Below, piece after piece: positions 1-64,000 of a stretch of DNA of 64,000 nt (its first letter is position 1; each line of letters opens with the position of its first letter). The notes below the pieces were generated by a model. It did no database searches, had not been told where the DNA came from, and saw only the letters and a program-made list of their open reading frames with translations. The position numbers were made by a program, and so were the translations under genes. This DNA comes from Branchiostoma floridae (Eukaryota; Chordata; Leptocardii; Amphioxiformes; Branchiostomatidae): contig NC_049996.1 of the NCBI RefSeq assembly GCF_000003815.2, positions 9,512,715 through 9,576,714 of the forward strand. The letters are read 5' to 3'.

Positions 1-322
1 AACCATTGTTTCTAGAAACCAATGCAAACTTTAGTTACGTTCTCGCTCCAAAGTCTCGCCAAACAGTTGGATACTTTGATACAGTCTATGTAAATGCTTC
101 GCACATTTATGTTGATGATACAATGTTTTGTTGGGTATCTCTTCGCAATCGAACTCTGCATTAAACAGCCCTACAACACCCTTGTAAGTAACAAGTAAGT
201 AACTAAGTAACAACAACATCCTGTCTACGTTTAAATCATAAACTAATATTAATGTACTAGATAGCTAGTCTACAAACACTGACGATATCAGTGACTAGCT
301 ACTGGTAGTTTGAAAAGACTAC
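1..322. other. Probable intron sequence at the left edge
   Basis: No exon with CUB similarity was found on the minus strand here. A short TAAG-rich simple repeat lies near 180-215. No other structure is seen. Confidence 0.4.
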
Positions 323-2632
323 CTAAAAGAGTTCCCGTTGCCGAATCTCCGTCATACACCTCTATGTAGTCATTGATGCAGCTTCCGACGAAGTTCGTCC
401 CCAAGTCGAAGGCGTCGAAACTGAGAAGAACAACCGAACCGACTGGTACAGTCACCGACCACTCACACGGCTCGTAAGGGTATGTTCCGGGGTAGTTGTC
501 AGTTGTGAAACTCTGACTCGAGAATGTAGTGAAGCTTCCTCCATTGCTGCAAGCTGAAACACATTGAACAATATATCAGGCAATTGAAAATATCACATGA
601 AGTAACTTCATCGTTAAGTTCATAACGTCAATCTTATTCAATATTTGTCCAGTGCATCAACTTTTATTTTAGACAAGATAGCAATGGTATGAACTTTCCC
701 TTGCCTCTAACCCCACACAATACCGCATTCACCTACAAAAGCTATACAGCCGTTAATGTTTAGGTAACAGTGAAATCAACATAGAGAATTTTCCAAACTA
801 CGATTTTCATAGCTGTACCTAATCATAATAGTGCCGACATGGTTACTGGATGTGAATAGCGGTGCCAATTTGCTCTCAAACGCAGACCGGCTGTTTTCGA
901 ATAAAGCGTTTTGTATCTCACCATTTGTAGCTAACAACACAGAGGCAACATGACGACAGTTGGTAAATTTACCTAGCGGGCTTGTCATTCATCTTACACG
1001 TCGTCTAGTACATTAGTTGTCCAACTCCCTCTGAATAGGCTACTAATTGTCAAATTTTCTACACTGCATGTTACCGAATGCCTTTAGATTGGCAGAGTGG
1101 GGTGGTTTGATCAGCGTGTGACATTATCTATAATTTGAACTAGATTTGTCAAGAGAATCTTTGCTACTATCTCCGTCCTGAAGGAAGGATGCTTGCACTT
1201 AATTGTGTTTACCTATTGAGCCCCATTAAGATCTCCTTACAGCCTTAATCTTGCTTAAATATGCACAGGTCGCTATGAATAGATGAAGAGACAACACGTC
1301 TCACACTGAAGGTAGAAAACAGTTGTTCAGATAGTTGGAGACTGAAACGACTGCTTATGTCATTGATACCTTAAAATACGGAAGGCAAAATAATGGAGTT
1401 AAATGCTTTAAAAACATACTTCCGAATTCATGTATCCGAGTATTCAGCGTTCCTCTCTTTTATGGCTTTACTTGTTCGTCCTGAAACTCTTTAACCTGCA
1501 CTCTGTTACCTCACCCCATAACCAATGGAGATTGGGGTGCCAAATGGCTACTTCATAGTGCTAAAGGCTGATGTGACAGAGTTTTTAAATCAAAACATCT
1601 TCCAGGCCCTCCTCCGGACACTCAAAAGAGACAGCGCTCATCCTGCTGTCAGGTTGCTCCAGACACATGTGTAACTCGTCAACATGCACGGACCGCTTCA
1701 CATGAAAAACAGCGGCTAAACAGACATACCACCTGCCGGTAATCCGTAGTCTAAATAAGCTGTTTCTGAGCATCACCACGTCTTAAGGGACCTGCTGTTG
1801 TACCTCTTTGTTGTGTGCTTTTCTTGTTAAAGAGGTATTCCACCAAAAAGCCCGTCTCATACTAACGCTAATGGTTACAGTGTGAACATGTGTAGGGCTT
1901 AAACCTCGGTGGTCAAGAGTTCGTGATAAAAGAACGTTGTGCGCCAAAGGAAGCTTAGAGGCAAAATTCGTCTGTTATAGTAGCCGGGAAAAGGGACTCC
2001 TTAACTTTACTTTGTCAATGGGTATCAGGGATTTTGACCCGCTCTTATTAGATCAATTACTGTATTTAATCTTTGCGGCTCATTCTTTCTTCTTCAAACC
2101 AAATGTAGCAGTGACTCCCCGGCTTGTTATAGTGTATTTAGTGGTGTTTTGGACGTATTTCTGAAGAGTTTTTTTTTTTGTTACATTTTTTTTCTGGAGG
2201 GAGGCGCGATTTTACCATTCGGGTATCTGTATAAAGCGCGCACCTCCAGAAAAAAAAGTACAAAACACCTCCAGAAAAACGTACACTCAAAAGAAGCCCT
2301 CCCGCTACATCTACCTGAAGATTAGCACTTGAACCCATCACTCTTCGAATTCATCGCACGGTACGCACAATCTACATCCAACAGGCCGTGGGACCAGCGT
2401 TACATTTGTGACATCGCCTCTGAACAATCATTGCTACCTTGTCTATTAGAATGAAGGTACAGCGCAATAAACTTGATCCATCTCGGTAAGTCATAATGTT
2501 GAGATAAAGGTAGATAGTCAGATGTATTTTTACGATTTTAGTAGACTGTAGTGTTGCATATATGTACCCACCTGACAAGGCTCCGTCTATGAAGACCAGC
2601 ACCAGAGCCAGCAGGATAGCAAAGAGAGACAT
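323..2632 (-). CDS. Secreted CUB-domain protein, 5' part (gene continues off the left edge)
   Basis: Two exons are visible on the minus strand. Exon 1 (2632..2572) encodes Met plus a signal peptide rich in Leu/Ala/Val, about 20 residues. Exon 2 (553..323, 231 bp) encodes the first half of a CUB domain: Cys at residue 22, an 'EWSVTVP' strand followed by 'VLLSF', a later Cys, and the typical 'IEVYDG' near the end. Both junctions are phase 1: donor CAG|GTGGGT at 2572 and acceptor TTTCAG at 554. The exon probably ends at TTAG|GTAGTC (323). That gives the same 231-bp length and phase as CUB exon 2 of the gene at 30.6-36 kb. Reading on gives a stop at 288-290, but the domain would then lack its fourth Cys and second half. 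The missing 'FCG' exon is not within 1-322, so it should lie beyond the edge. CUB domains bind proteins or glycans outside the cell; the specific role is unknown. Confidence 0.8.
554..2571 (-). other. Intron 1 of the left CUB gene
   Basis: Bounded by a GT donor at 2571-2570 and an AG acceptor at 554-555 on the minus strand. It holds only short, unconvincing open frames and one T-rich hairpin (2187-2290, listed separately). Confidence 0.7.
2187..2280. repeat. Short hairpin with CCTCCAGAAAA arms
   Basis: A T-run followed by CTGGAGG near 2187-2202 is answered by CCTCCAGAAAAAAAA near 2246-2260. A second ACCTCCAGAAAAA copy follows about 20 bp later. The arms also end in GCGCG on the inner side. 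It looks like a small palindromic repeat within the intron; the family is unknown. Confidence 0.45.
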
Positions 2633-5084
2633 GACTCTCCTTCATAATCTGAGGGGAAAAGTTGAAATGTGACTTTACTGACACTGTGTATATTCTGCTA
2701 GTTCCTCGTAGTACTATTTGTGATTTTTGTTCATGTAGAATTCGTTTTGTCGGTGACAGTCCGTAGCGTTATTTGGCGTACGAGCCAAACTTCGCTCGCA
2801 CTAGTTGGAAAGTACATGTTGCTTATTGCGAGAAGCCTCGGGTATTTTGCGTTGACGATTCCTTTTAGTCAAACTTATAGAAAACGATATTTTGGGGCTA
2901 AGATGTGCAGCCAGATGTTGCACTTTAGTTATAACATACAGATTATAAGTTTGGCTTGTTGAATTTTATCCTTTGCAGTGCATAATTTTGAAAGAGTACA
3001 GTGGTAATCTGAAACTGTTCTCGTCTATTCCTTATACTTATAATTACCGATCCACTACCACCAGAGACATTACTAGGAAAAGGCTGACAAAAATTAAAAG
3101 TCTTGATTGAACCAACTTCAACATTTTAACGATAGCAAGTTATGTAAGACTCTCTCTTGGTGAAAAACTGACAAAGTGGGATAATCTAAGTAATAAAAAA
3201 CCAATCGTTACGTTATTGATGCACCTTGCACACTGGCACCTACTTCGTTATAATAGTAACTTAAAAGTTACAGGTATCGTCATTTATTTTCTATTTCTAT
3301 TTTCTATGTGCTTCAAGCTGTGGTACACACTTTTCCTGTGTCGATATGACCAGACGTTTGAGGCTACAATTTTAAGAAAAAACGGTAAGAGTTTCTCAAC
3401 CTTACCCGCTCTGCTCTGGGGAAGTTGTCAGCCAACACTCTCTCTCGCCCGCCGCGAAATCTGTCGTCACTCCTGCTACCGGAAATACTTAAGACCCAGT
3501 CAGCTCAAAACTTTCACATCTTACAGCTGCAGTCACACTGAACAATGTGTATCACTGTTTTCCCCCAATTAAAACCGCACCTTTCACACTGTCAATGCCA
3601 TTTTCTTCAATAGTTGCTATATGAACTATAGACCCTTCTTTGTCTCACATGCCCCCATGAATACAAATGTTCATACAGCCACCAGATTTGGTCCGCTTGA
3701 TGTCAAAGGACCTCTGTCGTGGTATGGGGCATCTAGAGTCTATTTGTGGCCATTAATGAGTGTTTACCTGGGTGATAGGACACTGTATGTGGTAATGTTT
3801 GCGGATCAACACAAGGTACCAAAGAAGCTGAGGACGGGGAAAAGGGACCAAGCCGTCACTATCACATGATGTGGGGTGTATCGCTTTTTCATTGGACGAA
3901 TTCGAACCGGTGTAACGGGGCAGAATATTAGTACATGTAATGTATACCCGGGTGCGTTTAAGCCAGGTGTATAGTTTTGTCTGTTACACCGGCATGAATT
4001 GCGTCACTGTTTGCTAAATTGACACAACCCTGACGTGCATTGGCGCCTCCTATCGTCCAATTTTATCCTTTTGCATTACGTGTAGCATTTTCCTTCAACT
4101 AAGTAAGAGACGGAAACTTAGCCTGATGTTTGTTCGTAGGAATAATTTCAACAAAGTATTACCAGCTAAATCGATGATAATACCATGTATCAACCTCTTG
4201 TGCAGAGATATGCTTAAAAGATTTACAAGACATTTCATCAATTGAATTGCCCAAAAGAGTATTGACATGTAAATTGGTTGGTCTAGCATCTGTGGTTATG
4301 TCTTTCTAGAAGAATTTTCGGACTGAGAGCCATACGACGAAAATTACAATTACTGCTATGGTAAATATGGGTTCATTCTTGTTTGTTATCGTATAATTAT
4401 ATATTATGCAGAATTGACCTGCTACTAAATTCGAAGTCTATCAAATTATGTTGTTTATGCCGTTACTGTGTAACAGTAACAACTTGATCCGAATGTATAC
4501 GTAGTACTAGTACTAGTAACAATATCCAATGCTGTCAACACACAGGACCGACCTCAACCTTTGAGTAATAATAAGATCGTACGCGTCATTTTCCTATAAT
4601 CCCATATGCTCTTCTGTATTAACCTACACTAGTACTGTACGATTTTTCATATTGTTCTTTCGTCCTGACAGTGGCAGTCATATGACTAAATGGTAGTCAG
4701 ACTTGATATCAAATAACATCGAACCATCGAAAGTAGAAAGAGCGACGGGCTTAAAACCGAGTGCTGATTTTTATTGACATATCAGACAAAATGTCCCCCA
4801 AAAGCTTTGGATGATTTATAGTTGTCCTGGGGAATTTTGAGTCTTGATAATTAGAGTTGTCGAAGAACCGGTTGTACAACACCTTTTCAAACGTCTGAGG
4901 CCAATCATCTGGCCTCGGTAATTATCAACTAAGGACAGTTGCTAACAGAATCATCAGCAAGACGTTTTATTTAATTTCCGTCACCATTTTTGGGACGTTG
5001 TGGAAAATACTGGAAGGTAAACATCCATCAAAGCATTTTAAACAGGGAACGGGTTATTAGAAGTTTTAGAGACCTAGAAAAAAC
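2633..5084. other. Intergenic region between CUB gene (minus) and SLC5A gene (plus)
   Basis: The two flanking genes diverge from here, so both promoters should lie in this 2.45 kb. The open frames (for example 3216-3572 and 3621-3869) have no recognisable domain and no splice-supported neighbours. I see no TATA box or repeat that I can defend. Confidence 0.5.
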
Positions 5085-7345
5085 ATGTCGACGACAACAA
5101 TATCGGCGTTGGCAGACAACAAGACGACGGGACTACCCGACGTTCTGGCCCGAGGAACGCGCGTTACAGCCCCCGATATCGCCGTCCTCGGTTTGTACCT
5201 TGTCGTGACCATGGGGATCGCGCTATGGGTAAGAAATGTGTCTTTCTTAATATAAAATCTAAACACAAGCACACATACAGAAGAGCTGTGTCACTAACAG
5301 GGTAATTTTAAGGTTATTGACCCTTGAAAAATTACAATAAGCGCCCACCTACATGTACTCTTTAATAGACTTTTACATTTTAGGATATTTGAAAGGAAAT
5401 GCCAAGACTCATTATCATTAGACATAGATTAAAGGAATGTTTGCAGGGATTTGTGATGGATTTATAAACAATTACGACAAAACTGAGTTAAAGACATATT
5501 TGAGTGTACCAGTTAAAGGTGAGACATATCTCAAGGCTGTTTGAATTATTCCGTCCTTGAGGGCCAAATGGGGTTTAAGAACACCATCTAGGAACACAAT
5601 GTTCACCTGAAAGAATGTCATGCATGTGCTTATTGTATTTTGATAACTATCAACAAAGTATCTTTTTCAATTTTTTCCCAGTCCATGTTGAGGCACCACC
5701 AGAGCAGTGCCAGTAGCTACTTCTTGGCAGGGAGGAACATGCATTGGGTCTTGGTGAGTTCATTATGGCATATCTCTATGGGTCATTGTCATGGGGTCTT
5801 CAAAATCCTCAGGATATAATAACGTTACAGCAATGCATTCCATTAAGATATATATATGTCAGTCATATCCTGTTATAACATATATGATATCCTGTTATAA
5901 CATGGCTTTTATTCCTGTCAACCATATTCTGCCCTGGCATGATTTCGTAATGTTTTGATCAGAAATCTTGCTTTTAAGTTTTACATACCTTGACCTTTTT
6001 CACTCCTGCTCATTTCACCTTTCCTTGATCCCACCTTGAGCATGACCATGTATCGACCTAACTTTAAGATTTAATCTAGTTCATTCATGTTTGCTCTTTT
6101 AGATGCATGTGCCATATTTCCGACACCATTAGTTATTACATATACACTGAGTACTGTACTTCTTAGCATTGTCCCTACAATGTAGTAAGACCTCTGGAGG
6201 AATGTTTTGGATAGTGATAATATTTACAATTGTAACGTTACGAAGTGTACTTTCCTTCTAGGTTGGAGGCTCCCTGTTTAGTAGTAACATTGGCAGTGAA
6301 CACTTCGTCGGTCTCGCGGGGAGTGGAGCTGCAACTGGGATTGCAGTGGCAGGGTTCGAGTGGAATGTAAGTACATGATATTATTGTCTATAATTCTTGT
6401 CATTGGGATGAAGCTATGCATCTAGTAATACTTTTTCAACTCTGTGTTGGATTAGTATTCACTTACAGGTGTTTGAATTTTCTTCAGTGTCAGTAAGTTG
6501 ACTGAGATAACATCCCAGAAATAGAGCAACTCACACTTCATATTCTCTAAAAGAAGAGATGCATATGCATTTTTACATCACAACCTTTCAGACAATCAGC
6601 TGTGGTGTAGAATTTTTGGAGTTGGTAGGTTCATATCATGTAGATATGGCTAAATGTGACATTTAATTCAGTGTAATATACATGTATGCCGTCCTGTGTG
6701 TCTGTGAAGTTGGCGTGTTACACTAAACGATTATGTTACTGGCCATATTGTACAGATACAGAAGAGGAATTGTGTTATGCTGAATGGCGAGATATGGTCT
6801 CTTACAAAATTGTGCCATTCTCTGTCCCCACAGGCCATATTCATGATCTTTCTCCTGGGCTGGCTGTTTGTTCCTGTCTACTTGGCCTCTGGGGTAAGTT
6901 TCCTGCAATTCACTAATCAGCATTGAGAACACAGATTCTTACACAAGCTTTTGACCAATCAGAGTGTAGAGCCAAAAGTTGTCAGGACATGACACCTGCC
7001 ATAATCCAATCAAATTCATTAGCATTTTAGTACTTCTACTGACTAATCTAAAAAAAAAAAAAACAGGCTAGGACACCTGGAATTCATTTATCAAAGCTAA
7101 GGATTCAAAACTGTCAGAGATTATGGTGCACGTTTTGGTCAGTTCAATTTGTACACTATATACAATGTACACAACAACTTCTATTTCCTGCATGATATTT
7201 GGATGTCCCTGTAGCTCAACTGGTAGTAGTTTCACAGTGGAGCTCCTGGTTCCGATTAGTTTTGATGCATTTTCTTCATAAAGTGTCATAATTAGTTGGC
7301 AACAGGGAGACACTAGTTCAATCCTGGGTAAGGCAATTTTCTGTG

Positions 7346-7377
<32 letters not shown>

Positions 7378-10300
7378 TTACTTTTGTGTATTTTCAGGTG
7401 TACACAGTTCCTGAGTACCTGCACAAAAGGTTCAACAGTCTGAGGCTGAGAGTTTATGCCACTCTGCTCGCCCTCCTGATGTATGTGCTGACCAAGATAT
7501 CTGTAAGTCCCTTAGTATAGTTATACATGTATAACGAAGACTTGCTACAATCAGAGGGTCTATTGTGCACATGTGTTTCAGTATGTTTTCTAGTAATAGT
7601 ATTTTTTTTATGTATTTGTATTTGCCTATATTTGAGAGCTGTCAAAATCTAAAGATCTAAAGATCAAAATCTGCTTATGGAATCAAGTCTTTTGAAATAT
7701 TTATTACTAAGTACTGAGGTGTATTGTTAGCATTGATTTATGTTAACAATTGCTATTGTTCAATTAGTAGAAAATACTCTTTTTGGGGCAAGAATAAGCT
7801 TAAGATTTCTCTTAAACTAGCACTTTGTGTAAGAAATATCAGGGACACCATAGTCGTTGTCATTTGTTATACTAGTGTCGTTAGCAGCAGCCTTCAGCAA
7901 ACATCATAGCTTGATTCTTTGAGATAAAGAATGAAGGGATTCCAACATGTATGTTTATTGCCCCCCATGTCAGGTGGATGTGTATGCTGGTGCACTGTTT
8001 ATCCAGCAGTCCCTGGACTGGAACCTGTTCCTGTCTGTAGCAGTCCTCATCATCATCACAGGATTCATCACTCTCACAGGTGGGGACTGGCAGGTTTAGG
8101 CAGTTAAAGAAACTTGATTTTGTGGATGGCAGACAATAAACAAGCCAGAAAAAACTAGATATTTTATATCACTAGTGACCTTTAAGACTAGACAAAATGG
8201 TGAATGATAAACTGTACTGGAGAACAAACTTTGCAAATGCTCCACAAATGACGATGATGATAATTGTGGATGAATCTGAGAGGCTATTCTAAAACTGTTA
8301 TATGTGAGTCTACCTGTTTTATGTACAGCACTTATTAGTTTGAATTGAGCCATGCTTTTACTTTTTTGACCTGAAACTTCAAAGTAATGTCAATATTGCA
8401 CATTATTGGGTTGCGCCGCTGCGGCGGCGGCGGTCTCTTAGTGCCAGACATGTGTATTGGTAAGGACTGTATTTTTGTATGTACATGTACCATTAAATCC
8501 TGTTTCCCCCCACGTTTCAGGAGGCCTGTGGGCTGTGATGGTGATGGACACCATGCAGACTGTACTGATGGTTATTGGGGCTCTGGTTGTTGCTATAAGA
8601 AGTGAGTGGACTAAATTTCACAGCCTTTCATCATACACTAGATGTACACCACATGTTGGCATTCAACAGCATTAGTATCCGTTTTCTGGTATGTTTTGTT
8701 TTTTATTTACAGTATGAATTTGCTCTTTTTGAAGCTGTTTTGTACAATTTAAAGTACCATTGCAACCTATGATATATTTGGTAGGGGGGATTAGTAGTAA
8801 TGGTAGTCAGTATCCTGACAAAAGGATGGGCAGTCGTTGAATCCAGAAACGGATAAGATTGGTCATAGATGTCATACAATCAAATCAACATGGCCTTAGC
8901 TGCTGCCATGGTGCTATGAAGTCATGGCCTTTTCCACCTGTCACTTTTTCCCCTTTGTTGACAAATTTTAGTATTACTTGCAACTTACAGTAGAACTGTT
9001 ATTCCAGAAGAATGGCATTGAAGTTTTGCGAATTAAAAACCACAGAGTTTATTTTGTAAATCATACTCAAGTTAACCTGCATTTAAGTTAACCTTCCTGG
9101 TGCATGGCTGCAGAACTACAAAGCACTTGTCACTTAGCATTTAATTTCTGTTTTTTTGACCCAGGTTTCCATGTTATTGGAGGAATTGACAGCTTGTTTG
9201 AGAAGTACCCACAAGCCATCACAACAATCGGTAATCGGAGTATCGGCCAGCAGTGTGGAAAACCGCCCTCCGATGCCTTACACATGATCCGGGGCCCGGA
9301 AACAGCTGACTTTCCCTGGCCGGGGTTTGGTGGGATCCTCATAGCATCCCTGTGGTACTGGTGTGCAGACCAGGTACAGTAATAGTTACTACACGACAGT
9401 GGTTACTGAACATGGTACCAAACGTAAACGTACATTATTAGGCATATTGTACTACAGACTAGGTATTTATCTGTATCAAACATACATGAGATGAACTTAC
9501 AAATACAGCCTTAACCTTTCTATAGACTGGAGTTAACATAGAAAATGGTCACAGTAGAAATGCGGTAACCATACAGCTGTAACTTCTAATACTCAACATT
9601 CAGCACCAAGGACAGGGATATAACATTTATTCATGTGGTTAAAATCATCATCTCGTTCCCCTGGCTTGACTTTTCTGTTATATGATATTAATACAATGAC
9701 CACATTGGTCACGCTTGGGTGAGTTGAAAAAATCATATGGACCAACAAAATGTGGCCGAAATGGGCTGCTGTCACTTCTATGTAGATGAAGTCCCAGGTC
9801 ACTAGCATGGATTCAACTGTAATGTGTATACTATAGGTTGGCTGTTGACAATTGGGCTACATGCATACCAATACCCATGTGTAACCCAGTGCAGTTCTGA
9901 TGTTGAATGGACCATATTTTACAGGTTATAGTACAGAGATGCCTGGCTGCAGAGTCCCTGTCCCATGCCAAGGGAGGCTGTGTGGTGACTATGTTCCTGA
10001 AGATCCTGCCCATGTTCCTTATGGTCATGCCTGGGATGATCAGTCGAGTGCTAAACCCAGGTAAATTGTACAATGATATCTATTCCTGAGTAATTTACCT
10101 TGGTGTATCCTTGCAGCCAGTAGATTACCAATCTGAGTCACTAAATGAGGCTGTTTTACGTGCTCAAAGCACCTCCTCCAATGTGGGACCCCCATTTTAC
10201 TTCCCGTCCAAAAATCAAATGCAATCCCTTACAATATGTATTGCATTCTTGAAATTGCTGACTTTTACACTATAGATCCCAATGTGCTATAGCTGCACCT

Positions 10301-13300
10301 TGGGACTGAAGTCACTGGAGTTACCATTAAATGGCAGCCACTTCAGACCAACAGGGTCAACATTTTTTAAAGAACTTATCCCTTCTGCTTTGTAAAAACA
10401 TTTGGGTGACCGTCGGCAATTTCATTTTCCTACAATTCATTTTGCAAATTTTCTAATCTAAATTGAATGATCCCCAGATACCGTAGGCTGTGCGGACCCA
10501 GTCATCTGTCAGCAGGTGTGTGAGAGCCAATCAGGATGCAGCAACACAGCCTACCCTCAGCTGGTGCTGGGACTCATGCCTGCAGGTCAGAGGTCACACT
10601 TTCTGCTCAGAGGGCACAGTGTTGTATTTTATGTTCATTGTTTCCAGAGAAGCACAGAGATGTGATATTATCTATCAGGTTGACCTTAATGACTGTAATA
10701 AGTAGGGATCTCAATTTGAAGGACTACCAAAGAAGCGGTCTGCCTAAACATCATATACGACCACAAACAACCACAAACGATCACAAACAACTCTAATATG
10801 CAGTGTATATGCGGCAACGACCTTTTGTGATGCACTGGAGACAATGTTTATACATTTATGAATTGAAAAAAATGCAGCAACTCCTTTTAATTCATAAATG
10901 CATAACAATCTCCAGAGCGTATACAAGGTTGTTGTCCCATATACACTGCATATTAGAGTCGTTTTTGGTCGTTTGTGGTTTTAGGCAGACCCCCAAAGAA
11001 GGAGATCTAAAGTGATGGGCAAGACTGCATACAACAGTTGAGAATTGTTCAAATTACAAATGCTGTGTTGTTAATGAACTTAATATGAGCATGTTCAGCC
11101 ATCTAAACATCCCATTAACTTAAAAACTGCATTGAGAAAGGAACCATATAATAAGATTAACATTATACATTTCTGCAGAGGACCAGCTTGACATGAGATA
11201 GAATTATATTTCTAAGAAATCTTGTGTCCTATTGACTGTTCAACATTTACACAGTTTTGTTCCTTCCCTGCAGGATTACGTGGGCTGATGTTGTCCGTAA
11301 TGGTGGCAGCCCTGATGAGTTCTCTCACGTCAGTCTTTAACAGCTCCAGCACCATCTTCACCATGGATGTGTGGAGAAACATGGGCAAGGATGCCTCACA
11401 GAAGGAGCTCATGATCGTGGGCAGGTCTGTTAGCTCTGCCAAGATTTGTAGACCTGTTAAATGTTATGAATGACAAGAGGATGGTAAAATTTTATGTATA
11501 CATTTGTAGTACACTTGACATTGAAAATGCACCAGATGTTTGGAAATTTGCTCTGATCTTGTCAGTTCAGATTGAAAGATTTTTGCATTTGTGCCTGGTA
11601 CGTTGCCTGAAACAGTGGTGTCAAAGTATGTACAATTGTGTGCTTGTGAAATTGGACCTTTATGAACTTTGTTACACAGGACCTCAAAAATGTTATATGT
11701 TTTCAGATTTACCCTATCCTTTTAACTTTTCCGGTATATGCCTTATATTGATACTCAAATACAGAAAAATCCTTTCCCAGCCATTGTCTTTACAATCAAG
11801 CTCAGTCCTTGTTACAAGTAAGCAACACTTACCATGCTTTGCACTGAAGGTAAAGCCCTCTCCAAACATTTCCTCTCAGAGTCACAGTTATAGTAATGGT
11901 GGTAGTGAGTATCGCCTGGATCCCGTTTGTAAAGGGAGCCCAGGGGGCCCAGCTCTTCATCTACATACAGAACATCTCAGGTCACATTACTCCGTCCATG
12001 GCTGCCATCTTCCTACTGGCTATTCTCTGGACAAGGACCACTGAACAGGTATATATCCATTTTTCATGTATCCGTTGTATTATGTGATGTATTGTATATC
12101 ATGGGTCACTAGCACAGATGCAACAAAATACATTCATTGTGGTTTGTTCTTTTGAAAAAGAACTCAACACACATGTTCTTATTTAGAGAAGAATAGTGGT
12201 GACCAGGTAATCTTGGTTTAAAATGTGAGCCACAGCAAAGCCACATTGCACCACTACTAGCTTTTAGGTACACTTTATATTCAAGCAACAAATTCAAACT
12301 GAAGGTGATTGGTAATCATTTGTTTCACATATTGCTGCCTGTTCCATCTCAGCAAGGAAAACTGGAACAACATGGAGTAAAGAAATGTTTTTTATTCAAA
12401 ATTAGTATGTCATCTCGAAAAGAATTGTCACAAACTTCTGTACTTTTTCCTTCAAATAGTCATTAGTAGCTGGGTGACATCTTCAGTGTCATGACTGTCC
12501 CTGGTGCTGAATGACCTTTACATTGCTTTATGAACAATAAAGGTAATCAAACATCATAAAATCAGCACAACATCAAGTATTTTTTCTTCACTGTTTCCAA
12601 CAGGGTGCATTTTGGGGCGCCATGTTTGGAACTGCGGTGGGAATAATCCGCCTGATACTGGACTTTGTTTACCCCAAACCAACTTGTCCTACCGTGGACA
12701 CCAGGCCGGCCGTGATCAAGCTACACTTCCTGTACTTCAACATCATCCTGTTTGTTAGCGTGGGCATCATCACTGTTGTAGTCAGCCTTTTTACTGAGCC
12801 TTTGTCAGAACAAAGTGTAAGTATCATTCTATGGATTCTGTAGTTACTTTGCAATTAAAGGACTGTGTAATAAGTTTTGTCATTGTTGCTGCCCCTACCT
12901 GTAAAAATATACCCTACTAAAGACACAGCAAAGGCATTACAGTAACAATGGTCTGAACTGAACAAGTCCAAAAAGAAGTGAATGCATCATTTTACTTTAA
13001 CATGCATTGGCATAATACCGGTCATAAGCCTTATACCGGTCGATTAAAAATAGTGGAACTTAAAGAGATCTACACATGCAACAATAGTTATTTCTGAGGT
13101 ATGCACACTTCAGACATCTAGGTGTCCAATACATAATTTACAAAGCATCGATAACAATGCATTCGAAGACAACAAGGCCAAAAGTTTTCAGGTCATTTTC
13201 GGGGCAGGCGAGCTCATCGTGGGACAAACACACTGTCACGTTCATCGCCAGATTTGTAGATAATAATCACATGTGCTCACGGCACAAGACGAGCATGATT

Positions 13301-15802
13301 CAACAGCAATCTTGAATTTCTTTTGGTGACCTACAACTCGTGTAAAAGTGTGAGGAACCGTTGCATAATAGCCCGGATCTACGGCTGAATGGGTCAAATT
13401 GAACGTACGCCGCCATTTTCCCGCCATTTTTAATGCTACGGCCAGCAGTAAAGTTTTACGTCATAGCGGTTGTGACGGACCAAAATTAAATGAAAATTCT
13501 TGTCAGTATACGCCCATTTTCTCATGACTTTTTGTATGCTCGTGCAGATTTTTGTTTTGTGCAACTACTAACAGGAAAGAAAGGAACAAAAGAGGATGAA
13601 TAAAGGTACATAGCGGCAGTTAATTGTGCCGTGTTTCGTTCGACCGGTATAGTGCACCCCCTTCCAACCACGCGCCCGTTCTCCGTGCAATTCCGCGGTG
13701 TGTTCCAATTACGATATTATGTTTTTAGCAGGACCAGAGAGACAAAATAATTTACACAGAAGAAGTGGCAAAGGTAAGCTGTAACAGCAACATGTAACTG
13801 GAGAAAATGATGCGTTGATCATTTGCCAAATTAGCATTGCTTGAGAAATTGCAGTAAACCGACCGGTATTATGCCAATGGATGTTATTTGTTTATTTTAG
13901 GTTATAACAATCAGTAAAGGGGAGAGCAAAATGCCCAAATGACCTTTACATGTTGTCCTCCCGCACAAAAAACATCAACTACACAATAACATTGCAATAA
14001 CAACGCATATCAAATAGCTAGGCATAATCTGAATATTGATATTTAAACCCGACCAGTCTTTTATTAAAAGCTGATTTTTTCCTTTTGTTTGACCTTGCAG
14101 ATTGCCAGGCTGACTTGGTGGACCCGACACAGCACCGTGGAGTATCTGCAGGAAAGCGCAGAAGCAGGAGATACAGATTCAGAAGCTCCCAGCCCACCCA
14201 TGGAACTATCAGCACTAAACGGAACCGGTCACAGCAAATCAAGTACCTCACAGGACACGTCAGAAATCGGTAATGCCAACCAACCTACTGTGGCAATAAG
14301 AACAGATGTAAACGTGGTAAAAAATGATGGTGAGAAAAAGTTCAGATTTTTGCACAACTGCAATGCTGAGCTTTGCATGATGCATTCTTGCAGCAGCTTG
14401 CAGAGGAAAGTGCACCTACTTCAGCCTGTTTTAGAAGCACACTGCTGCTTATTGAGGAAGCAGAGATGCATGTGTGTGTGGCAGGTTTTATGGTGAAAAA
14501 TGTCAGATATTTTGCACAACTCCAATGCTGAACTTAGCAGGTATTCATGCAGATACATATGAAAGTTCTGTTCTAGAAACACACTGCTGCACAAGAAGGA
14601 AGCAGAAATGCATGTGCATGACAGGTTTTATGCCTTGGTGCCGAATAAAAAAAACATCTTTACATCTTTACAATTGCTGTCCCTGGTGCTGAATAACATT
14701 CTCATTTACATAGATTTTGACATTCTCATTTACACAACTTTCCTCAGTGACATCTTTACTGTCATACCTGTCCCTGGTGCTAAATCACATTCACATTCAG
14801 ACTGGGACAGCTTTCCTTTGAGTGTCATCATACTCATTTTAACACAGCTTTCCAAGGTGTGACATTTTTGCTGGCTCTGTAGCTATCACATATGCTGCAT
14901 GTTTACTGTCATTGCTGTTCTTAGTGCTGAATGACATTCACATCTACATTGGCACAGCTTTCCTGGGTGACACCTTCAGTGCCATGACTGTCCCTGGTGC
15001 TGAATGACATTCACACAAACATAACCATTTCTATGTGTGGCATCTTTAATGCGATAACTGTCCTTGGTGCTGAATCGGATTTACTCAGCTTTCTTATGTG
15101 TAGTATTTCTACTGCCATTGCTGTCCTGCACACCAACATAATCATTGCTATGCTTGGCATAACTGTCCTTGGTGCTGAATGACTTTCTCACCAGCACAGC
15201 TTTTCTTTGTGTAGCATCTTTACTGTCATGACTCCCTGGTGCTGAAAAAATATCGCAATGTCTACTTTGAAATTGACAAATTACACTTTTGCTTTACACT
15301 GAATGTAGTTTAGGATGAAAGAAATGAGGTCAGTCCGTACCTAGATTTCCCTCCCTATCACAGCAACATTTTATACGGTTTTTGAGATTAGTTTTGCTAA
15401 CTCTCTCTTTAGAAAGAAAAGGATGTATGACAGTTTCACCTGGCTATTCTTGTCAGGGTAGACTAGCACTGAACATAGAGACGTCCACTCTGTAATGGTG
15501 TCTTGGCATGATTGTCTCTGTCGCACCCTATGTCACCCTCCATCCAGTTCCACAGTGCATTGCAGAATTTTCTTTTGCAGACCTTCTACAAACCTAAAGT
15601 TTTTTGTTTCCTTTTCCCAGGTCCATGGTATAGAAGATTATGGAGGGCCATGCTTGGACTTGAAGAGAGCACAACGAGCAGGGAAGGCAAACCCAGCAAC
15701 AAGCATGTGCTAAACGAGACCAGGAGAGACCAAATCATGTTGAACATTGCTGCAGCCACTGCCTGTGTCACTGTGTCTATTCTGTGGATATATTACAGAT
15801 AG
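5085..15802 (+). CDS. SLC5A9-like: Sodium/sugar cotransporter, SLC5A (SGLT) family, 15 exons, complete
   Basis: Exons: 5085-5228, 5682-5753, 6262-6366, 6834-6893, 7398-7502, 7974-8079, 8521-8601, 9165-9373, 9925-10060, 10478-10585, 11274-11424, 11880-12048, 12604-12816, 14101-14269, 15621-15802. All have GT-AG borders and compatible phases, giving 669 residues; human SGLT1 is 664 residues, also 15 exons (from memory). The protein should be a plasma-membrane LeuT-fold carrier with 14 helices that couples Na+ to sugar uptake. Visible hallmarks: '[13 protein letters not shown]' (residues 80-92), 'GFEWN' (103-107), 'LWYWCADQ' (287-294), '[13 protein letters not shown]' and 'QLFIYIQ' (450-456). 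Q456, Y289/W290, N81, H86 and E105 match the SGLT1 sugar-site residues Q457, Y290/W291, N78, H83 and E102. A Glu replaces the Gly before the His (GSGHF to GSEHF). The extracellular Cys-rich loop (GCADP..CQQVC) and 'RLTWWTR' recall SGLT4/SLC5A9. A final hydrophobic helix precedes the stop. The substrate is not decidable from sequence. Confidence 0.95.
7205..7377 (+). mobile_element. tRNA-derived SINE in intron 4
   Basis: A polymerase III A-box-like sequence (TGTAGCTCAACTGG, 7210-7223) is followed by B-box-like TAGTTCAATCC (7314-7324) and a terminal CAA/ACAACA-rich tail (about 7345-7377). Tail plus tRNA-like head is the usual SINE layout. A second GGTTCC B-box-like stretch occurs near 7249, so the head may be composite. 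It lies in the sense direction within the SLC5A intron. Confidence 0.6.
10736..10992. mobile_element. MITE with inverted termini and 9-bp target duplication (intron 10)
   Basis: The termini are perfect inverted repeats, GGTCTGCCTAAA (10737-10748) and TTTAGGCAGACC (10980-10991). Further inside, ACTCTAATATGCAGTGTATATG pairs with its complement near 10938-10962. The element is flanked by CCAAAGAAG on both sides (10727-10735 and 10993-11001). A 9-bp duplication would fit a Mutator-like element; an 8-bp reading would fit hAT. There is no coding capacity. Confidence 0.8.
12998..13886. mobile_element. 889-bp element with 26-bp terminal inverted repeats (intron 13)
   Basis: TAACATGCATTGGCATAATA at 12998 (arm to 13023, ending CCGGTC) is the inverse of the segment 13861-13886 with one mismatch. 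A nested pair, TATACCGGTCGA near 13031 and TCGACCGGTATA near 13640, lies inside. No open frame with transposase features is present, so this is probably a non-autonomous DNA transposon. I could not settle the target-site duplication. Confidence 0.65.
14677..15246 (+). repeat. Degenerate tandem repeat, GTGCTGAATGACATTC type (intron 14)
   Basis: About seven diverged copies carry the core CTGTCCCTGGTGCTGAATGA, followed by CATTCAC, CACAGCTTTCCT and CATCTTTACTGTCATGA segments. A single further copy is in intron 12 (about 12470-12525). Inverse copies lie at 9597-9620 and 40280-40395, and a closely related core forms the large minisatellite at 31.9-33.3 kb. Confidence 0.75.
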
Positions 15803-16079
15803 ATATAGGGCCATTTCTGGACAGTGGTACTGAGATCATTGCAGTTTCCCTATATTGCTTTTTGATTTTGCAATCCCTTGGGAAACCACCAGTACTGAAA
15901 ATCTACTGTTAAGTACTGGCCGACTACTGTTTAGTACTGAAAAATCTACTGTCTATCTACTGAATAGTAACTATCTAGTACTGTCAATATCTACTAATTA
16001 TTCACACTTTATGCAAATTTCCAGTACTGACGTAGTAGAAAAACAGTAAATACTCAGTGGAAAATCAGTAAATGATCAG

Positions 16080-16440
16080 TAGATACTTATTGGGGAAACA
16101 GTAGATGACTACTAAATATCTACTGACACACAGTAGATGACTACTAAATATCTACTGACACACAGTAGATGACTACTAAATATCTACTGACACACAGTAG
16201 ATGACTACTAAATATCTACTGACACATAGTAGATGACTACTAAATATCTACTGACACACAGTAGATGACTACTAAATATCTACTGACACACAGTAAATGA
16301 CTACTAAATATCTACTGACACATAGTAGATGACTACTAAATATCTACTGACACACAGTAGATGACTACTAAATATCCACTGACACATAGTAAATATCTAC
16401 TGACACTGACTACGAAATATCTACTGACACACAGTAAATC
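16080..16440 (+). repeat. 32-bp tandem array, about 10 copies, self-complementary unit
   Basis: The unit contains ATCTACTG-ACACA-CAGTAGAT, an 8-bp perfect stem with a 5-base loop, joined by GACTACTAAAT. Copies are nearly identical through about 16370 and then degrade. Confidence 0.9.
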
Positions 16441-16834
16441 CAAGAATTGTAAACAATATGACCCTCAAGCATTCATGGAGAACACAGAACATGTGCAAGT
16501 ACTCAGCACAAAAGCAGAAAATGGACATTAGCAGTAATTACATCATTTAACTTAAGAAGTAATTTCTTATCAAGTGTTACATGTATGCACATTGATAAGA
16601 TCCTAAGTATAATGTTCAAATAATCCATGCTTGATACAATATCAAATTGACTTTGGCTTAGAGAATGGGGGGTAAACACTCAGTCAATCATTTTACTCTC
16701 TCTGATACATGCTCAGTTGCATTTACTATTCACATTTAACATACCGTTTCACTCAGTATGCTGTGCCTTGTTCAATGTATAAATTTGTCTAAATAACTGC
16801 AGTTACAGTATATGAACAACGAAGGTCATTCTGG

Positions 16835-17370
16835 GGGAGGGGGGCAGAAGTAGACTCATAAATTGTTGCAGCCGGTAATTGGACGATGATACATGTAATT
16901 ATAAATTTGTTGAAACAATCAATGTCTGATTCAATTAACACTGGCTGGGGAGGGGGTATAAACTTTGAACTGGTGAAACAGAACCTGGGCACCAACCAGG
17001 TGCAGAAGCTGCCTGTCACATCTAACAATTCTCACCAACCTGGAGACACTCTCTGCAACAACCTGCTCAAGGTCAGGCATGCATGGGGGAGGGGGGCAGA
17101 AGTGGACTCATTGTTACAGTATATGGACTTCAAGGTCATTCTGGGGGGAGGGGGGCAGAAGTGGACTCATTGTTACTGTGTATGAACTTCAAGGTCACTC
17201 TGAGCATCCCCTCTTTCAACCTCCTTGCTCTGAGGGGAGGGGGTGGGTGGGCAGAAGTAGTCTCATTGTTACAGTATATGTTACATGTCATGTATCAATT
17301 TGTCCAAACAATCATTAATTAATGTCTGATTTCAATTGACACTGGCTGGGGAGGGGGGGGGGATATTAAA
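16835..17370 (+). repeat. G-rich repeated units inside the foldback element
   Basis: Four to five copies of a segment containing GGGGGAGGGGGGCAGAAGT, then GGACTCATTGTTACAGTATATG and TTCAAGGTCA, occur at about 16835, 17085, 17142 and 17230. A longer segment ending in ACTGGCTGGGGAGGGGG is also duplicated (about 16900-16970 and 17300-17380). The G runs could form quadruplexes. Confidence 0.7.
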
Positions 17371-17942
17371 CTTTGAAGTAACTTTTTTGCTAAATTTTCC
17401 TACCTTTATGTTTTGCTATAATCTTCACAGCATCTCCTTTTCATTTTTACCATAATCTTCATTACCATTAACTTCAAAACTGTCTTGGAGTTTTTATAAA
17501 GTTTACACACAGAGAGACAAGCAGACATCTTACCCTGGCTGGCTCCATCTCCAAAATGGAGCCAAAATGAAACTGACATTTGAAGTACAAATGGACCAAT
17601 CACAGATTGACAATTTAAAGACTGTGATTGGTCAAAAGATGTCAGTAGATGTCCAGTAGTGATCTGATTGGTCGATAACTCAGTAGATGGCCAGTAGTTG
17701 AACAGTAGATGTCAGTAGTGATCTGATTGGTCAAACTAATCAGTAGATGGCAAGTAGTAGAACAGTAGAATTTTAGTACTGTTCTGACAGTAAAAGAACA
17801 GTAGATATAGGCGTAGTACTTGTCAGTAGTGGTTCAGTAGGACAGTAGAAGTCGATTTACTGAAAATCTACTAAAATTCTACTGTTAGTAGTCAATCAGT
17901 ACTTAACAGTAGAGTTTCAGTACTGGTGGTTTGCCAAGGGAT

Positions 17943-18652
17943 ACTAAAGGGATAGCATTAGGAGCTATGTTATGCCTTAGTTCAAAACCGGGGCCTGGCC
18001 TTTCTTATGCTACAATGAGTAGGATATGGAAAAGGACAAAACTCATAAAACAAAAATAATTTGTCATGAACACAAGTTGTGCATGTTTCTGGGTTGGAAA
18101 TGTGACCTAAATCAAGGAGGTTGTTGTGGTCCTTTTTTCGACCTCCTTGCCTAAATTAATCAGTGTGGGGTGTATCATATACGGGTAATGCATATTTGAA
18201 TAATACTTTCATTGGTATATCAAACGTGATGCAATGAGATAATACTGCTTCTGAGCTGTAAGACCTTTTGTATGATTTTGTTCAGTTATAAAATGTAACA
18301 TTCAATATTATTCTATTTCTATTTTTCCTTTTGTTCGAGATGTTGTACAAGCTGGCAATAGAAATATTCTTTACAATTTTACATTTTGTGGAAATTCTTG
18401 CAATCTAAAGTCGTTTTTCATGCAATGTTTGACTTGAAGCTCCCTAATTCTCTCTGAGACCAAAGTGAGCTTACCGTAGCAGTGATACTTGTCATATACA
18501 AACAACAATAAAGACAACAGAATTCTTTTTGATATAAGCATTCTGATTACATGTTTTCTGGTTTAAGATACTCTAAATAGGTTCTACAAGTCTGACACTT
18601 ACATAATCTCTATTCCATAATCAAACATTATTTTGTTCATGAAAGAATGGTG
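17943..18652. other. Intergenic spacer
   Basis: Contains a small inverted repeat (CAAGGAGGTTG ... CGACCTCCTTG, about 18114-18160) and a plus-strand AATAAA near 18507. Nothing else supportable. Confidence 0.4.
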
Positions 18653-18978
18653 TTTGCATCGCAAAGTCTTTTTTCACTTCCGAGCAAGGCTTTAAAATCA
18701 CGTTCATACAAGAATTACACTACTCATTCAAGTTTGGCGGAAACAGAAGGTGTGTTTTATTCATAAAGCTCGGGCAATCCGCCCGAGACTTAGGAAAAAT
18801 ACAACCATGAGAATCAACGGTATAACGTAAAAGCTTAGGTACTTCTGTAAACCCATATAAAGAAATAATGGAATATTTCAACTTCTTTACAAATCTAATA
18901 CTTTCGATCATCGACTTAACAGCCTCGAACCATGACATGGGAAATATTTTGGAGAGTCAATTCTTCATAAATTTAGCC
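18653..18978 (+). repeat. 326-bp repeat, copy 1 (identical to 23021-23346)
   Basis: As read by eye, the two copies agree at every base from TTTGCATCGCAAAG to ATAAATTTAGCC and diverge abruptly on both sides. A 19-base hairpin, CTCGGGC-AATCC-GCCCGAG, is at 18769-18787. A 72-codon minus-strand open frame is present in both copies but has no recognisable features. Confidence 0.9.
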
Positions 18979-19830
18979 TCCATCCCAATACCAGCAGGTA
19001 ACACCTTGAATAAGAAACCTCACTACAAGAAAGCGGAAATGTAGCAACGGGGTTGAAGGCTAGTAGCTCTTCGTACAATTTTACCTAATGACGAGAGACC
19101 TTAAAGTACGTTACAATCATGGCAAGACTCTTCCTAAACACAAGCCCTAGTAAAGTCATGATTTAACAACCTGTTACGACTGTGACTATTCATCCATACA
19201 AACTTGCCATTGTGATAACCTTACAACACGTTACTATGGCATTCATCCTAATCGCAAACTTAAACATCGGTATATCCTCATCCAACATATTATATCTGTA
19301 ACAATTCGCAAATAGAGCTGTAACATGGGACAACCCTATAAATCGTTATATATTTCTAAATACGACATGTCACATCATCGCGACTAATATAAGCAGCAAT
19401 GAAAGCTTAAATTAGGCTAACTGGTTAAAACTCATCAGAAATCAGTAATATAATAGCAACAAAACTTCTCACACCTAACAGTATCATAAACAAATGCGTT
19501 AATACAGAAAGTTTACACGTATTAACCTTCTAAGAATGAAATATCAAGACACTGCAAGTAAGAGAGTCTACAGGCACTTCGCGGCTCATCAATCCGGGTT
19601 GGCTGGAACAGTGAAGTTCGACGAGCTGGATGTCGGATCGATGTTGGATGAACAGGTGCTTGGGCAATCCGCCCAAGTGAAGAGCGGGAGGTGGCAGACA
19701 AACGTTTAGTCGAAGAACTGGATGTCCCAGCCAAAGTGAACTTGGGTGCTGTATGCTGTATGAAAAGACGCTTGGGCAGTCCGCTAACGTGAGTCTAACA
19801 GAAGCAAATACCACAGACTCAGTGAGTTAA
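18979..19830 (+). repeat. Element downstream of repeat copy 1, with hairpin units
   Basis: No gene is seen. Near the right end a roughly 110-bp unit is repeated about twice. Each unit has a GCTTGGGCAATCCGC-type site (19659-19677, a 7-bp stem) and a decayed one at about 19771. This links the segment with the element at 22.8-25.0 kb. Confidence 0.45.
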
Positions 19831-21755
19831 AGACACTTTTCATCCTTCTGCGCCCAATTGACTAGTCCACCAACTTTGACGTGCTGTAGAAAGTTACTGG
19901 GCTGGTATTTTTCTAAATTTTCAAGTGGAGCTACTGACCAATAGTATATTTTCAGACTATATGTATTACCTAAAGACTCACTGATATTAAGATATAAATA
20001 TAATAAGCACAACTAGATTTTAGACCTTCTAGGCCCTTGGCACAACATCCCAGAACATATTTTTTGACACAAATGCGGTATGTATATTTTCAGCAAAGAG
20101 CACTCTATAATGTTTAGGTGGTTCCAGCCCCACTAGTATGATTATAGCAGAGATATACTTTAATATGTTCAAAGTATTTTTAAGAATATGGCCAATGTGA
20201 AATATTCACGGCAGCCTGACAGGGAAGTTGGAATATGCACACCCACAGGACAAATTGAAGGTTTAAAGTACAACTTGTCTGCTTACCCGACATGTCCTTT
20301 GGGACAAATAAAAACATTGCATATGGTTGCGCCTTTAAGAAAAAGATAACATGACGAAATTGCAACTTTTGGCCATTCCAAACATGAAATGTGATCTCTT
20401 TGTTTGTATAAAGTGACAATATGGCCAATAAATTTGTTGACTTCCCTGACAGGGTGAGTTCCAGCTTGTCACACCTCAGCTTGGGTTCCGTTGTTCAATA
20501 ATAAACAAACTATTTGAAATAGATTGATAATGTATATACTGCCATATATTTGTCTGATTTGTTAATCATTCTACTATGCACTAGCTTTACATTGCAGTTA
20601 TGCTGAATGTCCTTCTCATTCCAACAATGTACAATTATTAACCTAACAATAATTTTTGAGCATACTGGCCTGGAAAAAGAAATAATACAGGTACATTATG
20701 ATACATGTAACATTACTAGTTTAAAAGCAATGAGTTTAAAATAATCAGCCTCCTTCTTTGGGGGAAACATGGTCAATTTTTTGGGGTATTTTCTTGACTT
20801 CAGAAACTGAAAGATTAAAGCATTTTTTCTTATTGTAGATTAAAGAAAGAAAAAAAAAAAATGCAGAGAAACAGTAGCACCAAGGAATCTTGTAATTAGT
20901 CTGGTGGATAGCAACGGAAGTAATACTTTCTTGAAAATTCTGAAGATTTCAGTTTGAAACAATTTCTTCTTCTGGTGGATCTGACCTGGAACATTAGCTG
21001 AAAGTATATGTATCATTTTCCTACAACAGTGACATCAATCTCTGAAAAAAAAAAAGGGGGGGGGGTTAGTTAGCTCTGGTAAGACTCGGGAAGATTGGGG
21101 CATTTATTTGAGAACAGTTTCTTGTTTTAGTCAGTCGAAATCAGATTATGCCCAAACTGGTCCCAGCGTATAAATGGTTGGATACGAGCGACTGAAGCTG
21201 GGCAATGTATTAAGTCAGCTGTACTGTATCATTTTCAAAGTTATTTGTACTTATGATGACAGCATGATTCAGACAGTGGCATTCAGAATATTTCTAACAC
21301 ACTGGAAACACTACACCCAATACACGCCCTGCTTGCCTTCCCAGACAGTACCCCTACATGGTGCCAAGTAATGTCTTACCTGGCCAGGCGGTACACTAGG
21401 TGTGTGTGGGGGGAGCTATTATCGAATAATGGGTGAAATCCTGGGAAACTTGGGGTCAAAGGTGGTTGCTATGTGTTGCTAGCGGAGCCAACAACCACTT
21501 TGCTGGGGGTCTTCAAAGTGACTTAACCCTCTGAGGAGCAGCGTAGGGGTCCAGCGTTGCTTCCCTGTAGAAAATGGGGCAAACTGGGCGCGTGATGAAT
21601 AGCTGCAGTTACAAAACAAATGAACAGATTTGCAATAAAACATATAAACTGCAAATGCACAAGGTAACAATACGTACTGAAACATTTTATGCGCATATCT
21701 AAATAGTGACTAGGTTTCGCACTTCAACGGCCATATATTTGGCGTATATGATCCT
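19831..21755. other. Intergenic, no gene recognised
   Basis: AT-rich sequence with a poly-A then poly-G run near 21043-21065. Short open frames are present, but none has splice partners or domain features. Confidence 0.4.
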
Positions 21756-22280
21756 GACAATGAAGGGCATTATAGCGCAGCACTAAGCAACATTACAAAA
21801 TAGCAAGGCAACCCTATTTACTATCATTGGAAATGGGAACAGAATTCTAAATACACCTCCGTACATTGAAGGACATTATAGTATAGCACTAAGGAATATT
21901 ACAACATAGCAGAGCAACCCCATTTACTACCACTGGAAATGGGAACAGAATTCTTAATACACCTCCGTACAATGAAGGACAGTATAGCACAGCACCAAGC
22001 AATATTACAACATAACAGAGCAACCCCATTTACTATCATTGGAAATGGGAGCAGAGTTCTAAACACCTCCGAACAATGGAGGGCAGTATAGCACAGCCTT
22101 AAGCAATATTACAACATAGCAGAGCAACCCCATTTACTACCACTGGAAATGGGAACAGAATTCTTAATACACATCAGTACAATGAAGGACAGTACAGCGC
22201 AGCAATGAGTAATGTCATAGCATGTCAGAAATAGCGTAGCAATGGTCAATATTGGGAAATGCGAACAGAGTTCTTAAGAA
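21756..22280 (+). repeat. About 106-bp tandem satellite, five copies
   Basis: The phrase GTACAATGAAGGACA recurs at about 21756, 21861, 21967, 22071 and 22177. Each copy also carries TTACAACATAGCAGAGCAAC and CACTGGAAATGGGAACAGAA. Partial CACTGGAATGGGAACAGAA pieces follow at about 22431 and 22480. Confidence 0.85.
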
Positions 22281-22794
22281 GATTTAGAAAGGCGAATTTA
22301 GTCCTTGCACCTAAGAGAATAGTAACAGAAAACATGGGAGCACATAAGGCCGGAACACGACCTGGAATTTCATGTCTATGCTAGCCAACGGATGGCGGGG
22401 CTGCCTAGACTGGTGCTACATACCACTGGAATGGGAACAGAAAACAACAAGCCACGAATTTTTCCCAATACTACCACTGGAATGGGAACAGAACACAAAA
22501 AGCCTCATGTGAAACATTGATACAGGTAATTCCTGATGCAATCATGATAAACACAAGGCAAAATATATGGTGATGAGAAAACATTTCAAGTTGAATGTAA
22601 AAGTAATCGGATATGCCAATGCTAAGCCAAGCGCCTGGAACATCGGTAAACATTGAATAAATACACAACAGGGTTGAATGTGCATCCACCTACAAGAAAG
22701 GAGTTGTAAATAAGGATCAGAAAAAAGGGGGGTAAGCAGAATGATATCAGGACAATGATGCTATCAATGGTGAAAGAATGGGGCGGTGGGAGGG

Positions 22795-23022
22795 AAAAAA
22801 TCGCAGGAGATCTCAAGAAGACGAACCTTCCGACAGCGTGGTTGAGTTTTTCTGCCACGAGGTTAACTGGCTCTCCCAGCTCCGCGTGCTCGGAGCGTGA
22901 TCATGAATATTCAAAAGCATGTGCGAGTAAACCACGGAAGCTCATGAATATTAAGTAGTGCAAGTCTCGCAACGTTTTGGCGCCAAAATCCCCAGCCTTG
23001 CTCGGGCCGTTCAAAATCAATT
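22795..23022 (+). repeat. 228-bp direct repeat, left copy
   Basis: Runs from AAAAAATCGCAGGAG to CAAAATCAATT. It contains the palindrome TTTTGGCGCCAAAA (about 22976-22989), which matches the E2F site consensus, and two ATTCATGA words. Its end CAGCCTTGCTCGG pairs with CCGAGCAAGGCT just inside the interior, so a 12-bp stem spans the junction. Confidence 0.9.
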
Positions 23023-23346
23023 TGCATCGCAAAGTCTTTTTTCACTTCCGAGCAAGGCTTTAAAATCACGTTCATACAAGAATTACACTACTCATTCAAG
23101 TTTGGCGGAAACAGAAGGTGTGTTTTATTCATAAAGCTCGGGCAATCCGCCCGAGACTTAGGAAAAATACAACCATGAGAATCAACGGTATAACGTAAAA
23201 GCTTAGGTACTTCTGTAAACCCATATAAAGAAATAATGGAATATTTCAACTTCTTTACAAATCTAATACTTTCGATCATCGACTTAACAGCCTCGAACCA
23301 TGACATGGGAAATATTTTGGAGAGTCAATTCTTCATAAATTTAGCC
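23021..23346 (+). repeat. 326-bp repeat, copy 2
   Basis: Identical to 18653-18978. Here it directly abuts, with a 2-base overlap, the 228-bp direct repeat, which copy 1 lacks. Confidence 0.9.
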
Positions 23347-23829
23347 ACCAAAACCCGCTATGTGCGGGGCAAAAAGATCCACAGCCGTAACAAGGCGCCA
23401 AAACAGAGCGACATGCGACGGGCCCGTACAGAACTGGCGGATATGATTACGCCACATGTCATGGATGTTAAAATGCTGCTTATTTGAAAATAAAATCCTC
23501 AATGCGGTAAATTGTGAGATAGACACATTTTGAAAAGGGATGCATGAGGCATATAACCAGTTTTGATCACAAGTATGTCTTAAAGATCGCAGCTACCCAC
23601 CGTGTGGATCCGTTGTTGCAAAATAGAATGGTAATAAATAAACAATGTAACGTTACGTCAAGATGAACTAAATAAGGGGACTAAACATTCTTGAGAGGGG
23701 AATAAACAGACCAATATGCAAGTACACGAAAAAACAAACTAGGAAAAGGTGAATTTAATAGATTACCAGCTGTGTTATGTGACGAGAGTTTTCCCCCTGG
23801 TTGAAAAAACCACTACTAAAAGCTAACGA

Positions 23830-24120
23830 TAACAGTTCTGCAAATTGGGCGGCAATCCGCCGCCGGGTCCCAGATATTTAAAAACACTAATTGACTAGCG
23901 ATCAGCTAAAGTTTGGCATGTTGGACGTCACTCCGTCGTGTCCAAGTATTTCAAAACACTACCCAACTGGCGAAAGGCTAACATATTTACATAATGGACG
24001 GCAATCCGCCTGGTTCTGAATATTTCAACACTAGCCAGCTAGTAAAACTAAGGGTTTGCTCGTCATGCTGGACGGCAATCCGCCGATTTCCAGATATTTT
24101 TAAAAATTTTGACCTGATTT
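23830..24120 (+). repeat. Approximately 75-bp tandem units carrying GGCAATCCGCC hairpins
   Basis: About 3.5 diverged units share AGATATTTnAAAACACTA, AGCTAAnG and TTGGACGGCAATCCGCC. Hairpin centres are at about 23856, 24004 and 24079, with a decayed one near 23935. Related hairpins lie outside the array at 24217-24234 and 24450-24466. Confidence 0.65.
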
Positions 24121-24778
24121 CAAAGCGGCCACACTAAGGGCTTCCCGTATATTCTTGTTACAGTAGTAGATGGAATTCCCGTAGTTTCACAAATGGAGAA
24201 CGTCGTAATCAAAGTAGGCGGCATAATTACCGCCACGGAACCGTAAAAAACACGGAAACCGTTCGCCTGTCACGTGGAGTTGTATGGTAGGATGGAATCT
24301 CGGCAACTCGCCAGCTATTGTCGGCCGCATTTTGGGCTTATGTGAATCAAAAGTTATTGACAACCCGTAGGTGTTGTATATCATACAAAATAAAACTGGA
24401 AATGTTACAGAATGAACGTCGCGACGCCAGGATTGGTTCATGAGGGGATCTCGGCAGCCCGCCGAGTTGAAACAACGTTACAAAAATTCTGTAAAGCGTG
24501 GCAAAAATGTAGAGCCTGGGTTCCCAAGGCGAAAGGGCCCGACTCGAAGTAGACATTTAATGAGACGAAGCACGTCAATGAATAAGGCTTCACAAAGAAC
24601 AAACGCGTCCGACGTCTAAGTTCAAATAGAAGTAACGGTTATGAATATGGTAAATAGGATAGTCCCGAGACGACAATCAAGAAACCAACCGGGGATCACA
24701 AAGAAGGCTTCCAACGCCGAAGCCATCATAGAAAGGACTTACCGGGAACTATAGGGAGCAGGCGGAAAAACATTTGCA

Positions 24779-25006
24779 AAAAAATCGCAGGAGATCTCAA
24801 GAAGACGAACCTTCCGACAGCGTGGTTGAGTTTTTCTGCCACGAGGTTAACTGGCTCTCCCAGCTCCGCGTGCTCGGAGCGTGATCATGAATATTCAAAA
24901 GCATGTGCGAGTAAACCACGGAAGCTCATGAATATTAAGTAGTGCAAGTCTCGCAACGTTTTGGCGCCAAAATCCCCAGCCTTGCTCGGGCCGTTCAAAA
25001 TCAATT
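24779..25006 (+). repeat. 228-bp direct repeat, right copy
   Basis: Base-for-base the same as 22795-23022 by eye, including the TTTTGGCGCCAAAA palindrome. Confidence 0.9.
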
Positions 25007-25383
25007 AAGATAATGCAATGGATAATGATAGTCCTATCATCCAGGTTCATGTTAAGAGAGATACATAAATTAGGTTACACAATGATATGACATTTTGAAT
25101 CCACATCAAGTAGGGAAACCATGATGATATCATGATCTTAAGAGTGACGCAACTGCTTTATGAGCAGTGTGTCTGCGATCATACATGCCAAGAAAGTAGG
25201 AATCTAGTTTTTTTTTTAGTTAATGCTCGATTAAGTGTTGGCCAGAGTTGCCCTAGAGAAGAAGTGCACACTAAGATGTATTTTCTAGTAATCGTTATGC
25301 TCATTCAGCCCTTTCTAAAGTTATACACAAGATGTTGACTTCACTTTTGTTTCTTACTCACAAAACGGCTCACTACACTGCTC

Positions 25384-28300
25384 TTATATCTTGCTAAACT
25401 CCCAACTGAAGCGCTGAGCCTTGCTAAGCCGGCGCCATGGTCGGGGGATAACAAATTTGTCAGACAGCCAGCTCGATGGGGAGGTGTCCTCCTGTTCCTT
25501 GGTCCTGTAGTGCAGCCAGAGAGTGAAGGCCACGAGCGCAAACAAACTTCCCAGGAACACAGACAGTTCCACAGCCATCATGATCATGGCATGACTGTCA
25601 ATGTCTGGAAAGAAAAGGAAGCAACTTTGTACATGAATGGTGCATACAGCTTTCCCAGCTTAACACTCAGTACTTATATCAAACCCATGGTTCTTACAAA
25701 AACTTTCTAAATCTGACAAGGACATACTTATTAGATAAATGTGTTTAATATTGTTAACCTAATATACAGTAAGATTCTTACATACAGTCTGTGCCAACAT
25801 TGTACCTCTTAATTTTGCACAACACAAATAACATTACAATACACTCTGCATACAGGAAATGTCACTTCTTTGAACTGTTATTTTATCAAAGTTATGCAAT
25901 AGCAAAAATCCTAAGTAAATGTTAAATGTGGGAAAGACATCAGGCTTTATTAAGTCTAGCTCTCACCATTTGCATTTGTAGACTCCATCCCTTCAGTGAC
26001 TGGATCTTGGTGGAGTTTTGAATCACTTCCTTCATGCATTTGTGTTCCACTTTTTCCCTGAATCATCAGTGATGCGTTGCTTTTGGTTTCATTCTCTGAG
26101 TCGTCATCCTCGATGTACAACAGAGCCAGGTGACTACTCACATCTTTGACCAATGCCACGCTTTCATCCTTTTTCAGCTTGGATGTGTCTCCTTGTACGT
26201 CATTGGACGATGGACCGTTGGGTGAAGACGGACTGTCCCCATAGGTGTCAATCAAGAGGTCGTCCAGGTCAGACATGAATGAAGACCCTCGTCCTTCAGA
26301 TGACACAGGTACGTCTTCTTCCTTCACTGCCAACGAGATTGAGCCATCTTCTTTGACTGCTGTCATTGAAGACTCACCAGCTGTTGCCGTTGTGTGCTCT
26401 GCACGGAGATGAAACAACCTGTCTTCATCTAAGTGTTGGCCATGGTTCTCTAACCCATTGTCACTGTTTCCGTCTTTAGTTGAGATTGCCGGTACAGCAA
26501 CTTCTTCTATGGGGTTCTCATTGGAAGATTCAAAATGATCCGGGTTGGTTGTGAAGGCTGCAATATCGTTGTCACCGCTAGGGTTTTCGTAGGCGCCATC
26601 TGACTCAATGCCACCATCTGTTGAACTTGTCTCCTCCTCTTCTAGGGTATACTGTTCCAGTTCATCAATGTTTGAGGGCCACTTCCTAGGGCACACTACG
26701 TCTAAATTTAGAACAGAACCAAACAGTTCAACCATACACAAACATGGTGCAAATCACTCACTGGCTGAGCTTTTCAGAAATGTTTTGCAGGAACAAAGGA
26801 GGTTAGAATTAATCTCTTTGCAGAAACCAAAGTTTTTATGTAGTTTCATCTAAAGAATCATTGATAACTTTGTCCCTAGATATACATTGTACGTAGGTTA
26901 TATAATCTATTCTATTTCTGTTTGCTATTATAAGGTGAAAGAAAAAAATACATTTTGTTAAAAATGAAAGTACTGGGCCCTTGAGTACAACTTTAATATA
27001 GTATTACATGAATAAAAGTCCCAAAGATGTATTATGTTGAATCCTATAAAATGAAATCAAAGCAACAACACAAAACTATCATTCAGAATAAACAAGCCAC
27101 TACAGGATATTTTACTATACGGTAATATACATTTATGTGATTGTAGTATTATACATTTACTGTTTACCTACGAGACGTTCATCTCCTCCTTGTTCCAGAA
27201 AGTTGAGGACACACGAGCTGTCCAGTGTCAGAGGATTGTAATCATAGTCACCCTCCCTAGGGTATAGGTGCATAAGTTAGAGTGCATCATACTAAACCTA
27301 CTGTACATGCAGAAACTTTTGCGGTGGTTTCATGTTCGCTGTTTTCGCGGTGTCCGCTTCACCGCAAACTTAAAACCACCGCAAACATTTTTCCATCATG
27401 GCAGTAAGAGACTACAGTGCATGGTGTTACCGCGAACTTAAAACCTGACAGCAAAAAGTCCTTTTCCCGCTACCGCAAAATTAAATCCAAGCAAACTTAA
27501 ATGCATATACTATGAACTTATTATGAACTTATGATCTTTTGTGGCCTTGCACATTCCCTTTTTTCGCAAATTTCAACATACTGTAATTCCTGATGGTCTT
27601 AACTCTTAGTGTCCTTGTTTGTTTACGGTTTTCATGGTGACAGCTGTAATGTGAACGTATGAAATGGATGATATGATATATACTTGATGATATATGATGA
27701 TAGAAAATTTTACTTGCCTAATCGGGGATGTGGGGTAGGACACGTGCTTGCCCGATCTGCACTTTCACTTGCCGGGGACAATAGGACTATTGGGCATGTA
27801 TGGCAGGCTGCAAAAGAGACACTGTCCTGGCTACTTAAAATTCTGCTCACTAACCTGATACACTGTTGTTTGGTTCTGACATTTCACATCAGGTGAATAG
27901 AACATATATGGGACTGAATAGTGAATACTGGCTAGTGCTTTATATCATTGATAACTAAGTTAATAGTTAGTTATTCTTGCTCTGATACCTGGTGTATTTG
28001 CTATAGTCGAGTTAGAAATTAATGATTTGATGCACCACTGTTGCTTTTGGGGCCTTCAAGTTGAGTCTCGGAAAAGTTTGGAATATACCTACAACTTTTT
28101 TAACATCAAAACTCATTATGATGTTTACGGAAGACGTTTTAGTTTTAAAACTGATTCTTACTTACAGAAGTACAGGCAGATAATCATACTCCTCTGATTC
28201 TGGTACATCGGTTATTTCATTTTGGTCGATTCCACTGTCCGTCAAGTTGCCTTGATCTGAAATGGAATGTTTCAAAAGGAATTTTAGGTTATAATGTGTA

Positions 28301-28707
28301 TTTACTTAGTATCAAATGGTCATTTTAGGGTAAATAGGAGAAACTGTTTAATGTGATGTTACAGTCATATTGAAACTGTGCTCCTTACTGGAAAATAGGA
28401 TACTCAAGTGTTAATTTATAATTCAAATTAAGTGAATAACATCTTCAGATATGTGATAATTATATTATATAATAAGAATCTGAGTGCAGTCTTATTGCCA
28501 TGTTTATCTACCGAAATGTGGTTTGACAAATAGCAGTTTTTGACAAAAATATCAGTCTAACCACAAAGAAAATAAAGCATTCTTGAGACTAAGTACTTGA
28601 CATAATAATTGCTGACATGTGATGTTACCTGTGATTCCAAAGGCGCCTGGCAATAGAGCAGTAGATAAAACGTACAGGCAAACTAAGGAAAGTGCCATGT
28701 AAGCCAT
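25384..28707 (-). CDS. Acidic type I membrane protein, 5 exons, unrecognised family
   Basis: Exons on the minus strand: 28707-28629, 28256-28166, 27256-27168, 26701-25967, 25604-25384; phases 1, 2, 1, 1 all match, giving 404 residues. Residues 1-25 form a signal peptide ending near 'PGAFG'. The ectodomain (about 26-340) is strongly acidic and Ser/Thr-rich, with only two cysteines (C72, C90). Two acidic 'YDY' motifs (about residues 50-63) resemble tyrosine-sulfation sites, and several N-glycosylation sequons are visible, for example N30LT. One helix follows (about 345-363, 'LSVFLGSLFALVAFTLWL'), then a basic cytoplasmic tail of about 40 residues rich in Trp, Arg and Ser. Exon 4 (245 codons) supplies most of the low-complexity stalk. 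I know no family with this layout. It could be a mucin-like or adhesion-type surface protein, which is inference only. An upstream in-frame Met at 28776 is less likely because it would bury the signal peptide. Confidence 0.8.
27310..27500. repeat. Small palindromic repeat with ACCGCAAA words (intron 2 of the 25.4-28.7 kb gene)
   Basis: TTTGCGGTGGTTT (27318-27330) pairs with AAACCACCGCAAA (27373-27385). Further ACCGCGAACTTAAAACC and ACCGCAAAATTAAA words follow to about 27490. It looks like a degraded MITE; no coding content. Confidence 0.5.
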
Positions 28708-28896
28708 GATGTCACCAACACATCTGAAGTTCTGAAATGCTTGCGTGCAATCCAGTGTTTGGTATAAGACCAACAATACACCTGGCTACTCAATGATGCC
28801 AGGTATGTGTAGGAAAATAAACATTTAAGTTTCAGAGCGAGGCAATCATTTTGAGGGAAGAAGAAAAACATCATCTTGAAGCCTTCGTATGTTTAA

Positions 28897-29099
28897 TTAA
28901 CGGTAGTTCACCTTTATCCTTACCCTATATCCGTTGTTTATAAAAGCAAGGTATTTACGGATATCTAGCCGATGAACGTTTGTTTCAAATTGCAATATTT
29001 TCATAGCATTACAGTCTGAAAAAGCCGTTTGTCAACGTGATATCCCCTAACTATACAACAGATTAAGGTTACCCCGCGGATAATGGTGAACTAGCGTTA
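28897..29099. mobile_element. Palindromic TTAA-type MITE, copy A
   Basis: Ends in TAACGGTAGTTCACC and GGTGAACTAGCGTTA. The interior shows CCTATATCCGTTG, GGTATTTACGGATATC and TTTCAAATTGCAATATTTTC, shared with copies B and C. TTAA is present at the left border. Confidence 0.75.
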
Positions 29100-30036
29100 C
29101 CAATAATAAGTCATTTATACTGATCAAGTCATCGTACTCAACAACAGTTAGACTAAGTGCAATATAGGATAGCAAGGTTAAAGACAAAACCATGTTGACA
29201 GTTTGTTTCAGTGTTTCTTACACTGCCTTACTAATAGTGTACTACATCTCCCTCAACTTGTCTATACACACGACTTACTCTAAACATTGGAGTATGTGAT
29301 GTACACAAAAGCCATTCACACTTTTGGGTTTCCCACAGTCAGCTGCAGATAGACTTTACTTTCCAAAACAAAGCTTCCTGTAGTCGACTTATCGTAATAA
29401 TAACGTTAACTTTTGATTTTTCAGCACAGTGTATTACTAAGTTAATCCCTGTACAAGAGTCTGAATATTTACTTGTACATACATCACCCCTTATCCTGAA
29501 TCTATCACACTCTGTCATTTTAGACAAAAAAAGGCAGTACCAACAGTTGTTTAAGTCATCTGTTGACATTAAATCTGTTTTAGCACCTAATCTTTTCAAG
29601 CTCTGAGGAAGTTTAGTTCAGACTAAGTGCTGTGTCAGCTTGAAGAAATTTTGTGGTGATAGCAGATGTAGAGGACATCTCTCAACATCCTTTGGACAAA
29701 GAAATGCATGTTGACTAAGAAAATAAATTCAGATCTGTGAATGGAATGAAGAATTTGCTCAGAAAGTAGATGTTGGTCCAGGAAAGAAACCTTTATTTTT
29801 TTTAAATATATATTTGGGTTTGGCTTGGTGACAGTTTCAAATGACAGAGAAAATTGTGCTTTGAATAAAAGTGTAATTGTGTAGAAAAGTGAAATCTGTG
29901 GTCGACATTATGCAATGATTACATACTGGTGTCCTGGAAATGAGCATTTTAGCAGTAAATTTTTGGTGATGGTTTTGACATAGAGTATATGTTGCTGTGA
30001 AGCAAAGGAGCAAAATGCAATTTTCTAGAAAATTTC

Positions 30037-30042
30037 TTTATT
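30037..30042 (-). terminator. Candidate polyadenylation signal of the two-CUB gene
   Basis: AATAAA on the minus strand, about 550 bp beyond the stop codon at 30591-30593. Plausible spacing for a 3' untranslated region; untested. Confidence 0.35.
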
Positions 30043-30590
30043 CAGTTCACTCCAACAAAGACTAGTGACTATTCACTGCAACCGGACGGCACAATTTCTA
30101 GATCTGTATTCATCTATGCAACAAAATCAGACAGGACAATACACATGAAATGATTACTTTTGGCAACTTTTGTCAAATTCAAGGTCTTTAAATGACTTAA
30201 TAGATTTTTAAAAATGAGAATCTGTTGTTTGGGATTCTTATGGAAAAGTATCTGAACATAAAAAAAAAATGGATTTGGCTCATTTACTGAAAACACAGTG
30301 TCAAATGCAATTGGTCCACTTTTAGTCAGAAATAATTTGAGTTACACGTAACATCAACATTTTCTACAGAATCAGCCAATATATTATTTGTAAAAAATAA
30401 ATGGATTACAGTTGCAATACTAAATTTTATAGGATGCAAACAACAAAGATATTATAAAGCCTTCACACTTCTACTGGAAAAATGATTTGCCAGTTGCCAC
30501 ATAACACTGGCTGCACATCTATTGTTACATGATATATGATTGATAAAGCTTCTGTGTATTATACATCTATAGCTCCTGTGTTTGATGTAA

Positions 30591-33500
30591 CTATAGCTTG
30601 ATAGCTAGTGCAAGGCAACTAATCAGCGTAAGCTCTCCGAGGGTGACGTGAACTCCGGCTGAGGTCTCGTTACCCCAGGGTCGACCTTCTTCACCAATCA
30701 TTGTGGGGCGCTCGGTAGGGTCAGGAACGGTCGCTGTTTGAAAGAAACATTGCAACTTATAATGCTAGTTTCATCATCATCATCATCATCTTCGCCGCAT
30801 ATCAGTTTTGGTTAATAGTTTACCTTTATATGTGAGGTAACCTATATCCATTGTTTTTAAAAACAGGGTATTTATAGGGATGTTAAGTCGATGGATGGTA
30901 GTTTCAAACTGCAATTTTCAAAAATATTGCTACTTGAAACCACCTTCCGTCAAATTGATAATCCTTAAAACCCTGTTCCAAATACAACGGATATAGGTTA
31001 GTTCACAGATAAAGGTGAACTAGCATTAAAGTAATATTCTATGCAAAAACATCAAATTTTACCAAATGGTCAATTTTTGTTCATTGACATTGATGAATAC
31101 GTAAAAGTAAAAACTATCAGTCTTTAACTTACCTGTATAAGTGGCAAAGAAACCCATATCATTCACAGCCTCGTCTGACATAAACTCAACAATCATGGGT
31201 CCGTCTGTGTGGATGTCATCAGGCTTGTTCCATCCACAGTATGTACCTAAGCAACAACAAAAGGTGGAACGTTGGCATCCGTTACTTCAAATTTGCCAAG
31301 GAGATTTCATTTAACCATTGGTGAGTTACTGGCAGAAGATATTCTTAACACGATCTTGATAATGATACATTGAAGAAGATAATAAGATAGGTGACACAGA
31401 CAAAAGATAGCAGAAATCAATACTATCTGAAATGTCTGACTGATTCCAAAATCATATCCAGCTGCTTGACTAACTGCTTTTTGCAATATTGATTAATACG
31501 TGTCTTCTAATTTTACTTTCTAATTTCACTTTGGGGGATGGAGGAAGATCTTAGTCTGAGGAATAACTGACAAAGTTTTGGGATAGACAGATATATATCT
31601 AAGACATTTCATTAAGAAATGACTAAACATCTTACCTATGAGTGATTTTCTGTTGCTGAATTCTTCGTACACTGCCAGGTAGTCATTGGTGTTCCCTGAA
31701 CACTGGCTGAAGGGGCCTCCTACCTGAGGGAGGGAGGGGGAATGATAGAACAGCGGATATGACCTATCATACACTTTTTCTACTTGAAGTGAAACTCTTG
31801 ATAAAACATATCCAATGTGTTTGTTATCAATACGCAATATAACAATATAAGAGCTTGGCCTTGCCTGCTAGTTGTTTACGCATGGAGCTGGAACAAACAA
31901 CATACAAAAGTCTTTAACACAACCCTTAGTTTCCTTGACATAGACATTCACACTAACACCGTCCCTTTCCTTGGTGCTGATAGACATTCACACTAACACT
32001 GCCCCTTTCCTTGGTGCTGATAGACATTCACACTAGCACTGTCCCTTTCCTTGGTACTGATAGACATTCACACTAACACCAACACTGTCCCTTTCCTTGG
32101 TGCTGATAGACATTCACACTAACACCAACACTGCCCCTTTCCTTGGTGCTGATAGACATTCACACTAACACCAACACTGTCCCTTTCCTTGGTGCCGATA
32201 GACATTCACACCAACCCTGTCCCTTTCCTTGGTACTGATAGACATTCACACTAACACCAACACTGTCCCTTTCCTTGGTGCTGATAGACATTCACACTAA
32301 CACCAACACTGCCCCTTTCCTTGGTGCTGATAGACATTCACACTAACACCAACACTGTCCCTTTCCTTGGTGCCGATAGACATTCACACCAACCCTGTCC
32401 CTTTCCTTGGTACTGATAGACATTCACACTAACACCAACACTGTCCCTTTCCTTGGTGCTGATAGACATTCACACTAACACCAACACTGCCCCTTTCCTT
32501 GGTGCTGATAGACATTCACACTAACACCAACACTGTCCCTTTCCTTGGTGCTGATAGACATTCACGCTAGCACTGTCCCTTTCCTTGGTGCTGATAGACA
32601 TTCACACTAACACTGTCTCTTTCCTTGGTGCTGATAGACATTCACACTAACACTGTCCCTTTCCTTGGTGCTGATAGACATTCACACTAACACTGTCCCT
32701 TTCCTTGGTGCTGATAGACATTCACACTAACACTGTCCCTTTCCTTGGTGCTGATAGACATTCACACTAGCACTGTCCCTTTCCTTGGTGCTGATAGACA
32801 TTCACACTAACACTGCCCCTTTCCTTGGTACTGATAGACATCCACACTAACACTGTCACTTTCCTTGGTGCTGATAGACATTCACACTAACCCTGTCCCT
32901 TTCCTTGGTGCTGATAGACATTCACGATAACATTGTCCCTTTCCATGGTGCTAATAGACATTCACGCTAACATTGTCCCTTTCCTTGGTGCTGATAGACA
33001 TTCACGATAACATTGTCCCTTTCCATGGTGCTAATAGACATTCACGCTAACATTGTCCCTTTCCTTGGTGCTGATAGACATTCACACTAACATTGTCCCT
33101 TTCCTTGGTGCTGATAGACATTCACGATAACATTGTCCCTTTCCATGGTGCTAATAGACATTCACACTAACACTGTCCCTTTCCTTGGTGCTGATAGACA
33201 TCCACACTAACATTGTCCCTTTCCTTGGTGCTGATAGACATTCACACTAACACAGTGGACTATTACTATGACTACTAACACTGTCCTTTTCCTTGGTGCT
33301 GGTAGATATTCAGCATGCTAATTGACAGACTCTGTCCCTTTGGTGAGGGGTACATAATGACCCTACCTGGAAACTGTGGAAGGAGAGGGTGACGTTGGTG
33401 CCAGCTATCTCCCACTTGCAGGCGGCACCACTGCTGTAGCTGCTGGGGAAGTTGGCTGATGCTAGTGTGCCAGTCTGGCTGGTGAGGAGGGCCAGGTTGC

Positions 33501-35969
33501 CACAGCCTGAGTTCAGCTCTAAACAGAAGGGAACAATAAAATTTAAACATTATGTTGCTACCAAAATATTAAACTGTATAGATCATTCCCATACAGTGAC
33601 CAATTTCATCTTAGAATTTTAACACTGATTCAGAAATAAAAACTTGAAAGTTTGACCATTCACATCCTCCTACGCACGGTCCTCTACAGCTAGCTAACTG
33701 CCATTGGGGTGACCACAAGGACTGTGGTCCCTCTGCATAGGAGAATTGACCATTCAATGACCTAGATTGTTGTGTGTGTTAATGTGTGTGCTTTGCCACA
33801 AGTTTGACTTACAATCAAAATTTCCTTACCCAATATATGCCGGGACCACAACTATGGACCAGTGGGTTTTATGGTATTAATAACACTAGATTTGCCAGGA
33901 TGCATACTAGGAAACTACAGAACTAGGTAGTTAAAATCTGCATTGATAACTCACCAGGTCGGACTGCCTTGTATGAAGCAGAGAAACCTGTGAAGAGCTC
34001 GTCGTTCCTTGGCCACCTGTTCAACAGGAACTTCACGATCATGACGTCACCTCCAGACATCATCGCAGGGGGCGGGGTCTGCCCGCAAAATCTACCTGTC
34101 AATCATAAGTGTTTTCATCACATAATTATTATCAATATAATATATATTAAAAGCCATTGGTCAGAAATTCAACTCAATTCTTTACTGTTGTTTATGAGTC
34201 ATCAGTAACAAGAAAACAAGACTATAAATATTTAAGGTCATTGTGCTGCCATTTGATTTATACAGCATTTTGGGATATATTTCTTAAGATTCTCTGTGAC
34301 TGTAACTGTTCATACAATTATCATGATCATAGCTTAGGTAAAGTCATTCCCATCTCTGTGTCAATGGCCTTAGACCACACAGCATAAAAGTTCCAATCAC
34401 TACAGTATGGGGCTAGTCCACTTATGGTGTGTGCTCAACTACTATACTTTCTCAAATGCTGAATGCTGAGCAGAAAAAGCAGTGTGTGCCATTTTTTTAT
34501 TAAAGTCTTTGGTGGTATGATTCTGCCAGGAATCAAACTCACAGCCTGCCAAACATTAAGACTTTTGGCTTGGCTAATAATAATGCACCTGTACCAATCA
34601 TCATTATACAATTTAGATAATAATAGAAATAATACAATTATTGTGATCATAGATAAATTCATCTTACCCATCAGGTTTGCAGCCTCATCCGTGCCGTTAT
34701 AAACCTCGATCATGTGCAGGTAACACTTCTCTGGTGTATCAGGGAAGGGGTTGAGGTCAATCCGGTCAAAGGTCAGCAGCACGACCTGACCCTGGGGCAC
34801 GCTGATGTTCCAGGTACAGTCTGTGTCAGCCGGGTAGGGGGCGGGGTAGTCGGGGGACGTGATGACGCCGTGTTGTGCTGTTAGAGATCCACCGCACTCT
34901 GGGGGGGGGGGGGTGGAGAACAGTTTGTGAAGGAGTTAGCTGTGGACAAATTGACATTGGCATCCAAGAAACATTAACAAGCCATAAGGAGGTATTCTAT
35001 GTAGGGTTGAAAGTTTAATGGTACTATTAACCACTCATTGATTTCCTACTGGAAGAAATTGTTTCAACCAAGCAAGTGTCTGTCAGGTAGGGGGCGGGGT
35101 AGTCGGGGAGGTGATGACGCCGTGTTGTTACGTAAGAGATCCACCGCACTCTGGGGATTTTTTTTTTTTAGAGAATGGTGTGGACAAATTGCCGTTGGCA
35201 TGCCAGAAACATTAACAAGCCATAAGGTTTAATGTTATGTTTGGGTGAAAGTTATAGTTTATCACTCTTTGCTTTAACTGGCTTGAACTTGTTTCAACAA
35301 ACTAAAAATATTGGGTAGGAGGCAGGTTTGTGATGTCAGAGAACCACTGCACTGTGGGGAATTTTTTTTTAAGGGAAAGGTTTTGGAAAGAGTCATCTCA
35401 AATTGATATTGGCATCCAAGAAACAGACAAGCCATATAGTTTGATTTTATGTATGGGTGAAAATTGTAGTTAAGCACTCAAAGCAATTGTCCATTAGGCA
35501 CGGGTTAGGGTTATTAGTGATGATACCATGTTTTGATGTCAGTGAACCACTGCACTCACTGGGGATTGATTAGTTTTTAGGAGAGTTAAGTTACTTAAGA
35601 TATGCGGGAAATATTTGTCTTAGGATGACATCCCACAAACTGAGACATGTCTAAGTTTCAGTTTTGATTATAAGGCATGTTTATTAAGTTACTATAAGCA
35701 CTTCTTGCACTCTTGCTAGTTTCATCTACTAGTACTTGTTTCAAAAAGGAAACTTATTACGCATTGTAAGGGTTGAAGGCATCAATCAATCTCACCCAAA
35801 GCCTGCTTGTGCACTATCTTGCAATATGACAGTCTAGAGAGCAAAAGTGTTTTTATTTAAAATGGTACTAATGTAAACTGAATTCAGCTCCAATCTTACC
35901 TGTGCTGGTGGCAGGATAAGCCAGTAAGGAGAGCAGAAGAATTGTCAGTGTTATATCGGCCACTCCCAT
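30591..35969 (-). CDS. Two-CUB-domain cell-surface or secreted protein, 7 exons, complete
   Basis: Exons on the minus strand: 35969-35900, 34898-34668, 34095-33955, 33518-33367, 31723-31636, 31246-31133, 30733-30591, with GT-AG borders and matching phases, giving 312 residues. Residues 1-23 are a signal peptide. CUB1 spans about 25-147: 'ECGGSL', 'DCTWNISVP', 'IEVYNG', 'GRFCGQTPPP', 'GF.ASY'. CUB2 spans about 151-264: 'GCGNL', 'ACKWEI', 'YLAVYEE', 'TYCGW', 'GFFATYT'. Each domain keeps the four cysteines of the CUB fold. The C-terminus after a short Thr/Pro/Gly-rich linker ends in a hydrophobic stretch (about the last 17 residues) with a few-residue tail, as in GPI-anchor signals; a very short membrane anchor is the alternative. 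A weak acceptor at 36002 suggests a separate upstream untranslated exon. CUB pairs usually mediate extracellular binding; no protease or other catalytic domain is present. Confidence 0.9.
30812..31029. mobile_element. Palindromic TTAA-type MITE, copy B
   Basis: Ends in TTAATAGTTTACCTTTAT and AAAGGTGAACTAGCATTAA, with TTAA at both borders. Inside it is nearly fully self-complementary: GGTAACCTATATCC against GGATATAGGTTAG, and AGTTTCAAACTGCAA against its inverse. It sits in intron 6 of the two-CUB gene. Confidence 0.8.
31930..33310 (+). repeat. Minisatellite of 40-46 bp units, over 30 copies (intron 4 of the two-CUB gene)
   Basis: The basic unit is GTCCCTTTCCTTGGTGCTGA followed by TAGACATTCACACTAACACT, 40 bp. 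A 46-bp variant carries an extra ACCAAC. The centre (about 32045-32530) alternates variant units in a higher-order pattern of three or four units; the right part (32930-33180) alternates CATGGTGCTAA and CTTGGTGCTGA pairs. The core matches the dispersed GGTGCTGAATGACATTC repeat. Confidence 0.95.
35083..35160 (-). pseudogene. Decayed partial copy of CUB exon 2 in intron 1
   Basis: Minus strand: an acceptor-like CCCCAG then AGTGCGGTGGATCTCTTACG, matching the start of exon 2 (34898 downward), but the next codon is TAA. The copy also ends after about 70 bp. Downstream intron sequence (GGACAAATTG, AACATTAACAAGCCATAAGG) was copied with it, so a roughly 260-bp segment was tandemly duplicated. Confidence 0.75.
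35300..35580 (-). pseudogene. Two older, more decayed copies of the same CUB-exon segment
   Basis: The words GAACCACTGCACTGTGGGGA (about 35340) and GTGAACCACTGCACTCACTG (about 35543) correspond to the exon-2 acceptor region. Both are followed by the T-rich stretch and, in the first, the AAGAAACAGACAAGCCATA segment. Together with 35083-35160 this makes a decaying tandem series. Confidence 0.55.
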
Positions 35970-36001
35970 TTTGTCGTCTGCTCACTTACAGGTATACGTA
36001 C

Positions 36002-39000
36002 CTGAAACATCACAGACAATGAATAACTTTTCTATATCACAATGACGTGACACAATAAAAGAAATCATGCATAAATTCGATTTCAATTTATATTATGTTG
36101 ATGACACGCAAAAGAGTCAATCAATCGTCTGATGGCATTGGACCCTGCACCTTAACCCTGTTGGACCTATACATCTGAAACAATTTTCTGAGAGATGAAA
36201 TGCATAATCAAACAAAGAATTGAAGATCTTATACCTCGCTGACTGAAATATTCATTAAGATTTTTTGTAAGTTACTTGTTTTATTCATTATTGTGAATTC
36301 CATGCATATATGCTGATCCTCAGCTTCAAGTTGGTAAGTTTGAAGCCAGGTAACCCAACTAAAACAAGTGTAAACCCGCGTCCACCTTGGGGAAGACAAA
36401 CAAACTAACAAATAAATCAAAAATAGTACCTCCCGTATTCTCTATATTGTTTTCAGTTTCTTGGCATATGTGCAAATTTTACAGGTGGTTACAGTGAACT
36501 GCAGTTTTCCATCATTGCCCGGTAACCCCAACCCCAGCACACATATCATGGACAGTCCCTTCCAGACCTACATGTCGCTGATTAGTCGGCAGTAACCCAG
36601 CACCACCTTGATGCCACTGTAGACCGTTAGCAACACAATAGAGACAAAAGCACGACAAGTGCCTCTCGTCTGTCAAGGGGTGTCCACCGACAACAACATG
36701 GGCGATGGTTCAAGGATTTTCTATTCAAGCACAGAACTCTTCATGGCAGATTTTGGGGTTAGAAACCACAACGCTGTAAATAGTTTCAAACATTCAGCAA
36801 CGGTTTTTAGGGAAGAAGGGCACCAAAAAGGCATGACTTAAGTCAATAGGATTTGGTTTTTAAAACTGCTATTTATTATAATGCTTTTTCCACATTGTTT
36901 TGTTTCTATTGCAAGTCTGTGGCTCTGTTTATTTGCAAAACTTCCTAAAGAAAAGTGTCACTGATAGAAAATTGTCAAACAGAATTCTGACAACCCAATA
37001 CTTTGTTGTGTCTGTCACAAGTAACCATATTAGACCGTGAAAAGACTCAGAGGTAACAGATATAGTGTGATATCGTTCTTTGTTCAAAACAACATGATAT
37101 CATACATGTACATGCACTTAGGGACTTTCCAAAGTCTTTCAGGATGGGGGTGCAATGAGGATGGTCAGCCCTTTCCTCCACATTCCCCTAAGTAGTTTTT
37201 GGAACAGCCCAAACAATCCTCAGTCAAAAGGTTCACACTCACTGACTCAGTTAGCTATAGCTTACGTTTTGTACATGTAAATAGAAATGTGGATGTCGAA
37301 AACAAGTCATGAATTTCCAATGTGATACTGTATTCTAAAGATGAAACTCTTGTAGTTTCTGTCTTAGGAAAGTCTTATCTTAAACAGAACAACATACAGA
37401 AAGTGTGTCATAAATTTAAGATCAATTCACTTGGATTTTGGCTGTTAAAACCAGGGTAAACCTGACACATTTGGAAAGGATACCCTTGGTTGCACCAGAG
37501 TCGGTCCACACAAAAGCAACGGTCGGGACACGGGTATTGGGTATGAATACTTTAAGCTCTAACCAACCACAAATCTTACTCTACAGGTGGTTTGGACCCA
37601 CACAGGTGTTTCTATGTCGGTCTTTGACAATTACAACTGACGTTGTGCAAATATAGAGAGTTTGACACATAAAAGGTACAAATAACATGTTTTCTAGAGT
37701 TCTAACAGTTATGATTTGCATTCTTTACATACTTTCTATGCATATGGTGAAAAAAAGGAATGATTTCATGATAATCATTGTAACTTCTGGTATATTGGTT
37801 TAAAGGGGGAAATATGCAATTGTTAAATAACTGATTTCTTATGGACACATGTATTTTACTGTTATATGTACAATTAAATCCTTCTTATTATGATTAAAGA
37901 AAAGTGTTACCTTTGATTCACCCTTGGCCTGTCTTCCCTTCTTTCCCACTGGGAACTCTGCTTCCCACTCAGCTTGCCCCAGCCTCTACAGCAGTTGTCA
38001 ATCTGAGATGCACGGAAAAGAAATTCTGACTTTATATGTCAGACATCTTACGACACATCCGGTGTAAGGTGTTCAAGGACGCAGCCAATCCTAATCCAAG
38101 GTAGTAAAAGTGACTACTAAGGCGGAAAACAGCGACATTTGAGACGACGTCCTTCACTTACTGCCTGCGTTTGCTGTAAGAAGAACCGTATTGTTTACCT
38201 GGGCTTAAAGAACTGTGACCTAATTGGTGTCGGTAGAAAAAGACAAAATGCTGACACAGTGGGTACCATGAATGCTGCTGCTGACTATCCAGAAATATAG
38301 TTCAAGGTTGGTGACTTTATACTTACAACTGCATGAATAAGAACTGTCAACTCAGCTACCTGTGGAGTCGAATTCATCTCCAAGCAGATCCTGCTTATAT
38401 TATGAGACTATTGATGCATTCTTGTGGTGGGCACTTTACTATCCCTGACTGAAGAAAAAGCACTCACCATGTCAAAAAAATGTAAAACAAGCCAGACCCA
38501 ACATCTGCTTGGAAATGGAATGATATGCTAGAAGATTTGTTAGAAGACATTGCGGGGAAAATTATTTGCTGCACTATATCTGCACAACTGGGGGTGATCC
38601 TGTCAAGATAACTAGTGGTTTACCCCTTGCAAAACAGGTGCAAGTACTGAAGCATACTAATGGTAGTGTGGAGCATCTATTGTAATGCTGTCACTCACGA
38701 GTTCAAAAAAGAACATCAAATGAAGGAATTAGTAAACTAATGTTTGAAAATGTTCTGAACTCTGTCAAATATAATGACTGTAAAAAAAGATAGCCAATCC
38801 AAGTGTAAACATTTAAAAACACATCATTATTTTCCACTTGTTATTTCCAGAGATAACAACATTACAGGTAGTACAGAATATACATTAAATTTTACTTTCA
38901 AACTGACAAGTAATGCCCTGATGTATGCAATGAAGTTAGGGAACACCTGTAGACAATCATTAACTCACAACTGCTTTACTGAATGTAATGCTTTAACGTG

Positions 39001-40611
39001 GAACTTTATGCAGTCCCCTCTTTCAACTCAGCAGCTGTTGGTTCTGAAGAGTGCTCAAGCTCTCACCGACATAGTTTGAAAACAAGCAATGATGGTTGAC
39101 CATTTTCCTCATTCTGATAAGATACAGAAGTTATTGCCTTTTGGCTCAATTTTTATCAATTTTTGTAAAGGTTTTCAAAGATCATGACTTCAAGATCTCA
39201 TTCGAAGAGATATGCACTGTTATAATGACTAAAAAAGGATATTTTGGGGGTAGTCTGCTAAGTTGTTCAGCTTGTATTCCTCAAATTCTAATATTTGAAA
39301 CCAAAACAAGTCAGAAAAGGATACCTTCTGCATACAGGTTATTGTTTACCAGAAATGTTTTCATCCTTTGGTAACAATATCTGACCTACTTTCACTCACA
39401 TCTTATGTATTGCTGCATTATTATCAACAAACTTTGTCACTTTCTCCACAACTTACCCACCAACACTTGCTGAGATCAAAGACAGTGAAAAAGAACAGAA
39501 TTTACTCTTAGGAATTCAAGAAATTGACCTGTAAGTTGCTTACCTGACTTAATGCGGTTGTGAAGCTGCCTTTTCTGTAAAGGTGTAACGGAAGGTAACG
39601 TTTCTGTTGTTAGAGTGGCGGGTCAAGTTTCAGGGACATACCACTTCTCATGTCCAGTGGGACTGAGGCTTCCAGAGTGTATGTGATTCCTACAAAAGTA
39701 AAAGCTTTTAATTCATCTTTGTTTGACCGGTAACCTACAATATTTCTTAGTAGAGTAAGACTATACACACAGTGCTGTTCATAAATGGAGTGTCCATTAT
39801 CAATCTTATGTTGGCATTGAACTTGAAGGGGTAGACTAGTCACTGTGTGATGAGTGCTTGTGGCACCTGTATTCAGCAGCTGCAAATATGGAAGGAATCG
39901 CTAGAGACCCTCACTGATAGGTGCATATGCATGCACTTTGGTGTACCGAAATTTATCACCGAGTTTCAAGGTAGAAATGTGACCACCGTAGTTCCCACAC
40001 GTGCAAGAAATAAGGTAAAATAGGTTAATAACTTTTAAATGCATTGCATTTGTCCAGGGACTGATGTGAATTATTTCCTCTTCTTGACCGAACTAGAAAA
40101 AAAAATCGCCTGTAAGCGTTGGACGTGGCCATGCCTACAGTAATTCAAAAGAGTCGACAGGGGTCGCTTTTGATACATGCGTCTTCGGTCAGGTTGGAAT
40201 TTGTAATGTCGTCCCAATTTCACAAAGTTGTTTCTAATAACCTTATACCACATGTCAAAATGATAATTGGTGCTGTTTTCAGTATTCAGCACCAAGGACA
40301 GGTATGTTTTGGCCGTGTATGGATGGTGTTCAGCACCAAGGATAGGAATGTTTGGCTGTGAGTGGACGGTGTTCAGCACCAAGGACAGGCACGGTTGGAC
40401 CAACACTTACTTTATATGATTAACGTTATAAAGTTACATTTTGTACAAGTCCTCCTGGTTCCCTTCCATGCGAATATTGACACATATATTCTGTCCGTTC
40501 ACATGTCACAGTTTATGTTTTAATGACACAAATAGAAAGAAAAGACAGATACATGTGTAATTAGGTTATCTTACTGAGCACAGCTGATCAACACGTGGTG
40601 ATTAATTACCC
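36002..40611. other. Intergenic, no coding gene recognised
   Basis: On the minus strand, 38000-37911 could be an untranslated first exon of the two-CUB gene (ends AAAG|GTAACAC), but this is weak. The 101-codon open frame at 38774-39079 has no domain or splice support. Three inverse copies of CAGCACCAAGGACAGG lie at 40285-40395. Confidence 0.4.
40280..40395 (-). repeat. Three inverse copies of the CCTTGGTGCTGAA repeat
   Basis: TTCAGCACCAAGGA(C/T)AGG occurs three times at about 40-45-bp spacing with GTGTATGGATGGTG-type linkers. Same core as the intronic repeats at 14.7-15.2 kb and 31.9-33.3 kb. Confidence 0.75.
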
Positions 40612-40635
40612 ATGAAGCCCTGCGAACCCGCGAAC

Positions 40636-40650
40636 TCCAAGATGGCGGCT
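40636..40650 (+). promoter_or_regulatory. YY1-type start motif, CCAAGATGGCGGCT
   Basis: CAAGATGGCGGC is the YY1-type motif found over start codons and initiation sites of many metazoan housekeeping genes. Here the ATG opens a frame that runs to a good donor. Confidence 0.5.
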
Positions 40651-42643
40651 GAACTTGGAGCGGAGGAACGTCTGATAAACTCCGTCCCTGGGAGACGGCA
40701 AACGGCTGGTTTGGGTGGTGAGAAGGGCGTACTTTGTTCTTTATATTCTTGTGAGCATCTTTGGCGCAAACATATGTTGAAAGACTAAGTAACAACGCAG
40801 AAATATGACCGAGTTTGTTAACCATTGTGGCATGACATGCATAGCACTAGCAGGAACACCTGAGTTACATTGATTTGCATAATAATAATAATGATAATAC
40901 AACCAGTCAAGAATTTGTGCTGCATCCTACCTGTACAACTTACAGCCTGTTAATTGAATTTCCAAGTTCATGTTTATGATCCCGATCAGCATCAATTGTC
41001 TTGGACCAACAAATTACTGTGGTGAGGGGCCAGACCTATGGAATGTCTGAATAAAATCTACTATCTAGGTACCTATGATACATGGACATGTGAAGTCTAG
41101 GTTTTATTTCATTAATGCTTTGTCAACATTCATTTAGTTGTATTCTCCATTGAATGGACTGAAATTTGTACCTGGGATATAAAACTGGTTTAAGACACCA
41201 ACCTCTGCTACCTGTCCTGTCTAACAGGTAAGTGTAGAACACCATGTTCAGGTAAGGACAACATTCACTGGGTATTGACAGGTGTACAAAGTTGTTCTCG
41301 TGACTTTACTCCAGTTGAACATGTCAGTGTTACACTCTTGTCTTGCCAACTTCAGGATCAGCAATGGCTCTGCATATAACATACACTCTACTTTAACTTT
41401 AAGAAAGTATAGAATTTTCAGATGAAATTGTTAAAACTATTCGGAATCATCATGAAAATTTGTAGTAAATATAACATTACATATGTCTGCATATTTCAGT
41501 TGCTGTGTGTTTGTAATGATACTTTTGATAACGTTTTTGATAGTTTTACACTTTTAACAGTTCTATCCATAATGTACTTACCGTTTCTTGAACATCTTTC
41601 AGAATGATAACTGGTTTCATGTTTATTTTTGATGATGTAAATTTGACATGCTCTTTACCACTTTTATTACAGTAATACATGTAAGTGTTTGACCAAATAT
41701 TTCATGTTCTGACAATTCTAACTGAATGTGATTCAATGGAACAGGTCATTGTAGGCTACTTATGAGTTGCTGTTTAACATCAATTTCTGAGGTGGTTTTA
41801 TGTCCATGTTCCTAAGTTAATAGATGTCTTTTGTTATGATGTATGCATTCTACATTTGCATGTTACAGAATGCATATCTTTAATTATGGGAATTCCTAAA
41901 TGAACTTACACATGCTGTTTACTGTGTTGTTCTGTTGTCAAACTGTTTGTTTCGCATATCCTTTCTCTTATTAGATGTTCTGTGAATATGATCTGTGCTT
42001 GAATTTTGATATTTGACATGTGTTTCATGGTGTTGATAACTGTTCAGATGTAGACCTGTTGTATTTCATTGATGCTGTGATGTTTTTGACCTGCATACTA
42101 TACTAATGAATGTTCTGTTAGCATGAGATGCATGCTATCCTGTCTTATGGTCATTGTTTTAAATTGCTATATTACGTGAGATGTATTTTTACATTAATGT
42201 GATATCATTTCTGTTGTTTGGTCATCATGTATTTTGTTCACTTTTAACTGAATGTGCTCTTGCCCCCAACTCAAAGCAGGTTTTAGAACTTTAACAAATG
42301 TTGCGAATACTATGATCTTGATTGATAACATGCAGCGATGCATGTTCTGTGAATATTATTGGACAGGTGTATGTACATTTGGCAGGTAATTTTTCTGAAT
42401 AAGTTTTTCTTTTACACCCTAGGATATGCTGATACCGTATACCTGTCCATGTTCCTGTGTGCTGTGGGACCTGTCAGCTATCCTGTGGACCTGTCCATAT
42501 TCCAGGAGGATCTGTTCATGTTCCTGTGTGTTGTGGGGCCTGTCCATATTCCAGGAGGACCTGTCCATATTCCAGGAGGACCTGACCACATTGCTGTGTG
42601 CTGTGGGACCGGTCAGCTCAAGACAAGAGAACATCGGACTTGA
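40642..42643 (+). CDS. Possible two-exon small protein gene
   Basis: Exon 1 (40642-40717) reads 'MAAELGAEERLINSV' onward and ends GGGTG|GTGAGAAG in phase 1. Exon 2 (42423-42643) follows a strong acceptor (TTTTTCTTTTACACCCTAG) in the matching frame and reaches TGA, giving about 98 residues. An AATAAA lies 144 bp further on (42787-42792). Against it: exon 2 consists largely of a 21-bp tandem repeat (CCTGTCCATATTCCAGGAGG-type) and is also open in another frame, so the second exon may be a non-coding repeat. An upstream in-frame ATG exists at 40612. No family is recognised. Confidence 0.3.
42450..42625 (+). repeat. Short tandem repeat, CCTGTCCATATTCCAGGAGG units
   Basis: Three copies of the 21-bp unit are interspersed with ATGTTCCTGTGTGCTGTGGG-type units, also three copies. 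Confidence 0.8.
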
Positions 42644-45600
42644 CAGTGAGTTGATTTTTGTTTTTAGATCTCTTTCAAAAATGGGGATCTGCATGCTGCA
42701 AGGTATAATCAACAGTTTTGCCATTCTGATGTTACGATATATCAAACATAATCTGTGTATCGTGCATAAAGTGTCCAGCTTGTGTAAATAAAGCTACCTG
42801 ACGGAATTTAGCACAAAGTGCAATCGGTGCCTATCATGCAGATTCCTAAAAATGAGAACAAAAAATGTTGGGAAAGGGCAATTGTCTGCAATCCTTTGAA
42901 TTCTTAATTCCAAACACCATTGTTAAAAGTAGCCCTCCCTGCTGTTTGTTGTCATTTCTGAAAGAGTTCACATTTCTCATACTAACAACTAGTTTAAGGT
43001 TGTGACTAATATTTTATTTCAGATATGGTGGCGAACACAGTACATTTTCCTATTGGAGGAGAGCACTTGTTATATTGTCTGTTGTTTCATACTGTATGAC
43101 AATGGGGTGTATTTCCAAACATTGCAACCAAAACTATTTCCCCTGATGTCTTCTTTTTAAAAGTCATTAGTTTTTTAGCCTTTTATGAAATGAAAATTGT
43201 TCTTTATGTAAAGAAAGTGAAATCTGCACAGTGAAGCAGTAATTTAAAATATATAACAGGAACAAAATGTTTAGCATGAATCATTTAATGTGTGGTACAA
43301 AAATGGGAAATTAGTGATGAGATTGTAAACAATAACAGAATGTAAAACTGAAGTCCAACTATTAGTGACACATGTACATAAATGATTGAGTGAAAACAAA
43401 AAAATTGATAAAATTCCTATTCGTCTTAAATACTAAATGTCAGTAAAAGGTAAAATCATAATTTTTAGGAAATTGCATCAAACATAACAAAGAAAACAAA
43501 ATGGAACGCCACAATGGCAATAGTAGTAACGTTAGTTCATCTTTATCTGCGGGGTAACCTATATCCATTGTGCTGCTAAACAGAGTATCCAGGGATATCA
43601 AGTCGATGGACGGTAGTTTCAAATTGTGATATTTTCAAAATATTGCAGTTTGAAACCAACATCTGTCGACTTGATATCCCAAAATACATTGTTCTTGAAA
43701 AGAATGGATAAAGGTTACCCTACAGATAAATGATAACTAGCGTTAATTCCTGCATGAGAATTTTAATCACTACAATCTAATGATGGATACAAACCTGCTT
43801 TTTACTATCATGATTATGATGGACATAATCAAAAAGGAACCTAACTTTCTATAGCTTTCTCTAGGACAAATTAAGTACAGAAGTGATTCAGACAAAACTG
43901 TTGGTTCAATTCTTGTTTTTATTCAGTTACAAAAACATAGATGAAATGTTACAAAAACACATGGCAGTGGTAGCATTGTTGACCAAAAATTATCAAACTA
44001 ATTTAATGATGCTTTGCTATACCAACATCTTCGAGATTATGAATTTATACATAGCAGAATAATACAAAAAGTAACTTAAAGCTTCTTCAGTCTTACAAAA
44101 TGTACACAGCTTTCCTTAACGTTCATCATACCTTTAGCACAGTAAATACAAAAACTACAGATATTTTATTATTTAGTCTTGTGAGTAGATAGCTAATATA
44201 GCACAATCAAGTATATTACAGTCAGAATTGATGAAACAATTGGAACAAGTAAGTGAAGAAGTGGATTTCATGGGAAATACTTTGGTTACATCATGATTGT
44301 TGGAAATATGTCCCATTGTTGTACAGAAAATGGAAAAGACAATGTTGTGCTTTCTTTCTGTAGAGTAAAATGTACTACAGGTAAGCTGTGTGTGATGTTT
44401 GAAAGAGAGGAATTGGGTGTAAGAAATTGGCCAAACAAAAGTACACCTATTCTTTGCACAAGGATTATATACTCTGAAGTTGTTTTCTACTTGTAATGAC
44501 TAGCCTTTAGCTAGAGATATTGCAGGTACATTTTGTAGTATAATCAAATGATACAGTAGACAGGCAGGTTGACATGTTTTTCACACATAGTCGCAGTCGC
44601 AGTCATATAAAAAATACACTGAGTGAATTAGCAATAGATTATAAGTTGACCTAAAAAGTATTGTAGACAGAGTTTGACATCAGGAAGTTTTACATTGAGT
44701 CTAGATAGGTCTCAAAAGTAGTGCAGAGAAGCAGGTGAAATGTGACACATTCAATACTTAAACTAAGGCAGTTGTATAATCATAACATATATATCATAAC
44801 ATTTGCAAGTCTCAGGAAATAACTTTTGAGTGAATAATCTGAGGAAATGATGGGTTTAGTTTTGTTTGGCCAATTTCTTTAAGTCATGTAGACATCAGAT
44901 TTTGTTTTCACTGTTTATGTATTTGTTGCAATATCAACCACCTGTTGTAAAGTTTAGGGCTCATCTCATGTTGATCTAGTAGAGTTTGACAGTGATGTTT
45001 TGCTGACAGACTTTATTTGATGAACTTGAGAGTAGGCCTGAATTTTGGAGCAGAAGGTTTTAATTGTCACAAGTACATAAATAGTGGTAAGAAAATTTGA
45101 CAGTGGCATGAGAAAACACAATTCCTCTCTTTCTGTAAGACAATTTCTACTTCCTGGGCTTAGCCTGGAGGAGGAACTTCTGTCTCAGGGTTCTAACTTA
45201 CACATTGCTCTGATTCCGTGAAGGAGTCCTGTTGACAAATGATTTGTTTGTCATCAGGACTTCTACGCTAATGGAGAGGGGCTTTGTGGATTTTTTTTAC
45301 CCTGGCCCAGAGGTTTTCTTCTCCAGGCTTCGACGCTAGGTTTGGTTGCTTGATGTCAGTATTCCTGGGAGATAGTGCGCATAATATACACGTTTTTAAA
45401 ATAGTAAGGGGGTGGTTGGTTTGTGTGTGTATATTTATATATTGTTTTTTTTTCTATCTATTTATAAAGTGTATATGAGCTAAGTTAATTGTTTATTTTA
45501 TTTACTAAGTATATTTTATTTACTAAGTATATTTTTAATCCTAAGTTATTTACCTGATCAGTCATTGCCAAGGTATGCTGGTGTTTCGAAGCACCGGGTC

Positions 45601-46089
45601 TTCAGCTTAGCAAAGACCTCCCCTGGGGAGCACACTGTATGCATTGCTGACAGGAGTAAAATTATTCTAAGTGTTTGGGGAAGTGTCTCCAATGTAGTGG
45701 TCAACGTGAAAAGTTAAGTGTAGAGGTTCTAAATATGGTAAAGTGACTGCATGAAGGTGTGATGTACAGCGTAAAATTTTGGCTAAGTGTTTGGGAAGCT
45801 GCTCTAATGTCAGGGTAAAGTGATCTTCTGTGTCAAAATTATTCTAAGTGTTTTGAATAGTGGCTCTGATGTAGGGAATTAAGTGAAAAGGTCCTAAGTA
45901 TGGTAAGTGACTGCTTTATGGGGGAAGTGATGTTCTGTGAAAGTGACTGGGTATTGGGATGCTTACATGTGGCTTCAGTGGAATGTAGTCTTTTGTGTAA
46001 AAATGTGTTTAGGAAGCTTGCTCCATGTGACTGTTATGTAGGCAAGTGCTTGGAAATGTTGTGTTGCTAAACAAATAAACTATACTCAC
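42644..46089. other. Gene-poor, AT-rich region
   Basis: Contains MITE copy C and, from about 45600 to 46040, loosely repeated TCTAAGTGTTTGGG and AAGTGATCTTCTGTG phrases. No coding exon is supportable. Confidence 0.4.
43528..43745. mobile_element. Palindromic TTAA-type MITE, copy C
   Basis: Ends in TAACGTTAGTTCATCTTTAT and ATAAATGATAACTAGCGTTA. Shares GGGGTAACCTATATCC, AAGTCGATGGACGGTAG and the central TTTCAAATTG/CAGTTTGAAA hairpin with copies A and B. Confidence 0.8.
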
Positions 46090-49085
46090 GACTTCCTGTG
46101 TCTTCTCTCGTTGCTTTGTTGGAAAAGTCTGGTCCTTCCTTCCTTGGGTAGAGAATCCCCCATGAGTCGTGTGGAGAAAGAAAAACAAAAGTCAGTATAT
46201 TTGTAGACATTATTGATTTTCAAAAGAACACAAAAGAAACAACTTTCTTTCACTCATATATTTTAAGACCCTGAACGGAACATTTCTCCTGCCAAAAGAA
46301 AGATAAGATTTTGGAAATCTCCCCTACTCTTGTACGAAGAAATACCATTAAATAGTGAAATACTGACTTACTTTGAAATATCTTTGTTTCCCTCAGTGTC
46401 AAGTCTGGTTTGCTGAGCCCTCATCTAATCTGGACAGGAGTTTCTCATCAGCACAGGTTTCACCTTTAGGAAGCACCTATATATAAAGGACAATTATTAG
46501 TGTGATTAAAAAAAACATATCCAGGCAACACTGAATAAAAGATGATGATAAAATCACACAATGTACTTGAATATATGGAATGTATAAGACATCAAGAAAG
46601 TTTATTTTTAAACAAGTAACCCACTCTAGCAGCATGCTGTACCCCAGACAACAAAGTAGTAAGTTGTAAAGCATTGTCTCACCTGTACAAACTGACATCA
46701 GCTGGTTTGCTGAGCCCTCATCTAGTCTGGTTTAGACAAAAGTCAGAACAGGAATGACAGGACAGCTGGTCTCAGGACACACCTAACAATGTGAAAAGAT
46801 TATTAGTACAAGGTACATGTGAGAATAGGCAATAAGGAACCAAAAAATAAGACAGTTTTAACATATGTATTATACATATGAAAAATTTACAGAGTATAAA
46901 GTGATATATATCTTTAAAAACATTTTCTCACCTGTGGATGTCTTGCTCTTCTGTCTTCAAATCACCTGGTCTGGTCTGGTCCAGTCTTGTCAGGTTCAGA
47001 CAGGAGTCCTCACTACTGCAGCAGTCAGTAGACACCTAACTATACAGACATTACAAGTGATTCACTTCTCACAAATGAATGTCAGTTAATTGTACATTAA
47101 ATGCAAAATTCACATTTTTCTCGCCTCCTGCTGTTCTTTGGTCTTCAAATCGCCTGGTCTAGTTCAATCCAGTCTTGTCAGGTTCAGACAGAAGTCCTCA
47201 CTACTGCAGCAGTCAGCAGACACCTAACTCAGACATTAGAAGTCACACATTTGTAGCAAATAGTACAAAGGAAATGGTTGGTAAAATGCACAATTCAGAT
47301 TTTTCTAACTCTTACGTTATCAAATCACCAATAGAAGATATCAAGTTGTGCAAACGTGAGTTTGTAGCTTTCATCATTATGCACATGAAAAACATCTTAG
47401 CTTCATTGTGGATCAAAGTTGTTAATTGGATGCAGTCGCTCACAGGGTCTAACCTACACGTGGGATCCCCACTCACTCCCGCCATCAGATCTGAGGGAGC
47501 AGGCTGCACCCACCAACCCACTCTGGGAATTTGTCGTTTTATACTTTGTTATTAAAGTTTACCAGCCCAGCACAGTCTCTAGTCCGTCATTGTGAGCGTG
47601 CAGATAATTGCAGTGGTATGTACCAAAATGCTGTATTTTCTCATAGAAAAAATAATATTGGGGGCATGAAAACCTGATGACGTCATCCACATGGCCCTCC
47701 AAAAATCAGATTTAGAATTCTTTCATGCCTATCAATCATTATTCGTTACAGCTCCATTCTTTCTCAATTCATTAATTAATGAGAAACAATGGAAGGTCAA
47801 AATACCTAATAGGCCAACCTAATATCATCCCACTTTTGATCCACAAAAGTTGAACTGGAACCCTACAGTTTTACCACTTGAACATATTTTCATAATTCAC
47901 GCATTGCATGGTGATGTTTTTGTTTAGACTCACATCACACGTCTAAGAAATTACCTTCATTTACTACTAAGGAATTACTGTTACTGTTAGGGTATTTTGT
48001 ATCAATCATGTAAATCAGGACCTTCTCTGTTAATGTTAAAGCATCTGTTCATGTTGCACCTGCATTGAATTACATTACTTTTGTTATCTAAGTCTTGTTA
48101 TAAAAAAAGCACTTGAATTAAAGAAGTTCTTTAAGGATTTAGCAAATTAGAGCATGATTTGCATAATCAGCATGTAATTATGTCAATCATCATAAAAGCT
48201 ATAGACAAAACATGAAACAAGAAAGTTCTTAAATGGCATGCCAGATGTTTCACCAACAGTCAAAATTAAAACATTCAACATTAAAAAATGAAATTACATT
48301 GTTCTTTTCCTATTGATGCCCTACTTGGAATCAAAATCAAAAATGATAATGATCAAAATGATGATAATATCACTACCAGGAATTATTGTCATCTTTATTT
48401 TTCACCACATCATTAAATTGTGACACAAATATTCTGCCTGTTTCTAAAAACTCCAATTTGTTTTTCATAAAGACAGGGAATTATTATAGTCCTAGGATAA
48501 AATATCCAGTTCATGTTCTCAAAATATGTAACAACAAAGGTCAGCCTCTTAACCTCAATATAGTTAGGCAAATCCAATGCCACGCCCATCAAAAGGTAGA
48601 CATGTAAATACATTGTAGCGGCCATGCAGCCATTCTCTCATTGGTCAAAATGCTAATTCCCATTCTCTCATTGGTTGAACTCTTGAATTTTTGGCGTCAA
48701 ACTACAACAGGTGGTCACCAACACCACATGGAGACAGAAAAAACAACGTTTTCTAATTTTTTTTCTTACCAATATTAGCTTATCTTTAATGCTACTTGAC
48801 ATGAATGAAATACATTCAGGAGTCTTCAAAGACACCATAAAGACAAAATCGTGAAAACAACAGTAATGATCAAATACACCAAAATCTATCATATAACGTT
48901 AGAGAGAAATTTGATAGCGCACATGTTCTGAAATATCACATCAATTTACGCGGAATAAAACATAACCCTTTGTTACCAGTTTGTTTGAAATAATTTCGGT
49001 GAGATAATTTTCTATCTTACCTTGTACTAAGCCGACGAATCCTCCTCATAAGTCTTCCAAAGGCGCACTACCAGCCATTTTGTTG
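46090..49085 (-). ncRNA. Minus-strand spliced locus with four tandem exon-like units (coding status unclear)
   Basis: Minus-strand exon-like blocks: a first exon ending at 49021 with donor TACAAG|GTAAGATAG, containing AAAATGGCTGG and a 10-codon frame; unit A 47223-47125; B 47035-46932; C 46782-46683; D 46476-46372; and a block ending at 46090 (GAAGTC|GTGAGTATA). Units A-C begin TTAG|GTGT and B and C end CAG|GTGAGA; D begins ATAG|GTGC and ends CAAA|GTAAGTC. They are 99-105 bp long. A and B are near-identical, with 'GACTGCTGCAGTAGTGAGGA' in common; C and D share AGATGAGGGCTCAGCAAACC. Only B is fully open (reads 'VSTDCCSSEDSCLNLTRLDQ'); A, C and D have stops in that frame. A long non-coding RNA or untranslated cassette exons is the simplest reading, but nothing proves transcription. 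Confidence 0.4.
47224..49020. other. Putative intron or spacer of the 46-49 kb locus
   Basis: AT-rich. Open frames at 47175-47555, 48386-48607 and 48668-48892 have no recognisable features. No repeat stands out. Confidence 0.35.
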
Positions 49086-49825
49086 TCTCCTCGGAACTTC
49101 ACCAGGCCAAGTTGTGTTTTTCTCCCTCAAACATCCAAAGAACGGCATACATTCCCCGCAAAAACGTCCCAAAGATTCTCAGCATATGTTGAACGGAATA
49201 TTATGAGAAACATTAACTGGAAATTTATCCAAAAAGTTGATAAACTCCGAGAAGCTCTTGGACAACATCTTCCACACGGCAGCAACGCCCGCCTGTACCA
49301 CACGTGATTTTGTACGGGGGTGCAAAACTGCTCATTCAAGGTTAAAATATTTTGAATACAGCTGCAGGCGTCGTGAGTATGGTCAAAATAAGTCAATATT
49401 TTCCACATTTTGTAAATATCATCATTCTGTTATTGCCTTTTAAATCTTGGAGATTGCTGATGATGTACATATAATCAATCACCTATCTCCAAGCAGATGT
49501 AAACATTCTGCTCATTCTGACTGCTTTAATAACGCCGTTTTTTTACAACATTTACGTACTTATTTCTAGTATTCTACTGTTTATCGGTTCGCCTCAGAAG
49601 AAAAACGGCAAAGACTGAGAATGAACCATGTCTTTACATCTGCTCAAAGATTGTCACATTTTCGTTCCAAAGCTGACAAAGGAAAAGCGATCAGCTATTG
49701 CACATACATTTGTATTTCTCTTGTATTATCCGTTCCACTCAGTCACCTGACTATAAGCCATAAGGTTCTTTCAAAAAGCAGCCCACTATAGTAGAGCATA
49801 TACTAATTCTACGCGCCCAGGACCG

Positions 49826-50012
49826 TACTTAATTCTGGAGTATTGGGGACGGGAGCGCTGGTTCGCGATTTTCACCATGGGCTAAAGGGCTAAGCTATGC
49901 CGGGAGAGGGAATTTTACCGCAACCAGAACTCCTTCCCCAACCCCATTTCCAACATAGACAAACATAGCTTCTGTTGAAAATAGCGAACCAGCGCTCCCC
50001 AAGAAATTAAGG
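49826..50012. mobile_element. Small element with inverted arms GGGAGCGCTGGTTCGC
   Basis: GGGAGCGCTGGTTCGC (49851-49866) is exactly inverted at 49984-49999. The inner arms continue with GATTTTC/GAAAATA. Outer sequence CTTAATT...GGGG is also inverted, imperfectly. MITE-like; no coding content. Confidence 0.6.
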
Positions 50013-52265
50013 CTACCCCTCCGGACGTCTGCGAAGGAGGCTACTTTTTCACCTTCGTATTTTCGATAAATACTGAGTATACTGCTTACATGTAACAACA
50101 CAGAGGCCTCCTATCCATGTATAACGTTTCACTAAACCTATATCTGATGCCAAATGCTACCATGCGGTGTGCATTTCCATTAGTCGACCTTTTATATCTC
50201 TATCTATGTATGCTGACCGAATAGAATGAGGAGCGGTTTCAACTAGCCTGAGCGAGACTCCTACCTAATATACCTAGTATAACCGAAGAACTCTACTCGA
50301 TCTGCTCTACTCGTCTAACCAACCCCAGCGTTCTTGTAGCATGGGCTATTTTTGTCCTTCACATGCAGCTTAATTTCAAGTTTTGCCTAACTCTATAATA
50401 CAGTGTATCTTGTCTATCAACCTACTGTATGTACTGAATAGCACATGCCACAAGCGATCTCTTCACAATTGTAAAAGTAGGGCTTAAGACAACATGTTAC
50501 CGGTATACTGGCTCTTTACTATATATCCGTTTCAGTGCGTCCGCCAAACTAATGTCAACAAAGTGATTGCATACGTGTATTTGACATCTAATAATCAATC
50601 GAATATCGATTTTAGCTGGAAGACATGTACAAGGCGTTTAAATCGTAAATCATGAGGATCAACTCTCGCAAACAACTCTGTTATGTATTTTGTACATTTT
50701 TATGTTCAATATAAGAAAAAACAATCATACGAATAGTAGAATGCAACGCGTAAGAGAGTTTTTTTTCACTGATGATTCTATGAAGTCCATAGTCGTTGAT
50801 ACATTGAAATGATAACGTTTGCAATGTGTCCAGATGTAAACTTTCCTGAGAATAGTTGGCAAACACTGAACTTTTGAAAACGTCCCCAAACACAGCTGGC
50901 CCATACATGTTTCTTTCCGCGTACTGAACCACCTACCGCAGTATGGCAGCCATACAAAATGTCTACAAGGCGATTTGTAAGCAGGGACGGTTCATTTTAT
51001 GCACACAAGGGGCTGGAGGGAGATTTCTATTCCATACACCTATGCCGTGCAGTTGTTTTGTGACAATGACCGTCCCACCATTTTAATCAAGTTTGTCAGT
51101 GATTGGCACCAATCAACCTTGACTTGCAGCGGTTACTTCTGGCGTTTATGCGATGACGAGCGTATGCGCGCTACATGTATACTGTAAGACGGGTGAGAAA
51201 ATAGTCTTTGCAGCACTTCTTTATATAAAAATATATGAACCCGATAGAAAACCAGTCGTTTCTCAGGAAAAGTGAATAGACTTTGGGTTTTTAGGTTATT
51301 TCAATTTTAGATGAAAACGTCTGAAAAGGCGTTCTGAAAACAGGATGATCTCATCATTCATCGAGTCATTCTTTTATTTTCATTTCGGGCGAAGTCGACG
51401 CGTAGGTGTTACATCAATCTGTATTTGTGGGAACCGTCTGCCCTGTCGTTAGAAAGACAAAATCTCCTACCGTATAACAGGGGCTTCCTCCAAGTGGTTT
51501 CCGTTTTAGATAGAGCACAAAGACTTTCAAACAGGGGCTCACTCATTCTCTCAGCTTTGTGTTTGTGTGTGAAGAATACCTCAAACTTCGAGAGCCGGAA
51601 ACCAAGGAGGGTTCCATCAAAAACCTCCTCAGTGCGGAAACTAAACACTTTCGCTTGTGTGAAAAGAGCTTCAGTCCCTTTTCTGACAATTGTAAACGTT
51701 AACTTTACAAAGTCGTATATATAGCAACAGATCTCCGATAACTACCGAAAGTCTGTCTCTCGTTTCTAAGTATTGGGCGCAGTCCGAAAAGTAATAATAA
51801 AAGACTATTGAGATAGACGTTTGGTAGCAGCCAATAAGGATTACGACAAGCCGTGGTTTGTTTGACGTCTGGAGTAAACATTTGAGTTCCTGTGTGTAAC
51901 TGAAACGTCTCATTACGAATTCTTGCTGCCACTCTCTGACCTCTAACCTTTTCCGGCATCTTATTAAAGAAGCCGAAATATGTCGCTAAAATGTGACCCT
52001 GGGTATCACTTTTCAAGGTGAGATCAGCAAAAGGTGTTATTATGTCGTCCTCTACGGATACATGGGGTATTTAAGTGATAGAATATGAGTAATGTTGTCT
52101 GGAAAAAGATTCTACAGTAATGTCGTATATCTCCTGTATACGCGCATTACGGTGACTTATTAAGGGCGCTGGGGCGATGACCTGAACTCACCTTTCCGCC
52201 CCCCTGTCGGACGCGTAGGTGGTACGTCCCGCAGAGCCGGGGTCCAAAGTGTCGTCTGAAACAAG
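50013..52265. other. Upstream region of the Abi-like gene
   Basis: No gene recognised. Overlapping open frames on both strands at 51409-52016 lack domain or splice support. GC content rises toward the Abi start, as expected for a promoter and 5' leader. Confidence 0.4.
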
Positions 52266-55200
52266 ATGGACGCCAGCCTGGACAACTTCATGAGGGAGAA
52301 AGTGCGTCTCAAGGAGTATGGCGAGACTTTGGAGAAGTTGGCCGCCGATTGTGAGACAAACTACGTTCAGGTGAGTGTATTTCTCGTGAGACTTGAACGA
52401 GAAACATAAGAGAGGGGCCACAAAAATAAGTCTAGTGCATAGGTCCTTTCCAAAGTAAAACTACCTTCATCGGACTAGATGCAAACGACCTTTAATTCCT
52501 TTCCCTTTCTGTTTAAGTCAATTCTTATATCTTTAATAAAATCACGCAACGTAATGATCAATTGGATAGATTTACAATGCTTTAGATTTTCTTAGAGAAC
52601 GTGTACGTGTTGAAATGTGTCGATCTGTTCTTCCTATTACTAAGAGTATGTTGGCATGACTCCTAGTCGGATATCTCGATCTACATCAGCAGGGCGTGCC
52701 CTCAGAAGTTTTACACATTTACAAGCGTGTTTTACAGGCGTGGTTCACATCGATCTGTCTGTACAGCTACAAAATACGTGTCTGTCTTTTCCCTTTCTTG
52801 TTTGTCAGGGTGTGTTGTTGTACGGGGTTCCTTGTTCTTTTCCCCTTTTCAGTTGTTAGTTTTACTTCCGGGTGGGGCCCAGTACACCTTGTGTCATGCA
52901 CTGTGCCTCAGGGGGCCCCAAAAGGTGACCGTGGGAACTCCTTTAATTCTTGTTGCATGATTCCTGATGTCAGTTGTCAAACGACTGTCATCCACTGCAG
53001 TATCAGAGTATGGGGGAAACCCCGCTTGTAGCCTGGAGTTGTTGCAAATACAGGTTGATCAACTTGTCCTCCCGCTTTTGTTAAATTGTGAAAGTGAGAA
53101 AGGGGAGGGCCCGTACTTTGCCCCCACGCGTTTACAGGTGGTATGTGTTATATGGCACTTATTTGTGAGAGTTATGTGGTCAGCAAATAGAAACAAGGTA
53201 AACATTAAAGCAAACATGGAAACTGTACCGAATATTGCAATGAATTCTGGAGAAACTGCTGCAGAATCTTTGCAGATACCAGTACGCACAAAACAAGGCC
53301 ACATGTCTGTTGTGGAATTTGTCTGTACATTTTTAGTAGTGCTTGTCTAACAGGTTTAAGACGGGTACGAATTCTATTTTCGGAAAGACACAGGGTTTGG
53401 GTCACACCTGGTTTATAAAGAAGCTTAAGGTTACGATTTGGTCGCTTTGAAACGCTGGAATTCGCGTGTTGAGCAGGCTTAAGAAGGGGATGAAAACGGA
53501 TCAAAGCTGATTATCCGTATTTTCTGGGTTGATCGGAATGTGATGTTGAAAGCCGAACAATACAATGTATACATCACATGCATGCTAAGTAGACAGGACT
53601 AGAATGAAAAATAAGTTCCTTTATATATAGTTTACCTTTATAGGAGCAAATCAGGAAAGACGCTGTTTAGATCTTCTCTTTATTTCAAATTCCGTATGCA
53701 TGCTTAATTGCAATTGAATGCTTAAAATTTTGTTATCTCCATGTTTTACACGCACAAACATGCTTTGTAGTACATATAGTGTGACCTTTACTTTATACAT
53801 GTATACCCCGCAAAAACTATGTCGTCTTACGTCGGACAAAATGTGCTGGGGGTGGTGGTTTTTGTGCACTGACCAATATAAAAATTGTAAGCTTCTTTGT
53901 GCTTCTGTAATCAATTATTAATCTGTGAAAACATTTCATCGATATCTACAACATTTCATAACAAGCATTGTAACTAAAACCATCGCCCAGTCCCATGAAA
54001 GTTTTGGAATGTCTCTAATGAAAAACAGTTCACGGCAAAGCATGCAGACCATAGGACTAACGGGTATGGTATTTGTTATAACGACAAGTCGAAATCGTAC
54101 AGTCACATTCTATTAGCTGGACTCTCTCATGATGCAAATCTTTAAAAGAGGTCAAAATTCCTTCCTTTCTTTAGTCTTAATACGATGGCGTCGCTGTCGG
54201 CCTTGAAGTGTCTAGAACTACAAATCCTACACATTTACATCAGAGTTCTATATAAACTTCTTACATACCACTCAAGTGTTTTATAATAGTCTTCAGTGTT
54301 TTATACTCCACCATAAGTTAACAATGAAATAGCCCCAAATGCTGACCTTTAGACGAATCCACCAGTCTAAGAATGCGGAAGCGACATGTGGTTTTAGCGC
54401 GCCAAAAGTATGCGATGTTTGCGTCATGAGTTAGTCATCCACTGAGCGACATGACACGGTCAGGATGTCATAGGTTAGATATAAGTAAAATATGTTGGGA
54501 GGAATTGTCCTAATTTTAACATGTAGTCATCGGATCCTCGGGCAAGGCGGACTTAGAAAAAAATAGCATCGTTTAAAATATGTACAAAACGCCATTGAAA
54601 GTCGCGGTCTTGTCGTACCTTCGCTGGTTCGCCGAAAAGGTTATGTTTTTGGCAGCGTATGTTTGTATGTGGTCGAACAGCATACCTCAAAAAGCTATGG
54701 ATGGGTTGTCATGGACTCTGTGTGTGGCTAGGTCCTGACCTATAAAAGAAATGATTACAATTTAACCTGGCGGCTTTCCATGGTACTGCAGCATAAATTC
54801 AGGTTTTTGTATCCCCCTCCATATTTGGAGATAGACAAAGATAAACTATCACCTCGCCACAGTAGCTTTATGTAAACGAAAATAGTCTAACGGTCATTTT
54901 TTTCCATATTAAAATGCAGGCGGGTAACTCCCAGGCTCGCGCCCAGGCGTTCCACTCCTCCCGACAGTCGGCAGCCAAGGCCCTGACGGACGTGGCTTAC
55001 CGGATCAACCTGCTGGCGCAGACACTGGTCAACGTGCTGGACAACCAGAACGATACCGTCAAGAGGCTGGGCGCTGACATTGGGCAGTTAGATACGGTAT
55101 GTGTGAGAAAACAGTACCCCCCACCCCCCAAAAACAGATGTTTTTGTAGGTAACTTGTGCATAAGTGACAGAGGCGTTCTCTGTCACTGTCGGCAGGGCT

Positions 55201-56337
55201 AGATGGGCAACTAAACTTAACTTAAGTAAAACAGAGGATGAGTATTATGTTAAAAGTTGATTCCATTTTTGTCCGATTGAAGAAATATTTTCGGCCTTCT
55301 TTTCGCTAAAATAACTTCAAATTTTCTTTAAATCATTCCAGCAAGCTGACATTAGACTGGAGACCGCAGCCAAACAACGCGTCTTCGCCCTGACCGCAAA
55401 GCAACCGCCAGTGGAAGAGCGACCGAAAGTGGACGGGCCTAAATACGTCAGGCGAACCAAGGTGGAAATGAAGAAATTCCCGCCTCTCAACTATAACTCC
55501 TTGGACAGGTTGGGGCATGGCTTGATCCTGACCCCCTCAACTTCAGTGGGCCGCCTCTCTGGAGTTGTAGACATGGATAAATTCCGAGCTAAGCAGGCCG
55601 AAGAGTTGAACCTTCCTCCCGACGAAAACGACGAGGACGCGAAGACGGACCAGGTCGTGGAAGACATGTACTCCAAGCTGAGAAAGGGACGCAGTTTTTC
55701 CAAGAGTAAGGTTGACGACGATGACGAGAACGTGTACGAAAGAGTTGACGACTCGTCTGGGCGGACTTTTGGAGCTCGGACGTTAGAGAGGTTGTCGTCG
55801 GCGACGTATTCCACGTTCGGTCGCTCCGCTTCTCCATCTTCAAAGAACAAGACTTTACCGCCTGGTGGAAAGAACTCGCCAAAGCTTACCTTGAATCGTA
55901 ACAGTTCTCTCTTGAGTCGTCCGAAACATGCCCCACCCCCTCCTCCAGCGAAAGTTCCCCTACCTCCTGCTAATGGTACAGCTTCTCCAATTCCCCCTTC
56001 CGCAGCGACCAATCGGAACGCTTCTCCGATTCCCCCTCCCACAGCGACCAATCAGAACGCTTCTCCGGTTTCCCCTTCCACAGCGACCAATCAGAACGCG
56101 TCTCCGATTCCACCTCCACCACAGATGTCAGCCAATCAGAGCGCCGACGCAGTAGCCCCACTGGCTTCTCCCGAGGAGGAGGATGACTCGAGCGCGGGTA
56201 CGCCGGGCAGTTTCCTTGCGGCGATCAGGGCCGCCAAACTGAAAAGTCGGAACGCATCCGGCGATAAAAACGGTGCGCAAAAGAAGGAAGGTGTGCGGGT
56301 CAGCGTCAATGACTATCTTCCACCGCCACCTCCATAG
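52266..56337 (+). CDS. Abi-like: Abl-interactor (Abi) family protein without SH3, 3 exons
   Basis: Exons 52266-52370, 54920-55096, 55342-56337, all phase 0, 425 residues. The N-terminus aligns by eye with the Abi helical region: 'AADCETNYVQA' for 'ADYCENNYIQA' and 'LTDVAYRINLLA' for 'LASVAYQINALA'. Then 'KYVRRTKVEMKKFPPLNY' and 'LDRLGHG' correspond to the Abi homeodomain-homologous block ending 'DDVGHG'. In Abi1-3 this part builds the WAVE actin-regulatory complex. The rest differs: an acidic-basic linker, a Ser-rich part, proline-rich stretches with three 'NASPIPP'-type repeats (about 290-340), a short 'SFLAAIRAAKLKS' segment resembling a WH2 actin-binding motif but one residue shorter in the spacer, and a 'YLPPPPP' end. 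The usual C-terminal SH3 is absent: a stop follows directly. The role in actin control is inferred from family; loss of SH3 implies different partners. Confidence 0.85.
52371..54919 (+). other. Intron 1 of the Abi-like gene
   Basis: GTGAGTG donor and TGCAG acceptor. Contains two overlapping GT-rich open frames (52696-53350) with no family resemblance. A fragment like the TTAA MITE end (AGTTTACCTTTATAGG) is at about 53628-53644. Confidence 0.6.
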
Positions 56338-57199
56338 CGCCAACCTGTTATTCTCTTTTCAGGGGGTTAAAAACATTACATACCTCCGCAAACAAGATGG
56401 GACATTCCAAAAATTATATGTGTTGACAAGGACGTTATATGTCCTTGGTGTTGATGGGGACGTTATATAACGTCCTTGATGGGAACTTTCACATATTGGA
56501 CTTGTTAATGAGAAATCTGCATAACTTAAAATAATCATGTTTGCTATCTGACAAAAAATGTTTCTATCTTTCTCATGATTTTTTAAATCTTACATCAGAT
56601 CCATAACTATCATATATTTTCAGACTAATAACATTTTGTTGCATCGTTTTCATTTCATTTTCCATGTAAGAAATTAAGCTTAACTTGATTTACGTAAAGT
56701 TGACCTTTGTGTGTTCAAGGCTCCTTGGTGTGTTTAAGATCATACTTAAGACCAAGATCTGAAATGTTGGCACACATATGTATACTTGTAAATATAAAAG
56801 TAGATGATATCAGTCATATCCTTGTGAACCCGATAGAGATTAGCGTGACATCAATATGATCGAAGATCGCTTTCTGTATAATGTATGAACGCACATAATT
56901 TTCTATTTCTTGAAAGATCACTATGTTCTTTGTGGACTTTTGACGTGCCTTTGAAGTGACTTATTTCCTCGTCTTTTATCATAGTTTTTTTGTCATATGT
57001 TGCGGCTTTGACTGAAGATTTATAAGTACGCTAAGACATGTAAATGGAAAATATTGTATACTTGTAATCTGCAAACAATGACTACCTAACACAATTACCG
57101 ATTGTAGATATGAAATGGTTGTGTTTTTTGTGTGAAAGTTATTTGTTAGTATTATTAGAACAATTGAAATCTTGAAACAACTCACTGAATAAAGTATTC
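56338..57199 (+). other. Probable 3' untranslated region of the Abi-like gene
   Basis: AT-rich, no frame. Ends with AATAAA at 57188-57193, the only such plus-strand signal close downstream of the stop. Confidence 0.55.
57188..57193 (+). terminator. Candidate polyadenylation signal of the Abi-like gene
   Basis: AATAAA 850 bp after the stop, followed by a T/G-rich stretch (CTCTGGTTGGTTG). Confidence 0.5.
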
Positions 57200-60100
57200 A
57201 TGACTTCTCATCTCTGGTTGGTTGATGAAGAATTATGGCTGGTCCAAAAGTTTCGAGGGGGGTACATTCGTTTTATTTTGTTTCTCTTGATGTTTCGACA
57301 GTTTTTGTTAAATGTATGGAACCTGCATCTTGTCATTTTATTCTTGTATTCTTCTTTCTCTAGTGCGTACTTCTTTATCGAAAACTACCATAGAAATTAA
57401 TAAGAATAAGATAAGCAATCTGCTTAATGGACCACGTTTGTTGTCATGCTACCGACACTCCCTATCTTACAAAATCTTATCAAATACCAGTTATACCACT
57501 CCATTGCCCTATCTACAAATTCCTATCTAATTCCTGTAAACTCTAGGTCTACATTGATATATATAACTGTTGCCCTGAGATCCTTTGGGAATACTGAAAA
57601 GATAATCCCTATACAATAATCATACATGCGCTGGGAAATATACATGATTCAGATTGCTTATGGGCGTGCATAAACAACACTGGAACAATTTCGTTACGGT
57701 GAAATAATGATGAAATAATGGATGATTTCTAAAGATCGTACATACGGAAGTAAAATGAACATAGAATGTTGCATGATCGTGCAAACGTGTAATGGTGCAC
57801 TATGTCTTCGCATATATGGCCAGTACACAGGGGAAATTGGATGGAATACTGAATTGTTCAATACAGACTTGTAAAGGTGATATTGATATTCAGTTTGGAA
57901 CGCTGGGCATTGTTGGGGGAAGATCGTAGAGATTTCTTACTTTGTGTCTTAACTGACAACTATCCATCCCAACTGTCAGAGAAACCCCGCAGAAACCATT
58001 CATATTATTAGGTTTCTGGGAGGAGGTTCACTAAAAGCGACATAGGCTAGCCTGATTAAATCTCGCTTATAGCAGCCCGCCAAACATCTGCCGGTCCCCC
58101 GCGGGGAGGGGCCAGTTACAGCCCTGGGCAGTGGGGTTTGTGGTACACATACTAGACATAGGCGTCTTGGCACTTTTTTTCCTCCCCTTTATTGTTTTCA
58201 ATTGTTTATACATATGCTGTATATGCAAAATAAACAAAGAAATAGTCAGAAAACTTAACGATCCTTCATCCCATATGCATAGTTTGCTTGGATATGGATT
58301 CTGAATTGGTTACCAGGAGTTGATGTCACGGAGTAACGCTCGACACACCCACAAAAGGGGACGATCCTGAAAACAGGCTAAGGCCGCTTGGGACATAATC
58401 CTTGAACCGTCGACGTCGCCCATTGGAAAAACACGTGAAACAGATTACCTTACGTTCTGAAGTGATTGGTCATCAGTATCGATCCTGAAGAAGGCGACAG
58501 TGGTCGTTGAAAATTTGATCCGTGTATACCTTTGTGTTGAAAGAAAGTTTAGCATTGTACTATGATTACTACCTACACAGATGAGCTTCCATGGTTATCA
58601 TATTGCCTTTCGTTGAGGGAAATAAGTTGTGTTTTCAAACCCACTCCTATGTAGTCAAGCTGGCCCTTTCATCTATCAGGTCATTCTGTCTAACATTTGC
58701 TTAGGCCACACTGCTTATAAAGACGTTGTTTTGTATATAATCCTTCGATAACCTTATTGATAATCGGTATATCGTCACATAGTAGAAGCGCCACCTTGCG
58801 GATTTGAATAAAACTAAAGACCAGCATTCAAATGAGATTATCAGTAAGTTGATAAAAGCCTTTTGGCTTCATATTTTCTTACACCAAGCTCCCGTCTTTA
58901 TTTCATTTCCTTATCCTACCTTTCTGGCCCCTCTTTTCATCTACAATGGAATAGCCAAAAAGTGTCGTTGCTCTCTTCAAAATGACTTTGGATTTTGAAA
59001 TTGAAATTCTGGACAGGTGAATGTATTAGCAGGTTAGTGAACAGTACTAATGGTTACAGGTTTATGTTCAATACACACAATGCCAGTATATTCACCTGGT
59101 AGCACTTGGTTTTTGCAATGGTACTTTTGGATATAGAAGGATAAATTTCTGCAAACATATTTCAATTCAATTCACAAAACATCCTTTTAGATAACTAAGG
59201 AAACCATGTAAAGGAGAATTCCAATCAAAGTAATAGTTAAAATATTGCTTCCTGCATTGACACAACAAAACCGTTTGATGGGTGTAAATTCCCCTCTATG
59301 CCACCACTGTTTCTGCACAGTACAGTTAGACCTGTATTATAGAGAGTTCTAATAGAGATCTGACTCAAGAGACTTAGGATTATGGTTGAAGTAAGCAGTT
59401 GGTCATTATACTAAATTGGGTCAATGGGGCTACCAAAATCAAAATCATTTTTACAACCTCAATTTTTTAGAGTTCACACAAAACGAGGAGTGAAATTCCT
59501 TCTGTGATGCGAGTACCGAATTGAACAAAGCATCATCATTATCCATTGGGAGATTTTCTGTGCACCTGACTCTAAAAATGAACTATAAGTCAGCATGCAA
59601 TAATTGTCTACCCACTCCTGAGATGAACACAAATAAAGAAGCATAGATGCAAATAAAGAAGTCTGAAACCCTGTGTGTTGGCAGATCCGTTTTGTTCCTT
59701 TATCCACAATCATTCCCCCAAAAGACTACCCAAGGAACAATTTCCTTCAGGAAACAGAATTGGAACACTTGTGTGCGGCCGCATCAGTCTTAGACATAAT
59801 GGAGCCTGTGATCCCATCACACAGGGCAGATTGTATTGATTTTTACCTTCCCGCACACTGAGGCCGATGGACATTATACAGTTCTGGCTTAGAAGGTCAC
59901 CCTAGAGGTCATGCAAATCTGCGGTCCGCACAACCACATCTTAGTGGTGGATGGCTGCGGAGAGGCTAATCCGGTAACTAGGGGTTAACCGTGATACATC
60001 AAAGGGGCTCGTATCGAATTAGTATCCGCCATGCTGCTGGAGTTAATGTTGATGAAATGATAGAAGGAATTGGCTTAGGTAAGGTTGGCACGTTCCTTAG

Positions 60101-63100
60101 CTGGCTGTTATTCCAATTTGTTAGCCAATTTGGCTCATTTCCATTATTATTCTGGAACTGAATGGAGACTACCATCAAACTGTCCTCTTATACAATATGA
60201 ATATGGACTCTGAAGTGAGAAAGATAATATCAATAGGTTTTTTTTTTAAATCTCTCAATTAGCTTCAGTGATATCATGTACAAATGTAGCATAATAGCAT
60301 AAATCTAAGAAATACTGCAAATCTTGACATATTTGAATGATTCATTTTTGAAGCTTTCAGAGAATATTTCTTATAGATTTCTCTGAAGTGAATTAATGAC
60401 TAATGATATACATTACTAACATTGTTCAACAGCATTCTTTCAACTGTGAATTTGAAAACACCACAAAAACCTTCCTTTCCCCCGTATTGCAAAAAAAAAG
60501 AAAAATCCATCGCAAAAGTAAATGAATTTAAAGTACATTTATCATGTAATAAGAAAACCAAATAAGATCAATAATCTATAAGTACCCAATGGCACATTTC
60601 TCTCCTGTACCATTTATGGAAATATGTCCCAATGGACTTTGATACCGGTATGTGTTTTCAAGCTCTTTGTATGTGCTATTAAGGTACCGGGGGCGGCTGA
60701 TCTCAAATTCTATATTTTTTTAGGTACACTATATATTTCACACACACTTGTATTACAATACCTACTAACAAGCTGTACATTCAATTGGACTGGCAATCAC
60801 TACCTATGGCTAAGACCTCTAAGTAAGAAGACCTGATAAAACGCTTGTCGCTTACTAGTGTGCATTAACCAGTGTGTGCAGTAAAACCTGTACTTTTCTA
60901 GTCTTAAATGTAAGGCATTATGCAAATTGTGATGATTTATCAACTCATTATCATTAATCAATTCATTACTATGGATTAGCGGTAAGCACTATGGATTCAC
61001 ATTTCACTAGTTCTTTAGTTACCCATATTTTTATTATTTCCTTTAGATTTTGGCAAATACAAGACATTTGAACTACATTAAGCTAGATAGAGTTATATCA
61101 TTAACAATATAAAAGTATTGGGTACATCTGTATGTGTAAGGACAGTATGTGCCATATGGCACTGAAATAGGATCAATATAATTGATCCAAACTCTGTGAT
61201 TAAGGTTACTGGAAGAAATTTCTTCAGACATCTTTGCTCAACCAAGGAGGTTAAAAAAAGGTTAACCTCCTTGGCTCAACTTTACATTTGTATTGTTTTC
61301 ATTTCTTCATTCCAATATGCATGCTAACGTTTAGAAAGATTTGCTTAACTTTCACATTAGTATTAATTCAGGTATCATAAATAATTAGTGAAGATCCAAC
61401 AATGCTTCCTCCCAGTTTATAGCACTTGATGCAATGATATCATGTTTGTACATTTATTTAATCAAGGTAATACCTGTACTGTTTTATAAGAAAAATTACT
61501 TTGGTTAGCCATGATAATGCACGATTAGTCTATATATTGGGTGAAAACAATAAAAATACATTATTTTGGTTTTCCATCAGTGTCATCATCAACCTGCAAT
61601 AACAATGATATTCGCTTTAGAACACAACACCCCCCCCCCCATGTAATAAGACATTCAATACATTAGGGACTGACCATAAATTATGGTAAAGGCATGGCAA
61701 AACGCACGACTCCATGGAAACATGAGGGCCGTTCCATTTGCAACTTATCAGGGTAATGAAAACATTTTCCCTGAAGTGCAATAAAAAAAAATGTGGTCTA
61801 AACAAGGAAACTAATAACGAAAATCCATTAACCTCAATCAAAACCTTATGTTGAAAACCCCATCTCCACCCCTTCGTATTATTACTGAAAAATCCCTACT
61901 TGAAAGCAGAGTTCGAAAAATTACGACCCTAATGACTGTCTAGGGACAAACGGAACAATGAGCTCAGCGAACTGTCATAGGGTGTCTTACAAGAACAGTA
62001 TTATTCATGTTCTCATGTACCAAACCGTGATTTCATACTAGCACACCCAAAATGCCAACAACTTTGACGTAAAACGTCGGTAGTTTCAGACATTTGCATT
62101 AAAGATTTTTGTGATTGGCAGTTCATGTTATTCATTATTAAAGTCGATTAGCAGATGTCAGTTATTATCCCTTTAATATGCTACATTTCTATGTATCGCC
62201 CCTGGCATCACGAAGAGAGCTTAGTATACACAAAAAATTAAATTCGTGGCATAGCACGTTCGAACGGCATGTCAATCAAAGTGGTTTTGCACAACAGGTT
62301 GCAGAGAAGATAACATTTTTTTTTTGGTTAAAACTCAGCCCAAAATATGGCAAACAGAATCACAATGTGAACTATAGTACTTCTATCTCTAAGAAAAATG
62401 CAATTTTTTCGGTGTTGTGATATTTTGGACTTTTCTGAAAGGAGGTAAGAAAAGGACTTGGTGTCAATCTGCGTTTGGGTAGAAAATTTTGCGAGTGTTG
62501 GCTATTCATTCCTTCGCTTGCCCTCCTGGCATGCAATTTCATATTTGAACATTTCCCTAATTATTACATTTTATAGAGAAAGACCCCAAACCATTTATTT
62601 CTAGCTTGCTTATAAAAAAACCTCCTGCGTATCACAGTCACCAGGGCATTATCAGCTAATTCCCCGAGTACATTAGCCGTTTCCCTATTTGCTCTCCCTC
62701 CCTATATCAACTATCAAAAGATTTAGTCGACTTTCCCGAAACATTTATCAAGATTTTACCCGTTCCTTATAGTGAATAGACAGTGTTCTGATCTGAAACT
62801 AACGGCTGGATAATGTGTGGCGAGGTTTGGGTTGTTAATTTAAAGAAACGGGGAACAAAGAAAGCGAATGGCTCGTTTCCGCCTAATTGTGATAAATCCG
62901 GAGGGAGGGTGGCAGAACAGCCGGCGCTGGCAACAAGACACGAGGCTTGCAGGCTTCTGTCCGCAGAATTTCTGAATTTCTCGGCATTATTTCACCAAAA
63001 TCGTGGCCAAGTGGCAGCCTGTGGCGTCCCTTTGCTCCCATAGCCTCAGGAAACGGTGAGATTTCCCCGCCTTTTGTCGCGAAAAGACGAGGAGGAGTGA

Positions 63101-63354
63101 TTGTCTTAAGCCGGGCGATTGGCTTCTGTGCTTTTTGATGAGGCATTTCTGCTATTGAAAGTAACGTTAACCCTTATCAAATTGTATCTAAGTAGTCATC
63201 AGAAACAATCCTTCATCCTAGCCATGTTCGCAAACGTATGTTCTTTGTCAGGCCGGCGCTGACAGCTGTGTTTGGGGGTTTAATTTTTAAATGTCTAATT
63301 TTAAAGGGAAGGTGTCCCGCGCTGACACATGGGGATGGTAACTAAATAGCGGAT
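57200..63354. other. Intergenic, no gene recognised
   Basis: No coding exon is supportable. One exact inverted repeat, CCAAGGAGGTTAA/TTAACCTCCTTGG (61242-61254 and 61262-61274), is present. Open frames such as 62813-63043 have no domain features. Confidence 0.45.
61238..61280. repeat. Short perfect hairpin CCAAGGAGGTTAA
   Basis: 13-bp arms separated by 7 bases. A related, imperfect pair with CAAGGAGGT/ACCTCCTTG lies at 18114-18160, so this is probably a small dispersed palindrome. Confidence 0.65.
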
Positions 63355-63460
63355 GTGTTCTCATTTCCTTCAGGAATAGAACCCGTGACCACTAGATTGA
63401 ATTTGCCGGCACAGTTCGCTACAGCTCGGCGGGATTCGAACCATTGACCTTGGGTGCACC
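63355..63460 (-). repeat. tRNA-like relic or SINE fragment
   Basis: On the minus strand there is a perfect B-box GGTTCGAATCC (about 63435), then TGTAGCGAACTG resembling an A-box, then a second B-box-like GGGTTCTATTCC (about 63375). Arms do not fold as an intact tRNA. Best seen as a decayed tRNA-derived repeat. Confidence 0.35.
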
Positions 63461-63545
63461 ACCAGGCGTAGTTTGATCGGCTTGATACCGTATTTTGGCA
63501 ATCGATCGTCCAGGGACGTGTCCCGGAGAAAGCCGATCTGCGAAG

Positions 63546-63676
63546 ATGTCTGCAGCCGAGCAAGCCGGGACGTCCTCAAGTTCTTCCTCCAACTCTTCTC
63601 GAAGACCCAAGGACCAGAGAGACAACAACCTTAAGCTGCTCAAGTCCACCAAGGCGCTGTCCACCAGCGCTAAGAG
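63546..63676 (+). CDS. First coding exon of an unrecognised gene (runs off the right edge)
   Basis: ATG in GAAGATGTC context. 43 codons plus 2 bases reach AAGAG|GTACCAG. The peptide begins 'MSAAEQAGTSSSSS', followed by a basic 'SSRRPKDQRDNN' and 'LKLLKSTKALSTSAKR'. The Ser-rich start and basic helix-like end suggest an intracellular protein, but I do not recognise the family. No second exon is found before 64000. The call rests on codon content, lack of competing frames and the donor. Confidence 0.5.
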
Positions 63677-64000
63677 GTACCAGATCAATTCGGCATTAAT
63701 AACATAGCGACGCTGCATTTTCTATCACGATTAATCATGCCAGTCTCTCCTTGTAATACTGCCAATCAGCTCATTTGCATATAAGCTAAAACCTTGTACT
63801 GTTGGACACAGCAGTTGGGGAAGTCGGCCCGATTTATACCATCTTGTTGGTTATAAAGTCTAGTTTGACGTGGATGTGGAATTGGTGGTGTTTAAGGGCG
63901 GGGAAGGGAGTATGGTGGTGCATAAAATAACGGGAGGGTCAGCTGAGGCGGCCATCTTGTGTGTGTGTACTTTGCACAGTGATTATGTCGCCTTCCTTTG

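Follow-up and report, generated by a model that had tools for sequence, protein, structure and literature searches.

Split direct repeats (SDR) are described for the Ngaro superfamily of the order DIRS in the passages used here (PMC9210276; PMC8547959; PMC4157794), and Ngaro-like elements, one of them with a distinct SDR arrangement, have already been reported in amphioxus (PMC2632668, excerpt). Rolling-circle elements of the Helentron/HINE type are characterized, in the excerpts used, by subterminal inverted repeats, T-rich ends, a near-end palindrome, and no coding (PMC4067079; PMC7492417). In the window analyzed here, a stretch of 64,000 nucleotides of Branchiostoma floridae, positions 18653-25006 form one composite element of 6.35 kb with the plus-strand order A1-int1-B1-A2-int2-B2, which, judging from its repeats and the frames of its relatives, is a non-autonomous mobile element related to Ngaro-type tyrosine-recombinase retrotransposons (Table 1); the preliminary description had divided it into two TRIM-like elements. 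TRIM elements have no recognised gene and carry their direct repeats as two whole LTRs; the window element is likewise devoid of a recognised gene and bounded by direct repeats, but these are split into A and B, and the TRIM assignment was rejected. A Helentron was first considered because of the TT-rich ends, subterminal inverted repeats, and palindromes (T-rich ends, a palindrome near one end, and no coding are also shared with Helentron/HINE), and was set aside on account of the LTR-like concerted evolution of the split repeats and the tyrosine recombinase (YR) and SGNH frames linked to the family.

Table 1. Coordinates of features in the composite element (window positions).
Feature	Position	Strand	Remarks
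Terminal repeat A, copy 1 (A1)	18653..18978	-	3' repeat in presumed coding orientation
AATAAA, putative poly(A) signal	18756..18761	-	7 nt downstream of hairpin, coding orientation
Terminal hairpin, A1	18769..18787	-	coding strand CTCGGGC-GGATT-GCCCGAG, 7 bp stem
int1	18979..22794	.	interior, no recognised gene (three frames scanned)
Internal hairpin in int1	19659..19677	-	CTTGGGC-AATCC-GCCCAAG (+ strand letters), 7 bp stem
106-bp tandem array inside int1	21757-22204		
Terminal repeat B, copy 1 (B1)	22795..23022	-	0 mismatches / 228 vs copy 2
Palindrome TTTTGGCGCCAAAA in B1	22975-22988		
GCCTTGCTCGG in B1	22995-23005		inverted match to CCGAGCAAGGC of A (18680-18690), direct reading
Terminal repeat A, copy 2 (A2)	23021..23346	-	abuts B1, TT common to both
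AATAAA, second copy	23124-23129		
Terminal hairpin, A2 copy	23137..23155	-	7 bp stem
int2	23347..24778	-	interior; hairpin series, hydrolase relic
Hairpin in int2	23848..23864	-	GGCGGC-AATCC-GCCGCC, 6 bp, first unit of degenerate tandem array
SGNH/GDSL hydrolase relic, C-terminal end of gene	24112..24228	-	tblastn 2.8e-7 with L089 frames
Hairpin in int2	24450..24466	-	CTCGGC-AGCCC-GCCGAG, 6 bp; last pair window-specific
Terminal repeat B, copy 2 (B2)	24779..25006	-	5' repeat in presumed coding orientation

The likeness to Ngaro lies in the alternation of A and B repeats (A, B, A, B), A1 being equal to A2 (1 mismatch in 330 bases compared) and B1 to B2, in an SGNH hydrolase, found in some Ngaro elements, among the relatives, and in a putative tyrosine recombinase that adjoins this A end in one relative. 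Differences are that no reverse transcriptase or RNase H was noticed among the family frames inspected (lists read by eye or Pfam-scanned frames), and that Ngaro has B1A2B2 together at one end, whereas the window element has a 3.8-kb interior between A2' and B2', the outer pair being separated by 3.8 kb here to about 6.4 kb in L009. The failure to find a reverse transcriptase leaves membership in Ngaro unproven, and a gag was likewise not found. The A1-B1-A2-B2 order was found in the window and in two further copies, L009 and L010 (the second B of L010 lying beyond an N gap), and the same B|A junction recurs in these two as well as in L099 and L100. Likeness among the three composite copies is 91-98% in long BLAST pieces, and the A and B repeats are near-identical inside each copy and divergent from copy to copy. 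The A sequence, searched as DNA independently of the hairpin motif, is present at 11 genome loci.

The coding strand was assigned from the YR and SGNH frames of relatives, both of which run opposite to A as drawn, so that the element is presumably transcribed from the minus strand, in the order B2', int2', A2', B1', int1', A1'. An SGNH hydrolase accompanies the same A end at two relative loci; in L100, an open 232-aa frame (Lipase_GDSL_2, E 1.5e-4, below Pfam's cut-off) adjoins the B|A junction, a single A and a single B enclosing the hydrolase alone. The tyrosine recombinase beside the A end belongs to a single locus, L090/L102 (Phage_integrase, E 5.4e-4, below Pfam's cut-off), has 61 matches in the genome, and is absent from the window element. 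A candidate partner-gene locus (L111, C233:601-8600) matched none of the element parts tested.

The hairpins repeated along this element are a real, non-random series within one mobile-element family, as the preliminary description had proposed: eight perfect hairpins were counted against a shuffle mean of 1.24, and GGC-N5-GCC occurs eight times in the 6,354 bases of the element, nowhere in the 57.5 kb of window outside it, and 10 times in the other loci fetched (115,663 bases), not counting the motif used for fetching. The exact sequence GGCAATCCGCC stands at six sites (18773, 19663, 23141, 23851, 24000, and 24074) against an expectation of 0.29 even with one mismatch allowed. Thus, the AATCC loop (plus-strand letters) is present at six of the eight sites and not at seven or more as had been stated, since the loop of hairpin 24450 is AGCCC; the remaining site, 24302, has the loop AACTC. 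Stem lengths agree with the earlier reading, 7 bp at 18769, 19659, and 23137 and 6 bp at 23848 and 24450, and so do the weak sites 24000 and 24074, with only 3 and 4 pairs.

All eight sites share one orientation, which is weak evidence because they trace, by our count, to about four origins. Sites 18769 and 23137 belong to the two copies of terminal repeat A; 23851, 24000, and 24074 come from one degenerate tandem repeat of 73-76 bp, whose first unit holds hairpin 23848 and whose further units lie near 23926, 24000, and 24074; and 24302 and 24453 form a duplicated pair, 82% alike. Around a common loop and inner stem, the flanks differ among the A, 19659, and 23848 sites. On the minus strand the terminal site has an RNA fold z of -3.96, and the folds of the remaining seven are weak (z -0.2 to -2.0). 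No Rfam family came near its gathering score: window positions 17000-27000 gave a single match (E 1.3), and so did L009 and L010 together (E 1.2).

Genome-wide, GGCAATCCGCC has 125 matches, compared with 47 for the reversed control. Among the 105 examined (99 fetched and the six of the window), at least four further Watson-Crick pairs were present in only 11, all in the element family, and a large share of the others represents one unrelated stemless repeat (acctaaaatgca-GGCAATCCGCC-gttcc). Clustering in one element family was borne out by the full terminal-type hairpin, whose 14 matches with at most one mismatch all fall inside the family; its reversed control gave 2 matches at up to two mismatches, and of the nine two-mismatch matches, eight were compared with the element, to which none was significantly similar (best E 0.01). 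On C1-C16, 48 YR matches were compared, and an exact GGCAATCCGCC stands at a distance of 12 kb or less only for that of the family itself; no GGC-N5-GCC was found in the 1.5 kb after YR at three other YR loci (L113 being partly N).

The differing stems had been interpreted as compensating changes, an interpretation that alignment does not support; it had compared different sites. At the same site, eight loci could be aligned for the terminal hairpin, giving only four distinct rows: the 19-nt hairpin is unchanged in six, broken on one side of the stem in L099, and altered in its loop in L101, and no pair is changed on both sides. The AATAAA is retained in all eight loci having the hairpin region. 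Three of the 11 A loci, the diverged copies L103, L105, and L109, have no hairpin, and it was the motif-independent search that added A loci with a broken or absent hairpin. Our first conservation estimate for A was biased because two of its five copies had been found through the 11-mer. With the 11 motif columns removed, the signal was weaker: 57 of 20,000 column shuffles attained the conserved run in A when gap columns were counted, and 2,266 of 20,000 did so on substitutions alone, which is not unusual. Much of the conservation reflects recency, given the 91-98% likeness of the three composite copies. Genome copies thus give no sign of matched, selected stem change, and a function of the hairpins is unproven.

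Two explanations seem to us equally likely, each somewhat short of an even chance. The hairpins may be neutral passengers, a few palindromes that chance and local duplication produced in the element founding a small family and that were then copied along, their number inflated by the repeated ends and the tandem array. The small number of origins, the lack of two-sided changes, the one-sided break in L099 and the absence of the hairpin from L103, L105, and L109, the recency of the copies, and the substitution-only test agree with this, as do a site near 19774 (GCT in the window, GCC in L009 and L010) and three C6 places that match int2 on either side of 24440-24614, 7 bases apart in each case, but without the stretch carrying hairpin 24450. 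Against neutrality speak the loop and inner stem kept despite differing flanks, the single orientation, and the excess over the 1.24 hairpins expected. The explanation that we tentatively favor is that the hairpins are protein-binding RNA stem-loops used in copying the element RNA. In the transcript they would present a GGAUU (or GGANU) loop over a GGC/GCC base, with the terminal one immediately 5' of the poly(A) signal. Loop and inner stem would be read by a protein of the family, for which the simplest candidates are a Gag-like RNA-binding protein and the reverse transcriptase of an autonomous partner; the RNA so chosen would be copied, each round homogenising the repeats. The outer stem would need pairing only, and may therefore differ among sites. 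Counted for the RNA stem-loop were the enrichment, the orientation (weakly), the shared loop and inner stem, the six of eight unchanged loci, the terminal fold, the coding strand, the concerted repeats, the L100 junction, and the family restriction; counted against it were the missing covariation (four distinct rows), the three A loci and three C6 places lacking a hairpin, the YR loci without hairpins, the weak folds at seven sites, the A-run shuffle test on substitutions, and the reverse transcriptase or gag unfound in the frames inspected.

Retroviral packaging stem-loops, bound by Gag via exposed loop guanosines, offer a parallel to the RNA stem-loop, with several short GC stems and G-containing loops in the presumed transcript; such a function is suggested here solely by analogy. 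The NFI consensus is TTGGC-N5-GCCAA, and an improbable alternative is that GGC-N5-GCC is a double-stranded DNA dyad bound in promoter, replication, or integration by a dimeric protein, either an NFI-kind host factor or the element's own recombinase. Its 5-nt spacing is exact at all eight sites (fixed by the pattern searched) and equals that of NFI, and the element ends contain other dyads, e.g., TTTTGGCGCCAAAA. However, the base preceding GGC is G or C at every site, T at none, so that an NFI-type site was rejected; a symmetric dyad requires neither a constant orientation nor the mostly constant spacer; and the terminal site is 116 bp inside the element end, distant from the B|A junction. Still less probable are small mobile or template-switch hairpins, perfect palindromes inserted as units and sharing their loop by chance. 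Fitting this, the terminal hairpin is missing in L109, where AAAG and CTTAG mark its place, and a 23-nt hairpin inserted in L009 between TTTGAC repeats is found in none of the window, L010, and L089; yet that hairpin differs in sequence, all copies of the AATCC hairpin with 0-1 mismatch belong to the family, and deletion could explain its absence in diverged copies.

To our knowledge, RNA selection and the mobilisation of defective copies in DIRS/Ngaro are poorly known, and a defective family with countable stem-loops and no recognised genes would offer a simple test object, its composite repeat order being a variant of known split direct repeats. A more ambitious proposal, which we consider unlikely, joins a multi-copy RNA recognition code to genes held in two A-B-bracketed modules of a tyrosine-recombinase retrotransposon family. 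Constant GGAUU loops, one beside the poly(A) signal of the 3' repeat and others through the interior, would let a loop-reading protein pick both autonomous and defective transcripts, and the hydrolase would occupy one A-B-bracketed module, with the recombinase adjoining A in the other. No hairpin series such as this is mentioned in the Ngaro passages used (PMC9210276; PMC8547959; PMC4157794; PMC2632668). If the hairpins are neutral, they caution that differing stems at different sites are not covariation.

Individual hairpins differ in their persistence: 19659 is identical in L009 and L010, and 23848 was lost from L010 through deletion. The sixth pair of hairpin 24450 exists only in the window, L009 and L010 having GCCGACT at that place, and we read the G completing it as a probable deletion-junction product.

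The element at 18653-25006 (6,354 bases) runs, on the plus strand, A1-int1-B1-A2-int2-B2, where A and B are terminal repeats and int1 and int2 the interiors. Two more composite copies of identical order were identified, L009 (contig C4) and L010 (C9), the second B of the latter sitting in the locus L091, beyond a run of Ns. Within a copy, A1 and A2 presented 1, 3 and 2 differences over 330-331 positions in the three composite copies, and B1 and B2, compared in the window and L009, differed at 0/228 positions and at 1/247 plus one gap column, respectively; between copies, 5-9 positions of A differed and B showed 1-4 mismatches with 19-41 gap columns. Since repeats are nearly identical within a copy, and the indels distinguishing copies are common to both B repeats in the window and L009, we infer a trace of copying from a single template, as in LTRs.

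Repeats and interiors of the composite element in the window
Feature	Position
A1	18653-18978
int1	between A1 and B1
B1	22795-23022
A2	23021-23346
int2	between A2 and B2
B2	24779-25006

Parts of int2 (24313-24439 and 24615-24770) recur at three places on contig C6 (83-93% identity) and partly elsewhere, so int2 is itself a mosaic. In L009, the counterpart of window position ~24185 holds a 23-nt hairpin insertion between TTTGAC repeats, with a stem around CCAAGGA/TCCTTGG, which is missing in the window, L010 and the C11 locus L089. In addition, B holds a perfect palindrome, TTTTGGCGCCAAAA (22975-22988 and 24959-24972), which resembles an E2F site and lies close to the putative transcript 5' end.

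When A, extended into the first part of int1, was searched against the genome (513 Mb, 431 contigs) at the DNA level, the 19 matches placed A sequence at 11 loci. In one C11 locus (L089/L098) and in L100 (C233), A and B flank a frame for an SGNH hydrolase that runs opposite to the drawn orientation of A (Lipase_GDSL_2, E 0.02 and 1.5e-4, respectively, both under the curated cut-off), and a relic of the hydrolase C-terminus persists in the window at 24228-24112 (tblastn 2.8e-7). A direct B|A junction occurs in L100 and L099. At another C11 locus (L090/L102), a tyrosine-recombinase (YR) frame adjoins A (Phage_integrase, E 5.4e-4, under the curated cut-off); this recombinase had 61 genome matches, of which 15 fall in 333-residue frames, one of these being interrupted by a stop, and three more in frames of 331-332 residues. 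These 18 places score near-equally, and their family is possibly recently active. No reverse transcriptase was noticed in the open-frame lists, read by eye. An open frame of 141 aa with an internal Met (L100:921-1346, minus strand) adjoins B in coding orientation; it matched no Pfam family (best E 0.27) and may represent the beginning of a further gene of the element.

In published work, Ngaro elements carry split direct repeats, with an SGNH hydrolase in amphibian ones (PMC9210276), amphioxus Ngaro-like elements are already known, one with a distinct repeat arrangement (PMC2632668), and isolated AB repeats are described in a flagellate (PMC8547959). Since the outer pair has at least 3.8 kb between its members here, instead of the contiguous B1A2B2 of Ngaro, we call the element Ngaro-like and assign no Ngaro membership. 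Among the titles listed for Ngaro (hairpin, split direct repeats) and DIRS-1 (stem-loop), none describes such a hairpin series, whose function is putative.

The preliminary description reported at least seven hairpin sites with an AATCC loop. The 11-mer GGCAATCCGCC, by which many loci were fetched, occurs exactly six times in the window, always in the element (0.29 expected with at most one mismatch), and the pattern GGC-N5-GCC eight times in the element versus 0 in the other 57.5 kb, all eight in identical orientation; six loops are AATCC, the other two being AACTC and AGCCC. Other fetched loci held 10 such patterns in 115,663 bases, fetching motif excluded. Perfect hairpins (stem of at least 6, loop 3-8, at least 4 G/C in an arm) numbered eight, five from the described series. 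Over 100 dinucleotide shuffles the count averaged 1.24 and never exceeded 4, and the remaining window gave 1.33 for the same length. The eight pattern sites are not independent, since 18769 and 23137 are one repeat in two copies, 23851, 24000 and 24074 are part of an array of tandem units of 73-76 bp, and 24302 pairs with 24453 through a duplication, which suggests about four origins.

The compensating stems proposed earlier came from setting different sites side by side; the same site across loci shows no compensation. The 19-nt terminal hairpin (18769 and 23137) is unchanged in 6/11 A loci (window, L009, L010, L098, L100, L102), has loop AATGC and an intact stem in L101 and one broken pair in L099, and is absent from L103, L105 and L109. 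Across the eight loci with hairpin letters (four distinct rows), 6/7 stem pairs are invariant, 1/7 is broken and none changed on both sides. An internal site near 19774 reads GCT in the window versus GCC in L009 and L010, and the three C6 places match int2 on either side of 24440-24614 and lack that stretch together with the hairpin at 24450. The few changes seen in this small sample agree with stem positions changing independently, which the preliminary description had named as a refuting result.

The YR and SGNH frames place the coding strand on the minus strand; on it, the sequence of the terminal hairpin is CTCGGGC-GGATT-GCCCGAG, and an AATAAA comes 7 nt downstream. AATAAA precedes CCGCCAAAC in A and, read by eye, CCTGCCAAAC at the YR loci L112 and L113; from this likeness, A in coding orientation probably carries the transcript 3' end. 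AATAAA was not found in the 1.5 kb fetched for L114. No GGC-N5-GCC lies within 1.5 kb after YR in L112, L113 (partly N) or L114, and among 48 YR matches on C1-C16, the contigs whose 11-mer matches were listed in full, only the family's own has an exact GGCAATCCGCC less than 12 kb away; thus the hairpin looks private to this family rather than a general Ngaro signal.

As the best, still tentative, candidate role, a Gag-like or RT protein from a putative autonomous partner would recognise the stem-loop; RNA folding gave z -3.96 at the terminal site and -0.2 to -2.0 at the seven others. Neutral palindromes, their number raised by duplication, are just as likely. That the sites act as DNA dyads appears unlikely, and inserted mini-hairpins are more improbable still.

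Genome-wide, CTYGGGCAATCCGCCCRAG had 12 exact and two one-mismatch matches, all inside the element's family, and its two-mismatch matches showed no significant similarity to the element (8 of 9 examined). With the 11 fetching columns removed, the invariant stretch of 29 nt that A shows across five loci was equalled in 57/20,000 column shuffles with gap columns counted and in 2,266/20,000 for substitutions alone; keeping the fetching columns gave 2/20,000, but this figure carries a bias, as the fetching motif itself had led to two of the five loci. An unrelated repeat, acctaaaatgca-GGCAATCCGCC-gttcctttctgcag, carries the 11-mer without the stem at many genome places. Elsewhere, the window holds a tandem repeat at 16098-16391 (32 bp, 9.2 copies), a minisatellite at 31940-33253 (40-bp unit, 31.5 copies) and a CUB-domain frame at 34435-34935 on the minus strand (Pfam E 3.1e-16).
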